Source of the DNA: Acidobacteriota bacterium
GTDB lineage: Bacteria; Acidobacteriota; Thermoanaerobaculia; Multivoradales; JAGPDF01
Assembly: GCA_014584695.1 (NCBI GenBank)
Contig: JACTMI010000010.1
Span: forward strand, 124,001 to 188,000
Reading direction: 5' to 3'
DNA length: 64,000 nucleotides
How positions within the stretch are numbered: the stretch's first letter is position 1; every line of letters starts with the position of its first letter. Below, one piece after another: positions 1 through 64,000 of this stretch. The notes beneath the pieces are model-generated. The model was given only the letters and a program-made list of their open reading frames with translations, searched no databases and was not told where the DNA came from. A program made the position numbers and the translations under genes.

Positions 1-1
1 G

Positions 2-1909
2 CTGACGCTCCCCTCCCACGTCTCGCTGATGACCGGGCTGCTGCCACCCGACGCCGGCGTGCGCTCGAACCTCGGCTACCGCTTCGTCGCCGGCGGTCGG
101 CCGACGCTCGCCGCCGCGCTCGCGGCGCGTGGCTACGCCACCGCCGCCTTCGTCTCCTCCTACGTCCTGCGGCACGAAACCGGATTCGCGGCCGGCTTCG
201 AGCACTTCGACGACGCGATGGAGGTCTTCGAGGCGGCGCCGCTCTCCTCGGTCCAGCGCGCTGGCGCCGACACCGTGGCCGCCGCCACGGCGTGGCTGGC
301 GGCTCAGCCGCGGAGTCGCCCCTACTTCCTGTTCGTGCACCTGTACGAGCCGCACTGGCCCTACACCCCGCCCCACGGTTTCCGGGACTTCGCGGATCCT
401 TACGACGGCGAGATCGCCGCCGCCGACGCCGCGATGGGTAGGCTGCTGACGGCGCTGCGGGAGCGGGGCGACTTCGATTCCGCGCTGGTCGCGGTCTTCT
501 CCGATCACGGCGAGGGGCTCGGTGACCACGGTGAAAAGGAGCACGGCGTCCTGCTCTACCGCGAGACGATTCACGTGCCGCTGGTGCTGAAGCTCCCGGG
601 CGGGGCGCGGGCCGGCGAGACGGTCGAGGCGCCGGCCGCGCTGCTCGACCTCTACCCCACCGTCGCCGAGCTCACCGGCGTCGCCGTTCCGCCGGGCGCG
701 GCCGGCCGGTCGCTGCTCACGCTCCCCGCCGGGGGCTCCGGGCGGGCGATCTACGCCGAGACGCTCTATCCGCGCATCCACTTCGGATGGAGCGAGCTGC
801 GTTCGATGGTCGACGACCGGCACCACGCCATCGTCGGACCGGATCCCGAGCTCTACGACGTGGTCGCCGACCGGCGCGAGACCCGCAACCTCCGGGCCGA
901 ACGGCGGCGCGAGTATGCCGCGCTCGCCGCCGCGCTCGACGCCATTCCGCTCGCTTTCGAGCCACCGGCGCCCGCGACAGCAGAGGAGATGGCACGCCTC
1001 CAGGCGCTGGGCTACGTCGGCGGTGTCGCTCCCGAACCGCAGGGACCGCTCGCCGATCCGAAGACCCGGATCGGCGTCCTCGATCAGATGCAGCGCGCCT
1101 TTCAGCTCACCCACGAGGGCGAGCTCGAGGCGGCGCTCGCGCTCACCGTCCAGTTGCTCGGCGACCAGCCCGACCTCGTCGATCTGCGCAACCAGCTCGC
1201 CGCGATCCTGCGCCGGCTCGGCCGCTTCGAGGAGTCGCTCGCGGTCTACGAGGAGACCGAACGCCGGCTGCCGCAGCTCGCCGAGTCGCTGGCGATGGAG
1301 AAAGCCAAGCTGTTCCTCGACCTCGGGCGCATCGACGACGCCGAACGGACGGCGCGCGCCATCCTCGGCACCAACGAGCTCGGCGCGCGCTTCGTCCTCT
1401 CGGCCGTCGCCGGCCGCCGCGGGGATTGGGCGACAGCGGCCGCGGAGGCCCGCCGCGGGATCGGCGATCCACGCCACCCGCGCGTGCCGGCGATGCTGCT
1501 GCTGGCGCAAGCGCTCGCGGCCGAGGAGCGGCTCGCCGAGGCGCTGATCGAGATCGATCGCGCGGCCGAGCGGCTGTCGCGCCCCGGCGTGGCGCCGGTC
1601 GTCAACGTCTTCGCCACCCGCGGCGACCTCCTGGCGCGCCTCGGACGGGATGCCGAGGCCGAGGTCTCCTTCCGTCGGGAAGTCGAGCTCTTCCCCGCCA
1701 ACCCCGACCCCTACGTCCGCTTGGCGGTCCTGTTCGCCGCGCAGCACCGTTTCGACGAGATCGAACCGATGCTCGACGCGCTGGCGGCCAACGTCGGCGG
1801 CGCTCGCGGCCTGGAAGCCGCGGCCGCGACCATGGAGCGCCTCGGCAACGCCGACGGCGCCGCGGCCTACCGTCGCCGTGCCGGACGGGCGGCGCAGCGA
1901 CTTCCATAG
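2..1909 (+). CDS. Sulfatase-fold hydrolase with C-terminal TPR repeats (5' truncated by window)
   Basis: The frame is already open at the first bases, so the N-terminus lies outside the window; 635 residues are visible. The first visible residues, LTLPSHVSLMTG, match the nucleophile region of the alkaline phosphatase/sulfatase superfamily. The next gene carries the same motif. Metal-site motifs VFSDHGEGLGDHGEKEHG follow at about residue 163. The last 280 residues are helical TPR-like repeats. A Thr stands where classical sulfatases have Cys/Ser of C-x-P-S-R, so formylglycine chemistry is unlikely; a phospho- or sulfo-ester hydrolase or transferase is possible. It is a tandem paralogue of the following gene, 9 nt away, and probably forms an operon with it. 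The substrate is unknown. Confidence 0.85.
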   Translation: MTLPSHVSLMTGLLPPDAGVRSNLGYRFVAGGRPTLAAALAARGYATAAFVSSYVLRHETGFAAGFEHFDDAMEVFEAAPLSSVQRAGADTVAAATAWLAAQPRSRPYFLFVHLYEPHWPYTPPHGFRDFADPYDGEIAAADAAMGRLLTALRERGDFDSALVAVFSDHGEGLGDHGEKEHGVLLYRETIHVPLVLKLPGGARAGETVEAPAALLDLYPTVAELTGVAVPPGAAGRSLLTLPAGGSGRAIYAETLYPRIHFGWSELRSMVDDRHHAIVGPDPELYDVVADRRETRNLRAERRREYAALAAALDAIPLAFEPPAPATAEEMARLQALGYVGGVAPEPQGPLADPKTRIGVLDQMQRAFQLTHEGELEAALALTVQLLGDQPDLVDLRNQLAAILRRLGRFEESLAVYEETERRLPQLAESLAMEKAKLFLDLGRIDDAERTARAILGTNELGARFVLSAVAGRRGDWATAAAEARRGIGDPRHPRVPAMLLLAQALAAEERLAEALIEIDRAAERLSRPGVAPVVNVFATRGDLLARLGRDAEAEVSFRREVELFPANPDPYVRLAVLFAAQHRFDEIEPMLDALAANVGGARGLEAAAATMERLGNADGAAAYRRRAGRAAQRLP

Positions 1910-1918
1910 AATGCCGCG

Positions 1919-4111
1919 GTGACGACTCCACTGCGCTCTACCGCCGTCATCCGGCGCCGCGCCGCGGGCGGCGCGGCGCTCGCCGCCGGGCTGCTGCTCG
2001 GCCTCGCCGCGGCGGCGGCGGGCGGCTGCCGGCGGGCGCCGGCGCGGCCGCCGATCGTCTTCGTCTCGATCGACACGCTGCGCGCCGACCGGTTGCCGGA
2101 CTGGGGCTACGCCGCCGGGCGGACGCCGCACCTCTCGGCGCTGGTCGGCGACGGCCTGCGCTTCGAGAACGCTTACGCCCAGGTGCCGCTGACGCTGCCC
2201 TCGCACGTCTCGCTCTTCACCGGCCTCCTGCCGCCCGACGTCGGCGTGCGCAGCAACATCGGCTACCGCTTCGATGCCGCCGCGTTCCGCACGCTCCCGG
2301 TCGCGCTCGCCGAGGAAGCGAGCTACGCCACCGGCGCGGCGATCTCCGCCTACGTGTTGCGCCGTGAGGTCGGTCTCGCCGACGCCTTCCACGCCTACGA
2401 CGACGCCATGGAGGTCTACGAGCAGGCGACCCTCGGCGCGCTCCAGCGCCCGGGGCCCGAGACCGTGGCCGCCGCCCTGCGCTGGCTCGGGACGGTGCCG
2501 CGGGAGCAGCCCTACTTCCTGTTCGTCCACCTGTTCGAGCCCCACTTTCCGTACGAGCCGCCGCCGCCGTTCCGCGACCTCGCCGACCCCTACGACGGCG
2601 AGATCGCCGCTGCCGACGACGCGGTCGGCCAGCTCTTCGCCGCGCTGCGCGCCCGCGGCGACTACGACGACGCGCTGATCGCGGTCTTCTCCGACCACGG
2701 CGAGGGGTTGGGTGACCACGGCGAGAAGGAGCACGGCGTCTTGCTCTACCGCGAGGTCCTCCACGTGCCGCTGGTGATCAAGCTCCCCGGTGGCCGGCGC
2801 TCCGGCGAGGTCGTGCGGGCACCCGCGGCGCTCTACGACCTCTATCCGACGATCGCCGAGCTGGTCGGCCTGCGCTTGCCGGAAAAGGCCGTCGGCCGCT
2901 CGCTGCTCGGCCTCGGCGGGAGCGACCGGCGGATCTACTCGGAGACCCTCTACCCGCGGCTCCATCTCGGCTGGAGCGAGCTGCGCTCGCTCGTCGACGC
3001 GCGCTGGCACGCCATCGTCGGCCCCGATCCCGAGCTCTACGACATCGTCGCCGACCCGCGCGAAACGCGCAACCTGCGCGGCGAGGCGCGGCGCGAATAC
3101 GCGGAGCTGGCCGCCGAGCTCGAGCGGATCCCGCTCGCTTTCGAGCCGCCGGCGCCGGCGGGGGCCGAGGAGATAGCGCGCCTGCGGGCGCTCGGCTACC
3201 TCGGGCCGACCGCCGCGATCGGTGGCGACGGCCCGCTGCCCGATCCGAAGGCCAACCTCCACGTGCTGGCCGACATCCAGCGCACCTTCGCCCTGGTCAC
3301 GGCGGGCCGGCTCGAAGAGGCGCTCGAGCTCTGCCTCGAGCTGCTCGGCGCGCAGCCGGATCTCATCGACGTCCGCAACCAGCTGGCCGGCGTGCTGCGC
3401 AAGCTGGGCCGGTTCGAGGACGCGCTCGAGGTCTACGAGGAAACCGAGCGGCGCTTCCCGCAGCTCGCCGAGTCGCTCGCCATCGAACGGGCCAAGATCG
3501 AGCTCGATCTCGGCCGCCTCGACGGCGCCGAGCGTGAGGCCCGGCGCGCGGCCACGGCCAACCCGCTCGAGGCGCACCTGATCCTGTCGGCGGTCGCCGG
3601 CCGGCGCGGTGACTGGCAGCGCGCCGAGCAGGAGGCGCGCGCCGGCATCGGCGACCCGGCGCGCCCGCGCGTCCCGGCGCTGCTGCTGCTGACCCAGGTG
3701 CTGGCGGCGCAAGAGCGTTGGCCGGCGGCGCTCGCCGAGATCGAACGCGCGGTCGAGGCCCAGCGGCGACCCGGCGCGCAGCCGGTCGAGACCGTGGAGT
3801 CGACCCACGGCGACATCCTGGCCCGCCTGGGGCGCCACGCCGAGGCCGAGCAGGCCTTCCGGCGCGAGATCACCCACTTCCCGCGGAGCCCGGAGCCCTA
3901 CGTCCGGCTCGCCGTCCTGCTCGCCTCCGAGCGGCGCTTCGACGAGATCCTGCCCACCCTCGACGCCCTGGTCACCGCGAGCCCCGGCCCGCACTCCCTG
4001 GCGGTGGTGGCGCAGACGCTCGAGCGGCTCGGCAACGACGAGGACGCGGCGATCTACCGCCGGCGCGCGCGCGCCGCTTCCGACCAGCTCCGGCGCGCCG
4101 CCGGACGCTGA
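1919..4111 (+). CDS. Sulfatase-fold hydrolase with C-terminal TPR repeats, probable lipoprotein
   Basis: This 730-residue protein starts at GTG. A hydrophobic N-terminus ends in AAAGGC (Cys37), a weak lipobox, so it is probably exported and lipid-anchored. The sulfatase fold begins at SIDTLRADR (about 50-58, metal Asp52). Its nucleophile region is T92-L-P-S-H96, with Thr in place of the formylglycine Cys and His in place of Arg. Asp-His motifs VFSDHGEGLGDHG lie near residue 260. From about 450 to the end there are TPR-like helical repeats. It is strongly similar to the preceding gene along its whole length, so this is a tandem duplication. The Thr variant suggests alkaline-phosphatase or PE-transferase-like chemistry rather than true sulfatase activity; the substrate cannot be read from sequence. 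Confidence 0.88.
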   Translation: MTTPLRSTAVIRRRAAGGAALAAGLLLGLAAAAAGGCRRAPARPPIVFVSIDTLRADRLPDWGYAAGRTPHLSALVGDGLRFENAYAQVPLTLPSHVSLFTGLLPPDVGVRSNIGYRFDAAAFRTLPVALAEEASYATGAAISAYVLRREVGLADAFHAYDDAMEVYEQATLGALQRPGPETVAAALRWLGTVPREQPYFLFVHLFEPHFPYEPPPPFRDLADPYDGEIAAADDAVGQLFAALRARGDYDDALIAVFSDHGEGLGDHGEKEHGVLLYREVLHVPLVIKLPGGRRSGEVVRAPAALYDLYPTIAELVGLRLPEKAVGRSLLGLGGSDRRIYSETLYPRLHLGWSELRSLVDARWHAIVGPDPELYDIVADPRETRNLRGEARREYAELAAELERIPLAFEPPAPAGAEEIARLRALGYLGPTAAIGGDGPLPDPKANLHVLADIQRTFALVTAGRLEEALELCLELLGAQPDLIDVRNQLAGVLRKLGRFEDALEVYEETERRFPQLAESLAIERAKIELDLGRLDGAEREARRAATANPLEAHLILSAVAGRRGDWQRAEQEARAGIGDPARPRVPALLLLTQVLAAQERWPAALAEIERAVEAQRRPGAQPVETVESTHGDILARLGRHAEAEQAFRREITHFPRSPEPYVRLAVLLASERRFDEILPTLDALVTASPGPHSLAVVAQTLERLGNDEDAAIYRRRARAASDQLRRAAGR

Positions 4112-4122
4112 ACAGGGCGGCC

Positions 4123-5235
4123 GTGCGCGAGCTGCGCGACCTCGTTGCCCGCGCCCGGACGCTCGCCACCGAAGGCGGGCGGGCGGTGGTCGCCACCATC
4201 GTCCGCGTCGAGGGCTCGAGCTACCGCCGCGAGGGCGCGCGCATGCTGCTCGAGACCGATGGTGAGATGACCGGCGTCCTCTCCGGCGGCTGCCTGGAGC
4301 GCGACCTGGCGGCCCGCGCCGCCCAGGTCGCGGCCGATGGCCGCCCGCGGCTCGAGATCTACGACCTGCTGGCCGAAGAGGAGGCGATCTGGGGGCTCGG
4401 CCTCGGCTGCGCCGGCCGCGTCACGCTGCTGCTCGAGCGGCTGCCGGAGCCGCGCGCAATGGCGGCGCTCGAGGCGCTGGCCGAGAGCTTCGAGCGGCGG
4501 CGCGAAGTCCGGCTCGCCACCGTGCTGGCGATCGAGGGCGACCTCCCGCTGGCGCTGGGCGACCGCATCGAGGGATCGTCGGCCCCTGCCGGGGACCCCG
4601 CGGCCGGCGCCCTCGTTGCGCGCCTCGCCGCCCTGCCCGCCGGCACGCGGTGTCATCAGCGGATCGAGCTCGCCGCGGGCGCGCTCGAAGCGCTGCTCGA
4701 GGCCGTGCCGCCGCCGCCGGAGCTGCTGCTGATCGGCGCCGGTCGCGATCTGCCGCCGCTCGCCCGCCTCGGCCACCAGCTCGGCTGGGAGGTGCGGGTG
4801 ATCGATCCGCGGCCGACGCCGGCCGCCGCGGCGCGCTTCACCGGCGTCGCCGACTACCGCGCGGCGCGACCGCGAGGGCTCGCCGCCGCGGCCGAGCTCG
4901 GCGCGCGCACCGCCGCGGTGCTCGCCACCCACGCCTATCTCGACGATCTCGCCTTCCTGCCGGAGTTGCTCGCCTCGCCCGCGCCCTACCTGGCGCTGCT
5001 CGGGCCGATTCACCGGCGCGAGCGGCTGCTCGCCGATCTCGCGCGGCAGAGCGCTGCCGACGCCGCCAGCGCCCGCCGACGCTTGCGCTCACCGGCCGGG
5101 CTGGACCTCGGCGCGACGAGCCCGGAGGAGATCGCGCTCGCGATCGTCGCCGAGGCCCAAGCCGCCCTCGCCGGCCGCGGCGCCGCGCCGCTGTCGGCCC
5201 GCGCGGCCTCCGACGCCGCCGGAGCCGGGAGCTGA
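4123..5235 (+). CDS. XdhC/CoxI-family molybdoenzyme maturation protein
   Basis: 370 residues from a GTG 11 nt after the sulfatase stop. The N-terminal XdhC_CoxI domain shows the VLSGGCLERD motif (52-61) with its conserved Cys. A C-terminal Rossmann domain begins LLLIGAGRD near residue 203. The family handles molybdenum cofactor, for example its sulfuration or insertion into xanthine dehydrogenase or CO dehydrogenase-type enzymes in the cytoplasm. The next gene, a MobA-like nucleotidyltransferase, overlaps its stop codon, which supports a shared role in preparing the cofactor for a molybdenum hydroxylase encoded elsewhere. Longer in-frame sequence upstream is only the shadow of the previous gene. 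Confidence 0.88.
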   Translation: MRELRDLVARARTLATEGGRAVVATIVRVEGSSYRREGARMLLETDGEMTGVLSGGCLERDLAARAAQVAADGRPRLEIYDLLAEEEAIWGLGLGCAGRVTLLLERLPEPRAMAALEALAESFERRREVRLATVLAIEGDLPLALGDRIEGSSAPAGDPAAGALVARLAALPAGTRCHQRIELAAGALEALLEAVPPPPELLLIGAGRDLPPLARLGHQLGWEVRVIDPRPTPAAAARFTGVADYRAARPRGLAAAAELGARTAAVLATHAYLDDLAFLPELLASPAPYLALLGPIHRRERLLADLARQSAADAASARRRLRSPAGLDLGATSPEEIALAIVAEAQAALAGRGAAPLSARAASDAAGAGS

Positions 5236-5855
5236 CCACCGCCGGCGTGCTGCTCGCCGCCGGCTCGGCGCGGCGTCTCGGCCGCTCGAAGGCGCTGCTG
5301 CCCCATGCCGGCGAGCCGCTGGTCCGCCGCGCCGTCGCGGCGCTCGCGGCGGCCCCGTGCGACCGCGTGACGGTGGTGGTGCGGTCGAGTGAGCGGCTCC
5401 CGATCGTCCGCGCGCTCGCCGGCGTCGCGGCCCCGGTCCGGCTCGAGCTGCTGGTCCACCCCGAGCCCGAGCGGGGGCTCGGCTCCTCGCTTGCACTCGC
5501 CGCCCGCGCGCTCGCCGGCGAGCCCGGGCTCGAGCGGCTGTTGGTGGCGCTCGTCGATCAGCCGCTCGCCGACGCGCGCGTGTTCGCGGCGCTGCTCGAA
5601 GCGGCCGGCGCCGGCCTCGCCGCCTGCCGCTACGGCGCCACCGGTCCGATCGGCCCGCCGGCGCTCTTCCCCGCCAGCTGGCTCGACCGGCTCGCCCGCC
5701 TCGACGGCGAGCGCGGCGCGCGCGAGCTGCTCGAAGGCGAGCGGACGAGCGGCCATCTCGCCCTGGTCGACTTCCCGGGCGGCGAGGTCGACATCGACAC
5801 GCCGGAGGACTACGCCCGGCTGCTCGCCGGCGCGCCGCCGCCCGACGGCGGCTGA
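5232..5855 (+). CDS. MobA/MocA-like molybdenum cofactor nucleotidyltransferase
   Basis: About 207 residues. The nucleotidyltransferase signature LLAAGSARRLGRSK sits at the very N-terminus and LVALVDQPLAD follows mid-protein, as in MocA/MobA-like NTP transferases that attach CMP or GMP to molybdopterin. The start matters: the first ATG/GTG/TTG in frame (GTG at 5247) would remove the first beta strand. A CTG at 5232 gives MTTAGVLLAAG, overlaps the upstream TGA as CTGA, and has GGAG at 5221-5224 seven bases upstream. I therefore favour CTG. It pairs with the XdhC-type gene. Its 3' end overlaps the convergent acyltransferase by 46 nt. Confidence 0.8.
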   Translation: MTTAGVLLAAGSARRLGRSKALLPHAGEPLVRRAVAALAAAPCDRVTVVVRSSERLPIVRALAGVAAPVRLELLVHPEPERGLGSSLALAARALAGEPGLERLLVALVDQPLADARVFAALLEAAGAGLAACRYGATGPIGPPALFPASWLDRLARLDGERGARELLEGERTSGHLALVDFPGGEVDIDTPEDYARLLAGAPPPDGG

Positions 5856-7198
5856 AGCGCGCGCCAGCGCTCGACCAGGTCGGCCATCCGGCGCTCGACC
5901 GCGCGCCGCCGCTCGAGCAGCTCGGCGGCGATCCGGCGCCGGCTGCGCAGCAGCAGGTAGGCGCGCGTCTCGCGCCAGAGCAGGGCCCGGCGCTCGTGGA
6001 AGCGCAGCGCGACGAATCCCGAGAAGGGCGCCACCAGGGCCACGGCGAGCGCCGAGCTCCAGCCGCCGAGCCAGAGACCCGCGGCCACCACCTCGGCCAG
6101 CCAGGTCACGGGATAGGCCACCAGCGAGGGAAAGAGCTTGTAGGTCGCGACCTGGTCCGGCTCGTCGCGCACCCGCGCGGCGATCGCCCCGACGGCGAAA
6201 TAGGGCAGGGCATTGAGCGCCGATCCGACCAGCGCCACCGGCAGCGCGACGACGATGCGGGCCAGCGTCTGGAACACGAAACCGAGCGCCAGCCGGAGCG
6301 GGTAGCGCGCGACCACCTGCTCGTCGCGCAGGCCGCAGGTGGTGAGCAGCGCGGCGTAGGCGCGGATCGCGGCGACGGCGGCGGCGATCTCGTCCGGGCA
6401 GCGCTCGCGCAGCGCCTCGAGCCCCTCGGCGAGCGCGCGGCGGAGCTGGAACTCCGCCGCCAACCGGCGCTGGCGCGGCAGGTCGAGCCGCTCCCGCTCG
6501 AAGATGTCGGCGCCCAGCTCGATCCAGCGCGCCTCCTCCCAATCGCGGAAGTTGAGCGTCACCCGCTCGAGCGCGGCGGTGATGCGCGCGGTGAGCGCGC
6601 GAGCCGCCGCCATCTCGTCGGCCCGGGCCGCCTCGACCTCGGGCGCCGGATCGATCGGCTCGCCCACCACCACCAGGGCGCGCGACCGGAAGCGCTCGCG
6701 CTCCTCGAACATCAGGCCGACCGGCACGATGCGGACGCCGAGCGGCCCGCGCCCCAGCTCGGCCTCGAGCGCGATCCTGGCCGCGCCGGTCTTGAGCGGC
6801 GCGAGCTGCGGACGGTCGTGGCTGATCCCCTCGGGGAAGATCGCGAGGGTGGCGCCGGCCGCCAGCTCGGCGACGGCGCGGGCGAAGGTCTCGCGGTTGC
6901 GCGACGGGTCGACCCCCTCGTCCTGCCGGCGGTAGACCGGAATCACCGCCGCCAGGTCCAGCAGCTGCGCGAGCCCCGGGATCTGCCACAGCGTGCTCTT
7001 GCCCAACATGCGCGCCGGCAGGCCGAGCGGGCCGAGCACGAACACCGGATCGATCAGGCCGTTGACGTGGTTGGCCACGACGATGCGCGGCGGCAGCGGG
7101 ATCCGGTCGCGGCCCACCACCTCGACGCGGCGGAAGAAGAGGCCGAGCGCGAAGCGGCTGAGCGCGCCGAAGAAGCGGTCGAGCGCGCGCCGCAGCAT
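5810..7198 (-). CDS. Glycerolipid acyltransferase (SCT1/GPT2-like PlsC-fold) with membrane C-terminus
   Basis: 462 residues. The acyltransferase motif NHVNGLIDP has His44 and Asp50 separated by five residues, like the H-x5-D of yeast-type SCT1/GPT2 glycerol-3-phosphate acyltransferases rather than H-x4-D of classical PlsC. FPEGISHD is the phosphate-binding motif. The C-terminal third holds several hydrophobic helices, so this is an integral membrane enzyme transferring acyl groups to glycerol-3-phosphate or lysophospholipid. It lies 6 nt downstream of the MFS gene and is probably cotranscribed with it. The exact acyl acceptor is not readable. Confidence 0.85.
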   Translation of the reverse strand: MLRRALDRFFGALSRFALGLFFRRVEVVGRDRIPLPPRIVVANHVNGLIDPVFVLGPLGLPARMLGKSTLWQIPGLAQLLDLAAVIPVYRRQDEGVDPSRNRETFARAVAELAAGATLAIFPEGISHDRPQLAPLKTGAARIALEAELGRGPLGVRIVPVGLMFEERERFRSRALVVVGEPIDPAPEVEAARADEMAAARALTARITAALERVTLNFRDWEEARWIELGADIFERERLDLPRQRRLAAEFQLRRALAEGLEALRERCPDEIAAAVAAIRAYAALLTTCGLRDEQVVARYPLRLALGFVFQTLARIVVALPVALVGSALNALPYFAVGAIAARVRDEPDQVATYKLFPSLVAYPVTWLAEVVAAGLWLGGWSSALAVALVAPFSGFVALRFHERRALLWRETRAYLLLRSRRRIAAELLERRRAVERRMADLVERWRALQPPSGGGAPASSRA

Positions 7199-7204
7199 CG
7201 CTGC

Positions 7205-8545
7205 CTAGCCGGCCGGGGCGGCGGGGCTTGCCGGCGAAGCGCCCGGCGCGCCCTCGTCGGGGTCGCGCCAGCGCGCGGCGGCGGCGATTCCCTCGCGCTC
7301 GTCGACCAGGAACATGCCGAGGAAGCCGAGCGCGAAGAACCCGGCGTTGGCGAGCGCCGCCGCGCGCTGCGAGCCGCTCACCGAGGAGATCCAGCCGAAG
7401 GTGAGCGGCCCGCAGGCGTAGGCGGCCTTGCCGGCGAGCCCCCAGAGGCCGAAGAACTCGCCGCTCTTGGCGACCGGCGAGAAGGCGCCGACCAGCGCCC
7501 GCGAGGCCGACTGCAGCGAGCCGATGCCGAGACCCGCGAACACCGCCGCGGCCCAGAACACCTGCCGGTCCGAAGTCGTCACCACCGCCGCCGAGACACC
7601 GATCCAGTTGACCAGCGCGATCTGGATCGTCCGCCGGGCGCCGATCCGGTCCTGCAGGAAGCCGAAACCGATCGCGCCGCCGGCGGCGGCGACCTGGAGG
7701 ACGAGCAGCAGCGCCAACAGCTCGCCGATGCCCAGGCCGATCGTCCGCTCGGCGTAGACGCTGACGAAGGCGATGATGCTGGTCAGGCCCATCGAGAAGA
7801 GAAAGAAGACCGCCAGGAAGCGGACCAGCTGGCGGAAGTGCCGGACCGCGTGGAGCGTCGTCGCCAGCCGCTCGAACCCGACGCGCGCGTAGTAGCCGAG
7901 CGGGTGCCGGTGCCGCACCGCCCGCTCGCGCAGGATCAGGAAGGTCGGCAGCCCGGCGACCAGGAAGAAGGCGGCCGTCACCGGCCACACCCAGCGCAGG
8001 TTGTGGAGGTTCTCGAGCGTGAAGCCGGGCGCCACGAACGGCAGGATGGCGAGCAGCGACAGCAGGCCGCCGAAGTAGCCGAGCCCCCAGCCGAAGCCCG
8101 AAATGCGGCCGACGTTGGCGGGGGTCGAGATCTCGGGCAGGAAGGCGGCGGCGAAGTTCTCGCCGAAGGAGAAGGCGATGTTGGAGAGCACGAACAGCGC
8201 CAAAGCCGGCAGGATGTCGCCGGGCTGGACGAACGACAGCGCGGCCGTGCCGCCGACGCAGGCGAGATAGGTGGCGAACAGGAAGTGCTTCTTGCGCCCG
8301 GACTCGTCGGCGAGCGCGCCGAGCAGTGGCGACAACAGCAGCACAATCAGGTTCGAAACCATGATGCCGCGGCCCCACCAGAGGTCGGCCTGCGGCCCGG
8401 CGGCGACCAGGCGGGTGAAGAAGAGACTGAAGGCGAAGGTGACGACGACCGTGGTGTAGCTCGAGTTGGCGAAGTCGAACATCGCCCAGGCGACGATCTC
8501 GCGCCGGGCGACCGGCGGCACGGGCGCTCTCTCGGGCTGGCTCAA
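7205..8545 (-). CDS. MFS transporter, UMF1/Atg22-like family
   Basis: 446 residues with about twelve hydrophobic segments. The N-terminal WAMFDFANSSYTTVV is the hallmark of the UMF1 (Atg22-like) branch of the major facilitator superfamily, and a conserved loop LADESGRKKHFL follows helix 2. Family members export amino acids or other small molecules; the substrate here is unknown. The start is TTG with no obvious Shine-Dalgarno. The next possible Met is too far inside the first helix. It sits between a kinase gene (31 nt upstream) and the acyltransferase (6 nt downstream) on the same strand, so all three may be one transcript. Confidence 0.85.
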   Translation of the reverse strand: MSQPERAPVPPVARREIVAWAMFDFANSSYTTVVVTFAFSLFFTRLVAAGPQADLWWGRGIMVSNLIVLLLSPLLGALADESGRKKHFLFATYLACVGGTAALSFVQPGDILPALALFVLSNIAFSFGENFAAAFLPEISTPANVGRISGFGWGLGYFGGLLSLLAILPFVAPGFTLENLHNLRWVWPVTAAFFLVAGLPTFLILRERAVRHRHPLGYYARVGFERLATTLHAVRHFRQLVRFLAVFFLFSMGLTSIIAFVSVYAERTIGLGIGELLALLLVLQVAAAGGAIGFGFLQDRIGARRTIQIALVNWIGVSAAVVTTSDRQVFWAAAVFAGLGIGSLQSASRALVGAFSPVAKSGEFFGLWGLAGKAAYACGPLTFGWISSVSGSQRAAALANAGFFALGFLGMFLVDEREGIAAAARWRDPDEGAPGASPASPAAPAG

Positions 8546-8576
8546 GCGCGCGGATTCTACGGGACGGCGGCGGCGA

Positions 8577-10403
8577 TCAGAAAGCGATCGCGACCAGGAG
8601 CAAGACGAGCGCCAGCACGCCGAGCCCGACCGCCAGCGGCAGCAACCAGGGCGGCCGCGCGGCGGTCGCCGGCGGCGGCTGGAAGGCGGCGTGGGTGTCC
8701 GCCTTGGCGGCGCGGATCCGCTCGGCCAGCGCCTTGACCGCCGGATGGGAGCGGTCGAGCGCGCGCGCCTTCTCGAGCTCGAACTCGGCGTCGACCGCCG
8801 CGCCCTGCTCCAGGCTCCAGTTGGCGCGCGCGAGGCGCGCCGCCACCCGCAGCGAACGCGCCTCGTCCTCGAGCCGGCGGAACTCGACCTGCAACGCGGG
8901 CGGCATCTCCCAGACCGGCGTCCGCGCCTCGATCCCCTCGAGCAGCTCGGCGGCCGAGTCGGTGTCGCCGAGCGCGAGCAGGCGGGCCGCTTCGGCGACC
9001 CCCCCCTCGAGCGCGCGACGGGCGTTCTCGTTCAGGTTGCCGCGCGCCGAGGTCGCTCCCGAGCCGGCCAAAGCGCCCGGCTCGGCCTTCGCCGCCGGGC
9101 GGTGGCTGCGCTCCTCGGCGATCAGCTTGCGCACCTGCGAGTCGGCCCAGGCGAGCGCGTCGGAATCCGGCTCCCGCGCGCCGCGCAGCTGGGCCTCGCG
9201 TTCGGCCATCTGGCGCTCGATCTCGTCGCGCACCGCGCGCACTTCGGGCGTCGCCAGGTCCTCGTCGCTGGCCGCCGCCAGCAGATGGGTCGCCCCGGCG
9301 AGATCGCCCCGCGAGATCGCCGCGTGGATGCCCGACAGCGAGATCGTCGGCCGCGCCGGCCGCGCCGGCTCGGCGGCGACGCGCTCGATCGTCCCCGGGC
9401 TGGGCGTCGCGCGGGCGCTGTCGAAGTGGCGGTCGAGCTCCTCCTGCGTCGGCCCGCGGCGGGAGGCGGCGTGCGGGGTCGTGGTCAGTTCGGCGGAGCC
9501 GCCGATCAGGGCCGAGAGCCTTCGCCCGAGGGGATCCTCCCAGCGCGGGATCGGCAGCGCCGCGAGCTGGCGGGCGAAATCGTCGGTGTCGGCGAAGCGG
9601 TCGTCGGGGGACTTCGCCAGCGCGCGCACCACCAGCGCGCGCAGCGGCGCCGGCACGCGCCCTTTCGGATCGGCCTCGTCGAACTCGAGCGGCGGCCGGT
9701 GCAGGTGACCGGTGACGAGCGAGGGGAAGTCGACGCCCAGAATCGGGTAGCGGCCGGTCAGCAGCTCGAACATCAGGATGCCGAACGAGTACAGATCGGA
9801 GCGCCCGTCGAGCTCCTTGCCCATCAGCTGCTCGGGCGAGGAGTAGCGCGGCTTGCCGAGGTACATGCCCGCGATCGACTTCTGCGTCTCGTCGCGCAAC
9901 ACCTTGACGATGCCGAGATCGATCAGCTTGACCTGCGCGTGGCCCTCCGGATCGCGCGTCAGCATCAGGTTGTCGGGGGCGATGTCGCGGTGCACGAACC
10001 CCTTGCCGTGGAGGAAGCGCAGGGCGCGCAGCCCCTGGAGCGAGATCTCGACCGCCAGCGGCACTTCGACCAGGTTTTCCGGCCGGCAGAGCTCCTCGAG
10101 GTTCACCCCGTCGATGAACTCCATCACCATGTAGGCGGCGCCCTCCTCGTCGACCGAGAAGTCGTAGAGCTGGGCGATGTTGGGGTGGCGCAGCCGGATC
10201 GCTGACTTGGCTTCGCGCTCGAAGCGGCCGCGCAGGTCGTGCTCGGAGTCGAGGCTGGAGCGCAGGACCTTGATGACCCTCAGCTCGTCGAGCTGCCGGT
10301 GGCGGACGAGGTAGATCACCCCCATGCCGCCCTCCGACAGCTTGCGGACGACCTCGTACTTGCCTTCGATCTTCCGGAGCGGCAGCACCTTGGCGGCTAG
10401 CAT
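8577..10403 (-). CDS. Membrane-anchored Ser/Thr protein kinase
   Basis: 608 residues from ATG at 10403; the longer open frame upstream lacks homology. The kinase domain spans about 16-285: glycine loop LSEGGMGVIYLV, Lys45, catalytic HRD (138-140), and DLG (162-164) replacing DFG. DLG is frequent in bacterial Hanks-type kinases and still carries the metal-binding Asp. The middle (about 330-570) is alpha-helical and charged, possibly TPR-like. The last 22 residues form one transmembrane helix, giving a tail-anchored cytoplasmic kinase. No PASTA or other external sensor is present. Activity is expected to be intact; substrates are unknown. Confidence 0.9.
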   Translation of the reverse strand: MLAAKVLPLRKIEGKYEVVRKLSEGGMGVIYLVRHRQLDELRVIKVLRSSLDSEHDLRGRFEREAKSAIRLRHPNIAQLYDFSVDEEGAAYMVMEFIDGVNLEELCRPENLVEVPLAVEISLQGLRALRFLHGKGFVHRDIAPDNLMLTRDPEGHAQVKLIDLGIVKVLRDETQKSIAGMYLGKPRYSSPEQLMGKELDGRSDLYSFGILMFELLTGRYPILGVDFPSLVTGHLHRPPLEFDEADPKGRVPAPLRALVVRALAKSPDDRFADTDDFARQLAALPIPRWEDPLGRRLSALIGGSAELTTTPHAASRRGPTQEELDRHFDSARATPSPGTIERVAAEPARPARPTISLSGIHAAISRGDLAGATHLLAAASDEDLATPEVRAVRDEIERQMAEREAQLRGAREPDSDALAWADSQVRKLIAEERSHRPAAKAEPGALAGSGATSARGNLNENARRALEGGVAEAARLLALGDTDSAAELLEGIEARTPVWEMPPALQVEFRRLEDEARSLRVAARLARANWSLEQGAAVDAEFELEKARALDRSHPAVKALAERIRAAKADTHAAFQPPPATAARPPWLLPLAVGLGVLALVLLLVAIAF

Positions 10404-10410
10404 ACTCCGG

Positions 10411-10431
10411 CGGCCCGCGGGCGGCGGGCCG
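10411..10431 (-). terminator. GC-rich hairpin downstream of the secreted protein gene
   Basis: Perfect 8-bp stem (CGGCCCGC/GCGGGCCG) with a 5-nt loop, 37-57 nt past the stop codon of the gene ending at 10468. A second imperfect hairpin (CGACCC.../...GGGTCG, 10441-10463) lies between. There is no U-tract, so this is a terminator-like structure only by position. Confidence 0.4.
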
Positions 10432-10467
10432 GACCCGGCGCGACCCGCTCCGGGGCGGGGTCGGCGG

Positions 10468-11310
10468 CTACGGGCAGGTCTGGAAAGCGTTGGTGTCGGT
10501 GACCGCCGGCGCCGAGACGCCGAGGGCGTTCTCGTAGACCTTGAAAGCACCGGTGTAGGTGTCGAGCACGGTGATCTGGAACTCGACGCTGGTCACCGCG
10601 GCGAAGAAGACCCAGTAGCGGTTGTTGAAGCCGCAGGCGTCGAGCACCTTGATCATCACCTCGAAGTTCGAGGGCGAGAAGAACCAGATCACGCCCGAGT
10701 CCTGCGAGCCGAGCGGCACGAAGCGGCCGCTGCCGGTGTTGCCCTGGAAGTCGCGCCAGGTCGCGCTCACCCGGAACCGCCCCTTGCCGAGCTCGGTGTA
10801 GCGGCCGTCGTAGGCGGGCATCGAGCCGTCGCCCGCGAGCACCCGCGTGGCGCCCGAGCAGGCGACGAAGTTCGAATAGCTGCCGCTGGCGCCGGGCTCG
10901 GCCGCTGCGGTCACCAGGTAGTAGCTCTGGTTCGAGTTGAGGGTCTCGTTCTGGATCGTGGACGAGCCCTTGCCGAGCTCGCCGTCGTCGTTGGCCGCTT
11001 CGAGGTTGGCGAGCGGCGTCGAAGGATCGAAAGCGCCCCGGTAGAGGTAGATCCAGCCGTCGAATGCCCCCTCCTGGATGCTGCGGATCGTGCAGGTGGC
11101 GTTGGCGTCGACGAAGAAGGGCTGCACGCCGTAGCCGACGATCTTGCCCGACAGGCTCGCCGTGTCGGCGTTCGGCCGATTGAAAGTCAGGCCGGTGGCG
11201 GTGGTGCCGTAGAAGGAGAACGCGGCCGCGGCCTCGACCGGCGTGCCCGGCAGCGCGAGCAGCGTCGCGGCGGCGAGGAGCGGGAGGGTTTGGCGGGTCC
11301 AGGGGATCAC
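10468..11310 (-). CDS. Secreted protein: PPC-like domain plus recurrent unnamed C-terminal domain
   Basis: 280 residues from GTG, with a signal peptide ending near ...PGTPVEAAAA (about residue 28). Residues 60-150 resemble a bacterial pre-peptidase C-terminal (PPC) beta-sandwich: FDGWIYLYRG, then LEAANDDGELG and YYLVTAA. Residues 176-280 form a second domain. Its pattern GRFRVSATW, FVPL, GVIWFFSPSNFEVMIKVLDACG, YWVFFAAVTSVEF and a final ...CP recurs twice in the secreted protein at 42066-44096. No enzymatic residues are evident, so a binding, adhesive or cell-envelope role is likely. It lies 71 nt downstream of polA and 64 nt upstream of the kinase, all on one strand. Confidence 0.8.
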   Translation of the reverse strand: MIPWTRQTLPLLAAATLLALPGTPVEAAAAFSFYGTTATGLTFNRPNADTASLSGKIVGYGVQPFFVDANATCTIRSIQEGAFDGWIYLYRGAFDPSTPLANLEAANDDGELGKGSSTIQNETLNSNQSYYLVTAAAEPGASGSYSNFVACSGATRVLAGDGSMPAYDGRYTELGKGRFRVSATWRDFQGNTGSGRFVPLGSQDSGVIWFFSPSNFEVMIKVLDACGFNNRYWVFFAAVTSVEFQITVLDTYTGAFKVYENALGVSAPAVTDTNAFQTCP

Positions 11311-11381
11311 GGCGGGCGGCCTCGAGCGGGCGATTCTAGCGGGCGGGCGGGTGCGCTGTCGAACCGGACGCTCGCCGGCCT

Positions 11382-14015
11382 CTAGCCCTTGGCTTCGTAC
11401 CAGGTGGGGCCCCAGCCGGCCTCGGCGACCAGGGGGACTTCGAGGGTGGCGACGCTCTCCATTTCGTGGCGGACCAGGGTGGCGACGGCCTCGACTTCGG
11501 CCTCCGGGACTTCGAGCACCAGCTCGTCGTGGACGGTGAGCAGCAGGCGGGCTTCGGGATGCTCGGCGGCGAGGCGGCGGTCGACCGCGATCATCGCCAG
11601 CTTCAGCAGGTCGGCGGCGGTGCCCTGGATGCGGGCGTTGATCGCGATCCGGCGGCCGTTGTCGCGGACGGCGAAGCTCGGGCTCTGGAGCTCCGGCAGG
11701 TGCCGTACCCTGCCGTAGAGGGTCTCGACCTTGCCCTCCCGCTCGGCGGCCGCCAGAGTCTGCTGCATGTAGTCCTGGACGCCGCCGAAGCGGGCGAAGT
11801 AGGCGGCCATGAACTGCTCGGCCTCCTTGCCCGGGATGCCGAGCGCCTGCGAGAGACCGTAGGCGCTCATGCCGTAGATGAGGCCGAAGTTGATGGTCTT
11901 GGCGGCGCGCCGCTGGTCGGCGCTGACCAGGGCGGGGTCGATGCCGAGCACGCTCGCCGCGGTGGTTCGGTGGATGTCCTCGCCCGCGCGGAAGGCCTCG
12001 ATCATCGCCGGCTCGCGCGCGATGTGGGCGAGCACGCGCAGCTCGATCTGGCTGTAGTCGGCGACCAGCAGCAGCCGGCCCGGGCCGGCGCGGAAGGCCT
12101 TGCGGATCTTCTGGCCCTGCTCGGTCCGCACCGGGATGTTCTGCAGGTTGGGATTGACGGAGGAGAGGCGGCCGGTGGCCGCCACCGCCTGCTGGATCCG
12201 GGTGTGCAGGCGGCCGTCGGCGCCGACCAGCTGCGGCAGCGCGTCGACGTAGGTCGACTTGAGCTTGCCCAGCTCGCGGAAGCGGAGCAGCTTCTGCGGC
12301 AGCTCGTGGCCCTGGCGCGCCAGCTCCTCGAGCGTCTCCGCGTCGGTCGACCAGCTCTTGGTCTTCTTCGTCCGCCGCCCCGAGGGCAGCTTCAGCTTCT
12401 CGAACAGCACGATGCCGAGCTGCTGCGGCGAGTTCAGGTTGAAGCGCTCGCCGGCGAGCGAGTGGATCTCGCTCTCGAGCCGCGCCAGCTCGGACCCCAT
12501 CTCGGCCGACATCGCGGCCAGGTAGTCGACGTCCAGGCCGATGCCGGTCTCCTCCATGCCGACCAGCACCGGCACCAGCGGCGCCTCGATCTCGCGGTAG
12601 ACGGCCGCCAGTCGCCCGGCCGGCTCGAGCTCGGCGAAAGCGGCCGGCACCAGCCGCGCGAGCAGGGCGAGCCGCTCGGCGGCCATCTCGGCCAGGCGGG
12701 CGTCGCCCACCGGCGGCTCGTGCCCCTTGTCGAAGCCGGCCTCCTTGGCGCTGCGCGGCGCTCGCCCCTCACGCTCGAGCGCGATCTCCGCGAGCGAGTG
12801 GCCGTGGGCCGAGGAGCGGAGCAGATAGGAGGCGAGCATCAGGTCGAGCAGGCGCGCGCGCGCGCGGCCGCCCCCCTCCGCCAACCGGAGCAGCTCCTTG
12901 AGATCGTGGCCGGCGAGCTCCAGCGCGGGGTCCGCGGCCCAGCGCCCGAGGGTGGCCCGGACGGCGGCGTCGAGCCCGGGGCGGCGCAGGTCGGCGAGCG
13001 TGCCGGCGCCGTCCGCGCCGGCGACCGCCACCGCCACCGGCCGCTCGCCGCCGAGCAGGACGACGGTCAGGCGGTCGTCGAGCGCCGCGGTCGCCGCCTG
13101 CCACTCCGCAGCCGTCGTCACCTCGGCGAGCGGAGCGGCGGCCGGCGCCGAATCCTGGCCGGCGCCGAGCTCGGCGAGCAGGGTGCGGAACTCGAGCTCG
13201 GCGTAGAGCTGTCGCAGCGCCTCGGTGTCCGGCGGGTCGAGCCGCAGCGACTCCGGGTGGAGCTCGACCGGCAAGTCGGTGTGAATGGTGACCAGCTCTT
13301 TCGACAGCAGCGCCTGCTCGCGGTGGTTCAGCAGCCCCTCGCGGTAGCCTTTGCGCGAGATCTCGCCGGCGCGCTCGAGCAGCTCTTCGACCGAACCGTA
13401 CTCGGCGATCAGGTTCTGCGCCCCCTTCTCGCCGATGCCGGGCACCCCCGGCACGTTGTCGACGCTGTCGCCGGTGAGCGCCAGGAAATCGGCGATCTTC
13501 GCCGGCGGCAGGCCGTAGTCTCGCTCGACCTCGGCCGGGTCGTAGCGCTTGCCGCGGCCGGTGTGAAAGAGCGAGACGTGCGGGCCGACCAGCTGCATCA
13601 GGTCCTTGTCGGCGGAGACGAGCAGGACTTCGTAGCCCCGCTCCGCCGCCTGCCGGGCGAGCGTCCCCATCAGGTCGTCCGCCTCGTAGTTGTCGAGCTC
13701 GAGGATCGGGATGCGGTAGGCCTCGATGGCGCGGCGCAGGTAGGGAATCTGGACGCGCAGATCCTCGGGCATCGGCGCGCGGTTGGCCTTGTAGTCGGCG
13801 AATCTCTCGGTGCGCACGGTCTGGTCGGAGACGTCCCAGGCGACGCCGACCAAGTCGGGCGCCTCGTCGCGCAGGACCTTGCGCAGGATCTGGAGGAAGC
13901 CGTAGACGGCGTTGGTCGGCTGCCCCTTCGAGTTGGCCAGCTCGCGGATGGCGTAGAAGGCGCGGAAGATGGTGTGGAAACCGTCGATCAGCAGGAGCTT
14001 CGGGCGCGCGGACAC
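11382..14015 (-). CDS. polA: DNA polymerase I, proofreading site apparently lost
   Basis: 877 residues, typical PolA length. The N-terminal 5'-3' exonuclease (1-290) shows LLIDGFHTIFRAFYA, YEADDLMGTLA and ALTGDSVDNVPG. The polymerase domain carries motif A ADYSQIELR, motif B RRAAKTINFGLIYG and motif C TVHDELVLE. The middle 3'-5' exonuclease-like region (about 300-460) lacks the DxE of Exo I: the segment reads LTVVLLGGERPVAVAVAG. The Exo II and III acidic residues are also missing, as in Taq-type enzymes. Role: Okazaki fragment maturation and repair synthesis. It is divergently transcribed from the small membrane protein at 14094. Confidence 0.97.
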   Translation of the reverse strand: MSARPKLLLIDGFHTIFRAFYAIRELANSKGQPTNAVYGFLQILRKVLRDEAPDLVGVAWDVSDQTVRTERFADYKANRAPMPEDLRVQIPYLRRAIEAYRIPILELDNYEADDLMGTLARQAAERGYEVLLVSADKDLMQLVGPHVSLFHTGRGKRYDPAEVERDYGLPPAKIADFLALTGDSVDNVPGVPGIGEKGAQNLIAEYGSVEELLERAGEISRKGYREGLLNHREQALLSKELVTIHTDLPVELHPESLRLDPPDTEALRQLYAELEFRTLLAELGAGQDSAPAAAPLAEVTTAAEWQAATAALDDRLTVVLLGGERPVAVAVAGADGAGTLADLRRPGLDAAVRATLGRWAADPALELAGHDLKELLRLAEGGGRARARLLDLMLASYLLRSSAHGHSLAEIALEREGRAPRSAKEAGFDKGHEPPVGDARLAEMAAERLALLARLVPAAFAELEPAGRLAAVYREIEAPLVPVLVGMEETGIGLDVDYLAAMSAEMGSELARLESEIHSLAGERFNLNSPQQLGIVLFEKLKLPSGRRTKKTKSWSTDAETLEELARQGHELPQKLLRFRELGKLKSTYVDALPQLVGADGRLHTRIQQAVAATGRLSSVNPNLQNIPVRTEQGQKIRKAFRAGPGRLLLVADYSQIELRVLAHIAREPAMIEAFRAGEDIHRTTAASVLGIDPALVSADQRRAAKTINFGLIYGMSAYGLSQALGIPGKEAEQFMAAYFARFGGVQDYMQQTLAAAEREGKVETLYGRVRHLPELQSPSFAVRDNGRRIAINARIQGTAADLLKLAMIAVDRRLAAEHPEARLLLTVHDELVLEVPEAEVEAVATLVRHEMESVATLEVPLVAEAGWGPTWYEAKG

Positions 14016-14093
14016 GGGCGGAGACTAGCAAGGCTGGGTTAGGCTCGCGGCCGCGCCCGCGGACGCGGCGCGACCGACCTGGAGGCGACGACG

Positions 14094-14372
14094 ATGCCCG
14101 AGTTCGCGATGATGAACGGCTTCCTCTGGCTGCTCCTCGGCCTGCTGGCCGGCGTGCTGGCCCGCTTTTTCCTGCCCGGCAAGGATCGCGTGGGGTGCCT
14201 GCCGACGATCGTGATCGGCGTCGCCGGCGCTTTCCTGGGCGGTTTCCTCGCCACCCTGCTCGGCTTCGGCGGCTTCCGCGGCTTCGACGTCTACAGCCTG
14301 CTCGTCGCCACCCTGGGCGCCGTCCTGCTGCTGCTGGTGGTGCGGATCGTCCGCGGCCGCGGCGGCCGCTGA
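14094..14372 (+). CDS. GlsB/YeaQ/YmgE-family small membrane protein
   Basis: 92 residues, three hydrophobic segments, with the family pattern LLAGVLARFFLPGKDRVGCL and GVAGAFLGGFLATL (transglycosylase-associated protein family). A good Shine-Dalgarno, GGAGG, lies 8 nt upstream of the ATG. Members are often stress-induced inner-membrane proteins of unknown mechanism. It is convergent with moaB (15 nt gap) and divergent from polA. Confidence 0.85.
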   Translation: MPEFAMMNGFLWLLLGLLAGVLARFFLPGKDRVGCLPTIVIGVAGAFLGGFLATLLGFGGFRGFDVYSLLVATLGAVLLLLVVRIVRGRGGR

Positions 14373-14387
14373 GCCCGCCCAGGAACT

Positions 14388-14900
14388 TCAGCTCGCGCGC
14401 CGCGCCTGGCCGAGCAGGTGGGCGATCTCGGGCAGGACGAGGGCGGAGAGGGCGAGGTCGACCGCGGCGGGCGAGCCGGGAACGAGGAAGATCGCCTTGC
14501 CGGCGGTGATGCCGGCGGTGGCGCGCGAGAGCATGGCGGCCGGCCCGATCTGGTCGAAGGAGAGACGGCGGAAGAGCTCGCCGAAGCCGTCGATCGTCTT
14601 GTCGAACAGCGGCGCCAGCGCCTCGATCGTGACGTCGCGCGGCGCGAAGCCGGTACCGCCCGTGACCACGACGGCGTCGACCGCCTTGGCGGCGAGCGCC
14701 TCGGCCACCGCGGCCCGCAGCAGGCCGGCATCGTCGCGCACCAGGATCGACTCCAGCACCCGGTGCCCGGCGGCCTCGAGCCGCTGGCGGGCGAGCGCTC
14801 CCGACAGGTCCTTCTCCGGCGTCCGCGTGTCGCTCGCGGTGATGACCGCGAAACCGAACGCGGACCGCTGCGCCGCCGCGCGATGCTCGTCGACCGGCAT
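14388..14900 (-). CDS. moaB: Molybdopterin adenylyltransferase-like protein MoaB
   Basis: 170 residues, full MoaB/Mog length. The motifs are VVVTGGTGFAPRDVT, then GFGELFRRLSF, MLSRATAGI and FLVPGSPAAV, which form the molybdopterin-binding fold. It adenylates molybdopterin before metal insertion. Together with the XdhC- and MobA-like genes at 4.1-5.9 kb it indicates use of molybdoenzymes. The gene is divergent from arginase with a 62-bp gap. Confidence 0.93.
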   Translation of the reverse strand: MPVDEHRAAAQRSAFGFAVITASDTRTPEKDLSGALARQRLEAAGHRVLESILVRDDAGLLRAAVAEALAAKAVDAVVVTGGTGFAPRDVTIEALAPLFDKTIDGFGELFRRLSFDQIGPAAMLSRATAGITAGKAIFLVPGSPAAVDLALSALVLPEIAHLLGQARRAS

Positions 14901-14962
14901 GGGGAAACGCTAGCACGGCGCCACGCCGCCGGCGGCCGTGGCGGCTGCTAGGATCCGCCGCC

Positions 14963-15868
14963 ATGAAGCCGCGCAAGGTGGCGATCCTGGGCGTCCCGAT
15001 GGACCTCGGCCAAGGGCGGCGCGGGGTCGACATGGGGCCCTCCGCGCTGCGCTACGGCCGGCTCGACCAGCAGCTCGAGGGGCTCGGCCACGAGCTGCTC
15101 GACCTCGGCGACGTCGACGTCCCCACCGCCGAGGAGCTGCGCATCGAGCACGCCAAGCCGGGCGGTGGCATGGGCTACCTCGAGGCGATCCGGCGCGCCT
15201 GCGAGATCACGGTCGATCGTCTGCTCGGCTTGGGCGACGACGTCTTCCCGGTGGTGCTCGGCGGCGACCACTCGATCGCCATGGGCTCGGTCACCGGCTG
15301 CTCGCGCCGGCAGCGGACGGGCCTGGTCTGGATCGACGCCCACGGCGACTTCAACACGCCACGCACCTCGCCGTCGGGCAACATCCACGGCATGCCCCTC
15401 GCGGCGCTCTGCGGCCTGGGCGAGCCCCGGCTGGTCGACCTCGCCTGGCCGGGGGCCAAGGTGCGGCCGGAGGACGTCGTGCTGATCGGCGTGCGCGACC
15501 TCGACGGCGAGGAGCGCCGGCTGATGCGCGAGGCCGGAGTCACCGTCTACACGATGACCGAGGTCGATCACCTCGGGCTCTCCGAGGTGGCGGCGCGCAC
15601 TTTCCGCCAGCTCGAGGCGCTGCCGCGCGTCCACCTCTCCTTCGACGCCGACGTGCTCGATCCCGAGATCGCGCCCGGTGTCGGCACGCCGGTGCCCGGC
15701 GGGCTGACCTTCCGCGAGGCCCACCTGCTGATGGAGCTGTTCGCCGACTGGGGGCGGGTGACCAGCCTCGACCTGGTCGAGGTCAACCCGATCCTCGACC
15801 GCGCCAACGTCACCGCCAACACGCTGGTCGGCCTGACCCTCAGCTTGCTCGGCAAGAAGATCTACTAG
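14963..15868 (+). CDS. rocF: Arginase
   Basis: 301 residues, the usual arginase length. All binuclear manganese motifs are visible: GGDHS, DAHGDFNTP and SFDADVLDP, plus TSPSGNIHGMPL, which distinguishes arginase from agmatinase. It hydrolyses L-arginine to ornithine and urea in the cytoplasm. SFDADVLDP differs from the more frequent SFDVD form but keeps both metal Asp residues. It is a single gene, convergent with the kinase at 15915. Formiminoglutamase is less likely because of the arginase-type specificity loop. Confidence 0.94.
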   Translation: MKPRKVAILGVPMDLGQGRRGVDMGPSALRYGRLDQQLEGLGHELLDLGDVDVPTAEELRIEHAKPGGGMGYLEAIRRACEITVDRLLGLGDDVFPVVLGGDHSIAMGSVTGCSRRQRTGLVWIDAHGDFNTPRTSPSGNIHGMPLAALCGLGEPRLVDLAWPGAKVRPEDVVLIGVRDLDGEERRLMREAGVTVYTMTEVDHLGLSEVAARTFRQLEALPRVHLSFDADVLDPEIAPGVGTPVPGGLTFREAHLLMELFADWGRVTSLDLVEVNPILDRANVTANTLVGLTLSLLGKKIY

Positions 15869-15914
15869 CCCGGAGCTCTCACCCGCCTCGACCGCGGGGC
15901 CGGTGACGCGGGCG

Positions 15915-17510
15915 CTACTTCTTCTTGATCTTCTGGAGCTCCGGATTGATGCTGACCCGCTCGCGCGCGGCGTCCGGCTTGACGATCACCTGCACCCAGA
16001 GCGTCTCGTAGCCCTCGAGGTAGATCTCGACCAGGTAGGTCCCGGGGCCCGGGAAGGGGTAGAGCTTGCCACCGCCGGCGCCGTCCCACTGGTCGGCGAT
16101 GCCGATCACCTCGCCGTTGACCTTGAGGTAGGCCTCCTCGGGGTCGACGTCGAACTTGCCGAGCTTGCGCGTCTCGTAGAACGCGAAGATCGGCGGCGGG
16201 GTCGGCGTCGGCTTGGGTGTCGGCGCCGGCGTCGGCGTCGCGGTCGGCGCCACCGGGACCGGGCTCGGCTCCGGCGTCGGGGTCGGCATCCGCACCGGCA
16301 GGGGTGCGGCGGTCGGGGTCGGGGTCGGCTCGGGCGTCGGCTCCGCCGCCGGCGCCACCGGCTCGACCACGGCGGCAGCAGCCGGCCCTTCGGGCTGCGG
16401 CAGCGGCACGGCGGTCGGCACCGGCAGCTCCGCCGCGCCGACCGTGGGCGCCGGCGGCGAGCGCAGCATCCAGGCGACCGCGGCCACGCCGATCAACAGC
16501 GCCGCGGCGATGGCACCCCAGAGCAGCGGCGCCGGCGGCCCGCGCCGGCCGCCGCTCGACGGCTTCGGGTCGGCGCTCGGTGGCGGCAGGCTCGCTGCGG
16601 CCTGCGGACGCGGCGCCGCCGGAGCCTGCGTCCGCGGCATCAGCGCCGTCGGCGCGGTCGCCGCGGGGGTGCCGGGGTGGGCGGCCAGCGCGCGGGCGCG
16701 CGCGGCGAAGGTCACCGCGTCGGGCAGCCGGGACTCGCGGTCCTTGGCGAGCGCCCAGCCCAGGAACTCGGCGACCTCGGTCGAGAGCGTCGAGGCGATC
16801 GCGACGTCGGCGAGCGGATCCTCGTGGAGGATCTGGTAGACGAGGCTGGTCACCGTGTCGGCCGGGAAGGGCTTGCGGCGCAGCAGCATCTCGTAGAGCA
16901 CGACGCCCAAGGAGAACAGGTCGCTGCGGCCGTCGAGCGGGATCCCCTTGACCTGTTCGGGCGCCATGTAGGCGGGGCTGCCGACCATCATCCCGGTGCG
17001 CGTCAGCTCGGTGGATTCGCCGATCGCCTTGGCGACGCCGAAATCGGCGACCTTGACCCGGCCTTCGCGGGTCAGCAGCAGATTGCCCGGCTTGATGTCG
17101 CGATGGACGACACCGGCGACGTGCGCGGCGGCCAGGGCATCGGCGGCCTGGGCCGCGATCTCGAGCGCGCGCTCGATCGGAGGGAACTCGCCACGGGCGA
17201 GCTGGTCGGCGAGCGAGCGGCCCTCGACCAGCTCCATGACCAGGTAGAGCGCGTCGCCGTCGCGGCCGGCGTCGTAGACGGCGACCACGTTGGGATGGGT
17301 GAGTCGCGCCGCCACGCGCGCCTCGCGCTGGAAGCGGGCCGCGACCTCGTCGCGGTCGTCCCGGCCGCCGGCGAGCGCCGCCGAGATCAGCTTCACCGCC
17401 ACATCGCGGCCGAGCTGCGGGTCGTGGGCGAGGAAGACCGCGCCCATCGCGCCGCGGCCCAGCTCGCGCACGATCTCGTAGCGACCGACTCGACGGGGGA
17501 CCGGCTCCAC
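15915..17510 (-). CDS. Ser/Thr protein kinase with Pro/Thr-rich linker and PEGA-like tail
   Basis: 531 residues from GTG. The kinase domain occupies 8-270, with LGRGAMGAVFLA, Lys40, VVHRDIKPGN and ADFGVAK followed by the activation-segment GSPAYMAPEQ. One transmembrane helix lies near 325-345. A long Pro/Thr-rich, low-complexity stretch built on PTPT repeats follows. The last about 95 residues (FDVDPEEAYLKVNGEVIG, then YPFPGPGTYLVEI) are a PEGA-like surface domain. The kinase would be cytoplasmic with an external C-terminus, suggesting it senses something at or beyond the membrane. No partner gene is adjacent. Confidence 0.92.
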   Translation of the reverse strand: MEPVPRRVGRYEIVRELGRGAMGAVFLAHDPQLGRDVAVKLISAALAGGRDDRDEVAARFQREARVAARLTHPNVVAVYDAGRDGDALYLVMELVEGRSLADQLARGEFPPIERALEIAAQAADALAAAHVAGVVHRDIKPGNLLLTREGRVKVADFGVAKAIGESTELTRTGMMVGSPAYMAPEQVKGIPLDGRSDLFSLGVVLYEMLLRRKPFPADTVTSLVYQILHEDPLADVAIASTLSTEVAEFLGWALAKDRESRLPDAVTFAARARALAAHPGTPAATAPTALMPRTQAPAAPRPQAAASLPPPSADPKPSSGGRRGPPAPLLWGAIAAALLIGVAAVAWMLRSPPAPTVGAAELPVPTAVPLPQPEGPAAAAVVEPVAPAAEPTPEPTPTPTAAPLPVRMPTPTPEPSPVPVAPTATPTPAPTPKPTPTPPPIFAFYETRKLGKFDVDPEEAYLKVNGEVIGIADQWDGAGGGKLYPFPGPGTYLVEIYLEGYETLWVQVIVKPDAARERVSINPELQKIKKK

Positions 17511-17658
17511 GCCGGGATTCTAGCCGCAAACGCAGCGCCCCGTTCGCGTCACGCCAGGGCGCTCTCGTCACACTTGCCTGGCGCCGCCGGCCGGCCCGGA
17601 TCTAGCTTCGAGGCAGAGGCGGCGGGCGCTCCGGCGTCGCCACCTCCTTCTTGGGTAC

Positions 17659-17682
17659 GGCGGCGAGAGCCGCCTTTTTTTT
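17659..17682 (+). terminator. Orphan intrinsic terminator on the plus strand
   Basis: Perfect 6-bp stem GGCGGC/GCCGCC with loop GAGA (17659-17674) followed by eight T (17675-17682). It is the only strong plus-strand U-tract in the region, yet no plus-strand gene ends nearby; the nearest upstream one is arginase, 1.8 kb away. It may close a small RNA starting between about 17520 and 17650. Confidence 0.7.
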
Positions 17683-17785
17683 GCGCTCCGAAGCCCCGCC
17701 TCCGCCCCCCTTCGACGCCAAGCCTGTGCCGCTTCGCCGCCACGAACACAGCCCGGACCTCGCCGTGAAGCGCCGGACGGAGACC

Positions 17786-17814
17786 AAAAAGAGGGGCGGC
17801 CGGAGCCGCCCCTC
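17786..17814 (-). terminator. Intrinsic terminator of the TonB-dependent receptor gene
   Basis: On the minus strand: GAGGGGCGGC, loop TCCG, GCCGCCCCTC, then five T. This perfect 10-bp stem lies 39 nt after the stop codon at 17853. Confidence 0.9.
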
Positions 17815-17852
17815 GGGGAACGCGTCGCGGCGCCGACGGCGCCGGACGGAGG

Positions 17853-20741
17853 TCAGAAGCGAATGCCCAGCGACGCGCGGTACTCGCGCGGCACCTGGTG
17901 GCTCACCTCCGAGGTCGCCTGCCCGAAGTTCGGGCCGCGAACGAAGTTGACGGGCAGCCCGTCGGCGTCCCGCGGGCCGGCGTTGTCCGGCCGGACCGTG
18001 ACGTCGTGAGTCAGCAGCGCATCGTCGTTGAACAGGTTGCGGATCTCGACCTTGACCCAGGGCTCGATCGAGCGGAAGACCGGCACCCGGTACTGGAGCG
18101 CGAGATCCAACACCGTCGAGGACTCGAACTCGCCCGCCCCCCGCTCGCCGTAGAACAGCGTCTGCGTGTTGCCGCGCGAGAGGTACCCGGGGTCACGCGC
18201 GAGCTGGATCGCCGAGAACGGCACGCTGGTCGAGAAGTAGCTGAAGGTGAGCGGCGAGTCGTAGCGCAGCAGCGCGCCGATGTCGAGCGCGCCGGCACGG
18301 CCGAGATTGACCAGGTAGTTGGACCACACGCGGATCTTGTGCTCCTGGTAGTCGTCGAAGCGGCCGTAGGGCCCGTTGCGGTCGACCCACAGCTCGGGGA
18401 AGTTGCCGAAACTCGAGGTCAGCGCCGGCTGGTTGGCCGCTTCGCCCTCGTAGTTGCCCTCGTTGGCGATCTGGTAGGTCCAGTTGCCGGCCACCGTCCA
18501 GTTGTCCAGGATCCGGTACTGCCCCTGCAGCATCAGCGCCCGGTACTTGCGCTCCCGCGCGTCGGTGTTGCGCAGCACCTGGTTCTCGAACTCGCCCGCC
18601 ACGACGCCGCCGATCTCGACCACCGTCCTGCCGGTGGTGGTGTCGATGAAGTCCTCGACGAAGTTCGACACGTTGCGATCGACGTAGGTCAGCTTGGCGT
18701 ACCCGCCGCGACCGAGCTCGATGCCGGCCGACAGCGAGATCTCCTCGGTGATCGGCGACGACATGTCGGGGTCGACGAACACGTTGGCGCTCGGATCGGC
18801 GGCGTAGTAGAAGAAGTAGTTGGCGGGATCGAAGCCCGGCGCGAAGTCGAGGCCCTGCCCGGCTGGCCCGATGTAGTAGCCGTAGAGCAGCGACGGCGAG
18901 CCGACCGCGGTATTGGCCGCGAACTGGTTCTGGTTGAAACGGCCGGCGTACTGCGAGTAGGTGACGTCGAACTTGTACTTGCCGTTGCCCAGCGGGTCGT
19001 AGCTCACCCCCAGGCGCGGCACCAGGGCGTCGGTGTCGATGGTGGTGATGTTGGCCTGGGTCTCGGCGTCGGTCTTCTCGTAGCGCAGGCCGAGGTTGAA
19101 CGACCAGTTGGCGTCGAGGTTCCAGCGGTCGTTGACGAAGATCGCGTCGGTCACGATGTCGATCGACGCGCCGCGCGTCGCGATCCACTGTCCGATGCCC
19201 GACAGGCCCGGCGTGAACACCGGAATCAGCTTGCCGTTGGCGCCGAACACCGGCTGACCGCCGGCGGTCAGGTAGTCGGTGTAGAAGACGTAGTCGGTAG
19301 AGGTCTGCGAGTTGCCGCCGACGCCGATGTTGTTGAAGCGCTCGACGCCCACCTTGAGGTCGTGGCTGCCGGACCGCTCGGTGCTCAGGAACCACGACAG
19401 CGCGCCGAAGATCTGCTCGTTGTCGCGGTCCTCGGGATCGGTGGCGTCGAAATAGGGCGCGTTGTAGTTGCGATTGACGCTCGCCCCGGCGAGCGCGCCC
19501 TGACTGCGGAATGGCGAGTCCAGGATGTTTCGGCTGGTGCCGCCGGCGTTACGGAACCCGAACGCCTTCTCCGAGTAACGGAGCTCGGCGAACAGGCTGC
19601 TGGTCAGGACGCCGCTGTAGCCGATCGAGAGGCCCTCGTTGGGGAAGTTGCGGTCGATCAGGCTGTGGGTGTCGATCGCCCGGCTGGTCGAGCGGACGTT
19701 GCTCTGCACCGTCTCGTTGTTGGTGTAGCTGAGCTGCAGGGAGTGGCTGGAGCTCAGGTTGCCGGTCAGCTGGACCTGGTAGCGGTCGTTCTCGACGATG
19801 GTGTTGAACGGAATGCCGGTGATCGCCAGGGTCAACGCGTTGTCCTGGTCCTGGGTCTGCCCGGCGAGGAAGAACCAGAGCCGGTCGCGCACCACCGGGC
19901 CGCCCAGCGTCGCCTGGTAGACCTTGCCCAGCTCGCCCTCGCGCACGAGGCCACGGTCCTTCTCGAACGGCGTCTCGTCGCGCCACTCGGGCTTCTCGAA
20001 ATCGGCGCGCAGCGAGCCGGCGAGCTGATTGCCGCCGCTCTTGGTGATGGCGTTGACGACGCCACCGGAGAAGCGGCCGTACTCGGCCGAGATGCCGGAG
20101 GTCAGCACCTGGGTTTCGGCGATCGCGTCCTCGATGAACAGGTTGTCGAAATCGCCGAACAGGTTCTCCGTGATGTCGACGCCGTTGACCATGAACACGT
20201 TGTCGAAGGCGAAGCCGCCGTTGATCGTCACCTGGCCGACGTTGGGCGTGTTGTCGGTGAGCCCGCCGGACAGCTCGGCGATGGCGCTGAAGTCGCGGTT
20301 GATCGGCAACGAGTTGACGGTGCTGGCTTTGAAGTTGGCGCCCACGGTGGTGGTCTCGAGCGCTGAAGGCGCCTCGCCCTCGACCACGATCGTTTCGGTC
20401 GCCGCCACGATCTCCAGCACCGCGTCGGCGCGCGCGGTGCCGCCCAGCGGCACCGTCGCCGTGCGCTCGACCGTCTGCAGGCCCTCGAGCGCGAAGCGGA
20501 CGGTATAGACGCCCGGCGGCAGGCCGCGCAGGATGAAGTCGCCGTTGATCGAGGTCTGGGTCGCGCGCTCGCCGATCATCGCCGGCGAGGTCACCGCTAC
20601 GGAGACACCCGGCAGCGCTTCGCCGTCGTTGGAAGTGGCATTGCCGACCAGAACGCCGGTCTGCACCCCCTGGGCCGCCGCCACCGCCGGCACCAGCAGC
20701 GCCACCAGCAGCCATGCGAGACCGCTCTGGATGCGTCTCAT
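17853..20741 (-). CDS. TonB-dependent receptor with N-terminal carboxypeptidase-regulatory-like domain
   Basis: 962 residues. The start is ATG at 20741, with AAAGGAG eight bases upstream and a clear signal peptide (MRRIQSGLAWLLVALL..., cut near AAAQ). Residues 25-115 form a CarboxypepD_reg-like beta-sandwich (GDFILRGLPPGVYTVRF). The plug domain follows at about 120-240 (FMVNGVDITENLFGDFDN, SGGVVNAITKSG). The remainder is the outer-membrane barrel, ending in aromatic Phe (ASLGIRF). This is the Oar-like/SusC-like architecture common in Acidobacteriota and Bacteroidota. The ligand is unknown and no canonical TonB box is obvious. It is transcribed alone and has its own terminator. Confidence 0.93.
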   Translation of the reverse strand: MRRIQSGLAWLLVALLVPAVAAAQGVQTGVLVGNATSNDGEALPGVSVAVTSPAMIGERATQTSINGDFILRGLPPGVYTVRFALEGLQTVERTATVPLGGTARADAVLEIVAATETIVVEGEAPSALETTTVGANFKASTVNSLPINRDFSAIAELSGGLTDNTPNVGQVTINGGFAFDNVFMVNGVDITENLFGDFDNLFIEDAIAETQVLTSGISAEYGRFSGGVVNAITKSGGNQLAGSLRADFEKPEWRDETPFEKDRGLVREGELGKVYQATLGGPVVRDRLWFFLAGQTQDQDNALTLAITGIPFNTIVENDRYQVQLTGNLSSSHSLQLSYTNNETVQSNVRSTSRAIDTHSLIDRNFPNEGLSIGYSGVLTSSLFAELRYSEKAFGFRNAGGTSRNILDSPFRSQGALAGASVNRNYNAPYFDATDPEDRDNEQIFGALSWFLSTERSGSHDLKVGVERFNNIGVGGNSQTSTDYVFYTDYLTAGGQPVFGANGKLIPVFTPGLSGIGQWIATRGASIDIVTDAIFVNDRWNLDANWSFNLGLRYEKTDAETQANITTIDTDALVPRLGVSYDPLGNGKYKFDVTYSQYAGRFNQNQFAANTAVGSPSLLYGYYIGPAGQGLDFAPGFDPANYFFYYAADPSANVFVDPDMSSPITEEISLSAGIELGRGGYAKLTYVDRNVSNFVEDFIDTTTGRTVVEIGGVVAGEFENQVLRNTDARERKYRALMLQGQYRILDNWTVAGNWTYQIANEGNYEGEAANQPALTSSFGNFPELWVDRNGPYGRFDDYQEHKIRVWSNYLVNLGRAGALDIGALLRYDSPLTFSYFSTSVPFSAIQLARDPGYLSRGNTQTLFYGERGAGEFESSTVLDLALQYRVPVFRSIEPWVKVEIRNLFNDDALLTHDVTVRPDNAGPRDADGLPVNFVRGPNFGQATSEVSHQVPREYRASLGIRF

Positions 20742-21141
20742 GTCGATTCTCCTTTCGTCGTCTCTTCGCGGCCCGCGTCCGCCGCGGGCCTCACGCCGAG
20801 AGAGAGCCACGAACGTGCCAGACCGGGCGGGCGTCGGCGCGCTGTCCGTTGGCGTCACGCCGACTCGTTCCGGAGCCGCCGCGGTGCAGTTGGTCACCGC
20901 TCTCGCCGGCGCGGCCGCGGCGAGCGCGCGCCAGGGATCCGGCGGCGTGGAGAATTCGTCCTCCGCGAGGCCGTCTCGTCCCGATCGCTTCACGCGACCC
21001 ACGCTTGCGCGTCGACTCTGGCGGCGGCGGCGCGTGCGTCCCGCGCCGGGACCGGTGAGAACCACCGTTCATCGCCGCGATCCCTACTCGGGTAACGCCG
21101 TCGCGCGCCCGCCGTAATCGCGCTCGAAGGAGGTCGGGGCC
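20742..21141. other. 400-bp divergent intergenic region
   Basis: It lies between the TonB-dependent receptor (minus) and the first zincin (plus). Visible elements are the receptor's Shine-Dalgarno (20749-20755), an inverted repeat at 20770-20790 and an AAGGAGG just before 21142. I found no convincing promoter pair or riboswitch core. Open frames across it are compositionally biased, and I see no gene. Confidence 0.5.
20770..20790. repeat. Inverted repeat in the receptor leader
   Basis: GGCCCGCG, 5-nt spacer, CGCGGGCC: a perfect 8-bp stem 29 nt upstream of the receptor start codon. It could be an operator or a leader hairpin; position only. Confidence 0.4.
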
Positions 21142-21927
21142 ATGCTCGGGATCGCCACCTCACTCTCGACTCCCACCCGGCGGCGCCGCGCCGCGGCCGC
21201 CGCGCTCCTCTCCGCGCTCGCCCTGGCGATTCCCGCCGCCGCGCGCGCCGGCGACGCTTGCGTGTCGCCGCGCCCCGCCCCGCCGCAGTCGATCAGCGCC
21301 GTCCGCGTCGTCGCCAGCGGCTTTCCGCCGGCGCTCGCCCACGTGGTCGACGCCGCGATGGCGGCCTGGAATCACCCCACCTGCAACGCGCGCTGGGGCT
21401 TCCCCCGCTTCGAGCTCTCGACCGAGCTGCCGCACCGCGTGCTGCAGGTCCGGTTCGTGGCCGGCGAGAGCGCCGAGGGACCCGGGCGCTGCGGCTCGTT
21501 CGTCGGCCACGAGGTCGTCCTCTACTCCCACGCGCGCGACCCGCGCGACGGTGTCCCCCGGTCGTGCGGCGACGCCCCGCACCTGATCGACACCTTGATC
21601 CACGAGCTCGGCCACGTTCTCGGACTCGAGGACCAGTACTCCCCGGCCTGCGCCGGTCACGCCATGGGCCAGCTGGTGCGCACCCGCGGCGGTGAGCTGC
21701 TGCGGCGGCAGCTCAGGCCCGCGGAGTGCGCTGCCGCCGATTCACGGTTCCTGACCCTCGCCGAGAAGCGCGGGACGAACTTCGACGGCGATCGGCTCGC
21801 CGCGCTGGAGAGCACCGTCGGGCGGGGCATGATCCGACTCCCCGACGAAGCCTCGCGCTCGCTGCCGCGCTTCGCGCGCTCGGTGCGCGGCAGCCGCGCG
21901 ATCGGGTCGGCCGCCTACCGGCTCTGA
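21142..21927 (+). CDS. Secreted zincin-type metalloprotease (copy 1)
   Basis: 261 residues with a signal peptide (hydrophobic stretch ending near AAARAGDA, about 35) and AAGGAGG upstream. The catalytic zinc motif HELGHVLGLED is a metzincin-like HExxHxxGxxD with Asp as third ligand. A candidate Met-turn, GHAMGQL, follows about 20 residues later. Several Cys residues suggest disulfides after export. It is 50-60% similar by eye to the next gene, including an odd basic tail (LPDEASRSLPRFARSVRGSR). Likely function is extracellular proteolysis. No propeptide or sorting domain is recognisable. Confidence 0.75.
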   Translation: MLGIATSLSTPTRRRRAAAAALLSALALAIPAAARAGDACVSPRPAPPQSISAVRVVASGFPPALAHVVDAAMAAWNHPTCNARWGFPRFELSTELPHRVLQVRFVAGESAEGPGRCGSFVGHEVVLYSHARDPRDGVPRSCGDAPHLIDTLIHELGHVLGLEDQYSPACAGHAMGQLVRTRGGELLRRQLRPAECAAADSRFLTLAEKRGTNFDGDRLAALESTVGRGMIRLPDEASRSLPRFARSVRGSRAIGSAAYRL

Positions 21928-22039
21928 GGCGGCGCGGGGTCCCTGGTCGCCCCGGAATCGACGTCGCCAGCCAGGCTGCCGCCCAGGGTGAGGCCGCCGC
22001 GCGGCACCAGACGCCGGCCATCCGCGCGTAACGTGCGGA

Positions 22040-22828
22040 ATGGGACCGCACCGCCACCACCGCTTCCCCGGCATCCTGCTGGCTCTGCTCTGCCAGGCCT
22101 CGGGCTCGTTCCCCGCGGCGGCGGAGGCGCTGCCGGCCGGGCTCGGCCCCGCGGACCCGTGCGTCTCCCCGAGGCTCCGTCCGGCCCACGAGCTCGACGC
22201 CATCCTGGTCGCCCCGCGTGGATTCCCGCCTGGCCTCGAGGGCGTCGTCGACGACGCCATGGCGGCTTGGAACGGGCCGGCCTGCAACTCGAATGCGCGC
22301 TTTCCGCGCTTCGAGTACCGAACCGCGCTCCCGCACCGAGTCCTGGTCGTCCGCTACGTCACGGGGGAGGCCGCATCGGGCGCCGGTCGATGCGGCGCCT
22401 TCGCTGGCAACGAGGTGACGATCTACTCGCACGCTCGCGACCCGGTGGACGGCAGCCTGCGCTCCTGCGGCGGTCCGGAGCACTTGTCCGATACCTTGAG
22501 CCACGAGCTCGGGCACGTGCTGGGGTTGGAGGATCAGCTCGATCCGGCGTGTTCGGGGCACATCATGGGCCAGCTGAGCAGAGACGTCGGCGGGCGGCTG
22601 CTCCGGCGGCGGCTCCAACCCGCGGAGTGCGCGGCCGCCGACCGGCTCTTCCTGACGGCCTGGGAGCGCACCTCACCTCCGGCCGGGCGCGACTCGACCG
22701 CGCGCCTCGACGAACCCCTCGGAGCTGGCGCGATCAGGCTTCCTGGGGAATCTGCGCGGTCCCGCCCACGATTCTCTCGAACTGTTCGCGGTAGCCGCGA
22801 GACAGGGTCAGACGCGTGCCGTCCTTGA
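22040..22828 (+). CDS. Secreted zincin-type metalloprotease (copy 2)
   Basis: 262 residues and a paralogue of the preceding gene. It has a signal peptide to about residue 28, the catalytic HELGHVLGLED and the Met-turn HIMGQL. Aligned Cys residues are conserved between the copies. The last 31 codons (22734-22828) lie antisense over the 3' end of the LytTR regulator. Despite this they stay aligned codon by codon with copy 1 right to the stop, so both frames appear to be real. The upstream copy is 112 bp away and no Shine-Dalgarno is obvious. Confidence 0.72.
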   Translation: MGPHRHHRFPGILLALLCQASGSFPAAAEALPAGLGPADPCVSPRLRPAHELDAILVAPRGFPPGLEGVVDDAMAAWNGPACNSNARFPRFEYRTALPHRVLVVRYVTGEAASGAGRCGAFAGNEVTIYSHARDPVDGSLRSCGGPEHLSDTLSHELGHVLGLEDQLDPACSGHIMGQLSRDVGGRLLRRRLQPAECAAADRLFLTAWERTSPPAGRDSTARLDEPLGAGAIRLPGESARSRPRFSRTVRGSRETGSDACRP

Positions 22829-23528
22829 GCTGGACCGAGTAGTCGCCGTGGAAGATGTGGTTGAGCTCCCGGATGCGGTCGATGTTGACGATGGTCGAGC
22901 GGTGGATGCGCGCGAAGACCCTCGGATCGAGGCGGGTCTCGAGCGAGCTCATGGTCTCCCGCAGCAGGTGGCTCTCCTTGCCGATGCGCAGCCGGACGTA
23001 GTTGCCCGCGGCCTCGATCCAGTCGACGTCCTGAGCGCGCACGAAGACGATCCGGCCGACGCTGCGCACGACGAAGCGCTCGAGGAACGGCTGCTCGCCA
23101 CGCAGCTCGGACAGCATCGACTTGAGCTGCTCGTCGAGGTGCGCGGCCTCGCGCTCGCGCGCCATCGACTCCCGCGCGCGCTCGAGCGCCAGGCGCAGCC
23201 GCTCGCGGTCGAAGGGCTTGAGCAGGTAGTCGAGGGCATTGACCTCGAAGGCGCGCACCGCGTGCTGGTCGTAGGCGGTGACGAAGATCACCGCCGGCAT
23301 CGCCTCCTTGGGCAGGCTCTCGACCAGGTCGAAGCCGCTCTGGCCCGGCATCTGGATGTCGAGAAAGAGCAGATCGGGCCGCTCGCTCTCAATTCGCGCT
23401 CGCGCTTCCGCCGCCGAACCGGCCTCGCCCACCACCTCGATGCCGTCCTCCTCCGCCAGCAGGCGGCGCAGCTTGCCGCGCGCGAGCGGCTCGTCGTCGA
23501 CCAGCAGGACCTTCAGCAGCTCTGCCAT
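22734..23528 (-). CDS. LytTR-family response regulator
   Basis: 264 residues. The receiver domain (about 5-120) has DDE acidic pocket residues 11-13, phosphoacceptor Asp57 (LLFLDIQMPG) and KPF near residue 105. The LytTR DNA-binding domain spans about 160-258 (FVVRSVGRIVFV, ANYVRL-like region, HRSTIVNIDRI). I chose ATG 23528 because GGAGG lies eight bases upstream; an ATG at 23546, directly after the kinase stop, is the alternative. It forms a two-component system with the adjacent LytS-type kinase. Its 3' end overlaps the convergent zincin gene by 95 nt. Confidence 0.93.
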   Translation of the reverse strand: MAELLKVLLVDDEPLARGKLRRLLAEEDGIEVVGEAGSAAEARARIESERPDLLFLDIQMPGQSGFDLVESLPKEAMPAVIFVTAYDQHAVRAFEVNALDYLLKPFDRERLRLALERARESMAREREAAHLDEQLKSMLSELRGEQPFLERFVVRSVGRIVFVRAQDVDWIEAAGNYVRLRIGKESHLLRETMSSLETRLDPRVFARIHRSTIVNIDRIRELNHIFHGDYSVQLKDGTRLTLSRGYREQFERIVGGTAQIPQEA

Positions 23529-23546
23529 ACCGCCTCCGTCGCCCAT

Positions 23547-24674
23547 TTACCCTCTACTTACGTGGCGGTCGGCGTCGGGTTCTCGGAACGGCAGCACGAC
23601 CCGCACCAGCGCGATGCCGGACGGCCGGATCTCCAGGTCGAGCCGCGCCTGGCCACCGTAGAGCTGCTCGAGGCGGGCGCGGGTGTTCTGGATGCCCACG
23701 CCCTCCCGGTCGGGGCGCCCGGCCGACCCTGTGCCGGGCGGCAGGTCGTTCTCGACTTCGAGGTAGAGCTCGTCGCCTTCACGGCGCGTGCGCACCGCCA
23801 CCCGGCAGGGCCCGGCCGACCGCCCGACTCCGTGGATGATGGCGTTCTCGACCAGCGGCTGGAGCAGGAAGGTCGGCACCGCGGCGTCGAGGGTGAACTC
23901 GTCGACGTACATCTGCAGCCGCATCCGGTCCGAGTAGCGCATCCGCTCGATCTCGAGGTAGCGCTCGACGTACTCGAGCTCCTGCTCCAGCCGGATCTCC
24001 TGATGGCCGTTGGTTTCGAGCGACTGGCGCAGCAGGTCGGAGAGGCGCACCAGCATCCGATCGGCGGCCGCCGGGTCGGTGTAGACCAGCTCGGAGATCG
24101 AGTGCAGCGCGTTGAACAGGAAGTGCGGTTGCAGCTGCATGCGCAACGCCGCGAGCTCCGCGCGCGCGAGCTGCTCCTGGAGGCGTGAGGCGACCAGCTC
24201 CTTCTCGCGCAGACCGCGGTAGTACGCGAGCAGATGCCAGGCGCCGACCACGGCCCAGTAGGTCAAGACGTTGACGTGGAAGTTGTGGCGGAACGAGAAG
24301 CCGAGCGCCTCGCCGAAATCGACCTCGCGGCCGCGCCAGGCGCGGACACCGTGGAAGGCCGCTTCGGCGAGCAGCAGGTGGAGCGAGGCGAAGAGCAGGC
24401 TGCCAGCGGCGTGGAGGCTCGAGTTGCGCGCCTGGTGGCCGCCGGCGATCGGCAGCAGCCGGCAGAGGCCGAGCACGCCCAGGGCGACCAGGGCCCAGAG
24501 CAGGTAGAAGGGGATGTTGATGGTCAGGGCGTCGGCCCAGGGCAGCGACCGCCCACCGCCGGGGTATTGCCGGATGGCGGCCTCCGAGGCGAAAAACAGC
24601 CCCAGGCCGATCCAGAGCGCCAGCCAGAGCAGCACCCTCCGGAACCGCGAGCGGCGCCTGACCGCAGGACCCAT
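23547..24674 (-). CDS. LytS/YesM-type sensor histidine kinase
   Basis: 375 residues. Four hydrophobic segments occupy the first 150 residues. The His_kinase phosphoacceptor box ALRMQLQPHFLFNALHSISE follows at about 180-200, and the ATPase has VENAIIHG (N box) and GVGIQNTRARL (G box). There is no periplasmic sensor domain, so it likely senses through its membrane segments. The stop TAA abuts an ATG in frame with the regulator, so the two are cotranscribed. It is divergent from the M24 peptidase gene with a 152-bp gap. Confidence 0.92.
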   Translation of the reverse strand: MGPAVRRRSRFRRVLLWLALWIGLGLFFASEAAIRQYPGGGRSLPWADALTINIPFYLLWALVALGVLGLCRLLPIAGGHQARNSSLHAAGSLLFASLHLLLAEAAFHGVRAWRGREVDFGEALGFSFRHNFHVNVLTYWAVVGAWHLLAYYRGLREKELVASRLQEQLARAELAALRMQLQPHFLFNALHSISELVYTDPAAADRMLVRLSDLLRQSLETNGHQEIRLEQELEYVERYLEIERMRYSDRMRLQMYVDEFTLDAAVPTFLLQPLVENAIIHGVGRSAGPCRVAVRTRREGDELYLEVENDLPPGTGSAGRPDREGVGIQNTRARLEQLYGGQARLDLEIRPSGIALVRVVLPFREPDADRHVSRG

Positions 24675-24826
24675 GGCCCCACTCTACGCGCGGCAGGGCC
24701 GTGTAGCCGAACGGGAGGGACGAACCGTCCTTCGGTGGCCGCGACTCGGTCCCGGATCGCTCCGGTCCCCGCGAGAGCCGGCTTCGGCGCGCGGATTCCC
24801 GTAGGATTCCGCTCCGGGAGGCACCG

Positions 24827-26014
24827 ATGCTCGGAGCGAAGATTCCGGAAATCCAGGCCGCGCTCGCCGAGGCGGAGCTCGACGGCTGGCTGTTCACCGT
24901 CTTTCAGGGCAACGATCCGATCAGCCTCGACCTGTTGGGGCTTTCCGGCAGGGCCCTGATCACCCGCCGCTGCTACTACCTCGTCCCCCGGCAGGGCGAG
25001 CCGCGCAAGCTGGTCTCGACGCTGGAGCCGGCCATGCTCGATCACCTGCCCGGCGCCAAGGGCCTCTACACCACCTGGCAGCAGCACCGTCAGCAGCTCG
25101 AGCTGCTGGTGCGCGACTGCCGGCGGCTGGCGGCCCAGTACAGCCCGAAGAACGAGCTGCCCACCTGCTCCCGGCTCGATGCCGGCACCGCCGAGCTGCT
25201 GGCCTCGTTCGGCGTGCAGCTCGCCACCTCGGCCGACCTCGCCCAGCGCTTCGCCGCGGTCTGGACGCCCGAGCAGCTGGAGAGCCACCGCCGCGCCAAC
25301 GTCCACCTGCACCGCATCGTCCGCGAGGCGTTCGCGCTGGTCGCCGACCGGCTGCGCGCCGAGCAGCCGCTCGACGAGCACGCCGTGCAGCAGTTCATCC
25401 TGGGCGCCTTCGATCGGGCCGGGCTCCACACCGAGGCGGAGCCGATCGTGGGGGTCAACGCGCACGCCGCCGACCCGCACTTCGAGCCGACCGCGGCGAC
25501 CGCTTGGCCGATCCGGACCGGCGATCTCCTGCTCATCGATCTGTGGGCGAAGGAGAAGGCCGCCGACTCGATCTACGCCGACATCACCTGGTGCGGCGTC
25601 TGCGCCGCGGCGCCGACCGACCGGCAGCAGGAGATCTGGTCGATCGTCGCCGCCGGCCGCGACGCCGGCATCGAGCTGGTCCGCTCGCGCTGGCCGCGGA
25701 TGCCGATCCGCGGCTACGAGGTCGACGACGCGGTGCGCGAAGTGATCCGCCGGGCGGGCTACGGTGACGCTTTCATCCACCGGACCGGCCACTCGATCGG
25801 CACCAAGGACCACGGACAGGGCGCCAACATGGACAACCTGGAGACTCACGACACCCGCAAGCTCCTGGCCATGACCGGCTTCTCGATCGAGCCCGGGATC
25901 TACCTGCCCGGAGAGATCGGCGTGCGCAGCGAGGTCAACATCGCGCTCACCGCCGAGGCCGCGGAGGTCACCGGCGGCGAGCCGCAACGCGAGCTGCTCC
26001 GCCTCCTGGCTTGA
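24827..26014 (+). CDS. M24-family metallopeptidase (Xaa-Pro aminopeptidase-like)
   Basis: 395 residues. The pita-bread catalytic domain (about 165-390) keeps all five metal ligands: Asp in LLIDLWAKE, Asp in YADITWCG, His in HRTGHSIG, Glu in SIEPGIY and Glu in VRSEVNI. An N-terminal creatinase-like domain precedes it. GGGAGG precedes the ATG. It is expected to remove N-terminal residues before proline or cleave small dipeptides; exact specificity is uncertain. Its stop overlaps the TTG start of the next gene. Confidence 0.9.
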   Translation: MLGAKIPEIQAALAEAELDGWLFTVFQGNDPISLDLLGLSGRALITRRCYYLVPRQGEPRKLVSTLEPAMLDHLPGAKGLYTTWQQHRQQLELLVRDCRRLAAQYSPKNELPTCSRLDAGTAELLASFGVQLATSADLAQRFAAVWTPEQLESHRRANVHLHRIVREAFALVADRLRAEQPLDEHAVQQFILGAFDRAGLHTEAEPIVGVNAHAADPHFEPTAATAWPIRTGDLLLIDLWAKEKAADSIYADITWCGVCAAAPTDRQQEIWSIVAAGRDAGIELVRSRWPRMPIRGYEVDDAVREVIRRAGYGDAFIHRTGHSIGTKDHGQGANMDNLETHDTRKLLAMTGFSIEPGIYLPGEIGVRSEVNIALTAEAAEVTGGEPQRELLRLLA

Positions 26015-26946
26015 GCTCGACCGCCCCGCCGATGGCCGCCGGCGCGCCCCCGTCCGAGCGCCCGACTCTGCTCTCCGCGGAGCCGTGGGATGCCGCGTCG
26101 GAGCTCGGCAGCTGGCTCGCGCCCACATCGCCGCCGGCCGAAGACGAGTTGCTCGGGCGCGCGGCCGCGGTCGCCCGGCGCGGGCTCGCCGACGCCGCCG
26201 CGGCCCTCGGCCTGCTGCCGGCGCGCGAGCGCCGCCGAGCCGAGCTGCTCTTCGTCTGGACGCGGGCGCTGTTGCGCACCGCCGCCGAGCCGGATGCGCC
26301 GGCCACCCGGGTCGCGCGCATCCATCGCGCGGCATTCCACCTCGCTCGCGCCCTGGCGGGCGAGCCCGCCGAGAGCGCCTTCCTGCGCCTGCTCGCCGCC
26401 GAATCGGCGCGCAGGACTTTCGGCCGCGCGGCGCTCGACGGCCTGCTCGCCGCCGCGCGCGAATGGGCGGAGGCGCCCCGCGCGGCGACCCCCGAGGCCG
26501 ACGCCGAGCGCTGGCAGGCGCTCGCGCACGCGCTGGCAGCCGCGCTGGCGGGCGCGGAGCCGGCGCCGGCCACCGTCGATCTGGCCGCCGGTCTCGGCCG
26601 GCTCGGCCGCCTGCTCGCGCTGCCGGAGGAGCTCGCCCAGCGCCGCTGCGGGCTGGCGCTGTCGGTGCTGCCCGAGCCCCTGCAGTACCGCCGCGAAGAC
26701 GAGATCGTGGCCGCCGTCGTCGCCGAGGCCGAGGCGCTGCGCCCGCTGCTGCTGCGTGGCGCCCGCGCGGCGGCCGAGGTGCCGCTCACCTTCCGCCGCC
26801 CGCTCGTCTACCTGCTGCCGATCGCGCTCGAGCTTCTGGGCGCCATCGAGGAGCGGCCGCGCGAGCTGCTGCGCCGCGCGCCCCGGCTGTCGTTCTGGTC
26901 GCGCCGGCGCAGCTACTGGCGCGCCCGCTTCACGCCGCTCGGCTGA
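26011..26946 (+). CDS. Uncharacterised helical protein, translationally coupled to the M24 peptidase
   Basis: 311 residues, Ala/Leu/Arg-rich and almost wholly alpha-helical by composition. The TTG start overlaps the upstream stop (TTGA); ATG at 26032 is an alternative. The spacing of its conserved-looking stretches (ALAGEPAESAFLRLLAA, FGRAALDGLLAAA, LGRLGRLLALPEEL) is reminiscent of squalene/phytoene synthase-fold proteins. The Asp-rich substrate motifs of that family are absent, so I do not assign that function. Its 3' end overlaps the convergent DtxR gene by 34 nt. Codon use fits the neighbours, so it is a real gene. Confidence 0.65.
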   Translation: MSSTAPPMAAGAPPSERPTLLSAEPWDAASELGSWLAPTSPPAEDELLGRAAAVARRGLADAAAALGLLPARERRRAELLFVWTRALLRTAAEPDAPATRVARIHRAAFHLARALAGEPAESAFLRLLAAESARRTFGRAALDGLLAAAREWAEAPRAATPEADAERWQALAHALAAALAGAEPAPATVDLAAGLGRLGRLLALPEELAQRRCGLALSVLPEPLQYRREDEIVAAVVAEAEALRPLLLRGARAAAEVPLTFRRPLVYLLPIALELLGAIEERPRELLRRAPRLSFWSRRRSYWRARFTPLG

Positions 26947-27611
26947 TCCCCCTCGAGCGCGACCAGGATCTTCGCCGCCGCCGGCAGTCCCACCGCCAGC
27001 CGCGCCCCCGATCCGAGCTCGAGCGCGAGGGTGCCCGCCGCCTCGTCGCGATCGAGCACGTGCAGGAGGGTCCCCGGCGCCAGGCCGGTGACGTCGATCC
27101 AGCGCAAGAACCCGGCATCCTGGTCGAGCACGCGCGCGACCCGCAGCGACCGCCGAGCCGGCACCCCGGCCAGGGGCACGACCGCCGGCACGGCGACCTG
27201 GCCGGCGGCGGTCGGGATCGGATCGCCGTGCGGGTCGACCGCGGGGCGTCCGAGCATCTCGTCGATCCGGTCGACCAGCCGCTCCGACACCGCGTGCTCG
27301 AGCCGCTCCGCCTCGTCGTGCACTTCGCTCCAGTCGTAGCCCAGGACCTCGACCAGGAAGAGCTCGATCAGCCGGTGCCGCCGCAGCACGTGGAGGGCGA
27401 GCCGCCGCCCCGCCGCCGAGAGCGTCGCGCCGGCGTAGGCCTCGTAGTCGACCAGCCCGGCTTCCGCGAGCGTCTTCATCATGGCCGTCACCGACCCGGG
27501 CGTCACGCCCAGGGCCGCCGCCACCGCGCCGGTGGCGACCCGCTCGCCCGGTGCGCTCTGCTCGCCGATCAGGATCTGCTTGAGGTAGTCCTCGACGGTG
27601 GCGGTCGGCAC
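26913..27611 (-). CDS. DtxR/MntR-family metal-dependent repressor
   Basis: 232 residues from GTG 27611, which gives MPTATVEDYLKQIL, the standard DtxR N-terminus. The winged helix covers 1-65. The metal-binding and dimerisation region has HRLIELFLVEVLGYDW and EVHDEAERLEH, with Glu at the DtxR Cys102 position, the MntR-like state. DPHGDPIP and a C-terminal FeoA/SH3-like domain follow. It is the last gene of the feo operon, 10 nt after the outer-membrane protein, and probably represses iron or manganese genes when metal is plentiful, possibly including its own operon. Confidence 0.92.
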   Translation of the reverse strand: MPTATVEDYLKQILIGEQSAPGERVATGAVAAALGVTPGSVTAMMKTLAEAGLVDYEAYAGATLSAAGRRLALHVLRRHRLIELFLVEVLGYDWSEVHDEAERLEHAVSERLVDRIDEMLGRPAVDPHGDPIPTAAGQVAVPAVVPLAGVPARRSLRVARVLDQDAGFLRWIDVTGLAPGTLLHVLDRDEAAGTLALELGSGARLAVGLPAAAKILVALEGDQPSGVKRARQ

Positions 27612-27621
27612 GGCCTCGCCC

Positions 27622-28443
27622 TCAGCGGTCCAGTCGAATGGCGATGCCGACCCCGGCGAAGAAGTCCGGGGCGGCACCCGAGTAGCCGCGGCCGACGGCG
27701 GCGTCGAGTTGCACGCCGGGCCGCAGGCGGTACGTGACGCCACCGTCGAACGCGTGCGCCGACGGCGCGGGATCACTGGCCGGCAGGTCGCCGAACAGCT
27801 CCACGAAGAGGCCCCAGCGCGGGCCGAGGTCGAATCCGAGGGCTCCGGAGTAGACCCATCGGGTGAGCGTGCTCACCCCTCGCCGGCCGTCCTCGGAAGA
27901 GCCGCTCTCGAGACCGAGATTCCAGCTCCAGCCGGCCCACGCCGACAGATCGTGCGCGACGGCGAGCCGTGCGGAGAGGTCCGCGCGCGGCGAACCGAAA
28001 CCGCTCTTTCCCGCCGGCAACGTCGCGTGCACCAGGAGCGCGCTTCGCGCCTGGCCTCCACGCGCTTCGCCGAGCGCGAGCTTGAAGCCGGCCTCGGGGT
28101 CGCCGTGCCCGCGCTGGCTGAGGGAACCCGAATCCGAAGGGGCATCGACGGCGATCCGTCCGGGCCAGGCGAGGCGCAGCTCGAGCCGGGGCGTGACGCC
28201 GTAGCGCAGCAGCGTCGCCGGCGCTTCGCGCACCTCGAGCGCGCCGCTCGGCGTCTGCTCACGATGGTAGTGGCTGCCGATCTCGAGCTGCAGCGAGCCG
28301 AGCGGCACCACTTCCGCGGATTCGGTCTGGTCCGGGCGATCCGTGACCAGCTCCGCCTCGTGCTTCCCGATCGCGATCGGCAGCGCCGGCGCCGCGGTCG
28401 CGAGCAGGACGACGAAGGGGAGGAGCCGGCGCGGCGCTCGCAT
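27622..28443 (-). CDS. Outer-membrane transporter-like protein (Phenol_MetA_deg family)
   Basis: 273 residues. A signal peptide (about 1-23) is followed by the family-typical TDRPDQTESAEVVPLGSLQL and many alternating beta strands, ending in IAIRLDR. The family is annotated as putative outer-membrane transporters; function is unproven. Its ATG shares one base with the feoB stop (TGATG), so it is translated with feoB. The context suggests a role at the outer membrane in iron handling. Confidence 0.8.
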   Translation of the reverse strand: MRAPRRLLPFVVLLATAAPALPIAIGKHEAELVTDRPDQTESAEVVPLGSLQLEIGSHYHREQTPSGALEVREAPATLLRYGVTPRLELRLAWPGRIAVDAPSDSGSLSQRGHGDPEAGFKLALGEARGGQARSALLVHATLPAGKSGFGSPRADLSARLAVAHDLSAWAGWSWNLGLESGSSEDGRRGVSTLTRWVYSGALGFDLGPRWGLFVELFGDLPASDPAPSAHAFDGGVTYRLRPGVQLDAAVGRGYSGAAPDFFAGVGIAIRLDR

Positions 28444-30701
28444 CACCCGGTCACCAGTCGCCAGGTCTGGGCGACGAAGAAGCAGAGCACGAACCCCATC
28501 ACGACCGGCAGGAGCGCGGCGATCGTCGTCCACTTGACGCTCCGGGTCTCCTTCCAGATGGTGTAGATGGTGGTCGAGCAGGGGTTGTGAACGAGGCTGA
28601 AGAGCATCAGGCAGACGGCGGTCAGCAGCGTCCAGCCTCCGGCGGTCAGCAGCGCGGCGGTGTCGACGGTCGAGTCGAGCTCGAACATGACGCCGGCGCC
28701 CGCGCCGAAGCCGGTGGCGCCGGTGGTGAGCACGGTCAGCATCAGGAGGGTCGGCACCACGATCTCGTTGGCGGGGATCGCCACCAGGTAGGCGAGCAGG
28801 ATCACCCCCGAGAGGCCGATCCACCAGCCGAAGGGCTCCATGCCGCCGATCAGCCGCTCGGCGACGCTCACCCCGCCCCACTGGACGTTCGAGACCAGCC
28901 AGATCACGGCGCCCGCGGGCAGCGCGAAGACGACGGCGCGCCACAGCACCAGCAAAGTGCGGTCGATCAGCGAGGTGTAGAGCGTCCGCAGCACGCGCGG
29001 CGGCCGGTAGGGGGGCAGCTCGAGGCTGAACGCCGAGACCTCGCCGCGCAGGACGGTGCGCGACAGCAGCCAGGAGACCGCAAAGGTGAGGACGACCCCG
29101 AGCACCGCGACCGAGACCACGGCGAGCGCCGAGATCAGCCCGGCCAGGTGGGCCGGCGCCAGCGCGCCGATGAAGATCGAGGCGACCAGGATCTGGGTCG
29201 GCCAACGCCCGTTGCAGAGCGCGAAGTTGTTGGTGAGGATCGCGATCAGGCGCTCGCGCGGGCTCTCGATGATGCGCGTCGACACCACGCCCGCCGCGTT
29301 GCACCCCCACCCCATCGCCATGGTCAGCGCCTGCTTGCCGTGCGCGCCGGCGCGCCGGAAGGCGCGGTCGAGGTTGAAGGCGACGCGCGGCAGGTAGCCG
29401 AAGTCCTCGAGCAGGGTGAAGAGCGGAAAGAAGATCGCCATCGGCGGCAGCATCACCGAGATCACCCAGGCGGTCGCGAGGTAGACGCCGTCGACCAGCA
29501 GGCCCGCCAGCCACCAGGGCAGCCCGATCGCGCCGGCGCCACTCTGGAGCAGGGGGTGGAGGGTGTCGACCAGCAGGCTCGCGAGCAGTGACGACGGGAC
29601 GTTCGAGCCCGCGATCGTCAGCCAGAAGACGACGGTCAGCATGCCCAGCATCAGCGGGATGCCGAGCCAGCGGCTGGTGACCAGCCGGTCGAGCGCGCGG
29701 TCGAAGTCGAAGCGCGGCCGCTCTCCGGCGCGCGTCACGGCGCGATCCGCGAGGCGCGCCGCCTCGGTGTAGATCCCCTCCATCAGGTGCTGGTGGAAAT
29801 CGGGTCCGACCTGCCAGCGCAGGGTCGAGGCGTGCGCGAGGACTCTCTCGACGCCCGCCGCGGAGGGCCGCCCGGCAGCGCCGATCCGCGCGCCCGCCGG
29901 CGCCTCCGGTGCCCCGACCAGCGCGAGGCTCTCGAGCTCCCCGAGCTCGCCGGCCGCCAGCGCGGCGCCGATCCGTTGGTCGCCGTCGAGCAGCCGCAGC
30001 GCCACCCACTGGGCGTTCGGCAACTGCGGATGCAGCTCCCGCACCGCTTCGGTCAGCCGCGCCACCGCCCGCTCCAGCCCCGGCGATCCGCCGCCGACGC
30101 GGCGAGGCCGCGCCGCGCCATCGCCCGCCGCGACCTCCTGGATGGCCTGGATCAGCTCGGGCAGCCCTTCGCCGGAGCGCGCCGCCGTCGGCACCACCCG
30201 CACGCCCAGGTCGCGGGCGAGCCGGCGGGCGTCGACCGCGAGGCCGTGACGCCGCGCCTCGTCCATCAGGTTCAGGCAGACGACCGCGCGGTCGGTGATC
30301 TCGAGCACCTGGAGCACCAGGTTGAGGTTGCGCTCGAGGCAGTTCGCGTCGACGACGATCACCGTCACGTCGGGTCGGCCGAAGAGCAGGAAGTCGCGCG
30401 CCACCTCCTCGTCGGGGCTCGACGAGAGCAGCGAGTAGGTGCCGGGCAGGTCGACCAGCTTGAAGCGCCGGCCGCCGCTGGCGAAGGCGCCCTCGGCGCG
30501 GGTCACCGTCTTGCCCGGCCAGTTGCCGGTGTGCTGTCGCAGGCCGGTCAGGGCGTTGAAGACCGTGCTTTTGCCGGTGTTGGGATTGCCGGCCAGGGCG
30601 ACCACGTGATCGAAGCTCGACATGTCGACGCCGAGCTTGCGCAGGTTCCCGGCGTGGTGCGCGGGACAGGCGGCGCACGCCTCCGGGCTCGGGTGGCTCA
30701 C
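28443..30701 (-). CDS. feoB: Ferrous iron transporter FeoB
   Basis: 752 residues, full length. A Cys-containing N-terminus (CAACPAHH) precedes the G domain: G1 [10 protein letters not shown]3 DLPGTYS, G4 NLMDE. The membrane part shows the two gate-like repeats with GCN-containing [10 protein letters not shown]. It imports Fe2+ across the inner membrane, driven or gated by GTP. The GTG start overlaps the upstream TGA (GTGA), coupling it to the DtxR-FeoA fusion. No separate feoA gene exists; FeoA domains are supplied by the upstream fusion. Confidence 0.97.
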
Positions 30702-31726
30702 GCGGCACCTCCGGCGGCGCGCCGCACCTGGACGAGATCGGCCTGCTCCTTGCGCAGCGCGATCAGCGCGCCGCGAATGCGGTAGGCGGTGGGGTCGCCG
30801 CCGGGACCGACCAGCTCGTTCTCGACCACCGTGCCGGGCACCAGGCCGAGATCGAGCAGACGCCGGCGCTGGAGACCGCGGCAGGCGGCGGAGATGCCGA
30901 GCACCTCCGCCCGCTCGCCCGGCGCGATGGTCGAAAGCGCCGCCGCCGGCGGCCCCTCGGCCGCCGCGGCGAGAGGCTGCACCGTCAGGTTGGCCGCCAC
31001 GACCGGAGCCAGCACGACCTCCTCGGTCTCGGCGGCGACGCGGATCCGGCGCGGCGTCCGTTCGAGCACGCGAATCCTCGTCCCCGGCGCCAGACCGGCC
31101 GCCGCGATCTGGGCGAAGACCGCCTCGGGCTCGTCTTCGACATGGACGATCTCGGCGTCCTGGCCGACGGCGAGCGCGGTCAGCGCGACGCCCCGGGCGG
31201 GCGGGATCTCGCCGCTGGCGAGCGGGATCGGGTCGCCGTGCGGATCGAACCGCGGGTGGCCGAGCGTCGCCGCCAGCGCATCGGCCTCCGCCTCGCTGGT
31301 CCGGTGCTCACGCCGCTCCGCCTCCGGGTGCCACTCCCGGGCGTCGAGGCCGGTCTGGTCGGCGAGGTAGCGCTCCCACAGGCGGTGGATCCGCACCACG
31401 CGCAGAGCGTCCCGCCGTCCCTCGTCGGTCAGGCGGAGGCGATCGCCCTCGCGGCCGACGAGCTCCAGACGCTCGAGCCGCTGGACGAGCGCCGCCGCCC
31501 TCTGCCCCGACAGGCCCAGCGTCCCCGCCAGGCTCTGGAGCGTGCCGGGGTGCTGCCGGTACTCGCAATCCCAGAGGTGCTTGAGGGCGTCCTCGACCCG
31601 CACCCGGTCCGACGCCTCGAGCCCCCGCGACCAGCGCCAGAAGAGGCCCCAAGCGGGCCAGAAGAGCAGCACGGCGAGGCCGGTCAGGGCGACGGCGGTG
31701 AGCAGGGCGAGCAGCGGGGCGGGCAT
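30698..31726 (-). CDS. Membrane-anchored DtxR-type regulator fused to two FeoA domains
   Basis: 342 residues from ATG 31726, with GGAG upstream. In order: one transmembrane helix (about 5-30, ending WRWSR), a winged HTH (41-108), and a DtxR metal/dimer region (110-170) with HRLWERY and [11 protein letters not shown] retaining the ligand positions, then DPHGDPIP. Two FeoA/SH3-like domains follow (about 177-251 and 261-336; the second, [16 protein letters not shown], is the better match). FeoA normally stimulates FeoB, so this protein could couple metal sensing, DNA binding and transporter control at the membrane. It is the first gene of the feo operon. Confidence 0.88.
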
Positions 31727-31757
31727 CGACGGGTCTCCGTGAGTTCGAACACACACA

Positions 31758-31786
31758 ATCATAAGTTTGAGTAATCAAAAAATCAA
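31758..31786 (-). promoter_or_regulatory. Sigma70-type promoter of the feo operon
   Basis: On the minus strand: -35 TTGATT (31781-31786), exactly 17 nt, -10 TATGAT (31758-31763). It sits in the only AT-rich island of the region, and transcription would start near 31751, about 25 nt before the ATG at 31726. Confidence 0.75.
31766..31779. promoter_or_regulatory. Candidate metal-repressor operator inside the feo promoter spacer
   Basis: TTTGAGTAATCAAA: arms TTTGA/TCAAA around 4 nt, lying wholly between the -35 and -10 elements. The position is ideal for repression, and the operon encodes two DtxR-family proteins. No other copy was seen in this window. Confidence 0.5.
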
Positions 31787-31802
31787 GCCCCAGGGAGGCT
31801 TG
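31777..31802 (-). terminator. Intrinsic terminator of the 5-oxoproline operon
   Basis: Minus strand: CAAGCC, loop TCCCTGG, GGCTTG (31784-31802), then ATTTTTT (31777-31783). It starts 18 nt after the PxpA-Nudix stop. The U-tract and stem overlap the -35 box of the feo promoter. Confidence 0.75.
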
Positions 31803-31819
31803 GCACGCTCGCACACTCC

Positions 31820-32959
31820 CTATTCCCGCTCGGGTCCGCCGAGCGCGCCCGCCAGCAGGGGGAGGATCGGCAGGTCGGCTTCGGGCCAGTCGAGGGCGGC
31901 GAGCTCGGCGGCGGCGAACCAGCCGCAGGCGTCGTGCTCGGCGAGGCGGAGCTCGCCGCCGCGGCGTCGAGCCCGATAGACGTCGAGGACGATCCGCCGG
32001 CCGTCGACCAGAGCGGTGCCGCGGCCGAGGTGAGCGCCGACCTCGAGCTCGAGGGCGAGCTCCTCGGCGGCTTCGCGCGCGAGCGCCGCCTCCGGCTCTT
32101 CCCCGGCATCGACCTTGCCTCCGGGAAACTCCCACTTGCCCGGCATCGACATCGCCGGCCCGCGCCGGGTGAGGAGCACCCGCGCCCCTTCGACCACCGC
32201 GGCGCCGACGACGTGGAGCTCCGCGATCGGCGGCAACCGCGCCGGCGCGGTCGCGGCGACGACGTCGAAGCCGGCGGTCTCGAGGCGCTGGCGGACCGCG
32301 CGGGCGATCGTGGCCGCGCCGGGACTGTCCGAGTGGACGCAGAGCGTGGCCACGCCGGCTCCGCCCGGGCGCGCCAGCGCCACCGCCTGGGCGGCTGCCG
32401 ACTCCGCTCCCAGCAGCGCGCCCGCGGTGCCGCGCGGCAGCAGAATGCCGTCGGCGCCATAGCCGCGATCGGCGAACTCCTCGGGGATCGCCGGCATCCG
32501 CCGCGCGCTGGCCGCTGCGAGCAGCGCCGAGCCCGGGAACCCGATCACCGGCAGCTCCGGGTCGAGCGCCGCCACCGCCGCCACGGCCGCCGCCGCCGCC
32601 GTGGCATCGCCGCTCAGCCGGTGGTAGAGCGCGCCGTGCGGCTTCCAGTGCGCGAGACTCAGGCCCTGCTCGACCGCCGCCGCCGCCAGCGCGCCGATCT
32701 GCCGCGCGACGAGCGCCGCGATCTCGCGCGCCCCGGCGCCGTATTCGACGCGCCCGAACCGTGCGCGGTCCTCGTAGCCGGGATGGGCGCCGGCGGCGAC
32801 GCCGCTCGCCCGGCAGAGGGCGAGCGCCGACCGCATCGAAGCCGCGTCGCCGGCGTGGCCGCCGCAGGCGATCGAGGCGCTGGAGATCCAGCTGAATAGC
32901 TTCGCAGAGTCGAATCCCTCGCCGGCATCGGCATTGAGGTCGATCCTCGGGCGCCTCAA
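31820..32959 (-). CDS. pxpA: 5-oxoprolinase subunit A fused to a Nudix hydrolase domain
   Basis: 379 residues. Residues 1-238 are PxpA (LamB/YcsF family): IDLNADAGEGFD, ACGGHAGD, AAGAHPGYEDR, WKPHGALY, CVHSDSPGA. Residues 246-379 are a MutT-like Nudix domain: LHVVGAAVVEGARVLLTRR, PGKWEFPGGK and a Nudix box from Gly281 (GKVDAGEE...REAAEEL). PxpA alone is about 250 residues. There is no stop, frameshift or Met between the halves. The TTG start overlaps the pxpC stop (TTGA). PxpABC cleaves 5-oxoproline to glutamate with ATP. The fused Nudix domain may clean up a nucleotide or simply share the transcript. Confidence 0.9.
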   Translation of the reverse strand: MRRPRIDLNADAGEGFDSAKLFSWISSASIACGGHAGDAASMRSALALCRASGVAAGAHPGYEDRARFGRVEYGAGAREIAALVARQIGALAAAAVEQGLSLAHWKPHGALYHRLSGDATAAAAAVAAVAALDPELPVIGFPGSALLAAASARRMPAIPEEFADRGYGADGILLPRGTAGALLGAESAAAQAVALARPGGAGVATLCVHSDSPGAATIARAVRQRLETAGFDVVAATAPARLPPIAELHVVGAAVVEGARVLLTRRGPAMSMPGKWEFPGGKVDAGEEPEAALAREAAEELALELEVGAHLGRGTALVDGRRIVLDVYRARRRGGELRLAEHDACGWFAAAELAALDWPEADLPILPLLAGALGGPERE

Positions 32960-33888
32960 GATCGGATCTCCTCGACCGCCGCTTCGAGCAGCCGCTCGAG
33001 CCGCTGCGTGGCCTCGACCGCCGTCGCCCACTCCACCGCCGCGAAGCGAACGAGCGCCCGCGGAGGAAAGTGGGCCAGCCGTCCCCGGTCGGCCTCGATC
33101 ACCTGCGCGACCCAGGGATAGCCGCCGGTGACCGGCGCGTCGACGCCGAGCGCGATCGGCTCGCCGGCCGGCGGCAGCTGGATGGTGCCGAACAGCACCC
33201 CCTGGGAGCGCAGCTCGCCGCCGCCGCCGCGCGCCGGCGCCGCGCGCTCGAAGCGGACGCCGCGCCGGTCCGAGCGTGCGCTGACCCGCAGGTCGCCGGC
33301 GAGGGCCGCGGGCAGGCCCTGGGCGTCCAGTTCGAACGCATCCGGCCCGGCCAGCACGCGCAGCTCGCGGCGCGCGAGCTCGCGCAGGAGCTCGGGCGCC
33401 AGCGCGCGCGGCGGCGTCGGCGCCGCGCATCCCACCGCCAGGAGGTCCCCGGCGACCAGCGCGCGGCCGGCGAGACCGCCGAATCCGGCCGCCAGGTCGG
33501 TCGCCCGGCTGCCCAGGCACGTCGCCACGTCGACGCCGCCGGCGACCGCGAGCCAGGCGCGGGCACCGCCCCGCGCGCGGCCGAGCTCGAGCCGCGCCCC
33601 CGCGGCCAGATCGTGGCTCCGTTCGCCGGCCGCCGGCCGGCCGTCGATCGCGGCCTCGACGTCGCCGCCGACCCAGGCGACGCGGGCTCGCGTCTCGAAA
33701 CGGAGCGTCGGACCGGCCAGTGTCAGCTCGAGCAGCGCGGCGCCGTCGGGGTTGCCCACCAGGCGGTTGGCGGCCCGCGCCGCATAAGCGTCCATCGCCC
33801 CTCCGGGCGGCACTCCGGCGGCGCGAAAACCGGGCCGGCCGAGATCCTGCACCGCCGTCGAGAGCCCGGGGCGCTCGACCGCGATCAA
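32956..33888 (-). CDS. pxpC: 5-oxoprolinase subunit C
   Basis: 310 residues, KipA/AHS2 (biotin-dependent carboxylase-like) fold: LSTAVQDLGRPGFRAAGVPPGGAMD at the N-terminus (about 9-33), then LAVAGGVDV and GVLFGTIQLPP. It forms the ATP-dependent 5-oxoprolinase with PxpB and PxpA. The start is TTG 33888 within TTGA of the pxpB stop; its own stop overlaps the pxpA start the same way, so the three subunits are translationally coupled. Confidence 0.93.
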   Translation of the reverse strand: MIAVERPGLSTAVQDLGRPGFRAAGVPPGGAMDAYAARAANRLVGNPDGAALLELTLAGPTLRFETRARVAWVGGDVEAAIDGRPAAGERSHDLAAGARLELGRARGGARAWLAVAGGVDVATCLGSRATDLAAGFGGLAGRALVAGDLLAVGCAAPTPPRALAPELLRELARRELRVLAGPDAFELDAQGLPAALAGDLRVSARSDRRGVRFERAAPARGGGGELRSQGVLFGTIQLPPAGEPIALGVDAPVTGGYPWVAQVIEADRGRLAHFPPRALVRFAAVEWATAVEATQRLERLLEAAVEEIRS

Positions 33889-34550
33889 CGCGGCGCCTCC
33901 TCCGGCACGAAGCGGACCCGGTCGCCCGCAGCGAGCCGCGCCGGGGGCGCGGCGCCGGGATCGAACAGCGTGAGCTCGGTCCGCCCGACGAGGTGCCAGC
34001 CGCCGGGTGTCGCCTGCGGATAGACGCCGGAGAACGGCCCGGCGATCGCCACCGAACCGGCCGCGACGCGCGGGCGCGGGCGCGGGCGGCGGGGCAGCTC
34101 GAGCTCGCGCGGCAAGCCGAGCAGATAGGCGAAGCCGGGCGAGAAGCCGACGAAGGCGACGACGTAGACCGCGCGCGAGTGGAGCTCGACCACCCGCGCG
34201 GAGGTGAGACCGGCGGCGCTCGCCACCGCCTCCAGATCGGGACCGTCGGCGCCGCCGTAGCGCACCGCGATCCTGTGCTCCCGCGCGGCCGCGCGCGGGC
34301 GGGGCGAGGTCGCGCGCGCCCGCTCGCGCAGCCACGGCTCGACCTGCGCCAGCCGTGGCGCGTCGGCGGTCTCGAACAGGGCCAGCAGGTTGCCGGCTCC
34401 GAGCACCGTCTCGACGAGCCCCGCCGGCGGCTCGCGGGCGAGCTCCGCCGCCAACGCCTGTGCCCGCGCGACGGCGGCCTCCAGGCGCTCGTCGCCGAAG
34501 CGGACGAGCAGCGCCCGCTCGGCGACGCGCTGGACCTCGACGTCGCTCAC
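33885..34550 (-). CDS. pxpB: 5-oxoprolinase subunit B
   Basis: 221 residues, KipI/AHS1 family: ERALLVRFGD near the start, VAFVGFSPGFAYLLGLP, the catalytic-region GSVAIAGPFSGVYPQ and TPGGWHLVGRT. GTG start at 34550 in a GTGA overlap with the transporter stop. It acts in the PxpABC complex that opens pyroglutamate to glutamate. An allophanate hydrolase subunit is the older annotation of this fold, but the BCA gene set supports 5-oxoprolinase. Confidence 0.93.
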   Translation of the reverse strand: MSDVEVQRVAERALLVRFGDERLEAAVARAQALAAELAREPPAGLVETVLGAGNLLALFETADAPRLAQVEPWLRERARATSPRPRAAAREHRIAVRYGGADGPDLEAVASAAGLTSARVVELHSRAVYVVAFVGFSPGFAYLLGLPRELELPRRPRPRPRVAAGSVAIAGPFSGVYPQATPGGWHLVGRTELTLFDPGAAPPARLAAGDRVRFVPEEAPR

Positions 34551-35797
34551 GACTCGAGCTCCGCGCCCCGCGTCTCGGGCAGGAAGAGCACCAGCAGGGC
34601 GCCGGCGACGAAGAAGGCGGCGGTCGAGCCGATCGCGCCCGCCAGGCCGCGCGCGTCGGCGAGCGCGCCGATGGTCGCCGGCGCCGCGGCCGACAGCGCC
34701 CGGCCGGTGTTGTAGCAGAGCCCCTGCGCGGTGCCCCGAACGCCGGTCGGGAAGAGCTCGGCCAACTGGGCGCCGAACAGGCTGAAGTAGCCGTGGCCGA
34801 AGAAGCCGAGCGCGGGCGCGAGCGCCAGCAGCGCCGCCGGCGACCGCACCAGCGCGCCGTAGGCGGTGACGATCGCCGCCGCCGCGGCCAGGAAAGCGAC
34901 GAAGCTCCACCGCCGGCCGAAGCGGTCCGCGGCGTGTCCGAACGCGAGGTAGCCGAAGAACGCTCCCACCTGCATCGGCACCAGCCAACCGGCCGAGCGA
35001 ACCAGGCCGAGGCCGGCGCCGCCCTGCTCGACCGGCGCCGCGAAGAACGACGGCATCCAGGTGAAGAGCCCCCAGTAGCCGAACATCACCGCCGCCGAGA
35101 CCGCGGTGGCGAGCAGCGTCCGGCCGACGAGCGGCGGGCGCAGAAGCGACCACGGGCTGGCGCGCGGGCCGCCCGCGGCGGCGGCGATCGGCGGCTCCTC
35201 GACCCGGCGGCGGATCCAGAAGACGAGCAGCGCCGGCAGCACACCGAGCGCGAACAGCCAGCGCCAACCGAGCGTGGGCAAGACCACCGCGGCGACCACG
35301 ACCGCGATCAGGTAACCGACCGCCCAGCCCGACTGCATCAGGCCGATCGCCTTGCCGCGGTGCGCCGCGGGCACGCTCTCGGCCACCAGCACCGACCCGG
35401 CCGACCATTCGCCCCCGAGGCCGAGGCCGAGCAGCGTCCGCCAGGCGACCAGCTGCGCGACGCTCTGCGAGGTGGCGCTGCCGAGCGAGGCGAAGGAGAA
35501 GATCAGGATGGTGATCGAGAGGGCGCGCGCGCGGCCGATCCGGTCGGCGACGCGGCCGAACAGCACCCCCCCGACCGCCGACGAGAGCAGCGCCACCGTC
35601 GCGAGCAGCCCGGCCTGCCGCGCGTCGAGCGCGAACTCGCTGCGGATCGCCGGAATGGCCAGCAGGTAGAGCACGAAGTCGGCGGCGTCGAGGGTCCAGC
35701 CCGCGAAGGCCGCGACGAGCGCCCGGCGCGCGCCGACCGGCAGCGCGGCCAGCCAGCCGAAGGCCCGCGCCGGCGGCCGCTGCGGATCCGCAGACAT
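34547..35797 (-). CDS. MFS transporter, probable 5-oxoproline or organic-acid importer
   Basis: 416 residues, twelve hydrophobic segments, with the sugar/acid symporter-type signatures FGRVADRIGRARAL after helix 2 and RTLLGLGLGGEWSAG in helix 4. It resembles the AAHS/MHS branch. It is the first gene of the operon followed by pxpB-pxpC-pxpA, coupled by GTGA, so uptake of 5-oxoproline is the simplest reading; specificity is inferred from context only. An inverted repeat 47 bp upstream may be its operator. Confidence 0.88.
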   Translation of the reverse strand: MSADPQRPPARAFGWLAALPVGARRALVAAFAGWTLDAADFVLYLLAIPAIRSEFALDARQAGLLATVALLSSAVGGVLFGRVADRIGRARALSITILIFSFASLGSATSQSVAQLVAWRTLLGLGLGGEWSAGSVLVAESVPAAHRGKAIGLMQSGWAVGYLIAVVVAAVVLPTLGWRWLFALGVLPALLVFWIRRRVEEPPIAAAAGGPRASPWSLLRPPLVGRTLLATAVSAAVMFGYWGLFTWMPSFFAAPVEQGGAGLGLVRSAGWLVPMQVGAFFGYLAFGHAADRFGRRWSFVAFLAAAAAIVTAYGALVRSPAALLALAPALGFFGHGYFSLFGAQLAELFPTGVRGTAQGLCYNTGRALSAAAPATIGALADARGLAGAIGSTAAFFVAGALLVLFLPETRGAELES

Positions 35798-35843
35798 GCC
35801 GCGCAGACTATCGGAGTCGAGCCCCGTCCAGCGGCCGAGGCTG

Positions 35844-35861
35844 CTGACACGACGCTGTCAG
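35844..35861. promoter_or_regulatory. Inverted repeat CTGACA-N6-TGTCAG, candidate operator
   Basis: Perfect 6-bp arms with 6-nt spacer in the 135-bp divergent gap between the 5-oxoproline operon (minus, starts 35797) and the DinB-like gene (plus, starts 35933). Its size and position suit a dimeric repressor such as a GntR- or LysR-type protein, but no regulator gene is adjacent. Confidence 0.45.
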
Positions 35862-35932
35862 GAGGGGGCAGGCAGACTCCTCTCGGCAGCGCGGCACCGA
35901 CGCCGCGCGCCGTTCCGGAAGAGAGAGCCGAC

Positions 35933-36409
35933 GTGAACCACAAGACCGAAGCCTTGGCCGAGATCGACGCCACCCGCAAGTTCTTCGACCGCACCACCAG
36001 CGTGCTCGACGAGGCCGACTCCGGCCTGCGCGCGACCCCCGCCACCATGAGTGCCGCGGCCATGGTCGCCCACGTCGCGCAGACCCTCGACTGGTTCCGC
36101 GAGGGGGGCTTCGAGGACCGCTGGCGGCTCGATTTCGAGGCGATGGCGGCGGAGACCGAGGCGGTCGCCTCGCTCGCCGAGGCGCGGCGCCGACTCGACT
36201 CGGCCTGGGGCCGCCTGCGCGCGGCCGTCGAGGCGATGCCCGAGGAGAAGCTCGCCGAGCCGATGGCGGAGAATCCGATCCTGTCGCGGCGGCGGCGCTA
36301 CCACGTCATCGCGGGCGTGGTCGACCACACGGCCCATCACCGCGGCTCGCTCGCGGTCTTCGCGCGGCTCGCCGGCAAGGTGCCGCCGATGCCCTACGGC
36401 GAGGGCTGA
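35933..36409 (+). CDS. DinB-like four-helix protein
   Basis: 158 residues from GTG with GGAAGAGAG upstream. Helical bundle with metal-ligand-type His residues: MVAHVAQTLDWF near residue 45 and VDHTAHHRGSLAVF near 130, the pattern of DinB/YfiT-type metalloproteins. Many act as thiol-S-transferases or have unknown roles in stress. It overlaps the convergent WYL regulator by 16 nt. Confidence 0.8.
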   Translation: MNHKTEALAEIDATRKFFDRTTSVLDEADSGLRATPATMSAAAMVAHVAQTLDWFREGGFEDRWRLDFEAMAAETEAVASLAEARRRLDSAWGRLRAAVEAMPEEKLAEPMAENPILSRRRRYHVIAGVVDHTAHHRGSLAVFARLAGKVPPMPYGEG

Positions 36410-37119
36410 GCGGCGCTTTGCGCTGACCGCGCCTCCATCTCGGCCATCGCCGCCAGGTAGTCGGCCAAGGTCTTGCCCGGCTCCGGCTCGAAGGTCACGC
36501 CGGTCGGCTCGAGCGCCAGGAACCGGTCGGCGCGGAAGTTGCGGAACGCCTCGCGCAGCTCGCACCAGGCGACGAGCAGCCAGACCGGCGGATAGAAGGC
36601 GAGCGCGAGCGGCCGCAGGGAGCGCGCCGTCTCGCGCCCGGCCTCGTCGCGGTAAGCGGCGGCGACCACCCGGCGGTCGCGAATTGCCCGCCGGAGCAGC
36701 GTCAGCGGCAGCTTCTCGACCGGCCGCTCGCCGTGCACCGGCACGAACAGGCGGGTCTCCTCGACCAGGTGCGAGCGGCCGCGCGGCAATACGGCCTCGA
36801 TCTTGCCGAGCGCTTCGCGCGCGGCGCGGGCCAGCTCGCCGTCGCCCCAGGATTCGACCATCCGCGCGCCGAGCACCAGCGCCTCGATTTCGTCGCGCCC
36901 GAACATCAGCGGCGGCAGGCTGAAGCCGCGCAACCGGTAGCCGACCCCGGCTTCGCCCTCGATCGGCACCCCCGAGGCCTGCAAGTCGGCGACGTCGCGG
37001 TAGACCGTTCGCTCCGACACCTCGAGCCGCTCCGCCAGCCGCCGCGCCGTCACCACCCGCCCGAGCCGCAGCTCGAGCAGGAGCCGGAACAGTCGATCCG
37101 CCCGCCGCACGGGGAGCAT
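36394..37119 (-). CDS. WYL-domain transcriptional regulator (YafY-like)
   Basis: 241 residues from ATG 37119 with GGAGAGG upstream. An N-terminal HTH_11 (RADRLFRLLLELR, RLEVSERTVYRDVADL) lies at about 4-55. A WYL domain follows at about 130-220 (LRRAIRDRRVVAAAYRD, LRPLALAFYPPVWLLVAWCE), which senses ligands or nucleic-acid signals. It is probably a one-component regulator; possible targets are the convergent DinB gene or the divergent lipoprotein 41 bp away. Confidence 0.9.
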   Translation of the reverse strand: MLPVRRADRLFRLLLELRLGRVVTARRLAERLEVSERTVYRDVADLQASGVPIEGEAGVGYRLRGFSLPPLMFGRDEIEALVLGARMVESWGDGELARAAREALGKIEAVLPRGRSHLVEETRLFVPVHGERPVEKLPLTLLRRAIRDRRVVAAAYRDEAGRETARSLRPLALAFYPPVWLLVAWCELREAFRNFRADRFLALEPTGVTFEPEPGKTLADYLAAMAEMEARSAQSAAQPSP

Positions 37120-37160
37120 CCTCTCCGATCCCGTGCCCGGGCGCGAGCTAGACTCCAACG

Positions 37161-38093
37161 ATGCGCCTACGCTCCCCCCTCTCGCTCGCCCTGGTCGCCG
37201 GTCTCGCCGCCCTGGCCTGCGCCGAGCGCGCCCCGCTGCCACCGCCGGGCGCCGCCGCGGCGGCGCGCGCCGAGGCCGTGACCGTGATTCGACCGGCGGG
37301 GCTCGCGCGGCTCGAATCGCTGCTCGTCCTGCCCGGCGACGCCGTCACCATCCGCTACACACCGGGCACGCTCGACCGCGCGGCGCACGTCCAGCGCCGA
37401 CTCGAGACGCTCGCCGAGCTCTTCGCGCTCCTGTCCAAGCGCCCCCAGACGCTCGAGGCCTGGGTGCTCGCGCGCGAGGATTGGGAGGCGGCCGCGCTCG
37501 AGCGTGCCTACGGCCTGCCGCTCCAGGTCGGGCCAGCCGCCTTCGCGATTCCGGGCTGGGGCGACGACGCCCAGGTCGGCGCGATCGAGTCGCTCCTCGG
37601 CGAGCCCGCGCCGGAGCTCGACGGCGTCCCGCTGCGCGGCACCGCGCGCGAGGGGGGCGCGCTCCAGGTCGCCGACGCGATCCTCCAGATCGAAGCGAGC
37701 CGGGACTTCGCCGAGCGGGCCGGGCTGCGCGGCGACGCGCCGTGGGTCGATGGGCTGCTCGCCCAGTGGGTCGCCCGGCTGGCGTTCGAGCGCTTCGAGC
37801 CGGGGCGGATGCCGCAGATCGCGCGCCTCTTCGACGCCTTCGCCATGACCCAGGGCGGTCCGCGCGCCCTGCGGCTGGAGGACTTCGTGGCTGGCCTGCC
37901 ACTCGCCATCGACCTCTGGTACCAGGCGCAGTTCCTGCGCGGCGCCGACCAGATCTGGGTCGAGAAGGGGGAGCGCGCGAGCTCGCGCTGGCTCTATCGG
38001 CGGATCGAGCGCCAGCGCGAGGTCACCGCGGCCGAGCTCGAACAGGAGTTCCCCGGCCTCGTCGAGTGGCGGCGAGCGAGCTTTGCCCGCTAG
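37161..38093 (+). CDS. Uncharacterised lipoprotein
   Basis: 310 residues with a lipoprotein signal: hydrophobic stretch then LAALAC (Cys20). The mature part is soluble, mixed alpha/beta, with Trp/Arg-rich C-terminus (DLWYQAQFLRG, SSRWLYRRIERQ). It looks somewhat like peptidase-MA proteins in layout but has no HExxH, so no catalytic role can be claimed. It is monocistronic: divergent from the WYL regulator and 9 nt from the convergent DUF2269 gene. Confidence 0.75.
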   Translation: MRLRSPLSLALVAGLAALACAERAPLPPPGAAAAARAEAVTVIRPAGLARLESLLVLPGDAVTIRYTPGTLDRAAHVQRRLETLAELFALLSKRPQTLEAWVLAREDWEAAALERAYGLPLQVGPAAFAIPGWGDDAQVGAIESLLGEPAPELDGVPLRGTAREGGALQVADAILQIEASRDFAERAGLRGDAPWVDGLLAQWVARLAFERFEPGRMPQIARLFDAFAMTQGGPRALRLEDFVAGLPLAIDLWYQAQFLRGADQIWVEKGERASSRWLYRRIERQREVTAAELEQEFPGLVEWRRASFAR

Positions 38094-38102
38094 CCGCGCG
38101 TC

Positions 38103-38579
38103 TCAGAATGGCTTGAGCACCATCAGCAGCGTCAAGAGCACGATGCCCAGGGCGTTCAGATCGGCCAGGATGGCCGGTGCCTTCTGGGCGGTCAGCCGCT
38201 TGAGCTCGTCGGTCGGCGCGCCGGCCGCCAGCGAGGCTTCGGCGGCGGCCAGCGTTCTGCGCAACCAGGGGGTCAGGTAGAGCAGCGAGACGCCGAGCAA
38301 CACCGCCCAGAGCCCGATCGAAGCGTGCACCCAGCCCGGCCGGAAGCCGTAGCCGAGCGGGTGGAGGATGGCGAACCCGAGCAGGCCCGCGCCGATCGCC
38401 CCGGGCAGCGAGAAGACGGTGACCAGCCGCCAGGCGATCCGCAGCCCGTGGACGCGCGAGGCGAGGTCGGGAGCGCGTTTCGTCTGCGCGCGCACCACGG
38501 CGCCGGCGAAGGCGCCGGCGGCGAGCCACAGCGCGGCCAGGACGTGCAGGAAGAGCAGCCAGGGGGTGAGCGTCGCCAT
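38103..38579 (-). CDS. DUF2269-family integral membrane protein
   Basis: 158 residues, four hydrophobic helices, with the family-like LHVLAALWLAAGAFAG and a conserved HPLGYGFRPGWVHASIGLW. GAGGAG precedes the ATG. Function unknown; members are small inner-membrane proteins. It is divergent from the metallo-hydrolase gene. Confidence 0.75.
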   Translation of the reverse strand: MATLTPWLLFLHVLAALWLAAGAFAGAVVRAQTKRAPDLASRVHGLRIAWRLVTVFSLPGAIGAGLLGFAILHPLGYGFRPGWVHASIGLWAVLLGVSLLYLTPWLRRTLAAAEASLAAGAPTDELKRLTAQKAPAILADLNALGIVLLTLLMVLKPF

Positions 38580-38656
38580 CGCAATCTCCTCGCGCGGAAT
38601 CTAGCACCGCGAGCCGGTAGGATGCTGACGCGGGACGGCCCACCGAGGAGGACCCC

Positions 38657-39379
38657 ATGACGACCCAGCGACCGAAGTTCACCTGGCTCGGCCACGCCAC
38701 TGTCCGCTGCGACCTGCCGGGCGGCGAAGTGGTGGTGATCGACCCCTTCCTGTCCGGCAACCCCGCCGCACCGAAGGACGCGGGACGGTTCGAACGGCTC
38801 GACCTGATCCTGGTCACCCACGCCCACGGCGACCACATGGCCGACGCGGTGGCGCTCGCCAAACGCCACGGCGCGCTGGTGATCGCCACCTTCGATCTCT
38901 GCCAGTGGCTGGAGACCCAGGGGGTCGAGCGGACGTCGGGCATGAACCTGGGGGGCACGCAGGAGGCCCTCGGCCTGCGCATCACCCAGGTCCGCGCCGA
39001 CCATTCGAGCGGCTTCCTGGCCGGCGGATCGCTGGTCTACGGCGGCGTCGCCAGCGGCTTCGTCGTCCGCCTGCCCGACGGCTTCACCTTCTACCACTCG
39101 GGCGACACCGCGCTGTTCTCCGACATGGCGTTGATCGGCGAGCTCTACCGCCCCGAGCTCGGCTTCCTGCCGATCGGCGACCACTACACCATGGACCCGA
39201 TCCAAGCGGCGCGCGCCTGCCGTCTGCTCGGCCTCGGCCGGGTGATTCCCATCCACTGGGGGACCTTCCCGCCGCTGGTCGGCCGGCCCGAGGCGCTCCG
39301 GCGCGCTCTCGCCGAGCAGGGGGGGGCGACCGAGGTCGTGGCGCTTGCCCCCGGCGAGAGCTACACGCCAGCGGCCTGA
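38657..39379 (+). CDS. UPF0173-type metallo-beta-lactamase-fold hydrolase
   Basis: 240 residues with GAGGAGG before ATG. Motifs are FTWLGHATV, the metal motif THAHGDHMAD, FYHSGDTALF and LPIGDHYTM with a final PIHWGTFP. This is the metal-dependent hydrolase UPF0173 (YtkL-like) family, cytoplasmic; the physiological substrate is unknown. All His/Asp ligands are present. Confidence 0.92.
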   Translation: MTTQRPKFTWLGHATVRCDLPGGEVVVIDPFLSGNPAAPKDAGRFERLDLILVTHAHGDHMADAVALAKRHGALVIATFDLCQWLETQGVERTSGMNLGGTQEALGLRITQVRADHSSGFLAGGSLVYGGVASGFVVRLPDGFTFYHSGDTALFSDMALIGELYRPELGFLPIGDHYTMDPIQAARACRLLGLGRVIPIHWGTFPPLVGRPEALRRALAEQGGATEVVALAPGESYTPAA

Positions 39380-39429
39380 GAGCTCTTCCGCCCGGCAGCG
39401 GCCGCCATGGGCGGTAGACTCGGGCCTTC

Positions 39430-40509
39430 ATGCGCGGCTTCCGCATCGAACGCCACGGTGGCCCCGAGGCCCTCACCTGGTCGGAGGCGCTGCCCGAGCC
39501 GGTGCCAGCGCCCGGTGAGGTGGTGGTCGCGGTGCGCGCCTGCGCGCTGAATCACCTCGACCTCTGGGTTCGCGACGGCGTCCCCGGCCACCGCTTTCCG
39601 CTCCCGCTGGTGCCGGGCAGCGAGATCGCGGGGGAGGTGGCCGCGCTCGGGCCGGGGGTCGCCGGGCCCGCGCCCGGGACGCCGGTCTTGGTCGGCTCCG
39701 GCGTCTCCTGCGGCGTCTGCCCCGCCTGCTTCGCCGGCCGTGACCCGCTCTGCGACCGGTTCGGCCTGCTCGGCGAAGACCGCGACGGCGGCTACGCCGA
39801 ACGCGTCGCCGTGCCGGCGCGCAATCTCTTCCCGGTTCCGGCCGGCCTCTCCTACGTCGAGGCGGCGGCGATTCCGCTCGTCTTCCTGACCGCCTGGCAC
39901 ATGCTCGTCGATCGCGCCGCGCTCGCCATGCACGAGACGCTGCTCGTCCACGCCGCCGGCTCGGGGGTCTCGTCGGCGGCGATCCAGATCGCCCACCTCC
40001 TCGGCGCCGGCCGCATCTTCGCGACCGCCGGCACGGAGGAGAAGCGCGAGCGGGCGCGGGCGCTGGGCGTCGACGACGTCCTCGATTCCCGCGATCCGGA
40101 CTTCTGGCGCGCCGTGCGCGCCGCCACCGGCGGCCGTGGCGTCGACGTGGTGCTCGACCACGTCGGCGGCGAGACGTTCGAGCGCAGCCTGCGCTGCCTG
40201 GCTCGCGGCGGCCGCATCGTGCTCTGCGGCGCCACCGCCGGCGCCGAGGTCCGGCTGCCGCTGCGCGCCGTCTTCTTCAAGAGCCTGTCGGTCCTCGGCT
40301 CGACCATGGGCTCGAACGCGGAGCTCGCGACGCTGCTGTCCTGGTTCGAGCGCGGACGGCTGACGCCGGTGGTGGCGCGCGCGCTGCCGCTCGAGGAGGC
40401 GCCCACCGCCCAGCGGCTGCTCGCCGAGCGCGCGGTCTTCGGCAAGCTGGTGCTCATGATCGGCGACGGGGCGCATGCCGTCCCGCGCCCTGGGGAGGTT
40501 CCGAGGTGA
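39430..40509 (+). CDS. Zinc-type medium-chain dehydrogenase/reductase
   Basis: 359 residues. An N-terminal GroES-like domain includes the structural-zinc loop SCGVCPACFAGRDPLC (four Cys). The Rossmann domain has HAAGSGVSSAAIQIA and ends with the substrate-binding region. The family oxidises alcohols or reduces enones with NAD(P). It is the first of a tightly coupled set: its stop overlaps the GTG of the diiron protein (GTGA), and 3-hydroxyacyl-CoA dehydrogenase follows. That context suggests a role in fatty-acid or aromatic-acid breakdown. Confidence 0.9.
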   Translation: MRGFRIERHGGPEALTWSEALPEPVPAPGEVVVAVRACALNHLDLWVRDGVPGHRFPLPLVPGSEIAGEVAALGPGVAGPAPGTPVLVGSGVSCGVCPACFAGRDPLCDRFGLLGEDRDGGYAERVAVPARNLFPVPAGLSYVEAAAIPLVFLTAWHMLVDRAALAMHETLLVHAAGSGVSSAAIQIAHLLGAGRIFATAGTEEKRERARALGVDDVLDSRDPDFWRAVRAATGGRGVDVVLDHVGGETFERSLRCLARGGRIVLCGATAGAEVRLPLRAVFFKSLSVLGSTMGSNAELATLLSWFERGRLTPVVARALPLEEAPTAQRLLAERAVFGKLVLMIGDGAHAVPRPGEVPR

Positions 40510-41165
40510 ACGGTCCAGAGTTCGTCGCCACGCTGGTCGAGGAGATGCGCGCGCTGTTCGCCCGCCTGGGCGAGCGCCAGGCGCTCGAAGGGGAGTCCGG
40601 GGGCCGGATCGAGATGGTGACCCTGCTGCAGCTGGCGCTCCAGAGCGAGCTCGAGGCCGCCGAGCTCGCCGCGCTCTGGATGCCGGCGACCCCGGAGCTC
40701 GACGCCAAGATGGTCTTCGCGCGCCAGTGCGGCGACGAGATGAAGCACTACGCGTTGATCCAGAGTCGGCTCGAGGCGCTCGGCCAGGAGGCCACGAGCT
40801 TCGATCCGCTCGCCACCGGGTTCGGGCCGCTCTACCACTACCTCAAGGGGCTCAAGAGCACGGTCGAGCGGATCGCCGGCGGGCCGTTCGCGCGCGAGGC
40901 GATCGCCGAGGTGCGCAACGCCCAGTTCATCGCCTTCTGCGAGGCGAGCGGCGACCACGAGACGGCGCGCCTCTACCGCGAGGTGATCCAGCCCGACGAG
41001 GTGCTGCACCATCGGCTCGGCCGCGAGGTGCTCGAGCGCTACTGCACCACGCCCGAGCTCCAGGCCGCGGCGGCCGCCGCCACGCGCGCCACGCTCGCCA
41101 TCGCGGACGAGCTGTCGACGCTCGCCGAACGCGCCACCGGGGCGCATCCGATCCCGGCCTCCTGA
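40506..41165 (+). CDS. Ferritin-like diiron protein
   Basis: 219 residues, four long helices. A full carboxylate-bridged diiron set is visible: Glu48 or Glu50 (QSELEAAEL), E78-x-x-H81 (DEMKH), Glu146 (FIAFCEAS) and E165-x-x-H168 (DEVLH). This resembles ferritin-like oxidases and PaaA/PaaC-type proteins rather than iron-storage ferritin, since there is no storage-type sequence elsewhere. Possible roles are O2-dependent hydroxylation or peroxide handling. It is coupled to the MDR enzyme by GTGA and 10 nt before the 3-hydroxyacyl-CoA dehydrogenase. Confidence 0.82.
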   Translation: MNGPEFVATLVEEMRALFARLGERQALEGESGGRIEMVTLLQLALQSELEAAELAALWMPATPELDAKMVFARQCGDEMKHYALIQSRLEALGQEATSFDPLATGFGPLYHYLKGLKSTVERIAGGPFAREAIAEVRNAQFIAFCEASGDHETARLYREVIQPDEVLHHRLGREVLERYCTTPELQAAAAAATRATLAIADELSTLAERATGAHPIPAS

Positions 41166-41175
41166 CGAGGTGTCC

Positions 41176-42069
41176 ATGGCCCGACCGATCGAGAGAATCG
41201 CCGTGCTGGGCGCCGGGACGATGGGGCGCGGCATCGCCCACGTCGCGGCGCTCGCCGGCTACGAGACCGCGCTCTACGACGTCGATCCGCAGGCGCTGGC
41301 GCGCGCCGAGGAGGCGATCCACCGCAATCTCGACAAGGGGGTCGCGGTGGGCAAGGTCGACGCCGCCGAAGCCGAGGCGGCCAAGGGCCGCCTGGCGCTC
41401 GACACCGATCTGGGCGCCAGCGTCGCCGAGGCCGACCTGGTGATCGAAGCGGCCCCGGAGTCGATCGCGGTCAAGGTCGAGCTGTTCCGCTCGGTGGGCT
41501 TCCACGCTCGCCACGACGCGCTGTTCGCGACCAACACCTCGGCGCTGTCGGTGACCGAGATCGCGGCCGCCTCCGGCCGCCCCGAGCGCTTCGCCGGCAT
41601 GCACTTCTTCAATCCGGTCCATCTGATGAAGCTGCTCGAGCTGGTGCGCGGGCTCGAGACCTCGGCCGAGACGGTGGCGGTGCTCGCGGCGGTCGGCGAG
41701 CGGATGGGCAAGGAGGTGGTCGTGGTGGCGGACAGCCCCGGCTTCGCGACGTCGCGCATCAACGCGTTGATCGGCAACGAGGCCTTTCGCATGCTCGAGC
41801 AAGGAGTCGCCGGCGCCGAGGAGATCGATCGGGCGATCCGGCTGGGGTTGAATCACCCCATGGGTCCGTTCGAAATGGCCGACCTGGTCGGGCTCGATGT
41901 CCGGCTCTCGATCCTCGAGCACCTCGCGTCGACGCTCGGCGAGACCTTTCGCCCGGCCAACCTGATGCGGCGTTACGTGCAAGCCGGGCGGCTCGGCCGC
42001 AAGGTCGGCCGCGGTGTCTACGAATACGACGCCGAAGGGCGCCGGATCCCAGGGAGCGATCGCCCGTGA
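41176..42069 (+). CDS. 3-hydroxybutyryl/3-hydroxyacyl-CoA dehydrogenase
   Basis: 297 residues, standalone length. The NAD-binding motif AVLGAGTMGRGIAHVAA is followed by the catalytic-region TNTSALSVTEIA, GMHFFNPVHLMKL (catalytic His) and a C-terminal 3HCDH domain (LGLNHPMGPFEMADLVGLD). ATG 41176 is preferred, with GAGG seven bases upstream; a GTG at 41170 is also possible. It oxidises L-3-hydroxyacyl-CoA to 3-ketoacyl-CoA. Its stop overlaps the GTG of the secreted propeller gene. Confidence 0.94.
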   Translation: MARPIERIAVLGAGTMGRGIAHVAALAGYETALYDVDPQALARAEEAIHRNLDKGVAVGKVDAAEAEAAKGRLALDTDLGASVAEADLVIEAAPESIAVKVELFRSVGFHARHDALFATNTSALSVTEIAAASGRPERFAGMHFFNPVHLMKLLELVRGLETSAETVAVLAAVGERMGKEVVVVADSPGFATSRINALIGNEAFRMLEQGVAGAEEIDRAIRLGLNHPMGPFEMADLVGLDVRLSILEHLASTLGETFRPANLMRRYVQAGRLGRKVGRGVYEYDAEGRRIPGSDRP

Positions 42070-44096
42070 GCCCGCGCCGATCGATGTCCGCCCTGCTCGC
42101 CGCCCTCCTCCTGCCGGTTGCCGCCGAAGCGCAGGTGACCTACCTCGGTTCGGAGAGCCAGATCAACCTCACTTCGGCCGGCGCCCAGATCGCCCCGGCG
42201 GTGGCCGCGGCCGACCTCGGCGGCCACTACTTCGTCGCCTGGCAGAGCTTCGACCAGGACGGCAGCGGCGCGGGGGTCTACGGGCGGCTCTTCTCGGCCG
42301 AGGGCCAGCCGCGCACGGGCGAGGTGCTGCTCGCGACCACGACGGCCGGCGACCAGGTCACGCCGGCGCTCGCCAGCCGCTACGACCTGTTCCAGGCCGT
42401 GTGGGCCGCGCAGGGCAAGGACGGCGACGGCTTCGGCATCGTGCTGCGCCGCTTCGACCATCTGGGCGCGCCGATCGGCGGCGAGATCCTGGTCAACACC
42501 ACCACCGCTGGCAACCAGATCTCGCCCAGAGTCGCCGCCGCCGACCCGCAGTTCGTGGTGGTGTGGACCGGACCCAATCCGGCCGCGCCGTCGCAGACGG
42601 AGGTCTGGGCACGCCGCTTCGCGCTCGACGGCCAGCCCTTCTCGGGCGAGCTGCGCGCCAACGCCACGACCTCGGGCAACCAGTCGCAGCCGGCCGTCGC
42701 GGTCGCCACCGACGGCTCGTTCCTGGTCGCCTGGACGAGCGACCAGGGGGACGGCTCGGGCTACGGCGTCTTCGCCCGTCGGTTCGACGCCGCGGGCAAC
42801 GCCACCACCGGCGACATCGTGGTGCCGGCCGCGACGCTGTTCGATCAGACCTCGCCCGCGGTCGCGGCCCTCGCGACCGGGGGCTACGTGGTGGTCTGGT
42901 CGAGCGCGCTCCAGGGCCTGCCGTCGCCGCTCGGCCCCCAGCCGATCGTGCTCGCGCAGCGCTTCGACTCGCTCGGCAACAAGGTCGGGCCGCCAATCCA
43001 GGTCACCGCCCAGTCGTTCGATCGCCAGGAAGCTCCGGCCGTCGCCGCCGAGGGCGGCGGCGGGTTCGTCGTCGCCTGGGAAGCGACGGTGGCCGGCTCC
43101 GGCGACCGGCAGACGCGCGGCCGCCGCTACGACGCCTCCGGGTCCGCCACCACCGGCGAGTTTCCGCTCAACACCACCGCCGCAGGCGACCAGGCCGCGC
43201 CGGCGCTCGCCACCCAGCCCGGCGGCCGCTTCGTCGCCACCTGGGCGAGCTTCGGCCAGGATGGCAGCTCCTGGGGGATCTTCGGCCAGCGCTTCGGCAC
43301 GCCGCTCGAGCCCTGCGTCGCGGACGACACCACGCTCTGCCTCAACGACGGCCGCTTCCGGATCACCGTGTCGTGGGCGACCGCGCTCGGCACCTCGGGC
43401 GCCGGCCGGGCGGTGCCGCTCACCGGAGATACCGGCTACTTCTGGTTCTTCGACGCCGCCAACGTCGAGATCGTGATCAAGGTCCTCGAGGCCTGCCACC
43501 CGTTCGGCAACTACTGGGTCTTCGCCGGTGGGCTGACCAACGTCCAGGCCACGATCGTGGTCGCCGACACCGAAACCGGCGAGACGCACGCCTACGCCAA
43601 CCCGCTCGGCACGATGTTCCAGCCGATCCAGGACGCCGGCAACTTCTTCGTCTGCTCCGGCGCGACGACGCCGCCCGCGGCCGCCCGCGCGGCTCCCGTC
43701 TCGACGCGCGCGAGCACGGGGAGCACCCAGCAGGCCCTGGCCGCGCCCTGCACACCGAACGCCGAGACGCTCTGTCTGAACGGCGGCCGCTTCGAAGTGA
43801 AGGTGGACTGGACGACCTTCCAGGGGCAGTCGGGCACCGGCAAGGCGGTGCCGCTCACCGCCGACACCGGCTACTTCTGGTTCTTCGGCCCCGCCAACGT
43901 CGAGATGGTGATCAAGGCGCTCGACGGCTGCGGCATCAACCAGAGCTACTGGGTCTTCGCCGGCGGGCTGACCGACGTCTTCACCCGCATCCGCGTCCGC
44001 GACACCGTCACCGATCTGGTCTGGGAACGGACCAACCCCCAGCAGACGCCGTTCCAGCCGATCCAGGACGTCAACGCCTTCCCCGCCTGCCCGTAG
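42066..44096 (+). CDS. Secreted seven-repeat beta-propeller protein with two recurrent C-terminal domains
   Basis: 676 residues with a signal peptide (1-22). Residues 33-412 hold seven repeats of about 54 residues, each with a QxxPAVA-like strand, FVVxW and RRFDxxG: the layout of a seven-bladed propeller. Residues 417-530 and 562-676 are two copies of the domain also found at the C-terminus of the 10468-11310 protein (LCLNGGRF, AVPLTADTGYFWFF, NVEMVIKALDGCG, YWVFAGGLTDVF, PFQPIQD). A Ser/Thr/Ala linker joins the copies. GTG start overlaps the dehydrogenase stop, an odd pairing of a cytoplasmic enzyme with an exported protein. Function unknown. Confidence 0.85.
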   Translation: MSPRRSMSALLAALLLPVAAEAQVTYLGSESQINLTSAGAQIAPAVAAADLGGHYFVAWQSFDQDGSGAGVYGRLFSAEGQPRTGEVLLATTTAGDQVTPALASRYDLFQAVWAAQGKDGDGFGIVLRRFDHLGAPIGGEILVNTTTAGNQISPRVAAADPQFVVVWTGPNPAAPSQTEVWARRFALDGQPFSGELRANATTSGNQSQPAVAVATDGSFLVAWTSDQGDGSGYGVFARRFDAAGNATTGDIVVPAATLFDQTSPAVAALATGGYVVVWSSALQGLPSPLGPQPIVLAQRFDSLGNKVGPPIQVTAQSFDRQEAPAVAAEGGGGFVVAWEATVAGSGDRQTRGRRYDASGSATTGEFPLNTTAAGDQAAPALATQPGGRFVATWASFGQDGSSWGIFGQRFGTPLEPCVADDTTLCLNDGRFRITVSWATALGTSGAGRAVPLTGDTGYFWFFDAANVEIVIKVLEACHPFGNYWVFAGGLTNVQATIVVADTETGETHAYANPLGTMFQPIQDAGNFFVCSGATTPPAAARAAPVSTRASTGSTQQALAAPCTPNAETLCLNGGRFEVKVDWTTFQGQSGTGKAVPLTADTGYFWFFGPANVEMVIKALDGCGINQSYWVFAGGLTDVFTRIRVRDTVTDLVWERTNPQQTPFQPIQDVNAFPACP

Positions 44097-44122
44097 GCAC
44101 GGCGCCCCCCCCTCGACGGATC

Positions 44123-44154
44123 GCGCCCCCGGAGCCGTGCCGCTCCGGGGGCGC
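44123..44154 (+). terminator. GC-rich hairpin after the propeller gene
   Basis: Perfect 12-bp stem (GCGCCCCCGGAG/CTCCGGGGGCGC) with an 8-nt loop, 27 nt past the stop at 44096. No U-tract follows, so it is a non-canonical terminator or stability element by position. Confidence 0.55.
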
Positions 44155-44282
44155 CCGCCCGCCGCGCGCCCATGGCCCGCGGCGCGCCGAGCGTGCGCGT
44201 AATGGTCGAGAAAGAGGACCGCGCCTCCCCGCCGGTCGATCTCACGGCACCAACGACACGCTCAACCGAGAGGAAACAGCTC

Positions 44283-45101
44283 ATGACGCTCCCCACCATC
44301 GATCTCGCCGCCCTCAAGTCCCGTCAGCAGGGGGCGTGGTCCACGGGCAATTACGCGGCGGTCGGCACGACGCTCCAGATCGTCGGCGAGAGCCTCTGCG
44401 AGGCGCTCGACTTGCGCGCCGGCTCGCGCGTGCTCGACGTCGCCGCCGGCAACGGCAACGCCACCCTCGCCGCCGCGCGCCGCTTCTGCGACGTCACGTC
44501 CACGGACTACGTCCCGGCGCTGCTCGAAGCGAGCCGCAAGCGCGCCGACGCCGAGGGTCTCGCGGTCCACTATCGCGAGGCCGACGCCGAGAACCTGCCC
44601 TTTCCGGACGCCACCTTCGACGTCGTGCTCTCCACCTTCGGCGTCATGTTCACCCCCGACCAGGAGCGGGCGGCCGCCGAGCTGGCGCGCGTCTGCAAGC
44701 CGGGGGGCCGCATCGGGCTCGCCAACTGGACGCCCGAGAGCTTCATCGGGCAGCTGTTCCGGACCATCGGCCAGTACGTCCCGCCGGCCCCGGGCGTGAA
44801 GTCGCCCGCGCTCTGGGGCTCGACGGCGAGGCTGGAGGAGCTGTTCGCCTCGACCGCCTCGAAGATCCAGGCCACCCGCCGCGAGTTCGTCTTCCGCTAC
44901 CGCTCGCCCATGCACTGGGTCGATTTCTTCCGCACCTACTACGGCCCGATGAACCGGACCTTCGCGGCGCTCGACGCCGAGCAGCAGGCCGACTTCACCA
45001 GCGACCTGTTCACGCTGCTCGAACGCGGCAACCGCTCCGGCGACGCCACGCTGGCCCTGCCGAGCGAGTACCTGGAGGTCGTCATCGAGCGTCGCCGCTA
45101 G
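44283..45101 (+). CDS. SAM-dependent methyltransferase (UbiE/class I type)
   Basis: 272 residues from ATG 44283, preceded by GAGAGGAAA. Motif I VLDVAAGNGNATLAAA, motif II-like DAENLPFPDATFDVV and post-II VCKPGGRIGLANW identify a class I methyltransferase of the UbiE/COQ5-like group. The substrate is unknown. It is flanked on both sides by strong hairpins, so it is probably transcribed alone. Confidence 0.9.
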   Translation: MTLPTIDLAALKSRQQGAWSTGNYAAVGTTLQIVGESLCEALDLRAGSRVLDVAAGNGNATLAAARRFCDVTSTDYVPALLEASRKRADAEGLAVHYREADAENLPFPDATFDVVLSTFGVMFTPDQERAAAELARVCKPGGRIGLANWTPESFIGQLFRTIGQYVPPAPGVKSPALWGSTARLEELFASTASKIQATRREFVFRYRSPMHWVDFFRTYYGPMNRTFAALDAEQQADFTSDLFTLLERGNRSGDATLALPSEYLEVVIERRR

Positions 45102-45130
45102 CCCCGATCGCGGAGCTGGCTCGCTTCACC

Positions 45131-45157
45131 GCCGGCCGCTCGCTGGGAGCGGCCGGC
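45131..45157 (+). terminator. GC-rich hairpin after the methyltransferase gene
   Basis: Perfect 11-bp stem GCCGGCCGCTC/GAGCGGCCGGC with a 5-nt loop, 29 nt past the stop at 45101; no U-tract. Confidence 0.5.
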
Positions 45158-45250
45158 CCTGGCAGGGGTGCGCGACCGATCCCCGTGGCGGCCCGCGCGC
45201 CATCTCGAACTTCAACCCGCAACATCAGCAGGTCCAACAAGGAGCAGCAG

Positions 45251-45910
45251 ATGACCGGTTCAACGAAGTCTCACGTCCTGGGCCTCGAGCCCCACCCGAG
45301 CCGCGGCCGCCAGTGGGCGCCGCGCCACCTCCTGATCGCCGGGCTGATCGCTCTCGGAGCGCTCTCCACGGCCGCGACCGTCTCCGCCCACGGCCGCATC
45401 GACCCGCCGCCGGTGCCGGCGAACCTCGAGGTGCCGACCGGCCACCGCGCGTACCTGATCACCCGCGCCTACGGCACCCAGAATCAGATCTGCCTGCCCA
45501 ACGCCAGCTCGAGCACCGGGCTGGCGTGGAGCTTCTTCGGTCCCCAGGCGACCGGCTTCGACGCCCGGGACGGGCAGGTCCTGACCCACTATCTGAGCGC
45601 CAACCCCGACGAGGCCGGTGCCGCCCGCCCCACCTGGCAGCACTCGAAGGACACCAGCGCGGTCTGGGCGCAGGTGGTCGCCTCCTCGCTCGATCCCGAC
45701 TACGTCGAAGCGGGCGCGATTCCGTGGCTCCTGCTGCAGATCGTCGGCGCCGAAGAGGGCCCGACCGGTGGCGACAAGCTGACCGCGACCACCTACATCC
45801 AGCGCGTCGAAACCGTCGGCGGCGTCGTCGTCTCGCCCGAGTGCTACGTGCTCGGCGCCAAGCTGCTGGTCCCCTACGAAGCGGACTACGTCTTCTACCG
45901 GGCGCGCTGA
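45251..45910 (+). CDS. DUF3455-family secreted protein
   Basis: 219 residues. AAGGAG lies eight bases before ATG 45251. One hydrophobic segment (about 26-45, ending TVSAHG) looks like a long signal peptide with a charged leader. The mature part follows the DUF3455 pattern: LEVPTGHRAYLITRAYGTQNQ, WSFFGPQAT, IPWLLLQ, TYIQRVETVGG and VPYEADYVFY. Function unknown; likely periplasmic or extracellular. It is followed by a hairpin at 45938 and by the palindromic element at 45983. Confidence 0.82.
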   Translation: MTGSTKSHVLGLEPHPSRGRQWAPRHLLIAGLIALGALSTAATVSAHGRIDPPPVPANLEVPTGHRAYLITRAYGTQNQICLPNASSSTGLAWSFFGPQATGFDARDGQVLTHYLSANPDEAGAARPTWQHSKDTSAVWAQVVASSLDPDYVEAGAIPWLLLQIVGAEEGPTGGDKLTATTYIQRVETVGGVVVSPECYVLGAKLLVPYEADYVFYRAR

Positions 45911-45937
45911 CCGGGCGCGCGGCGCCCTCGGCACTGT

Positions 45938-45964
45938 CCCGCGTCACCCGCCGTGGGTCGCGGG
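45938..45964 (+). terminator. Bulged hairpin after the DUF3455 gene
   Basis: CCCGCG-(tc)-ACCC, loop GCCGT, GGGT-CGCGGG: ten pairs with a 2-nt bulge, starting 28 nt past the stop at 45910. No U-tract. Confidence 0.45.
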
Positions 45965-45982
45965 GCTAGACCGAGGAGGATT

Positions 45983-46048
45983 GCGGGGACAGGACGCGAG
46001 ACCGGCGGGCGACGCGCTCGCCTGCCGGTGCTCGTGGCCTGTCCCCGC
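45983..46048. repeat. 66-nt near-perfect palindromic element
   Basis: Left arm GCGGGGACAGG-A-CGCGAG-ACCGGCGGGCGA, 5-nt loop CGCGC, right arm TCGCCTGCCGGT-G-CTCGTG-G-CCTGTCCCCGC. About 29 pairs form, including two wobbles, with one small mismatch/bulge. It lies between convergent genes. The length exceeds ordinary terminators and fits a REP- or MITE-like mobile palindrome; only one copy is seen here. Confidence 0.65.
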
Positions 46049-46083
46049 AGCTCGCTCCGGGGCGTGACCGGCGGCGGTCTCGG

Positions 46084-47595
46084 TCAGACGCCGCCGCCGC
46101 GGACGATCTCGTGGATGGCCTTGGCGAGCTCGACGCCGGCGATGGTGTCGTAGTTGGACATCACGACCGCGACGATCCCCCGCGCCGGGTAGACGCGCAG
46201 CTCGAACTGGGTTCCGGGGGCGCTGCCGCCATGACCCCAGGAGAACACCGCGCCATCGCCCGGGCCGCTCCTCTCACCGACCGTCTCGACACTCGGGCCG
46301 AGGCCCCACCGCAGGCCCGGCAGGCCCTGCTCGACCTGCGGCGCGATCATCTGCCGCAGGGTCTCGGGGCGCAGCAGCTTGCCGCTCGCGAGCGCGCGTA
46401 CGAAGGCGACCAGATCGTCGGCCGTCGACGCGGCGCCGCCCGCCGCGCTGCCGCGACCGCCGAGCTCCACCGACTGGTACGAGCCCACCTTCACCAGGCC
46501 GGCCTCGTACTCCGGGCGGTAAGGCCGGGCGAGTCCGGGCTCGGAGCTCGAGCGGATCGGGTACCCGGTCGCACGCATGCCGGCCGGCTCGAAGATCCGC
46601 TCCGCGACGACGTCGAAGTAGCTCTTCCCCGTCACTTTCTCGATCACCAGGCCGAGCAGGATGTAGCCGGAGTTCGAGTAGGAGAACGAACCGGCGGGCG
46701 TAGCGCCCAGGTTCCGGAGCACGTGCGGCAGCATCTGACTCGTCTCGGTGATGGCGTGCCAGGCGCGCTCGTACTCCTCGTCCCAGTAGTTGCCGGCGCC
46801 CGCGGTGTGGGTGAGGAGCTGGCGGATCGTGGCCCTTTCGGCCCACTCGCGGTTCGGGAAGTCGGGGAGAATCTCGGCCAGCCGGGAGTCGAGCTCGAGC
46901 TTGCCCTGCTCGACGAGCTGAAGGGTTGCCACGGCGGTGAACAGCTTGGAGCCCGAGGCCATGCCGTGGCGCGCGGCGCGGGTCATCGCTACCCGCGGCT
47001 CGGCGACCGCGACGCCCCCGGTGTGCGACCAGAGCTCGCGCTCCCCCGCGACGACGAGGGCGACGCCGGAGAAGGGCTGCTGACGCTCGAGCGTCGCGGC
47101 GAAGCGGTCGAGCCAGGCGCGGGTCTCGGGCGCCTCGATCGGCGTCGTCGGCCGGACCATCGGCTCGATGGCCTGCGCCACGAAGACGAGCTGGAGCCGA
47201 TGCTCGTCGGCGGCCATGACACGGAACTGGAAGTTGAACCAGGCGCCGCTCTGCGCGCCGCGCACGACGACGAAGAGCAGATTGCCGTCGCGCAAGACCT
47301 GGAAGATCGCCCCTTCGAGCCGGCCGAGGTCCGCCCGATGGACGTTCATCCGCTCGACGAAACGGGGCGTGATGCCCTCCGCGACCACCCGCCGCTCGAG
47401 ATGAGCGCGCGCGAAGTCGACCAGCGGCTGATCCCCCGGGGCGTTCATCGCCGCGACGAACGCCTCCCCCCGGCGCTCCAGCAATCCGCGCAGCGCGCCG
47501 TCCAGGCCCCCGGCCGTCGGCGCTTGCGCCTCGACCCACGGCGCGGTGAGGAACAGCCACGAGACGAGCACGGACCGCCGGAGCAAGTGGCGCAT
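46084..47595 (-). CDS. Exported serine hydrolase, beta-lactamase/class C PBP family
   Basis: 503 residues from ATG 47595 with a signal peptide (1-24, ending VEAQA). The beta-lactamase domain (about 165-495) has SGSK (Ser214-Lys217), YSN near 306 and HGG (GHGGSAPG). An extra N-terminal domain of about 130 residues precedes it. Such enzymes are usually D-amino-acid peptidases or esterases rather than antibiotic-resistance beta-lactamases. It is convergent with the DUF3455 gene, separated by the palindromic element. Confidence 0.9.
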   Translation of the reverse strand: MRHLLRRSVLVSWLFLTAPWVEAQAPTAGGLDGALRGLLERRGEAFVAAMNAPGDQPLVDFARAHLERRVVAEGITPRFVERMNVHRADLGRLEGAIFQVLRDGNLLFVVVRGAQSGAWFNFQFRVMAADEHRLQLVFVAQAIEPMVRPTTPIEAPETRAWLDRFAATLERQQPFSGVALVVAGERELWSHTGGVAVAEPRVAMTRAARHGMASGSKLFTAVATLQLVEQGKLELDSRLAEILPDFPNREWAERATIRQLLTHTAGAGNYWDEEYERAWHAITETSQMLPHVLRNLGATPAGSFSYSNSGYILLGLVIEKVTGKSYFDVVAERIFEPAGMRATGYPIRSSSEPGLARPYRPEYEAGLVKVGSYQSVELGGRGSAAGGAASTADDLVAFVRALASGKLLRPETLRQMIAPQVEQGLPGLRWGLGPSVETVGERSGPGDGAVFSWGHGGSAPGTQFELRVYPARGIVAVVMSNYDTIAGVELAKAIHEIVRGGGV

Positions 47596-47838
47596 GTGGG
47601 GGCCTCTCTGGAAACCGCCGCGGATCGCGACGAGTACCCTCCCCGTGAGCAATGACAGTGCCACGCGGCGAACGCCGCGCTCCGCGCGCTCGCGAGCGCC
47701 GCTCACCCGGTAGCGGGAAGAACCTCCCTATTTCGGGAGCTCGTCGGGGGTGCGCGGCGACGGGCGGAGACCTCGAGTCCGGCCGCCCGCTGAGCGGCGC
47801 CCGATCCCGTGGCGGTTCGCCGGCCGCTGCGAAGGCCG

Positions 47839-48399
47839 CTACGGAACGTCGGCAGCGGGATCGGCGAGCAGGCCCAGCTCTCGGAGCAGCGCTTCGCTGG
47901 CGTCGAGGATCGGCTCCGCGGCACGAACCGAAACCCCTTCGCCGGCCGCGAGAGGCGCGAGCTCGCGAATGCCGTAGATGGCCCGCAAGGCGGTCAGCAT
48001 CGTCTTGCCCGCGCCCTGATCGACGGCCCGAAACTCCCGGGTCGCCTTCGGGCTCGCGGCCAGGCTCTCGAGGTCCAACGGCGGATGGGGATCGGTCGCC
48101 CGGAGGCCGGCGTCGCGCAGCCGCAGCAGGCTCTCGGCAAGCTCGACTCGCTCCAGGGCATCGGAGACCACGATCGCGGAAGGGCTTTCGATCGTCGCCA
48201 CCGACCGGATCGCGACCTCGGTTCGCATCAGCGTCAAGGCCTCCGGCGGCGCGATCTGCTCGAGATAGAAGAGCCGCGTGACGCGGGGCTGCCCGCTGGG
48301 CAAGCTCCCCGGAGGCGCTGGTTGCTCCGCGCCAAGCGAGCCGCTCGGCAGGACTGCCGCCACCATCGTCAGAACCCAGGCGCAGCGCAGTGTCGCCAT
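47839..48399 (-). CDS. Small exported protein with a lone secretin-N-like domain
   Basis: 186 residues from ATG 48399, with GGAGG eight bases upstream and a signal peptide (to about 24, SLGAEQ). Residues 40-95 (VTRLFYLEQIAPPEAL, SAIVVSDALERVELAESLL) resemble the NolW/secretin N1 module, which normally repeats in secretins. Here it is single, with no secretin barrel. It is the last gene of a possible ECF-sigma operon. Role unknown; protein-protein contact in the periplasm is plausible. Confidence 0.65.
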   Translation of the reverse strand: MATLRCAWVLTMVAAVLPSGSLGAEQPAPPGSLPSGQPRVTRLFYLEQIAPPEALTLMRTEVAIRSVATIESPSAIVVSDALERVELAESLLRLRDAGLRATDPHPPLDLESLAASPKATREFRAVDQGAGKTMLTALRAIYGIRELAPLAAGEGVSVRAAEPILDASEALLRELGLLADPAADVP

Positions 48400-48464
48400 C
48401 CGAGGCCTCCGGGGGTCAGCTACCCCTTCTACGGCGGCTCCCAAGCTCCCGTCTACCCTGGGTT

Positions 48465-49475
48465 TCAGGGCTCCTTCTGCTCCGGATCCAGGCGGAAGTT
48501 GATCGTCAGGTTGTAGAGGACTTCGACCGCCTCGCCGTCACGCGTCGCCGGCTCGAATCGCCAAGCGCGGATCGCCTCGACGGCGGCCTCGGTGAGCCCC
48601 ATCGGCATCTCTTTGAGAACGTCGACAGCCGTGACTCGGCCACGAGCATCGATCGTGGCGGCGAGGATGACCACGCCCTGCAACCGCGCCTCTTTGGCCT
48701 CGGCCGTGTAGGTGGGGGGAGGGCCGTCGATCTTGCGGGGCGCTTTGACCCTGTCACCGTCCACGCGATACGGCGGCTCCGTTCGCGGTCTCGCCGCCAC
48801 GAGACGTCCCCCTTCTGGAGAGCCGCCCCGCTCCGCCTCGAGCACCACGAAGATGAAGGTCCCGGCCAGTCGTGGTGCTCCCTGGTTCTTGGCCGTCGAG
48901 CCGCTCTCTCTCGGCGCAATCTCGCCCTCGCGCGGCTGCCGCGTGGAGACCATGAGACGGTCGCCGAAGCGGCCCCCCAGGCGCGGGGCGGAGAGCAGCT
49001 CCCCGTCCCGCTCGATCTCGGCCGTGGCAACGAAGTCCCCCATCGCCGTCGACGAGGGCGCGAGAGAAAGACGGACAGCGTACCTGGATCTCGCCGTCTC
49101 GAAGCTGGTCTCGAGCTTGCCGCCACCGGACGGCAGCAAGCCACTCTGCCGCACGACCTCGCCCAGATCTCGCAGAGCAAACAGCTCCTGGAGCTCGGCG
49201 TTGTCGCTTCCGGGCTCCCACTCCGTGAGCCAGTCCGCGAGCCGCTCGAAGCTGTAGACGCTCCCGAGCTCGGGCGCGGCGCCGAGCTGCCGGCTGCCGA
49301 CGAAGACCGACATCCGGACGCGAATGGGCAGCCGATCCTCCGTCTTCGAAATCTGCGCGGTCGTCGCCGGGGCGGCCGACGGGCCCGACAGCAGTCCCGC
49401 GAGCAAGATCAGCGCGGCAACCACACCAGGGCCTCTCCGCGCGCGCGCCTTCACCCCCGTAGCTCGGTTCGACAT
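48465..49475 (-). CDS. TonB C-terminal-domain protein (energy transducer-like)
   Basis: 336 residues from ATG 49475 with AGGAGG upstream. A hydrophobic N-terminal segment (about 17-40) serves as signal or anchor. The last 85 residues are a TonB_C domain: YTAEAKEARLQGVVILAATID, then VEAIRAWRFEPATRDGEAVEV. The middle domain is unlike TonB's Pro-rich spacer and resembles folded beta structure (RLSLAPSSTAMGDFVATAEI). It may not energise receptors but bind other envelope proteins. It is downstream of the ECF sigma/anti-sigma pair on the same strand. Confidence 0.85.
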   Translation of the reverse strand: MSNRATGVKARARRGPGVVAALILLAGLLSGPSAAPATTAQISKTEDRLPIRVRMSVFVGSRQLGAAPELGSVYSFERLADWLTEWEPGSDNAELQELFALRDLGEVVRQSGLLPSGGGKLETSFETARSRYAVRLSLAPSSTAMGDFVATAEIERDGELLSAPRLGGRFGDRLMVSTRQPREGEIAPRESGSTAKNQGAPRLAGTFIFVVLEAERGGSPEGGRLVAARPRTEPPYRVDGDRVKAPRKIDGPPPTYTAEAKEARLQGVVILAATIDARGRVTAVDVLKEMPMGLTEAAVEAIRAWRFEPATRDGEAVEVLYNLTINFRLDPEQKEP

Positions 49476-49608
49476 TTCGACTCCTCCTGTCTCGTCTCTC
49501 ATCTAATCCCTCGATGCGATCGCACGAAGCGGCTCCGTCCGATCCCCGGCTCCGTTCGCGAGCTCCAGCTCCTGGAGGCAGCCGCCCTGCTGGCCGCCCA
49601 TCCGCCGT

Positions 49609-50109
49609 TCAAGTGCCGCCCGGTCGCCGGTCCGGCAGCGCCACCAGGAGGCGCGTGCCCGAGCGCAGGGTGTGCACGATCACCCGGCGCTCGGTCTCCT
49701 CGGCGAGCTCTCCGTCTCTCGCGCCCGGAGTGCCCACTCGGCCCCCGGTCGGGTTCGAGTCCGGCCGATCGGCGACCAGCACGGCCGAGCTCTCGGCCGC
49801 TCCGGGCGGGTTCCGCCCGTGCAGAACCAGCCAGGCGAAAGAGAGCACCAGGAGCGCCGCCGCCGCGGCCACGATCAGCCCCGACCGGCCCAGGTCGAAA
49901 GGCGCCCAGGTCCGCGGCCCGCGCGCTCCCGGGCGGAGCCTCGATTCAGGTCCCGCCGTCAAGGCGGCCATCACGCGCCGCGCGGCCTCGTCGCTGCTCC
50001 GGCCGACAGGCAGGCGGCTCCACTGGCCATAGGCGTGCAAGAGACCGGTCAGGCGCTGCTCCCGCTCGCCCTCACGAGCTGCCGCTTCGGGATCCTGGGA
50101 CTTACTCAT
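49609..50109 (-). CDS. Single-pass membrane protein, candidate anti-sigma factor
   Basis: 166 residues. ATG overlaps the sigma-factor stop (ATGA), with GAGGAG upstream. A cytoplasmic N-terminus (about 1-75), one transmembrane helix (GLIVAAAAALLVLSFAWLVL) and a short external tail form the layout of anti-sigma factors. No zinc-binding HxxxCxxC is present, so this is a call from gene order. Confidence 0.6.
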   Translation of the reverse strand: MSKSQDPEAAAREGEREQRLTGLLHAYGQWSRLPVGRSSDEAARRVMAALTAGPESRLRPGARGPRTWAPFDLGRSGLIVAAAAALLVLSFAWLVLHGRNPPGAAESSAVLVADRPDSNPTGGRVGTPGARDGELAEETERRVIVHTLRSGTRLLVALPDRRPGGT

Positions 50110-50669
50110 CTCGACTCCTCTTCGAGCCACTGCCGCAGCCGCTTGCGGGCGCGATGGCGATGCACTCTCAGCGTGCTCTCGGCCATGCCCATCTCGTGTG
50201 CCGCCTCGGCGTCCGACAGGCCCTCGATCTCGGTCAGGACGAGCGCCGCGCGCTGGCGCGCCGGCAAGCGCGCGAGCAGGCGCACCGCGTCGATCTGCAG
50301 CTCGGGTCCCGCCGCGGTGCCGGTGGCGAGCCCCAGGACGAAATCCAGCGGTCGCAACAGGATCGCCCGGCGCCGGTGGCGCAGGCAGCGGCGAACCACC
50401 GCCGTGCGCAGCCAGCCAGGCAGCGCCGCCGCTTCGCGCAGGTTCGCCAGGCGATCCCAAGCGTGGACGAGCGCGTCCTGAACGATGTCCTCGGCGTCGG
50501 CCGCGGGCGCGAGGCCACGCGCCAGCCGTACCAGGCCGGCCCAGAAGTGCTCGACCAGACGGCCGTAGGCGGCCGTTTCTCCCGCTCGGGCCGCGTCCAG
50601 CCAGGCGAGCCAGGGCGGTTCGGCGGCCGGAGCCACCGCGCGATCTCCTGAGGCCGTCGAAGTCAGCAT
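50106..50669 (-). CDS. ECF-family RNA polymerase sigma factor
   Basis: 187 residues. Sigma-2 region: LARGLAPAADAEDIVQDALVHAWDRL, with the usual DxxQ(E)-like core. Sigma-4 region: RLPARQRAALVLTEIEGLSDAEAAHEMGMAESTLRVHRHRARKRL (motif continues to the C-terminus) with a clear HTH. It is followed by a coupled membrane protein, as expected for an ECF/anti-sigma pair. Targets may be the downstream TonB-type and secretin-like genes. Confidence 0.92.
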   Translation of the reverse strand: MLTSTASGDRAVAPAAEPPWLAWLDAARAGETAAYGRLVEHFWAGLVRLARGLAPAADAEDIVQDALVHAWDRLANLREAAALPGWLRTAVVRRCLRHRRRAILLRPLDFVLGLATGTAAGPELQIDAVRLLARLPARQRAALVLTEIEGLSDAEAAHEMGMAESTLRVHRHRARKRLRQWLEEESR

Positions 50670-50904
50670 CTACGAGCCTGGAGACCCGGCGGCCCGAGTT
50701 TGTTTACCGACGGCGCTCGACTCGCGCGGCCGAGACGCCGTCCAGGACCCGGCCAGTCCGACGGGCGCGCTGCCGTGGTCGGAAGAACCCGGCTCGAGCG
50801 CCGGGGCCGGCGCGGCGCTCACCGGGGACTTGCGAGCAAATCGGTACCATCTCGAGCAAGCTGCGGTCCTCGTCCTCGTCGCCGCCGATCACCTCACCCG
50901 GAGA

Positions 50905-51402
50905 CTACGCCCCGCTCTCGACCACGAATTCGGTGAAGTCCGTGGCGGGCGGCTCCGCGCCGACGGCGCGCAGCATGGAGGCGAGCTGGCCGCGGTGGTA
51001 GGTGGCGTGGTTGGCGACGTGGAAGAGCGCGTCGCGGAGCGCTAGGGAGCCGGCGGCGCCGCTGAAGTAGCGGAAGGAGAGCGGCACGTCGAGCGACGCT
51101 TCCGACCGCTCGCGCAGGAAGGCCAGGCGCCGGGCCGCGACCTCCGCGTGCTGGTCGCAGAGGAGGTGAACGTCGCCAGCCTGGAACCACTCTGGAGCCG
51201 CCGAGGGGCTCCCGCCGGCGAAGCGCTCGAGCCAGACCCAGTCGACGGCCACGACGTGGGCGAGGAGATCGCGGATCGTCGGGAAGCTGCCGTCGAACCC
51301 GCGCGCGGCGGCCGCGGCGGGCAGCGCGCGCAGGGCAGCGGCGAGCCGCTGGTCGGCCCAGTCGGTGTAGCGGTAGAGCCCGAGGAAGTCCCGCCGGTTC
51401 AT
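50905..51402 (-). CDS. DinB-family protein
   Basis: 165 residues (GTG 51408 possible). The DinB fold shows LLAHVVAVDWVWLERF and the His triad region FHVANHATYHRGQLASMLRAVG near the C-terminus. All three metal His positions are present. Members are often stress-induced metalloproteins or thiol transferases; function here is unknown. It is isolated by gaps of over 200 bp on both sides. Confidence 0.88.
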   Translation of the reverse strand: MNRRDFLGLYRYTDWADQRLAAALRALPAAAAARGFDGSFPTIRDLLAHVVAVDWVWLERFAGGSPSAAPEWFQAGDVHLLCDQHAEVAARRLAFLRERSEASLDVPLSFRYFSGAAGSLALRDALFHVANHATYHRGQLASMLRAVGAEPPATDFTEFVVESGA

Positions 51403-51651
51403 GGCCACGCAAGACTAACCAATCCCGGGCGCGGCCGCGGCGTCCGCCGACAGGACCACCATCGTGTTGCCGTCGCGCGGCAGGACGGCGTCGAAGACCG
51501 ACCGGATCGACCGCGAATCGTCCGCCGGCGACCTACCCCGGGATCGCCCCCCCCTTCTCGCGAGAATGCCGAGATTCCGCGCCGACGCGGACGCCACCGC
51601 AAGGGGCGGCCGGCACTTCGCGCCCGCCATCAGCACCGTGCTGTCGGGCGC

Positions 51652-54600
51652 TCAACCGAGCAGCGCGTTCAGGACTCCTCGCTGCACAGACCCACGATAC
51701 GACTCCGCCAGTCCCGCACGGAGTCGATCCAACTCAGCGAGATGCTCGAGAAAGGGGTGCCGACCTGCGAGATTCTCCAGCATTGGGTCCCTTCTCATCC
51801 ACGGCGAGTCCCAGTACCCGAGCTGGGCGGCGCGGCCCAGCCAGTCGAGGGCGGCGTCCAGTTCACCCAACAGCGCGTGCACCTTCGCGATCCAGAATGT
51901 GAACGTGCCGTCGGCCGCCGCACCTGGTTCCGCGAGCTTGAGCAAATCGCGGGCGCGCTCGGATTCCCCTTCGGCGGCGAGGACGAACGCGAGCACGCCC
52001 TGGGCGATGGGGTCGGCGGGGTCGAGCTCGAGGCCGCGTTCGATCCAGTGGCGGGCCTCGGCGCGGTCGCCGGCGTAGAAGGCGGCGATGCCGCGCCAGT
52101 AGTTGTAGTGGGCGAACTTCGGGCGGCGGGCGACGAGGGCTTCGGCCTCGGCGACGGCTTCTTCGAAGCGGTCGAGGTAGATCAGCACCGACAGCCTGCG
52201 AATCGAGTGCGCGAACTTGGGGTCGAGCTGCGCGGCGCGTTCGTGGGCAGCCAGGGCGTATTCCCAGAAGCCGGTGTTCTTGAACAGGTAGGAGAGGCCG
52301 TCCCAGGCCGGAGCGTGGTCGGGGGCGCGGTCGATCACCGTGGCGAAGTCCTCGAGCGCGCGCAGGTTCTCGCCGCGCTCCAGGTGGATCAGACCCAGCA
52401 CCGTCGCGGCCTCGGCGGAGTCGGGCTCCAGCGTCAGCGCCTCCGCGACCGCGGCCTCCGCGGTGTCGTAGAGCGCCACGTCGCCGGCGAACTCCGCGGT
52501 TTCCGCGTCGTGGCGGCCGAGGCGGACGAGCAGGCGCGCGCGCGCCGCGCGGGCCTCCGCCTCGGGAAGCCGGCTGGCGAGCGACAGCGCCTTGTCCAGA
52601 TAGGGCCGCGCGTCCTTGGGGTTGCGCCAGGCCGCGACGTCCGCGGCGGCCAAGTTCTTCTCGATCGCGCGGCGGAACTCCCGCCCCTTCTCCCAGTGCA
52701 CGGCGAGCTGCGCCAGCGCGCTCGCCGGGCGCGGCGCGTGCAGCCGCTCCAGCTGCTCCGCCACGCGGCGGTGCCAGAGCTCGCGCCGCTTGGGCGCCAG
52801 CTCGTCGTAGAAGGCGTGCTGGTAGAGCGAGTGCTTGAATCGGAAGCGCAGCGAGGCGCTGCCATCCGGATACTCCACCTCCCCCGCCGCCTCGATCAGC
52901 CGGTGCCGCTCCGCGAGCGACCGCAGCCGGTCCTCGACGTCCGCCTCCTCCTCCTCGATCAACCGCGACAGCACGGTCGCCGCGAAGGTCTCACCCTCGA
53001 CGCTCGCCGCGTCCAGGAGCCGCCGGTCGGCGCCGTCCAGACGCTCGACCTTCTGGCGGATGACCGCGGCGATGCCCTCCGGCACGATCCGTTCGATCGA
53101 CGGCAGCGAGCGGCGCAACAGGACCTGACCCGAGACGCGCTCGACCGCCCCCGTCGACAGCAGGTGCGCGAGCAGCGCCGAGAGGAAGAGGGGGTTGCCC
53201 TCCGTGCGGCGCAAGGCGAACTCCACCAGCTCCTCCGGCGGCGCCACGCCCAGCTCGCGGGCCAGAAAGGCGCCGACCTCCGCGCGGCCGAAGGGCGGCG
53301 GCGGCACCTCGATCCAGGGCAGCGTTCCCTGCGCCAGCCCGGCGAGCAGCGCCCGCAGCGGGTGCCGCTCGACCTCGATGTCGGCCGGCCGATAGGTGGC
53401 GGCGATCAGCACCGGCAGCTCGGATAGCCGCGGCGCCAGGAACGCCAGCAGGTCGACGCTCGCCGGATCGGCCCAGTGCAGGTCCTCGAGCCCGAGCACG
53501 ACCGGCGCGTGCCGCCCGAGCTCCTCGAGCAGCGCCGCCAGCTCGCGCGGCATCCGGTCGCGGCTGCGCCGCCCCTCCAGCCCCTCGTCGCGACCGCTGC
53601 CGCTCGTGGCGAGCGCCGGGAAGTGCGCCGCCCAGGTCGGCGCGTGGAGCGCCAGGGCGCGGGCGATCGGCTCGCGCGCCGGGCCCGACAGCAGGTCGCC
53701 GAGCGCGTCGAGGAAGGGCGAGTAGGGCTCGGCCGAGGCGAAGTGCTCGGCGGCGCGGCCGAGCGCCACCAGCGCCGCCGGTTGCTCGGAGCGGACGCGG
53801 CGCAGCAGCGCCGCGAGCAGCGTCGACTTGCCCGTCCCCGGCTCGCCCCCCAGGGTGACCAGATGCCCCTGCCCATCGGCCGCGGCCGCGGCGAGGCCTG
53901 AGAGCTGGTCGAGCTCGCGGCCGCGGCCGATCGGCTCGAGCGCGGCGGCGCCGGTGCGATCGCGCGTGCCCCGGCTGGCGCGCGCCGCAGGCGGCGTCAC
54001 CGGCCGGCCCCAACCCACCGCCGTGAGCGTCTCGGGGGCGAGCCCGGCGAGCCCCAGCGTCAGCGCGTCGGCCAGCTCGCCGGCGGTCGAGGGCCGCGCG
54101 GCGGCCTCCTTGGCGAGCGCCGCGAGCAGCGCCCGCGACACCGGCTCCGGCAGCTCCGGGACCCGCGCCGCGGGCGGCTCGGGCTCGCTCGTCAAGTGGG
54201 CTATGAGGATCGCGGGCACCGTGTGGCCCGAAAACGGCGGCGCGCCGGTCAACAGCTCGTAGGCGAGCACCCCGAGGCTGTAGACGTCCGAAGCCGGCCC
54301 GGCGGGCAGCCCCTGACACTGCTCCGGGCTCATGTAGAGCGGCGAGCCGATGGCGTTCGGTCCCGTCAGCTGCGGATCGTCGTCGCTCCAGAGCTTCGCC
54401 AGGCCGAAGTCGGCGACCTTGACCCGGCCGCCGGCAAAGAGGATGTTGCCCGGCTTGAGGTCGCGGTGGACGATCCCCGCGGCGTGGGCGGCGTCGATCG
54501 CGGAGGCGATCTGCGCCACGATCGCAACCGCCTCGCCCGGCGCCACCGCGCCGTCGCGCCCCAACCGGTCGGCGAGGCTCCCCTCCGGGCAGTGCTCCAT

Positions 54601-54882
54601 CACCAGGTAGGCCTCGGCGGCCGCGGCGCGACCGAAATCGTGGATGACGACGACGTTCGGGTGGGCGAGCGAGCCGGCGGCGCGCGCTTCGCGGCGGAAG
54701 CGCTCGAAGGCCGGCGCCGAGCGGAACAGCTCGTCGTGGAGGATCTTGACCGCGACCAGCCGCTCCATCTCCTCGTGGCGCGCGAGGTAGACGACACCCG
54801 CACCCCCGCTGCCCAGCCGCCGGAGAATCCTGTAGCGGCGGTCGAGAAGAGAGTCGATCCGGGCGTCGCGTTCGTCTTTCAC
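51652..54882 (-). CDS. Ser/Thr kinase fused to an AAA-type ATPase and TPR repeats
   Basis: 1076 residues from GTG 54882. In order: kinase (about 15-275) with LGSGGAGVVYLA, Lys in VAVKIL, GIVHRDLKPGN and VADFGLAK; an AAA/STAND-like ATPase (about 345-640) with Walker A GGEPGTGKST and VVLGLEDLHWADPASVDLL as Walker B; then helical TPR-like repeats to the end (LDPKFAHSIRRL, LDPADPIAQGV). The family (MalT/adenylyl-cyclase-like signalling proteins) is typical of large-genome bacteria. No transmembrane segment, so it is cytoplasmic. Likely a stimulus-integrating kinase; ligands are unknown. Confidence 0.93.
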   Translation of the reverse strand: MKDERDARIDSLLDRRYRILRRLGSGGAGVVYLARHEEMERLVAVKILHDELFRSAPAFERFRREARAAGSLAHPNVVVIHDFGRAAAAEAYLVMEHCPEGSLADRLGRDGAVAPGEAVAIVAQIASAIDAAHAAGIVHRDLKPGNILFAGGRVKVADFGLAKLWSDDDPQLTGPNAIGSPLYMSPEQCQGLPAGPASDVYSLGVLAYELLTGAPPFSGHTVPAILIAHLTSEPEPPAARVPELPEPVSRALLAALAKEAAARPSTAGELADALTLGLAGLAPETLTAVGWGRPVTPPAARASRGTRDRTGAAALEPIGRGRELDQLSGLAAAAADGQGHLVTLGGEPGTGKSTLLAALLRRVRSEQPAALVALGRAAEHFASAEPYSPFLDALGDLLSGPAREPIARALALHAPTWAAHFPALATSGSGRDEGLEGRRSRDRMPRELAALLEELGRHAPVVLGLEDLHWADPASVDLLAFLAPRLSELPVLIAATYRPADIEVERHPLRALLAGLAQGTLPWIEVPPPPFGRAEVGAFLARELGVAPPEELVEFALRRTEGNPLFLSALLAHLLSTGAVERVSGQVLLRRSLPSIERIVPEGIAAVIRQKVERLDGADRRLLDAASVEGETFAATVLSRLIEEEEADVEDRLRSLAERHRLIEAAGEVEYPDGSASLRFRFKHSLYQHAFYDELAPKRRELWHRRVAEQLERLHAPRPASALAQLAVHWEKGREFRRAIEKNLAAADVAAWRNPKDARPYLDKALSLASRLPEAEARAARARLLVRLGRHDAETAEFAGDVALYDTAEAAVAEALTLEPDSAEAATVLGLIHLERGENLRALEDFATVIDRAPDHAPAWDGLSYLFKNTGFWEYALAAHERAAQLDPKFAHSIRRLSVLIYLDRFEEAVAEAEALVARRPKFAHYNYWRGIAAFYAGDRAEARHWIERGLELDPADPIAQGVLAFVLAAEGESERARDLLKLAEPGAAADGTFTFWIAKVHALLGELDAALDWLGRAAQLGYWDSPWMRRDPMLENLAGRHPFLEHLAELDRLRAGLAESYRGSVQRGVLNALLG

Positions 54883-54941
54883 CGCGGGACGCGCGGGAGC
54901 GTAGCACGCGCGGCACCGGCCGCCGGCGCGAGGCGAGCGCC

Positions 54942-56525
54942 TCAGCGCTCGTCGGCGGAAAGCGGCGCCGCGCCCGGCGCAGTGGCCGCCGGCGCCGCGG
55001 CCGCTGTGGTCGCGGGTGACCGGCGCGAGAACCGCCGCTTCACCTGCAGCCGCAGCCCGTCGAGCTCGGCCGCGAGCCAGAGCCGCAGGCCGCGCAGGGC
55101 CATGCGGTAGGGCGCGAGGTCGAGCGCGAAGTAGGCCGGGATGCGACGGCCGGCGTTGCGCCGGCCCGCCTCGCCGGTCACCCGCCGCAGCTCGGCGAGC
55201 GCCTTGAGGCGCCGATTGTAGAGACGCATCAGGTGGTAGTTGAAGAAGGCGGGCTTGGGGCCCAGCACCGGCTCCCAGTGGAAGCGGCCGTGGAAGCGGT
55301 ACGCGGGAATGACGACGAAGATGTAGTACTGCGCGGTGTCGAGCAGGAACGACGCCGACAGCAGATCCGCCTCGCCCATGTAGTAGTACTTGTCCTGGTA
55401 GACCGCTTCGAAGAAGCGCCGGTACGAGCGCTGGAAGGCCGCGTTGTGCTCCTCGACACGGGCCGCGATCGGCTCGCCTCTCGCCTCCGCCCGGACGATC
55501 TCGACCGTCGCCTCGACCGTGAAGCTGCAGTGGTCGAGCCCGGGCGAGTAGTAGGGGTCGAGGAACGCCGCGGCGTCGCCGACCAGCGCCCAGCCCTCGC
55601 CCATGTACTGCCTCGCGACGTAGGGCAGGTGCGAGTAGAAGCGGAAGTCCTCGCGGCGCATCTCGGCGCCCTCGAGCAGCTCCTGGCAGGGGGAGAGCTG
55701 GCGCAGGAACTCGAGGTACGCGGCCGGCTTGTCGCGCTGCTCGTGGAGATCGAGCAGGCGGCGGTCGAAGACGACGCCGATCGAGGTCTCGCCGTGGCCC
55801 AGCGGAATGAACCAGGTCCACGAGCCCCGGCGCATGTAGTGGTTGGTCGCCAGCCGGCGCGAGGAGAGGTTCCGGCGCGCGAACTCGACCGGTCCGCGGG
55901 CGGCCAGATCGTCGATCGAGCGGACGTTCCTCCAGCGCGCCCAGATCGCGGCGGTCGGGTGGGCCTCGTTGCGCTCGATCAACCCCAGGCGGCGGCCGAG
56001 AAAGCAGGCGCGGCCGGTGGCATCGATCACCCAGCGGCAGCCGACGGTCGCGATCTCGCTGCCGCGCTCGATCGTCACCCGGTGGTCGAAGCGGCCGAGC
56101 TCGACCGCGCGGGCGCGCGCCGGCCGCGCCAGCTCCGCGCCCTCGGCCACCGCCAGGTCGAGCACGTGCTGGTCGAGCGCGTCGCGGCGCAGCTGGAAGG
56201 AGGGCACGGCGCTGCGCACGAACCCCCCCGCCTCGCTCGCCTGCCAGTGGTGCTCGACGCGGTCGTTGGCGAACCAGTAGCGCAGCCCTTCCTTGGGCAG
56301 CTGGTCGAGCTCGAGATGGCGCCAGAGCGCCAGGCGCCGGGTCAGGAACATGCCCGACATCTCGGTCGTCGCCTCGCCCACCTTGGCGTCGAATGCGCGG
56401 CTCTTCTCGACCACCAGCACCGAGAGCTCCGGCGCTTCGCGGCGCAGCAACAGGGCGGTCGCGGCGCCCGAGAAAGCGCCGCCGAGAACGACCACGTCGT
56501 AGCGCTGGCGGGCCGGGAAGGTCAT
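54942..56525 (-). CDS. FAD-dependent halogenase-like oxidoreductase (copy A)
   Basis: 527 residues from ATG 56525. The FAD motif VVVLGGAFSGAATALLL lies at 11-27 and KVGEATTEM at 48-56. A candidate catalytic Lys78 sits in LPKEGLRYWF, and the halogenase signature WTWFIP is at 236-241. GDAAAFLDPYYSPGL binds flavin. Flavin-dependent halogenases chlorinate or brominate activated carbons using FADH2. It is 22 nt downstream of the adenylate-forming ligase on the same strand. An extended C-terminus (about 150 residues, Ala-rich tail) is not explained. Hydroxylating oxygenase is the alternative. Confidence 0.8.
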   Translation of the reverse strand: MTFPARQRYDVVVLGGAFSGAATALLLRREAPELSVLVVEKSRAFDAKVGEATTEMSGMFLTRRLALWRHLELDQLPKEGLRYWFANDRVEHHWQASEAGGFVRSAVPSFQLRRDALDQHVLDLAVAEGAELARPARARAVELGRFDHRVTIERGSEIATVGCRWVIDATGRACFLGRRLGLIERNEAHPTAAIWARWRNVRSIDDLAARGPVEFARRNLSSRRLATNHYMRRGSWTWFIPLGHGETSIGVVFDRRLLDLHEQRDKPAAYLEFLRQLSPCQELLEGAEMRREDFRFYSHLPYVARQYMGEGWALVGDAAAFLDPYYSPGLDHCSFTVEATVEIVRAEARGEPIAARVEEHNAAFQRSYRRFFEAVYQDKYYYMGEADLLSASFLLDTAQYYIFVVIPAYRFHGRFHWEPVLGPKPAFFNYHLMRLYNRRLKALAELRRVTGEAGRRNAGRRIPAYFALDLAPYRMALRGLRLWLAAELDGLRLQVKRRFSRRSPATTAAAAPAATAPGAAPLSADER

Positions 56526-56547
56526 CGCGGAAAGTGTAGCAGCGCGC

Positions 56548-57963
56548 TCACTCGACGACCGCCGGCAGCTCGACGAGCGCCGCGCGGTCGAGCTTGCCGC
56601 GCGCGCTGCGCGGCAGCTCGGGCAGCACGACCACGCTGCGCGGGATCTTGTGCTCGGCGAGGCGCCCCCGGCACCACTCGACGACCTCGAGATAGCCGAT
56701 CCCCCCGGCCGGCGCGGCGACCACCGCCCGCAACTGGGACCGAGGCCCGTCGGGGCCGTCGACGCCCAGGACACAGACCTCGCTCACCCCCGGCAGGCCG
56801 GCGAGCAGGGCCTCGACCTCGCGCGGATTGACGTTCTTGCCGCGCACGATCACCAGGTCGTCGGCGCGGCCGCCGAGCTGGATCTCGGCACCCCGCCAGG
56901 CGGCCAGATCGCCGGTCAGGAAGGTCCCGCCGGCGAGCTCCGGCGCGGGCTCGGGCAGGTAGCCGTCGGCGACCGCGGCCGAGCGGACGCGCAACCGCCC
57001 GCCCTCGGCATCGACTTCGACCTCGACGCCCGGGATCGGCTCGCCCACCGTGTCGCGCTCGGCGGCCCCGCCGTCGCGGTCGTAGGTGATGCCGCCGCAT
57101 TCGCTGGCGCCGTAGAAGACGTGCACCGGCCGGCCCAGCCGCTCGCGGAAGAGCCGCGCCGTCTCCGCGCCCAGCGGCGCGCCGGCCGAGATCGTCAAGC
57201 GGATGCTCGCCGGCCAGGCGGGGGGTTCGCGCAGGCGCATCAGCGCCGCCAGGTACGCCGGCACGGTCGGAAAGAAGGTCGCGCCGAGCGCCCGCCCGGC
57301 CGCCAGCGTGGCGAAGGGGGCCCGATCCTCCGCCAGCACCAGCAGGGAGCCACGGACGAGGGCCGGCAGGACGAGGCTGGAAAAGCCGTAGGAGTGCGAG
57401 AAGGGAATCGCCGCCAGGCAGCGCTCCTCGGCGAGCAGACCCATCGCGGCGGCGAGTTGGGCATCGTCGGCGGCGAGCGCGGCGGCGCCGACGGCGATGC
57501 CCCGCGGCAATCCGGTCGAGCCCGAAGTGAGCTTCACCGCGCCGGTGGTCGGCGCGAGCTCGAGCTCGCGCGCCGGCGCCCGGCGCGAGACCACCCAGGC
57601 CGCGGTCGATTCCGGCCAGCCCGCGGCCGACCAGAGGAAGGCGGCGACGCCCAGTCGGTCGAGCGCGGCGATCCGATCGGGTGTCGGCTCCGAGGAATCG
57701 CACAGCACGGGGACCAGCCCCAACCGCCTCAAGGCCAGGTAGCCGGCGAGGAACGCCGGGCCGGACGGCGCCGCCAGCCCCACCAGCCGCCCGGGTGCGA
57801 GCGCCTCCTCAGCCACCCGGAGCGCCAGCGCGGCGGCGGCGCGATCGACCTCGCCCACGGTCCAGAGCCGGGCCGGGGAAGCGACCAGCGGCCGGTCGGC
57901 GCGGCGGGCGGCGAGGCTGGCGAAGGGCTCGAGGATCGGGTCGGGCGGGCTCGCGGAGCGCAT
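56548..57963 (-). CDS. Adenylate-forming acyl/aryl-CoA or acyl-ACP ligase
   Basis: 471 residues. The ANL superfamily motifs are TSGSTGLPRG (A3), FYGASECGG (A5), LTGDLAAW (A7), GRADDLVIVRGKNVNPREVE (A8) and PRSARGKLDR with catalytic Lys (A10). It activates a carboxylate as AMP ester and passes it to CoA or a carrier protein. Beside the ACP and ketosynthases it would plausibly supply the starter unit. It is divergent from the halogenase-like copy B across 68 bp containing a shared AGTATACT. Confidence 0.88.
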   Translation of the reverse strand: MRSASPPDPILEPFASLAARRADRPLVASPARLWTVGEVDRAAAALALRVAEEALAPGRLVGLAAPSGPAFLAGYLALRRLGLVPVLCDSSEPTPDRIAALDRLGVAAFLWSAAGWPESTAAWVVSRRAPARELELAPTTGAVKLTSGSTGLPRGIAVGAAALAADDAQLAAAMGLLAEERCLAAIPFSHSYGFSSLVLPALVRGSLLVLAEDRAPFATLAAGRALGATFFPTVPAYLAALMRLREPPAWPASIRLTISAGAPLGAETARLFRERLGRPVHVFYGASECGGITYDRDGGAAERDTVGEPIPGVEVEVDAEGGRLRVRSAAVADGYLPEPAPELAGGTFLTGDLAAWRGAEIQLGGRADDLVIVRGKNVNPREVEALLAGLPGVSEVCVLGVDGPDGPRSQLRAVVAAPAGGIGYLEVVEWCRGRLAEHKIPRSVVVLPELPRSARGKLDRAALVELPAVVE

Positions 57964-57977
57964 CTCGGAGAGCCGCG

Positions 57978-57985
57978 AGTATACT
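57978..57985. promoter_or_regulatory. Palindromic -10 element AGTATACT serving both directions
   Basis: It reads TATACT on both strands and is the only AT-rich octamer in the 68-bp gap. It lies 15 nt before the ligase ATG (minus) and 47 nt before the TTG of copy B (plus). No good -35 box is visible on either side, so this is a suggestion of a divergent promoter. Confidence 0.45.
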
Positions 57986-58031
57986 TGCCGCCGCGCGCTC
58001 GCCACGGGCCGCCGAAGCCTCTGGATCCCGC

Positions 58032-59324
58032 TTGTCCGACCCGACACCGTTCGACTTCGACTTCGCCGTCGCCGGCGGCGGCCCCGCCGGCTGCGCCGCG
58101 GCGATCGGCCTCGCCACGCGCGGCCACCGGGTGGTGCTGGTCGAGCGTGACCGCTTCCCGCGATTCCACATCGGCGAGTCCTTGATCGCCACCGCGAACC
58201 AGTGTTTCGAGGCGCTCGGCCTCGACCAGCGGATGCGCGGCGCCGGCTTCCCCGAGAAGTGGGGCGCGCAGCTCGCCACCCACGACGGCCGGGCCGGACG
58301 CCCGGTCGACTTCTCGACCTCGCCCGAGATCGCGCGCCCGCAGACCTGGCAGGTCTGCCGCGAGAAGTTCGATCAGATGCTGCTCGAGCGCGCGCGCGAA
58401 GTCGGCGTCGAGGTGCGCGAAGGCGAGCGGATCGAAGGCGTCGACTTCGCGGTCGATCGCGTCGAGCTCGACCTCGGCGGCCGCACTCTGCGCGCCCGGG
58501 CCCTGGTCGACGCCACCGGGCGCTCCGGCCTGTTGGCGAAGAAGCTCGATCTGCGCCGCGACGAGCCGCGCCTCGCCAACGTCGCGATCTACGGCCACTA
58601 CTCCGGCGTGCCGCAGCCCGCGGGCCGGGCCGCCGGCGACATCCGCATCGTCGCCCGGCGCGACGCCGGCTGGTTCTGGCTGATCCCGATCGACGAGCGC
58701 TTGACCAGCGTCGGCGCCGTGCTGCCGAAGCCGCTCTATCTGCGGCTCGAGCGGGGCGAGCCCGAGCGGATGCTGGCCGCTCTGATCGAAGACACGCCGG
58801 CGGTGGCGGAGCTGATGCGCGGTGCGACGCTGGAGTGGCCGGTGCGGGTGGAGCGGGACTTTTCCTACTCGGCGACCCGCTACGCCGGGGACCGCTGGGT
58901 GCTGGCGGGCGATGCCGGCTCCTTCCTCGACCCGGTCTTCTCGACCGGCGTCTCGATCGCGCTCGAGTCCGGGCTCGAGGCGGCGCGCGCGCTCGACCGC
59001 GCCGCGCGGGCCGGCGACTTCTCGGCCCGCCGCTTCGAGCGCTTCGACCGCGCGCAGCGGCGGCGCTTCGAGGTCTTCCGTCGCTTCGTGCTGGCGTTCT
59101 ACACGCCGGAGTTCCGCGACCTGTTCTTCCAGCCCGGGCCGCCCCCCGCGCTCTTCCGCGCCGTGGTGACCGTGCTCGCCGGCAACTGGCGTCCGCGCCT
59201 GCGGACCCGCTTGCTGATCCATGCCTTCTTCCTCTGCGTGCGCCTCCAGCGCCGCGTTCGCTTGGTCGACCGCATCGCCCGGCGCGATCCCGCGGCGGGC
59301 TTCCCCGAGGGGACCGCTGCCTGA
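58032..59324 (+). CDS. FAD-dependent halogenase-like oxidoreductase (copy B)
   Basis: 430 residues from TTG 58032. FAD motif FAVAGGGPAGCAAAIGLA (11-28) and RFHIGESL (44-51). A candidate catalytic Lys76 lies in GFPEKWGAQ, and WFWLIP (214-219) is the halogenase-type signature. GDAGSFLDPVFSTGVSIAL lies near residue 300. It is shorter than copy A and not closely similar, so the two may act on different substrates or positions. Its stop overlaps the ACP start (CTGA), putting it in one transcript with ACP and ketosynthases. Confidence 0.82.
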   Translation: MSDPTPFDFDFAVAGGGPAGCAAAIGLATRGHRVVLVERDRFPRFHIGESLIATANQCFEALGLDQRMRGAGFPEKWGAQLATHDGRAGRPVDFSTSPEIARPQTWQVCREKFDQMLLERAREVGVEVREGERIEGVDFAVDRVELDLGGRTLRARALVDATGRSGLLAKKLDLRRDEPRLANVAIYGHYSGVPQPAGRAAGDIRIVARRDAGWFWLIPIDERLTSVGAVLPKPLYLRLERGEPERMLAALIEDTPAVAELMRGATLEWPVRVERDFSYSATRYAGDRWVLAGDAGSFLDPVFSTGVSIALESGLEAARALDRAARAGDFSARRFERFDRAQRRRFEVFRRFVLAFYTPEFRDLFFQPGPPPALFRAVVTVLAGNWRPRLRTRLLIHAFFLCVRLQRRVRLVDRIARRDPAAGFPEGTAA

Positions 59325-59626
59325 TCCCCCACGGCGCAGTTCCGGGACTGGTCCCGCGCCTCAAGCGCCTGGTCGTCGAGAGCCTGAAGCTCGACGGTCT
59401 CGACCCCGAGGCGATCGGCGACCACCAGCAGCTCTTCGCGGGCGAGCTCGGCCTCGATTCGGTCGACGCGCTCGAGCTCGTGGTGGCGGTCGAGCGCGAG
59501 TTCGGCGTCACCGTGCCGAGCGAGGAGGTCGGCTCGGAGGCTTTCGCCACCGTGGCCGCGCTCGCTGCGTGGCTGGCGCCCCGGTTGGGTGCCGGGCACG
59601 AGGAAGACGGAGCGCCGGGGCGATGA
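59321..59626 (+). CDS. Acyl carrier protein
   Basis: About 101 residues. The phosphopantetheine site LGLDSVDAL has Ser47. No ATG, GTG or TTG in frame precedes it; the only start giving a complete ACP is CTG at 59321, with GAGGGG (59307-59312) eight bases upstream and a CTGA overlap with the oxidoreductase stop. Acyl chains or aromatic starters would be held here while the ketosynthases and halogenases act. ATGA overlap leads into the next gene. Confidence 0.88.
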   Translation: MIPHGAVPGLVPRLKRLVVESLKLDGLDPEAIGDHQQLFAGELGLDSVDALELVVAVEREFGVTVPSEEVGSEAFATVAALAAWLAPRLGAGHEEDGAPGR

Positions 59627-60858
59627 CCGGCGGATCCGACCGCGCCGTCGCGATCACCGGACTCGGCGCGGTCTCCGGCTTCGGCTGGGGGGTCGAGACC
59701 TTCTGGACCGGCCTGCGCTCGGGGGCGACCGCGATCGGCGGCTTCCGGCGCTTCGACCACGCCGCCTACCGCACCCACGTCGCGGCGGAGGTCGAGGCCG
59801 GCTTCGCGCTCGACGCCCTGGCCGGAGCCGAGCGCGCGAGCCTCGCCGACCGCTTCGCGCTGTTCGCCGCCAGCGAGGCGCTCGCCGCTGCCGGGCTGCC
59901 CGAGCGCCTCGACGCGCTCGACGCCGGGCTCTTCTTCGGCAGCTCGACCGGCGGCATGCTGGAGGCGGAGGAGTTCTTCCACGAGCTGACGACCGGCCGG
60001 CGCCGGCACGTCCGGCTCGGCCTGCTCTCGGCGCAGCAGCCGAACGGGCCCGGTGACGCCGTGGCGCGCGTTCACGGCGTCGGCGGACCGGTCGAGACCG
60101 TGGCGAGCGCCTGCGCTTCGGCGACGCTCGCGCTCGGCGCCGCGCTCGATGCGCTGCGCGCCGGCGAGATCGAGGTCGCCTTGGTCGGCGGCGCCGACTC
60201 GCTCTGCCGGCTGACCTTCGCCGGCTTCAACTCGCTGCGCGCCGTCGATCCGCGGCCCTGCCGCCCCTTCCGCGCCGGGCGCGAGGGCATGTCGATCGGC
60301 GAAGGCGCGGCGGTGCTGATCCTCGAGTCGCCGGCGCACGCCGCGCGGCGCGGCGCGACGATCCTGGGCTGGCTCGCCGGCGCCGGCGCGTCGTGCGACG
60401 CCCACCACATGACCGCCCCCGACCCGGCCGGGGACGGCATCGCGCGCGCGGTCGAGGGGGCGCTCACCGACGCCCGGCTCGCGGCCGACGAGATCGACTT
60501 CGTCAACCTCCACGGCACCGGCACGCCGGCCAACGACGCCGCCGAGGCGCGCATGCTGGCGCGCATCTTCGGCGACCGCGTGGACCGTCTGCCCGCGACC
60601 TCGACCAAGGCCGCGGTCGGCCACTACCTCGGCGCCGCCGGGGCGATCGAGGCGGTGGCGACGCTGCTCTGCCTCGCGCGCGGCGAGGTCCACCCGACGC
60701 CCGGCGAGGGCGCGCTCGATCCGGCGGCAAAGGTCGACCTGGTGGTTGGCGTGCCACGGCCGCTGGCGCGATCGCGGGTGGCGCTGTCGACCAATCTCGC
60801 GTTCGGCGGCGCCAACGCGGCGGCGATCTTCCTGCGCGGCGACGGGGAGCCGGCTTGA
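59623..60858 (+). CDS. Beta-ketoacyl-ACP synthase, catalytically intact
   Basis: 411 residues, FabF-like. Nucleophile Cys164 (ASACAS), His297 (NLHGTGTPAND), Lys329 and His334 (KAAVGHYLGAAG) form the full triad. It condenses malonyl-ACP with the growing acyl chain. ATG overlaps the ACP stop. The following gene is a homologue without the catalytic residues, so the pair resembles the ketosynthase/chain-length-factor heterodimer of type II polyketide synthases and aryl-polyene systems. Confidence 0.93.
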   Translation: MTGGSDRAVAITGLGAVSGFGWGVETFWTGLRSGATAIGGFRRFDHAAYRTHVAAEVEAGFALDALAGAERASLADRFALFAASEALAAAGLPERLDALDAGLFFGSSTGGMLEAEEFFHELTTGRRRHVRLGLLSAQQPNGPGDAVARVHGVGGPVETVASACASATLALGAALDALRAGEIEVALVGGADSLCRLTFAGFNSLRAVDPRPCRPFRAGREGMSIGEGAAVLILESPAHAARRGATILGWLAGAGASCDAHHMTAPDPAGDGIARAVEGALTDARLAADEIDFVNLHGTGTPANDAAEARMLARIFGDRVDRLPATSTKAAVGHYLGAAGAIEAVATLLCLARGEVHPTPGEGALDPAAKVDLVVGVPRPLARSRVALSTNLAFGGANAAAIFLRGDGEPA

Positions 60859-62078
60859 GCCGCGCCCGCCTGGTCGTCAGCGGCCTGGGCACGCTGGGCG
60901 CCAGCGGCGTGGGGACCGACGCCCTCGCCGCGGCGCTCGCGACCGGCGGCAGCCCGGCCCGGGAGGTCGACCGCGGCGCCGGCTACCACCGCCGCCACGG
61001 CGCCCGCACCGCCCGGCTGGCCTCGGGGCTCGACCTCGGCGCCCTGTTGCCCGCGGCGCAAGCCCGCCGCATGAGCCCACCCGCGCGCTTCGCGGTCGCC
61101 GCGGCCCGCCTCGCCCTCCAGCAGGCCGGCCTCGACGACCCGGGCGCCCACGCGCACACCGCCGTGGTGCTCGGCACCGCATTCGGGCCCTCGTCGGTCA
61201 CCGAGCTGCTGCTGCGCCAGATCTTCGAGCTCGGCCCCGAACAGGCCTCGCCGGCGCTGTTCACCGAGTCGGTGGCGAGCGCCGCCGCCTCGCAGGTGGC
61301 GCTCGCCTGGAAGGCGAAGGGGCCCTCGCTTACGATCACTCAGCGTGAGGCGAGCGACCTGCTCGCCGTGGTCGAGGCGGCGCGGCTGGTCGCGAGCGGC
61401 CGCGCCGAGCGCGCCCTGGTGCTGGTGGTCGACGAGATGATCCCGCTCCTCCACGCCGTGCTCGATCGATTCCGGGCGCTGGCCCGCCCCGGCCCGGACG
61501 GCATCGAGGCCGCCCGCCCCTTCGACCGCGGGCGCGACGGTGTGATCGCCGCCGAAGGGGCGACCGCGCTGCTGGTCGAGCCCCTCGACGCCGCCGAGGC
61601 GCGCGGCGTGCGGCCGCTCGTCCGGCTCGCCGCGCGGGCGGCGGCGTTCGACTCCAGCGCGCCGAACCGCGATTGGGGCGTCGGCGCCGAGTCGCTCGCC
61701 GCGCGGCTCGGCCGCTCGCTCGGGCGACAGGGGATCGAATCTGGATCGTTCGACCGGGTGGTCTCCGGCGCCGGCGGCAGCCGGCGCGGCGACCGGCTCG
61801 AGGCCGCGGTGCTGCAGGGTCTCTGGCGAGGCCGCGGTCTGCCGCCGGTGCACGCGCCCAAGGGCGCTCTCGGCGAATACGGCGGCGGCTTCCTGGCCGC
61901 CGCGGTGGCGATCGCGGCCGGCCGCCCGGCCGGACCGCCGGCCGGGTTCCGGGCCGCCGATCCCGAGTTGGGCTTGATCCCCGCCGACGGCGCCTCTCTG
62001 GCGCGGCCGCAACGGGTCCTGGTCTCCGCCCTCGCCACCTCGGGCGCGGCCGCCTGGCTGGTCCTCGAGCCAGCCTGA
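60855..62078 (+). CDS. Ketosynthase-like chain-length-factor partner, catalytic residues lost
   Basis: 407 residues from TTG (TTGA overlap). Aligned with the preceding synthase, the active Cys is Glu165 (ITQREAS), the first His is Ser304 (VSGAGGS) and the second is Glu341 (KGALGEYGGG). The rest of the thiolase fold is retained, so this is a non-catalytic partner, not a pseudogene: no frameshift and a conserved core. In type II systems such partners set chain length and stabilise the dimer. The Gln typical of classical chain-length factors is absent. Confidence 0.88.
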   Translation: MSRARLVVSGLGTLGASGVGTDALAAALATGGSPAREVDRGAGYHRRHGARTARLASGLDLGALLPAAQARRMSPPARFAVAAARLALQQAGLDDPGAHAHTAVVLGTAFGPSSVTELLLRQIFELGPEQASPALFTESVASAAASQVALAWKAKGPSLTITQREASDLLAVVEAARLVASGRAERALVLVVDEMIPLLHAVLDRFRALARPGPDGIEAARPFDRGRDGVIAAEGATALLVEPLDAAEARGVRPLVRLAARAAAFDSSAPNRDWGVGAESLAARLGRSLGRQGIESGSFDRVVSGAGGSRRGDRLEAAVLQGLWRGRGLPPVHAPKGALGEYGGGFLAAAVAIAAGRPAGPPAGFRAADPELGLIPADGASLARPQRVLVSALATSGAAAWLVLEPA

Positions 62079-62185
62079 CCGCGGCCGAGGCGCGCCGGGG
62101 CGACCGCCCGGTGGCTCCTCGGGAGGCCCTGTCCGCGCCGTTCGCCGGTGGTACAGTCCCCGCCAACCGAGGAAAGGAGAGCCTC

Positions 62186-64000
62186 ATGCGGCGGAGCGCG
62201 GCGGTTCGCTGGGCGTGGACGGGCTGGGCCTTGTGGTTCGTCGTGGCGGCGCCTGGAGCGGTGCGGGCGCAAGAGTCACCGCCGGCGTCTGCGACGGCCG
62301 AGGAGGAGCCGCGGACCGTCCTCGACACCATCGTGGTCACCGCGCAGAAGCGCGAGGAGGACCCGAAGGACGTGCCGATCTCGCTCACCGCCCTCGACGC
62401 CGAGAAGCTCGAGCTGCTCGCCGGCGCCGGCGCCGATGTCAAGTTCCTCTCCGGCCGCGTGCCGAGCCTGGTGCTCGAGTCCTCGTTCGGCCGCGCCTTC
62501 CCGCGCTTCTACATCCGCGGTCTGGGCAACACCGATTTCGACCTGAACGCCTCGCAGCCGGTGTCGATGATCGTCGACGAGATCGTGCTCGAGAACCCGG
62601 TGGTCAAGGGAATGCCGCTCTGGGACCTGGAGCGGACCGAGGTTCTGCGCGGCCCGCAAGGGACACTGTTCGGCCGCAACACCCCGGCCGGCATCGTCAA
62701 GTTCGAATCGAAGCGGCCTTCTCAGACCAAGGAGGGTTACGTGCGAGCCTCCTTCGGCACCTACGACAACCTCGACTTCAAGGCCGCCCTCGGCGGCGCG
62801 CTGTCGCCGACGGTCTCGGCGCGCGCTTCGGTTCTCTACCAGTCGCAGTCGGACTGGGTCGACAACCGGCACTCCGGGGAGCGCAACGCGCTCGGCGGCC
62901 ACCAGACCTACGCCTACCGGCTCCAATTCCTGTTCGAGCCCAACGACGGCTTCTCCGCGCTGCTCAACCTCCACGGCTGGGAGGTCGACGGCACGGCGCG
63001 GATCTTCCGCGCCAACATCCTGCGTCCGGGCAGCAACGACCTGGTCTCGGGCTACCGCCAGGACACGGTCTTCCACGACGGCCGCAACGAGCAGGAGATC
63101 TCCGCCCGCGGCGCCGCGCTCAAGCTCGAATGGGATTTCGGCGGCGTCACCCTGACCTCGGTGACCGGCTACGAGACGCTCGACATGTTCAGCCGCGGTG
63201 ACATCGACGGCGGCTTCGGCTGCGGTTTCTGCGAGCTGCCCAACGGACCCGGGTTCGTCCCCTTCGCGGCCGAGAGCGCCGACGGACTGCCCGACCTCGA
63301 CCAGATCACCCAGGAGATCCGCCTCGCCAGCCGCGGCGGCGAGCGCTTCGATTGGCTGTTCGGCTTCTACTGGTTCGACGAAAGCCTGCAGGCGGACACT
63401 TTCAGCTACGACAGCCTGGCGCCCGGCAATCCCCGCAATGGCTACGCCTTCCAGACCCAGGACGCCACCTCCTGGGCGCTCTTCGGCTCGTTCGACTTCC
63501 GCCCCAGCGATCGCTGGACGCTCAAAGCGGGGCTGCGCTACACGACCGACGAGAAGGAGTTCTCGGCCGAGCGGCCGCAGCCGGTCTTCCAGCCGCCGCT
63601 GGCGCGGCCGATCACCGTCGAAACCGACGCCGACCTCGTGACCTGGGACCTGTCCGCGATCTACGAGGCGACCGCGACCACGAATCTCTACGGCCGCGTC
63701 GGCACCGGCTTCCGCGCGCCCTCGATCCAGGGCCGGATCCTCTTCTGCGGTGACTTCGAGGGCGGCGTCAACTTCGAGACCAACTGCGTGTCGGTGGCGG
63801 ACGAGGAGGAGATGTTCTCGACCGAGATCGGCGTCAAGAGCGAGCTGCTCGACCGGCGCCTCCGCCTCAATCTGGCGACCTATGCCTACCGGGTCGACGG
63901 CCAGCAGATCGTCGCCGTCGGCGGCCAGACCAACACGGCGCGCCTGCTCAACGCCGACCGGACGAACGGTTACGGACTCGAGCTCGATCTCGACTACGCG
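62186..64000 (+). CDS. TonB-dependent receptor (3' truncated by window)
   Basis: 605 codons to the window edge, no stop. AAAGGAG precedes ATG 62186. A signal peptide ends near AVRAQE. A canonical TonB box DTIVVTAQKREE follows, then the plug domain with FYIRGLGN and EVLRGPQGTLFGRNTPAG, and the barrel. It is a classical receptor, unlike the Oar-like one at 17853. It would import siderophores, vitamins or other large substrates. It lies 107 bp after the biosynthetic arm; linkage to it is possible but unproven. Confidence 0.93.
   Translation, partial: MRRSAAVRWAWTGWALWFVVAAPGAVRAQESPPASATAEEEPRTVLDTIVVTAQKREEDPKDVPISLTALDAEKLELLAGAGADVKFLSGRVPSLVLESSFGRAFPRFYIRGLGNTDFDLNASQPVSMIVDEIVLENPVVKGMPLWDLERTEVLRGPQGTLFGRNTPAGIVKFESKRPSQTKEGYVRASFGTYDNLDFKAALGGALSPTVSARASVLYQSQSDWVDNRHSGERNALGGHQTYAYRLQFLFEPNDGFSALLNLHGWEVDGTARIFRANILRPGSNDLVSGYRQDTVFHDGRNEQEISARGAALKLEWDFGGVTLTSVTGYETLDMFSRGDIDGGFGCGFCELPNGPGFVPFAAESADGLPDLDQITQEIRLASRGGERFDWLFGFYWFDESLQADTFSYDSLAPGNPRNGYAFQTQDATSWALFGSFDFRPSDRWTLKAGLRYTTDEKEFSAERPQPVFQPPLARPITVETDADLVTWDLSAIYEATATTNLYGRVGTGFRAPSIQGRILFCGDFEGGVNFETNCVSVADEEEMFSTEIGVKSELLDRRLRLNLATYAYRVDGQQIVAVGGQTNTARLLNADRTNGYGLELDLDYA

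Follow-up and report, generated by a model that had tools for sequence, protein, structure and literature searches.

The window analysed here is a 64 kb stretch of an acidobacterial genome (G000:C6:124001-188000), with a GC content of 73% in a GC-rich genome. On its minus strand lies a feo operon that opens with a gene for a membrane-anchored DtxR-FeoA-FeoA protein, continues with feoB and a gene for a Phenol_MetA_deg protein, and closes with a gene for a soluble DtxR/MntR-like regulator (Table 1). The preceding operon ends in a gene that fuses PxpA (5-oxoprolinase subunit A) in frame to a NUDIX hydrolase domain; the same in-frame fusion occurs in G003 (G003:C332:2831-4021). At the G005 locus, a tblastn match to the Phenol_MetA_deg protein is absent and dtxR directly follows feoB. 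In G000 and G005 the feo operon includes the soluble dtxR gene; in G001 this gene stands immediately ahead of the anchored one. In the fragmented assemblies G003, G026, G027, and G032 the anchored gene was found and a soluble paralogue was not detected.

Table 1. Genes and sequence elements at the feo locus (window coordinates)
Feature	Coordinates	Strand	Remarks
Membrane-anchored DtxR-FeoA-FeoA protein, 342 aa	30698..31726	minus	first feo operon gene; Pfam, alignment, AlphaFold, Foldseek
feoB	28443..30701	minus	Pfam FeoB_N, Gate, FeoB_C; TIGR00437 above cut-off
Outer-membrane-type protein (Phenol_MetA_deg)	27622..28446	minus	Pfam; overlaps feoB end
Soluble DtxR/MntR-like regulator, one FeoA domain	26913..27611	minus	last operon gene; likely operator binder
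pxpA-NUDIX fusion	31820..32944	minus	last gene of preceding 5-oxoproline operon; adjacency also in G003
Terminator-like hairpin CAAGCCTCCCTGGGGCTTG	31802-31784	minus	8 pairs, loop 3
T6 tract	31782-31777	minus	after hairpin and one A
-35 element TTGATT	31786-31781	minus	17-bp spacer to -10
-10 element TATGAT	31763-31758	minus	
Palindrome TTTGATTACTCAAA (arms TTTGA and TCAAA around TTAC)	31779-31766	minus	DtxR/MntR-type candidate operator; T-rich left arm reaches 31782
Ancestral -10 position	31773-31768	minus	reads TACTCA in window
First ATG of feo operon	31726	minus	

The minus strand reads TTGATT-17-TATGAT at 31786-31758, as a preliminary description of this DNA had proposed, and this is the sole promoter-like match within 9 kb, where shuffles average 0.1. 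The palindrome occupies 14 of the 17 spacer bases, placing an AT-rich inverted repeat across the core promoter of a metal-uptake gene. A genome-wide search for TTTGA-N4-TCAAA, which the same description had put forward as a check, returned the feo site as the only exact occurrence in 4,352,636 bases, and still a single site when one mismatch was allowed.

Conservation of the palindrome was computed from orthologues of the first gene. Of 72 genomes of the order, 63 gave a match to it, 37 of them better than 1e-50, and 36 of these 37 upstream regions were used, with only G-genome loci counted. Left out of the 36 were G054, a C-terminal fragment, and G042, an N-terminal fragment at a contig end that has a site of its own, TTTGAGTACACTAA. 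An operator was called where 10 or more of 12 positions fit the dyad TTWRRNTANYYWAA in the 250 bp upstream; by this measure, 32 of the 36 full-length orthologues carry one, against a background of 0.00075 per random 250-bp stretch from the same loci, and conservation at orthologous promoters is thus beyond chance. The four orthologues without an operator are L015 (G001), L023 (G026), L026 (G027), and L043 (G017). We note that L023, L026, and L043 share TTGTTATGCTC or TTGCTATGCTC upstream instead, which mark a different promoter and perhaps a different regulator, and that the outgroup orthologues L065 and L067 have another dyad, TTAACTGGGATTAA or TTAACCTAGGTTAA, just before the start. By a symmetric matrix built from distinct sites outside the window genus, the window site scores 31.2 bits and the next-best site in 64 kb scores 2.7; the top match at both congeners' loci is likewise the feo site.

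A scan of 71 genomes across the order with TTWRNNTANNYTAA gave a match in 43; in 19 of 20 g23 genomes the pattern occurs at exactly one place genome-wide, and in all 19 that place is before the feo gene. Outside these families, several larger genomes contain TTWRNNTANNYTAA about as often as chance would give, and less often than the reversed control. In the window genome, TTWRNNTANNYWAA matches once and TTTRN6YAAA has two places versus nine for its reversed control. The exact, one-mismatch, and degenerate-pattern searches thus gave no sign of a multi-gene DtxR regulon under this operator in the window genome. The palindrome is well supported by sequence as a nonchance, conserved candidate operator of the DtxR type.

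The preliminary description also held that the terminator of the 5-oxoproline operon overlaps the -35 box. The overlap itself stands, with the TTG of the -35 element coming from the right arm of the hairpin and its TT from the T-run, and a GC-rich stem does lie directly before a run of T, as in an intrinsic terminator. However, the supposed U-tract is the T-rich arm of the operator, and the hairpin is species-specific. Runs of six T occupy the left arm of the operator in G003, G019, G021, and G032 without the window hairpin, and because the run is present in relatives that lack the hairpin, we read it as operator sequence and not as independent evidence for a terminator. A terminator inherited with the pxp operon can be eliminated, as G003 has the same upstream gene and a terminator-like match is absent between its pxpA-NUDIX and feo genes. 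The hairpin is the weakest element of the arrangement, with modest statistical support: a compact stem of -10.0 kcal/mol or lower beside a fixed point turns up in 2.2% of 20,000 segments taken at random from the window and in 1.6% of 5,000 shuffles. Looser fold measures are unremarkable (25% among 1,500 segments drawn at random; for the 49 nt as a whole, z = 0.11), so that broad RNA-fold support for a terminator is negative.

It is conceivable that the hairpin and T6 do terminate transcription, with 3′ ends lying within the feo promoter and hindering initiation, a proposal compatible with our preferred reading and one that we lean against without finding it far-fetched. The compact 8-pair stem beside T6, expected about 2% of the time by chance, its location after the pxpA-NUDIX stop codon and before the feo promoter, and the hairpin that likewise precedes the window's other run of T6 or longer all speak for it, but the T-tract is accounted for by the operator arm, G003 lacks a counterpart, and the fold over the whole 49 nt is ordinary. 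The hairpin and T6 may act as a weak terminator for the pxp operon; that termination interferes with feo initiation is conjecture. Elsewhere in the window, stable hairpins of -12.5 and -24.2 kcal/mol precede a T8 at 17675 (plus strand) and a T5 at 17790 (minus strand), respectively, and these are probable terminators on opposite strands.

The window genome encodes only two proteins with the DtxR metal/dimerization domain (PF02742), both in the feo operon, so that a candidate cognate regulator is encoded. Either had been named as a possible binder, but the two are unequal candidates. In the soluble protein, the P, T, M, and K of the recognition helix are each present in 30/30 aligned relatives. 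In the anchored paralogue, the recognition-helix residues are replaced, and one position holds E or D in 35 of the 42 rows, a tally that omits L055-L057, L059-L061, and L063 (genome_contigs loci) as apparent copies of G-genome loci. Of the 30 soluble dtxR genes, 8 have a TTTR-N6-YAAA dyad of their own in the 160 bp ahead of them, where 0.003 is expected, as exemplified by TTTTGAGTAGTCAAAA in G023; in G001, a different palindrome precedes the gene. TonB-dependent receptors are typical metal-uptake targets, and the same operator class stands directly before TonB-dependent receptor genes in G014 (L104 site 1639), G013 (L108 site 3531), and G064 (L105 site 3372). A search of the order genomes gave no full-length match to the anchored DtxR-FeoA protein in G013 or G014, and the partial match in G014 was read as an ABC-3 permease fusion. 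Operator-pattern sites at G035:C27, G014:C50, and G011:C229, directly downstream of which there is no clear uptake gene, were set aside, and one in G008 precedes an ABC ATPase gene. Because of its conserved helix, the dyads upstream of soluble dtxR genes, its placement in the operon, and the receptor operators in G013 and G014, the soluble DtxR is the likely binder and is favored over its anchored paralogue.

The anchored DtxR-FeoA-FeoA protein could instead be the repressor that binds the operator, either intact or once freed by proteolysis in the manner of chlamydial YtgR. Its gene is immediately downstream of the operator in the 32 of 36 cases, it keeps the DtxR fold by Foldseek and the E-x-x-E-H metal motif, and there is a precedent in YtgR, which is cut from a permease fusion and acts as the repressor of its own promoter (PMC5599777). 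We regard this role as unlikely, given the replaced recognition helix relative to canonical regulators, the lack of a match to the Pfam DtxR N-terminal model, and the receptor operators of the same class in G013 and G014. The anchored protein is itself conserved, being full-length in 36 genomes of the order, with relatives at 40-57% identity in records whose metagenome-bin titles read Myxococcales, Bacillota, Calditrichota, and Bryobacteraceae. Its AlphaFold model has a pLDDT of 85.5 and an N-terminal helix at residues 3-22, and Foldseek matches it to DtxR/IdeR/MntR structures, the best being 5zr6, a Mn-dependent repressor.

The preliminary description placed the palindrome in the promoter spacer. 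This applies to the window species but fails as a rule, as scoring of two registers in the 32 operator-bearing upstream regions makes plain. Every one of the 11 operator-bearing non-f7 relatives favors the ancestral register: a -10 of the form TAnnnT lies inside the operator, and a -35-like hexamer precedes it by 16-17 bp (nine have TTGAC or TCGAC, the remaining two TTGCGC and TTGCTA). In f7, the 20 sites read TAGACT or TAGGCT when placed in the ancestral register, and their -35 is mostly weak in that register and weak in either. The window alone favors the shifted register, scoring 9/12 in the register 10 bp downstream versus 4/12 in the ancestral one. When the window is aligned pairwise with G003 and G005, in alignments that are short and gapped elsewhere too, a gap of about 9-10 bp falls between the -35 and the operator, and G003 reads TTTGAT opposite the window's TATGAT. 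Because the non-f7 relatives favor the ancestral register, the alignments place a gap between -35 and operator, and G003 has TTTGAT, the spacer arrangement appears genuine for the window species yet derived, one species standing against two congeners. TTGATT is probably a remnant of an ancestral TTGACA that was shifted 9-10 bp toward the operator. The arrangement may have arisen more than once, since TTGATT, as read by eye, also lies close to the operator in the receptor promoters of G013 and G014.

It is quite improbable that the window still uses the ancestral register, with TACTCA inside the operator as its -10 and TATGAT incidental. Such continuity would agree with the register that all other non-f7 orthologues with the operator favor by sequence, but in the window that register lacks a -35 (best CTCCCT), its -10 ends in A, and it scores less than half of the shifted one. 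Control of the palindrome by a Fur-family protein is very improbable: the genome encodes two Fur proteins and Fur often controls feo, but the dyad class also occurs upstream of soluble dtxR genes, and the palindrome is unlike what we take to be a Fur box. An FNR/CRP-type site can be eliminated because the TGA-N4-TCA spacing differs by two bases from that which we presume for the FNR box.

Taken together, we think it likely that the element is a metal-dependent operator-promoter of feo, repressed by the soluble DtxR in a single-target loop, whose promoter has moved by about one helical turn. The soluble DtxR/MntR-like protein, loaded with Fe(II) and/or Mn(II), would bind TTTGATTACTCAAA and block RNA polymerase; metal repression of feo, as the preliminary description anticipated, is well supported by the sequence, and the predicted occupancy would cover the promoter. 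The loop is probably closed and confined to one target because the regulator sits in the operon it would repress and the site pattern is unique in the genome. In the ancestor, a -10 within the operator's right half would have lain 16-17 bp from a -35 TTGACA. The stretch from the -35 to the operator would then have lost a net 9-10 bp, and this, together with a base change to TATGAT, would have moved the promoter, and with it the predicted start site, about one helical turn downstream and left the operator in the spacer. The same shortening would have brought the GC-rich stem beside the T-rich arm of the operator, creating a possible weak pxp terminator.

A wider proposal, which we offer tentatively and consider doubtful as a whole, divides the work between the paralogues: the anchored one, its canonical DNA-reading helix lost but its metal site kept, would sense metal at FeoB and shut transport, the soluble one would shut transcription at the sole genomic operator, and one small deletion would have slid the promoter by one helical turn and made the T-rich arm a terminator U-tract. 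What emerges as a well-supported candidate is a metal operator-promoter of a known kind, present in one copy, whose promoter has apparently shifted in this species alone. These results give an uncultured group of Acidobacteriota a candidate metal operator and name the likely binder among two DtxR paralogues. They also offer an apparent natural case of promoter repositioning by one helical turn around a fixed operator, and they mark the conserved anchored DtxR-FeoA-FeoA protein as a candidate, open to testing, for controlling FeoB directly in response to metal.

The literature surveyed, as far as its accessible text goes, included no study of this operator or of a DtxR-FeoA protein anchored in the membrane, with PgMntR and YtgCR the nearest. 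The helix of the soluble DtxR is close to that of DR2539 from Deinococcus radiodurans (PDB 8pw0), which has R in place of K. DR2539 is described in PMC3327659 as a DtxR-family repressor that responds to both Mn and Fe and whose site in an uptake promoter is an inverted repeat; because it responds to both metals, Fe or Mn are both possible for the window repressor. The target of DR2539 is mntH, versus feo here, and the sequence comparison covers the recognition helix. PgMntR of Porphyromonas gingivalis combines DtxR with a twin C-terminal FeoA in an operon with a FeoB-type transporter (PMC4805248); the word "transmembrane" is absent from that paper, and the DNA site is not presented there as a palindrome. 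YtgCR of Chlamydia trachomatis, per PMC5599777 and PMC7755916, ties a DtxR domain to a membrane segment, as does the window's anchored protein. YtgCR, however, is an ABC-3 permease fused to DtxR, whereas the window protein has one N-terminal helix, DtxR, and two FeoA domains. The order does contain ABC-3 metal permeases with a C-terminal DtxR domain (L112 1001-2353, plus strand; L114 4165-5499, minus strand; also L113 and L115). The YtgR operator lies beside an alternative promoter, and the bound repressor also inhibits upstream read-through, as stated in PMC7755916; by analogy, we conjecture that the window site could insulate feo from pxp read-through.

Follow-up and report, generated by a model that had tools for sequence, protein, structure and literature searches.

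Portable C-terminal modules of secreted proteins are a well-known kind. The C-terminal domain of the T9SS in Bacteroidota is a sorting tag that is removed after use; such domains (TIGR04183/TIGR04131 type) are small beta domains at the ends of unrelated exported proteins, are present in many copies per genome and are lineage-bound. PPC (PF04151), a portable beta domain spread across bacteria, is carried C-terminally by secreted proteases and by various other proteins. Carbohydrate-binding modules (CBMs) are beta domains of about 100-120 residues that are joined in one or two copies to enzymes through flexible linkers and have conserved aromatics.

We describe here a domain from the Acidobacteriota, a bacterial phylum of soil and sea, that has these likenesses to all three systems and departs from each. 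Unlike the T9SS sorting domains, it also has tandem, internal and free-standing copies and two conserved, predicted disulphides. Unlike PPC, it was seen only in Acidobacteriota and in two viral-database contigs. Unlike the CBMs, it has passengers that share no substrate. When 123 copies were scanned, no T9SS sorting-domain profile of Pfam or NCBIfam and no PPC profile matched (E up to 0.1 in both cases), nor did the CBM families in Pfam. The domain is a new family of portable C-terminal module, without a clear structural relative in the PDB. Acidobacteriota of the Thermoanaerobaculia type are widespread and hardly cultivated.

The domain in the window

The window, by which we mean the whole stretch of DNA analysed, is 64,000 nt long and comes from one contig of an Acidobacteriota genome (JACTMI010000010.1, positions 124,001-188,000). 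A preliminary description, made from the letters of the window, had proposed a recurrent secreted C-terminal domain in three copies shared by two proteins. Both open reading frames exist as claimed (Table 1). The three copies are related: their pairwise local alignment scores are 329, 226 and 236, and the highest score in a control of 300 shuffles per pair is 57. When all six frames of the whole window are searched with a profile, exactly these three are found. The copies lie where they had been placed, within profile limits slightly wider than those first given. The motifs that had been listed are recognizably related in all three, with copy 3 reading GVIWFF for GYFWFF and NFE for NVE. The C-terminal position has to be amended for copy 1, which is internal: its last cysteine, C530, is followed by a linker of 28 residues.

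Table 1. Coordinates of the domain-bearing genes of the window and of loci elsewhere that are discussed in the text
Feature	Location	Strand	Description
Gene A	42066..44096	+	Exported 676-aa protein: signal peptide, repeat-built beta-propeller, two C-terminal domain copies
Probable signal peptide of gene A	42066..42131	+	MSPRRSMSALLAALLLPVAAEA; sequence reading and heuristic score
Gene A passenger, beta-propeller	42138..43301	+	Residues about 25-412; AF2 model and Foldseek; no Pfam family
Domain copy 1	43308..43658	+	Residues 415-531; Cys 417, 425, 477, 530
Linker of gene A, Ala/Pro/Ser/Thr-rich	43659..43742	+	Predicted disordered; pLDDT <50 at residues 531-558
Domain copy 2	43743..44093	+	Residues 560-676 (protein end); Cys 562, 570, 622, 675; AF2 pLDDT 97.5
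Gene B	10468..11310	-	Exported 280-aa protein: signal peptide, N-terminal domain of ~140 aa (family uncertain), one C-terminal copy
Domain copy 3	10471..10818	-	Residues 164-280 (end of the gene B protein); N-terminal Cys pair absent, second pair kept
Retroelement loci in G184	L207 10149-14717; L208 1132-6720; L206; L209-L211
Free-standing exported domain protein	L086, L101, L106, L108, L190
IMG/VR contig proteins	L220 3104-4453; L221 1-1158		Related to each other; Pro/Thr-rich linkers and domain

The secreted nature of the two proteins agrees with the signal peptides visible on reading their sequences. The start of gene A may be either the GTG at 42066 or the ATG at 42084. Attachment to a propeller, which had also been proposed, is borne out: the best PDB matches of the full-length model of gene A are beta-propeller proteins, and Foldseek matches it to CylK and to sialidases with E down to 6e-11. 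The model has a pLDDT of 80, and 10-residue blocks of its propeller part lie mostly at 66-93. A Pfam search of this passenger found no family. The other proposed partner, a PPC-like domain in gene B, found no confirmation in Pfam (E up to 10).

Conservation and predicted structure

Alignment A1 comprises 123 copies of the domain, which is about 117 residues long. Its consensus is CxxxxxxxLCLNxGRFxVxAxW...VxLTxDTGYFWFFxxxNVExVVKVLDGCxxNxxFWVFAGGLTNVEVxLTVTDTxTG...YxNPxGTxFxPxxDTxAFxxC. R16, K58 and D87 are invariant and N52, E54 and D41 nearly so; the aromatic motifs GYFWFF and FWVF are strongly conserved. The cysteines form two pairs (3 with 11, 63 with 116). Both pairs are present in 72 copies, the first only in 31 and the second only in 17, and gain or loss by pairs fits 120 of the 123 copies, leaving 3 exceptions. 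Because the cysteines are present or absent as pairs, two independent disulphides, Cys3-Cys11 and Cys63-Cys116 in domain numbering, are supported. Disulphides that form outside the cytoplasm would be expected to be lost in this pairwise way. Tandem copies of one protein are a median of 61% identical vs. 42-43% between proteins; best-hit tests of their independent origin gave mixed results.

The AlphaFold2 model of the domain made with A1 (pLDDT 97.5, pTM 0.90) has ten strands and one short helix, and confidently predicts an all-beta domain. We compared the fold with the PDB and BFVD, and claim no new fold. Foldseek searches with the domain model gave a best E of 0.15 in the PDB and of 0.026 in BFVD, and in neither a match at E <=0.001. 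The best match of a second structural look (VIA) was a levivirus coat protein, with Z 5.8 and rmsd 3.6 over 72 residues. Z values below 8 are common among unrelated folds. Neither membership in a known fold of the PDB or BFVD nor kinship with levivirus coats was accepted, since the Z value is within the chance range and no Foldseek match reaches E 0.001. We take the likeness to this and other antiparallel beta folds in the PDB as structural resemblance only and claim no relation. As the model is without a clear relative in the PDB, the domain is a good target for structure determination.

No family name was known to the preliminary description, and searches of Pfam, NCBIfam and the PDB sequences linked the domain to none that has been described. 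Pfam gave no significant match for the window copies or for the 123 aligned copies, and NCBIfam and the PDB (by sequence) gave none for the domain. Assignment to a known family was rejected, as the matches were scattered and none recurred significantly. Nor is the domain described in the literature searched, which includes few of the subscription journals.

Architecture, passengers and export

Architecture was read from 153 proteins with a stop codon, a biased sample in that the loci were fetched by similarity. In 141 of them the last copy lies no more than 10 residues from the protein end, which is at variance with the short motif, C-terminal hydrophobic helix and basic tail of sortase and PEP-CTERM substrates; such a tail was seen only in a viral-contig protein (L220). 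Two copies are present in 60 proteins and three in none, and most of the linkers joining copies abound in Ala, Pro, Ser, Thr and Gly. Internal copies are found in 12 proteins: eight of these continue into an FGE domain, and one is a broken frame at a contig edge. In G184, taken as a whole genome, the domain closes 33 of 44 frames. The first frames seen had been almost strictly C-terminal (124 of 128), and the lead of a pure sorting tag that they offered was dropped on the internal copies in G184.

The portability that had been suggested is evident from the 153 proteins, which fall into 54 passenger groups (passengers of few residues included). Pfam recognizes peptidases (S8, M10, M12-like, M14, trypsin and PA), other enzymes (alkaline phosphatase, sulfatase, GH8, GSDH and PAP2), and also plastocyanin-like copper-binding, Laminin_G_3, Calx-beta, fn3, PPC, spondin, LRR and beta-helix passengers, to name those most readily classed; the list is not complete. 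PPC accompanies the domain in five proteins other than gene B of the window. Export of the domain proteins through a signal peptide is predicted: a clear signal-peptide-like N-terminus is present in 115 of 143 scorable proteins by a heuristic score, most others have hydrophobic N-termini, and a lipobox is found in almost none.

Large exported proteins made of ELWxSDGTxxGT repeats (L175, L177, L182 and others) regularly end in two domain copies. They are probably propellers; Pfam did not recognize the repeat proteins of L175 and L182.

The domain can also stand free. An exported protein of 143 to 163 residues, consisting of a signal peptide and one copy, is conserved in one family. Directly upstream of it are genes for a tricorn-type S41 peptidase and for a TM7S3/TM198-like membrane protein, the latter named from a weak Pfam match below its cut-off. 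Conservation of this copy together with its neighbors implies that the domain has a role without cargo.

Distribution

A profile search of the window genome found 27 copies in about 19 proteins. G184, a closed genome of the same order, has 66 copies, and eleven more genomes have 15 to 65 each. The cargo genes number dozens and are scattered over the genome. When 396 Acidobacteriota genomes were surveyed, the domain was matched in all 23 sampled genomes of the window's order, in 7 of the 24 other genomes of the class and in 14 of the remaining 349. Outside the order, the domain is sporadic within the phylum.

A broader scan covered 84,980 bacteria and archaea, one genome per species. The best 80 of 121 confirmed loci all have Acidobacteriota-type titles bar one, many of them Thermoanaerobaculia or Holophagales. 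Remote members elsewhere are possible, since this count concerns the best 80 of 121 loci only and the scan detects only fairly close relatives. Spread to another phylum was considered for an assembly titled 'Deltaproteobacteria' (L052, JAHZIX01) and rejected. Its matches are at the same coordinates as those of G380, a genome of the window's own order, and the title is thus likely a misclassification.

The plasmids and named phages searched gave no match to the domain, and two IMG/VR contigs did. The L220 protein has a signal peptide and, after the domain, a C-terminal hydrophobic anchor. RtcB, next to it, is the sole viral-contig neighbor identified by PHROGs; the neighbors in L221 are helicase-like and methyltransferase-like frames.

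A diversity-generating retroelement in G184

Eight proteins of G184 consist of an N-terminal export signal (weak in one), the domain and a C-terminal domain of the FGE-sulfatase type. The FGE domain that follows the internal copies is 230-240 residues long, and its last ~40 residues are hypervariable. Two reverse transcriptase genes and two template repeats adjoin three of the eight genes. For the two nearest FGE genes, 14 of 16 and 16 of 19 VR-TR differences are at template adenines. The other FGE genes also differ mostly at adenines, least clearly in the most divergent one. From these sequence patterns, at least eight FGE-type proteins of G184 are probable targets of a diversity-generating retroelement. 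Described targets of such elements are displayed binding proteins. Through the retroelement, the domain is linked in one lineage to binding proteins that are diversified. G184 may be alone in having this fusion, since in 15 congeners the FGE part and the domain part were matched mostly in separate frames. The window genome has no RVT_1 match.

Proposed function and alternatives

We tentatively propose, at somewhat less than an even chance, that the domain is a surface-retention or display module for exported proteins. Unrelated passengers, predicted to leave the cytoplasm via a signal peptide, would carry it once or twice at the C-terminus. The domain would bind a common surface ligand of these Acidobacteriota, be it a glycan, lipid or protein, and the binding would retain or display the passengers on the outer surface of the cell envelope, much as other portable surface modules do. 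Two copies in one protein may serve avidity. The passengers have no chemistry in common, so their fusions are easier to account for by a shared destination than by a shared substrate; a domain added to such proteins by the dozen per genome, mostly terminally and in one lineage, most simply marks where they go. The proposal also draws on the predicted export, the ending of most proteins in one or two copies, the pairwise loss of cysteines, the link to retroelement targets in G184 and the free-standing copy conserved with its neighbors. The earlier suggestion of an envelope or binding module may likewise hold, as nothing found here contradicts it. Three points weigh against display. The C-terminal preference by itself is also what a sorting signal, a stability cap or a module for substrate binding would show, the free-standing protein would anchor only itself, and the hydrophobic anchor in L220 implies that the domain would not be the sole anchor there.

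Among the passengers are some with polymers as substrates (GH8, sulfatase, beta-helix proteins and proteases). Together with the conserved aromatics and the one or two copies on flexible linkers, they could mark a CBM-like accessory module that takes secreted enzymes to an environmental polymer. We consider this unlikely: most passengers are without a common substrate and only few are glycoside hydrolases, the position of the domain is far less free than is usual for such modules, and the aromatics may be mere core residues.

The C-terminal preference, the unrelated cargo encoded by dozens of scattered genes and the lineage restriction would also suit a sorting signal, read by a dedicated outer-membrane translocon or attachment machine and possibly then removed, as in the T9SS. 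This we find less likely still, in view of the copies internal to the eight G184 proteins and to other proteins, the tandem copies, the conserved free-standing copy and the lack of a match to Pfam or NCBIfam sorting-domain models. A T9SS domain would be terminal and single throughout; here 12 of the 153 proteins have internal copies and 60 have two. The SprA_N profile matched 0 of 26 genomes of the order, and control genomes gave no match either. No Ig-like sandwich of T9SS C-terminal domain structures is among the structural matches listed, an absence that excludes nothing. We give similarly little credence to the idea that an undescribed Acidobacteriota system for surface attachment or export, with a dedicated envelope receptor or translocon, uses the domain as its address tag. 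If true, such a system would serve dozens of cargo proteins per genome, the lectin-like binders diversified by the retroelement included.

Most doubtful is a disulphide-braced, ligand-free cap that shields exported proteins from proteolysis or aids their folding. A compact fold, modelled with high confidence and reaching to the very end of the protein, would suit it, as would the disulphides and the indifference to passenger, but the conserved charged and polar residues exceed what a cap needs (though they may form buried salt bridges), and in the free-standing protein there is nothing to be capped.

Retention or display at the surface is thus favored because a sorting tag fails on the internal, tandem and free-standing copies, and a substrate module fails on the passengers. 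A profile built from A1 would pick out, in each genome, about 20 to over 40 exported proteins now annotated as hypothetical or by their passenger alone. The domain also gives a way to test how these bacteria position their enzymes outside the cell.

Neighboring genes in the window

Gene A overlaps the preceding gene, for a 3-hydroxyacyl-CoA dehydrogenase, by four bases (42066-42069), which suggests translational coupling of the exported propeller protein with a metabolic gene. The long frame at 42014-45910 is mostly spurious and holds a gene only at its 3' end, where 45137-45910 encodes a DUF3455 protein (PF11937, E 4e-19).
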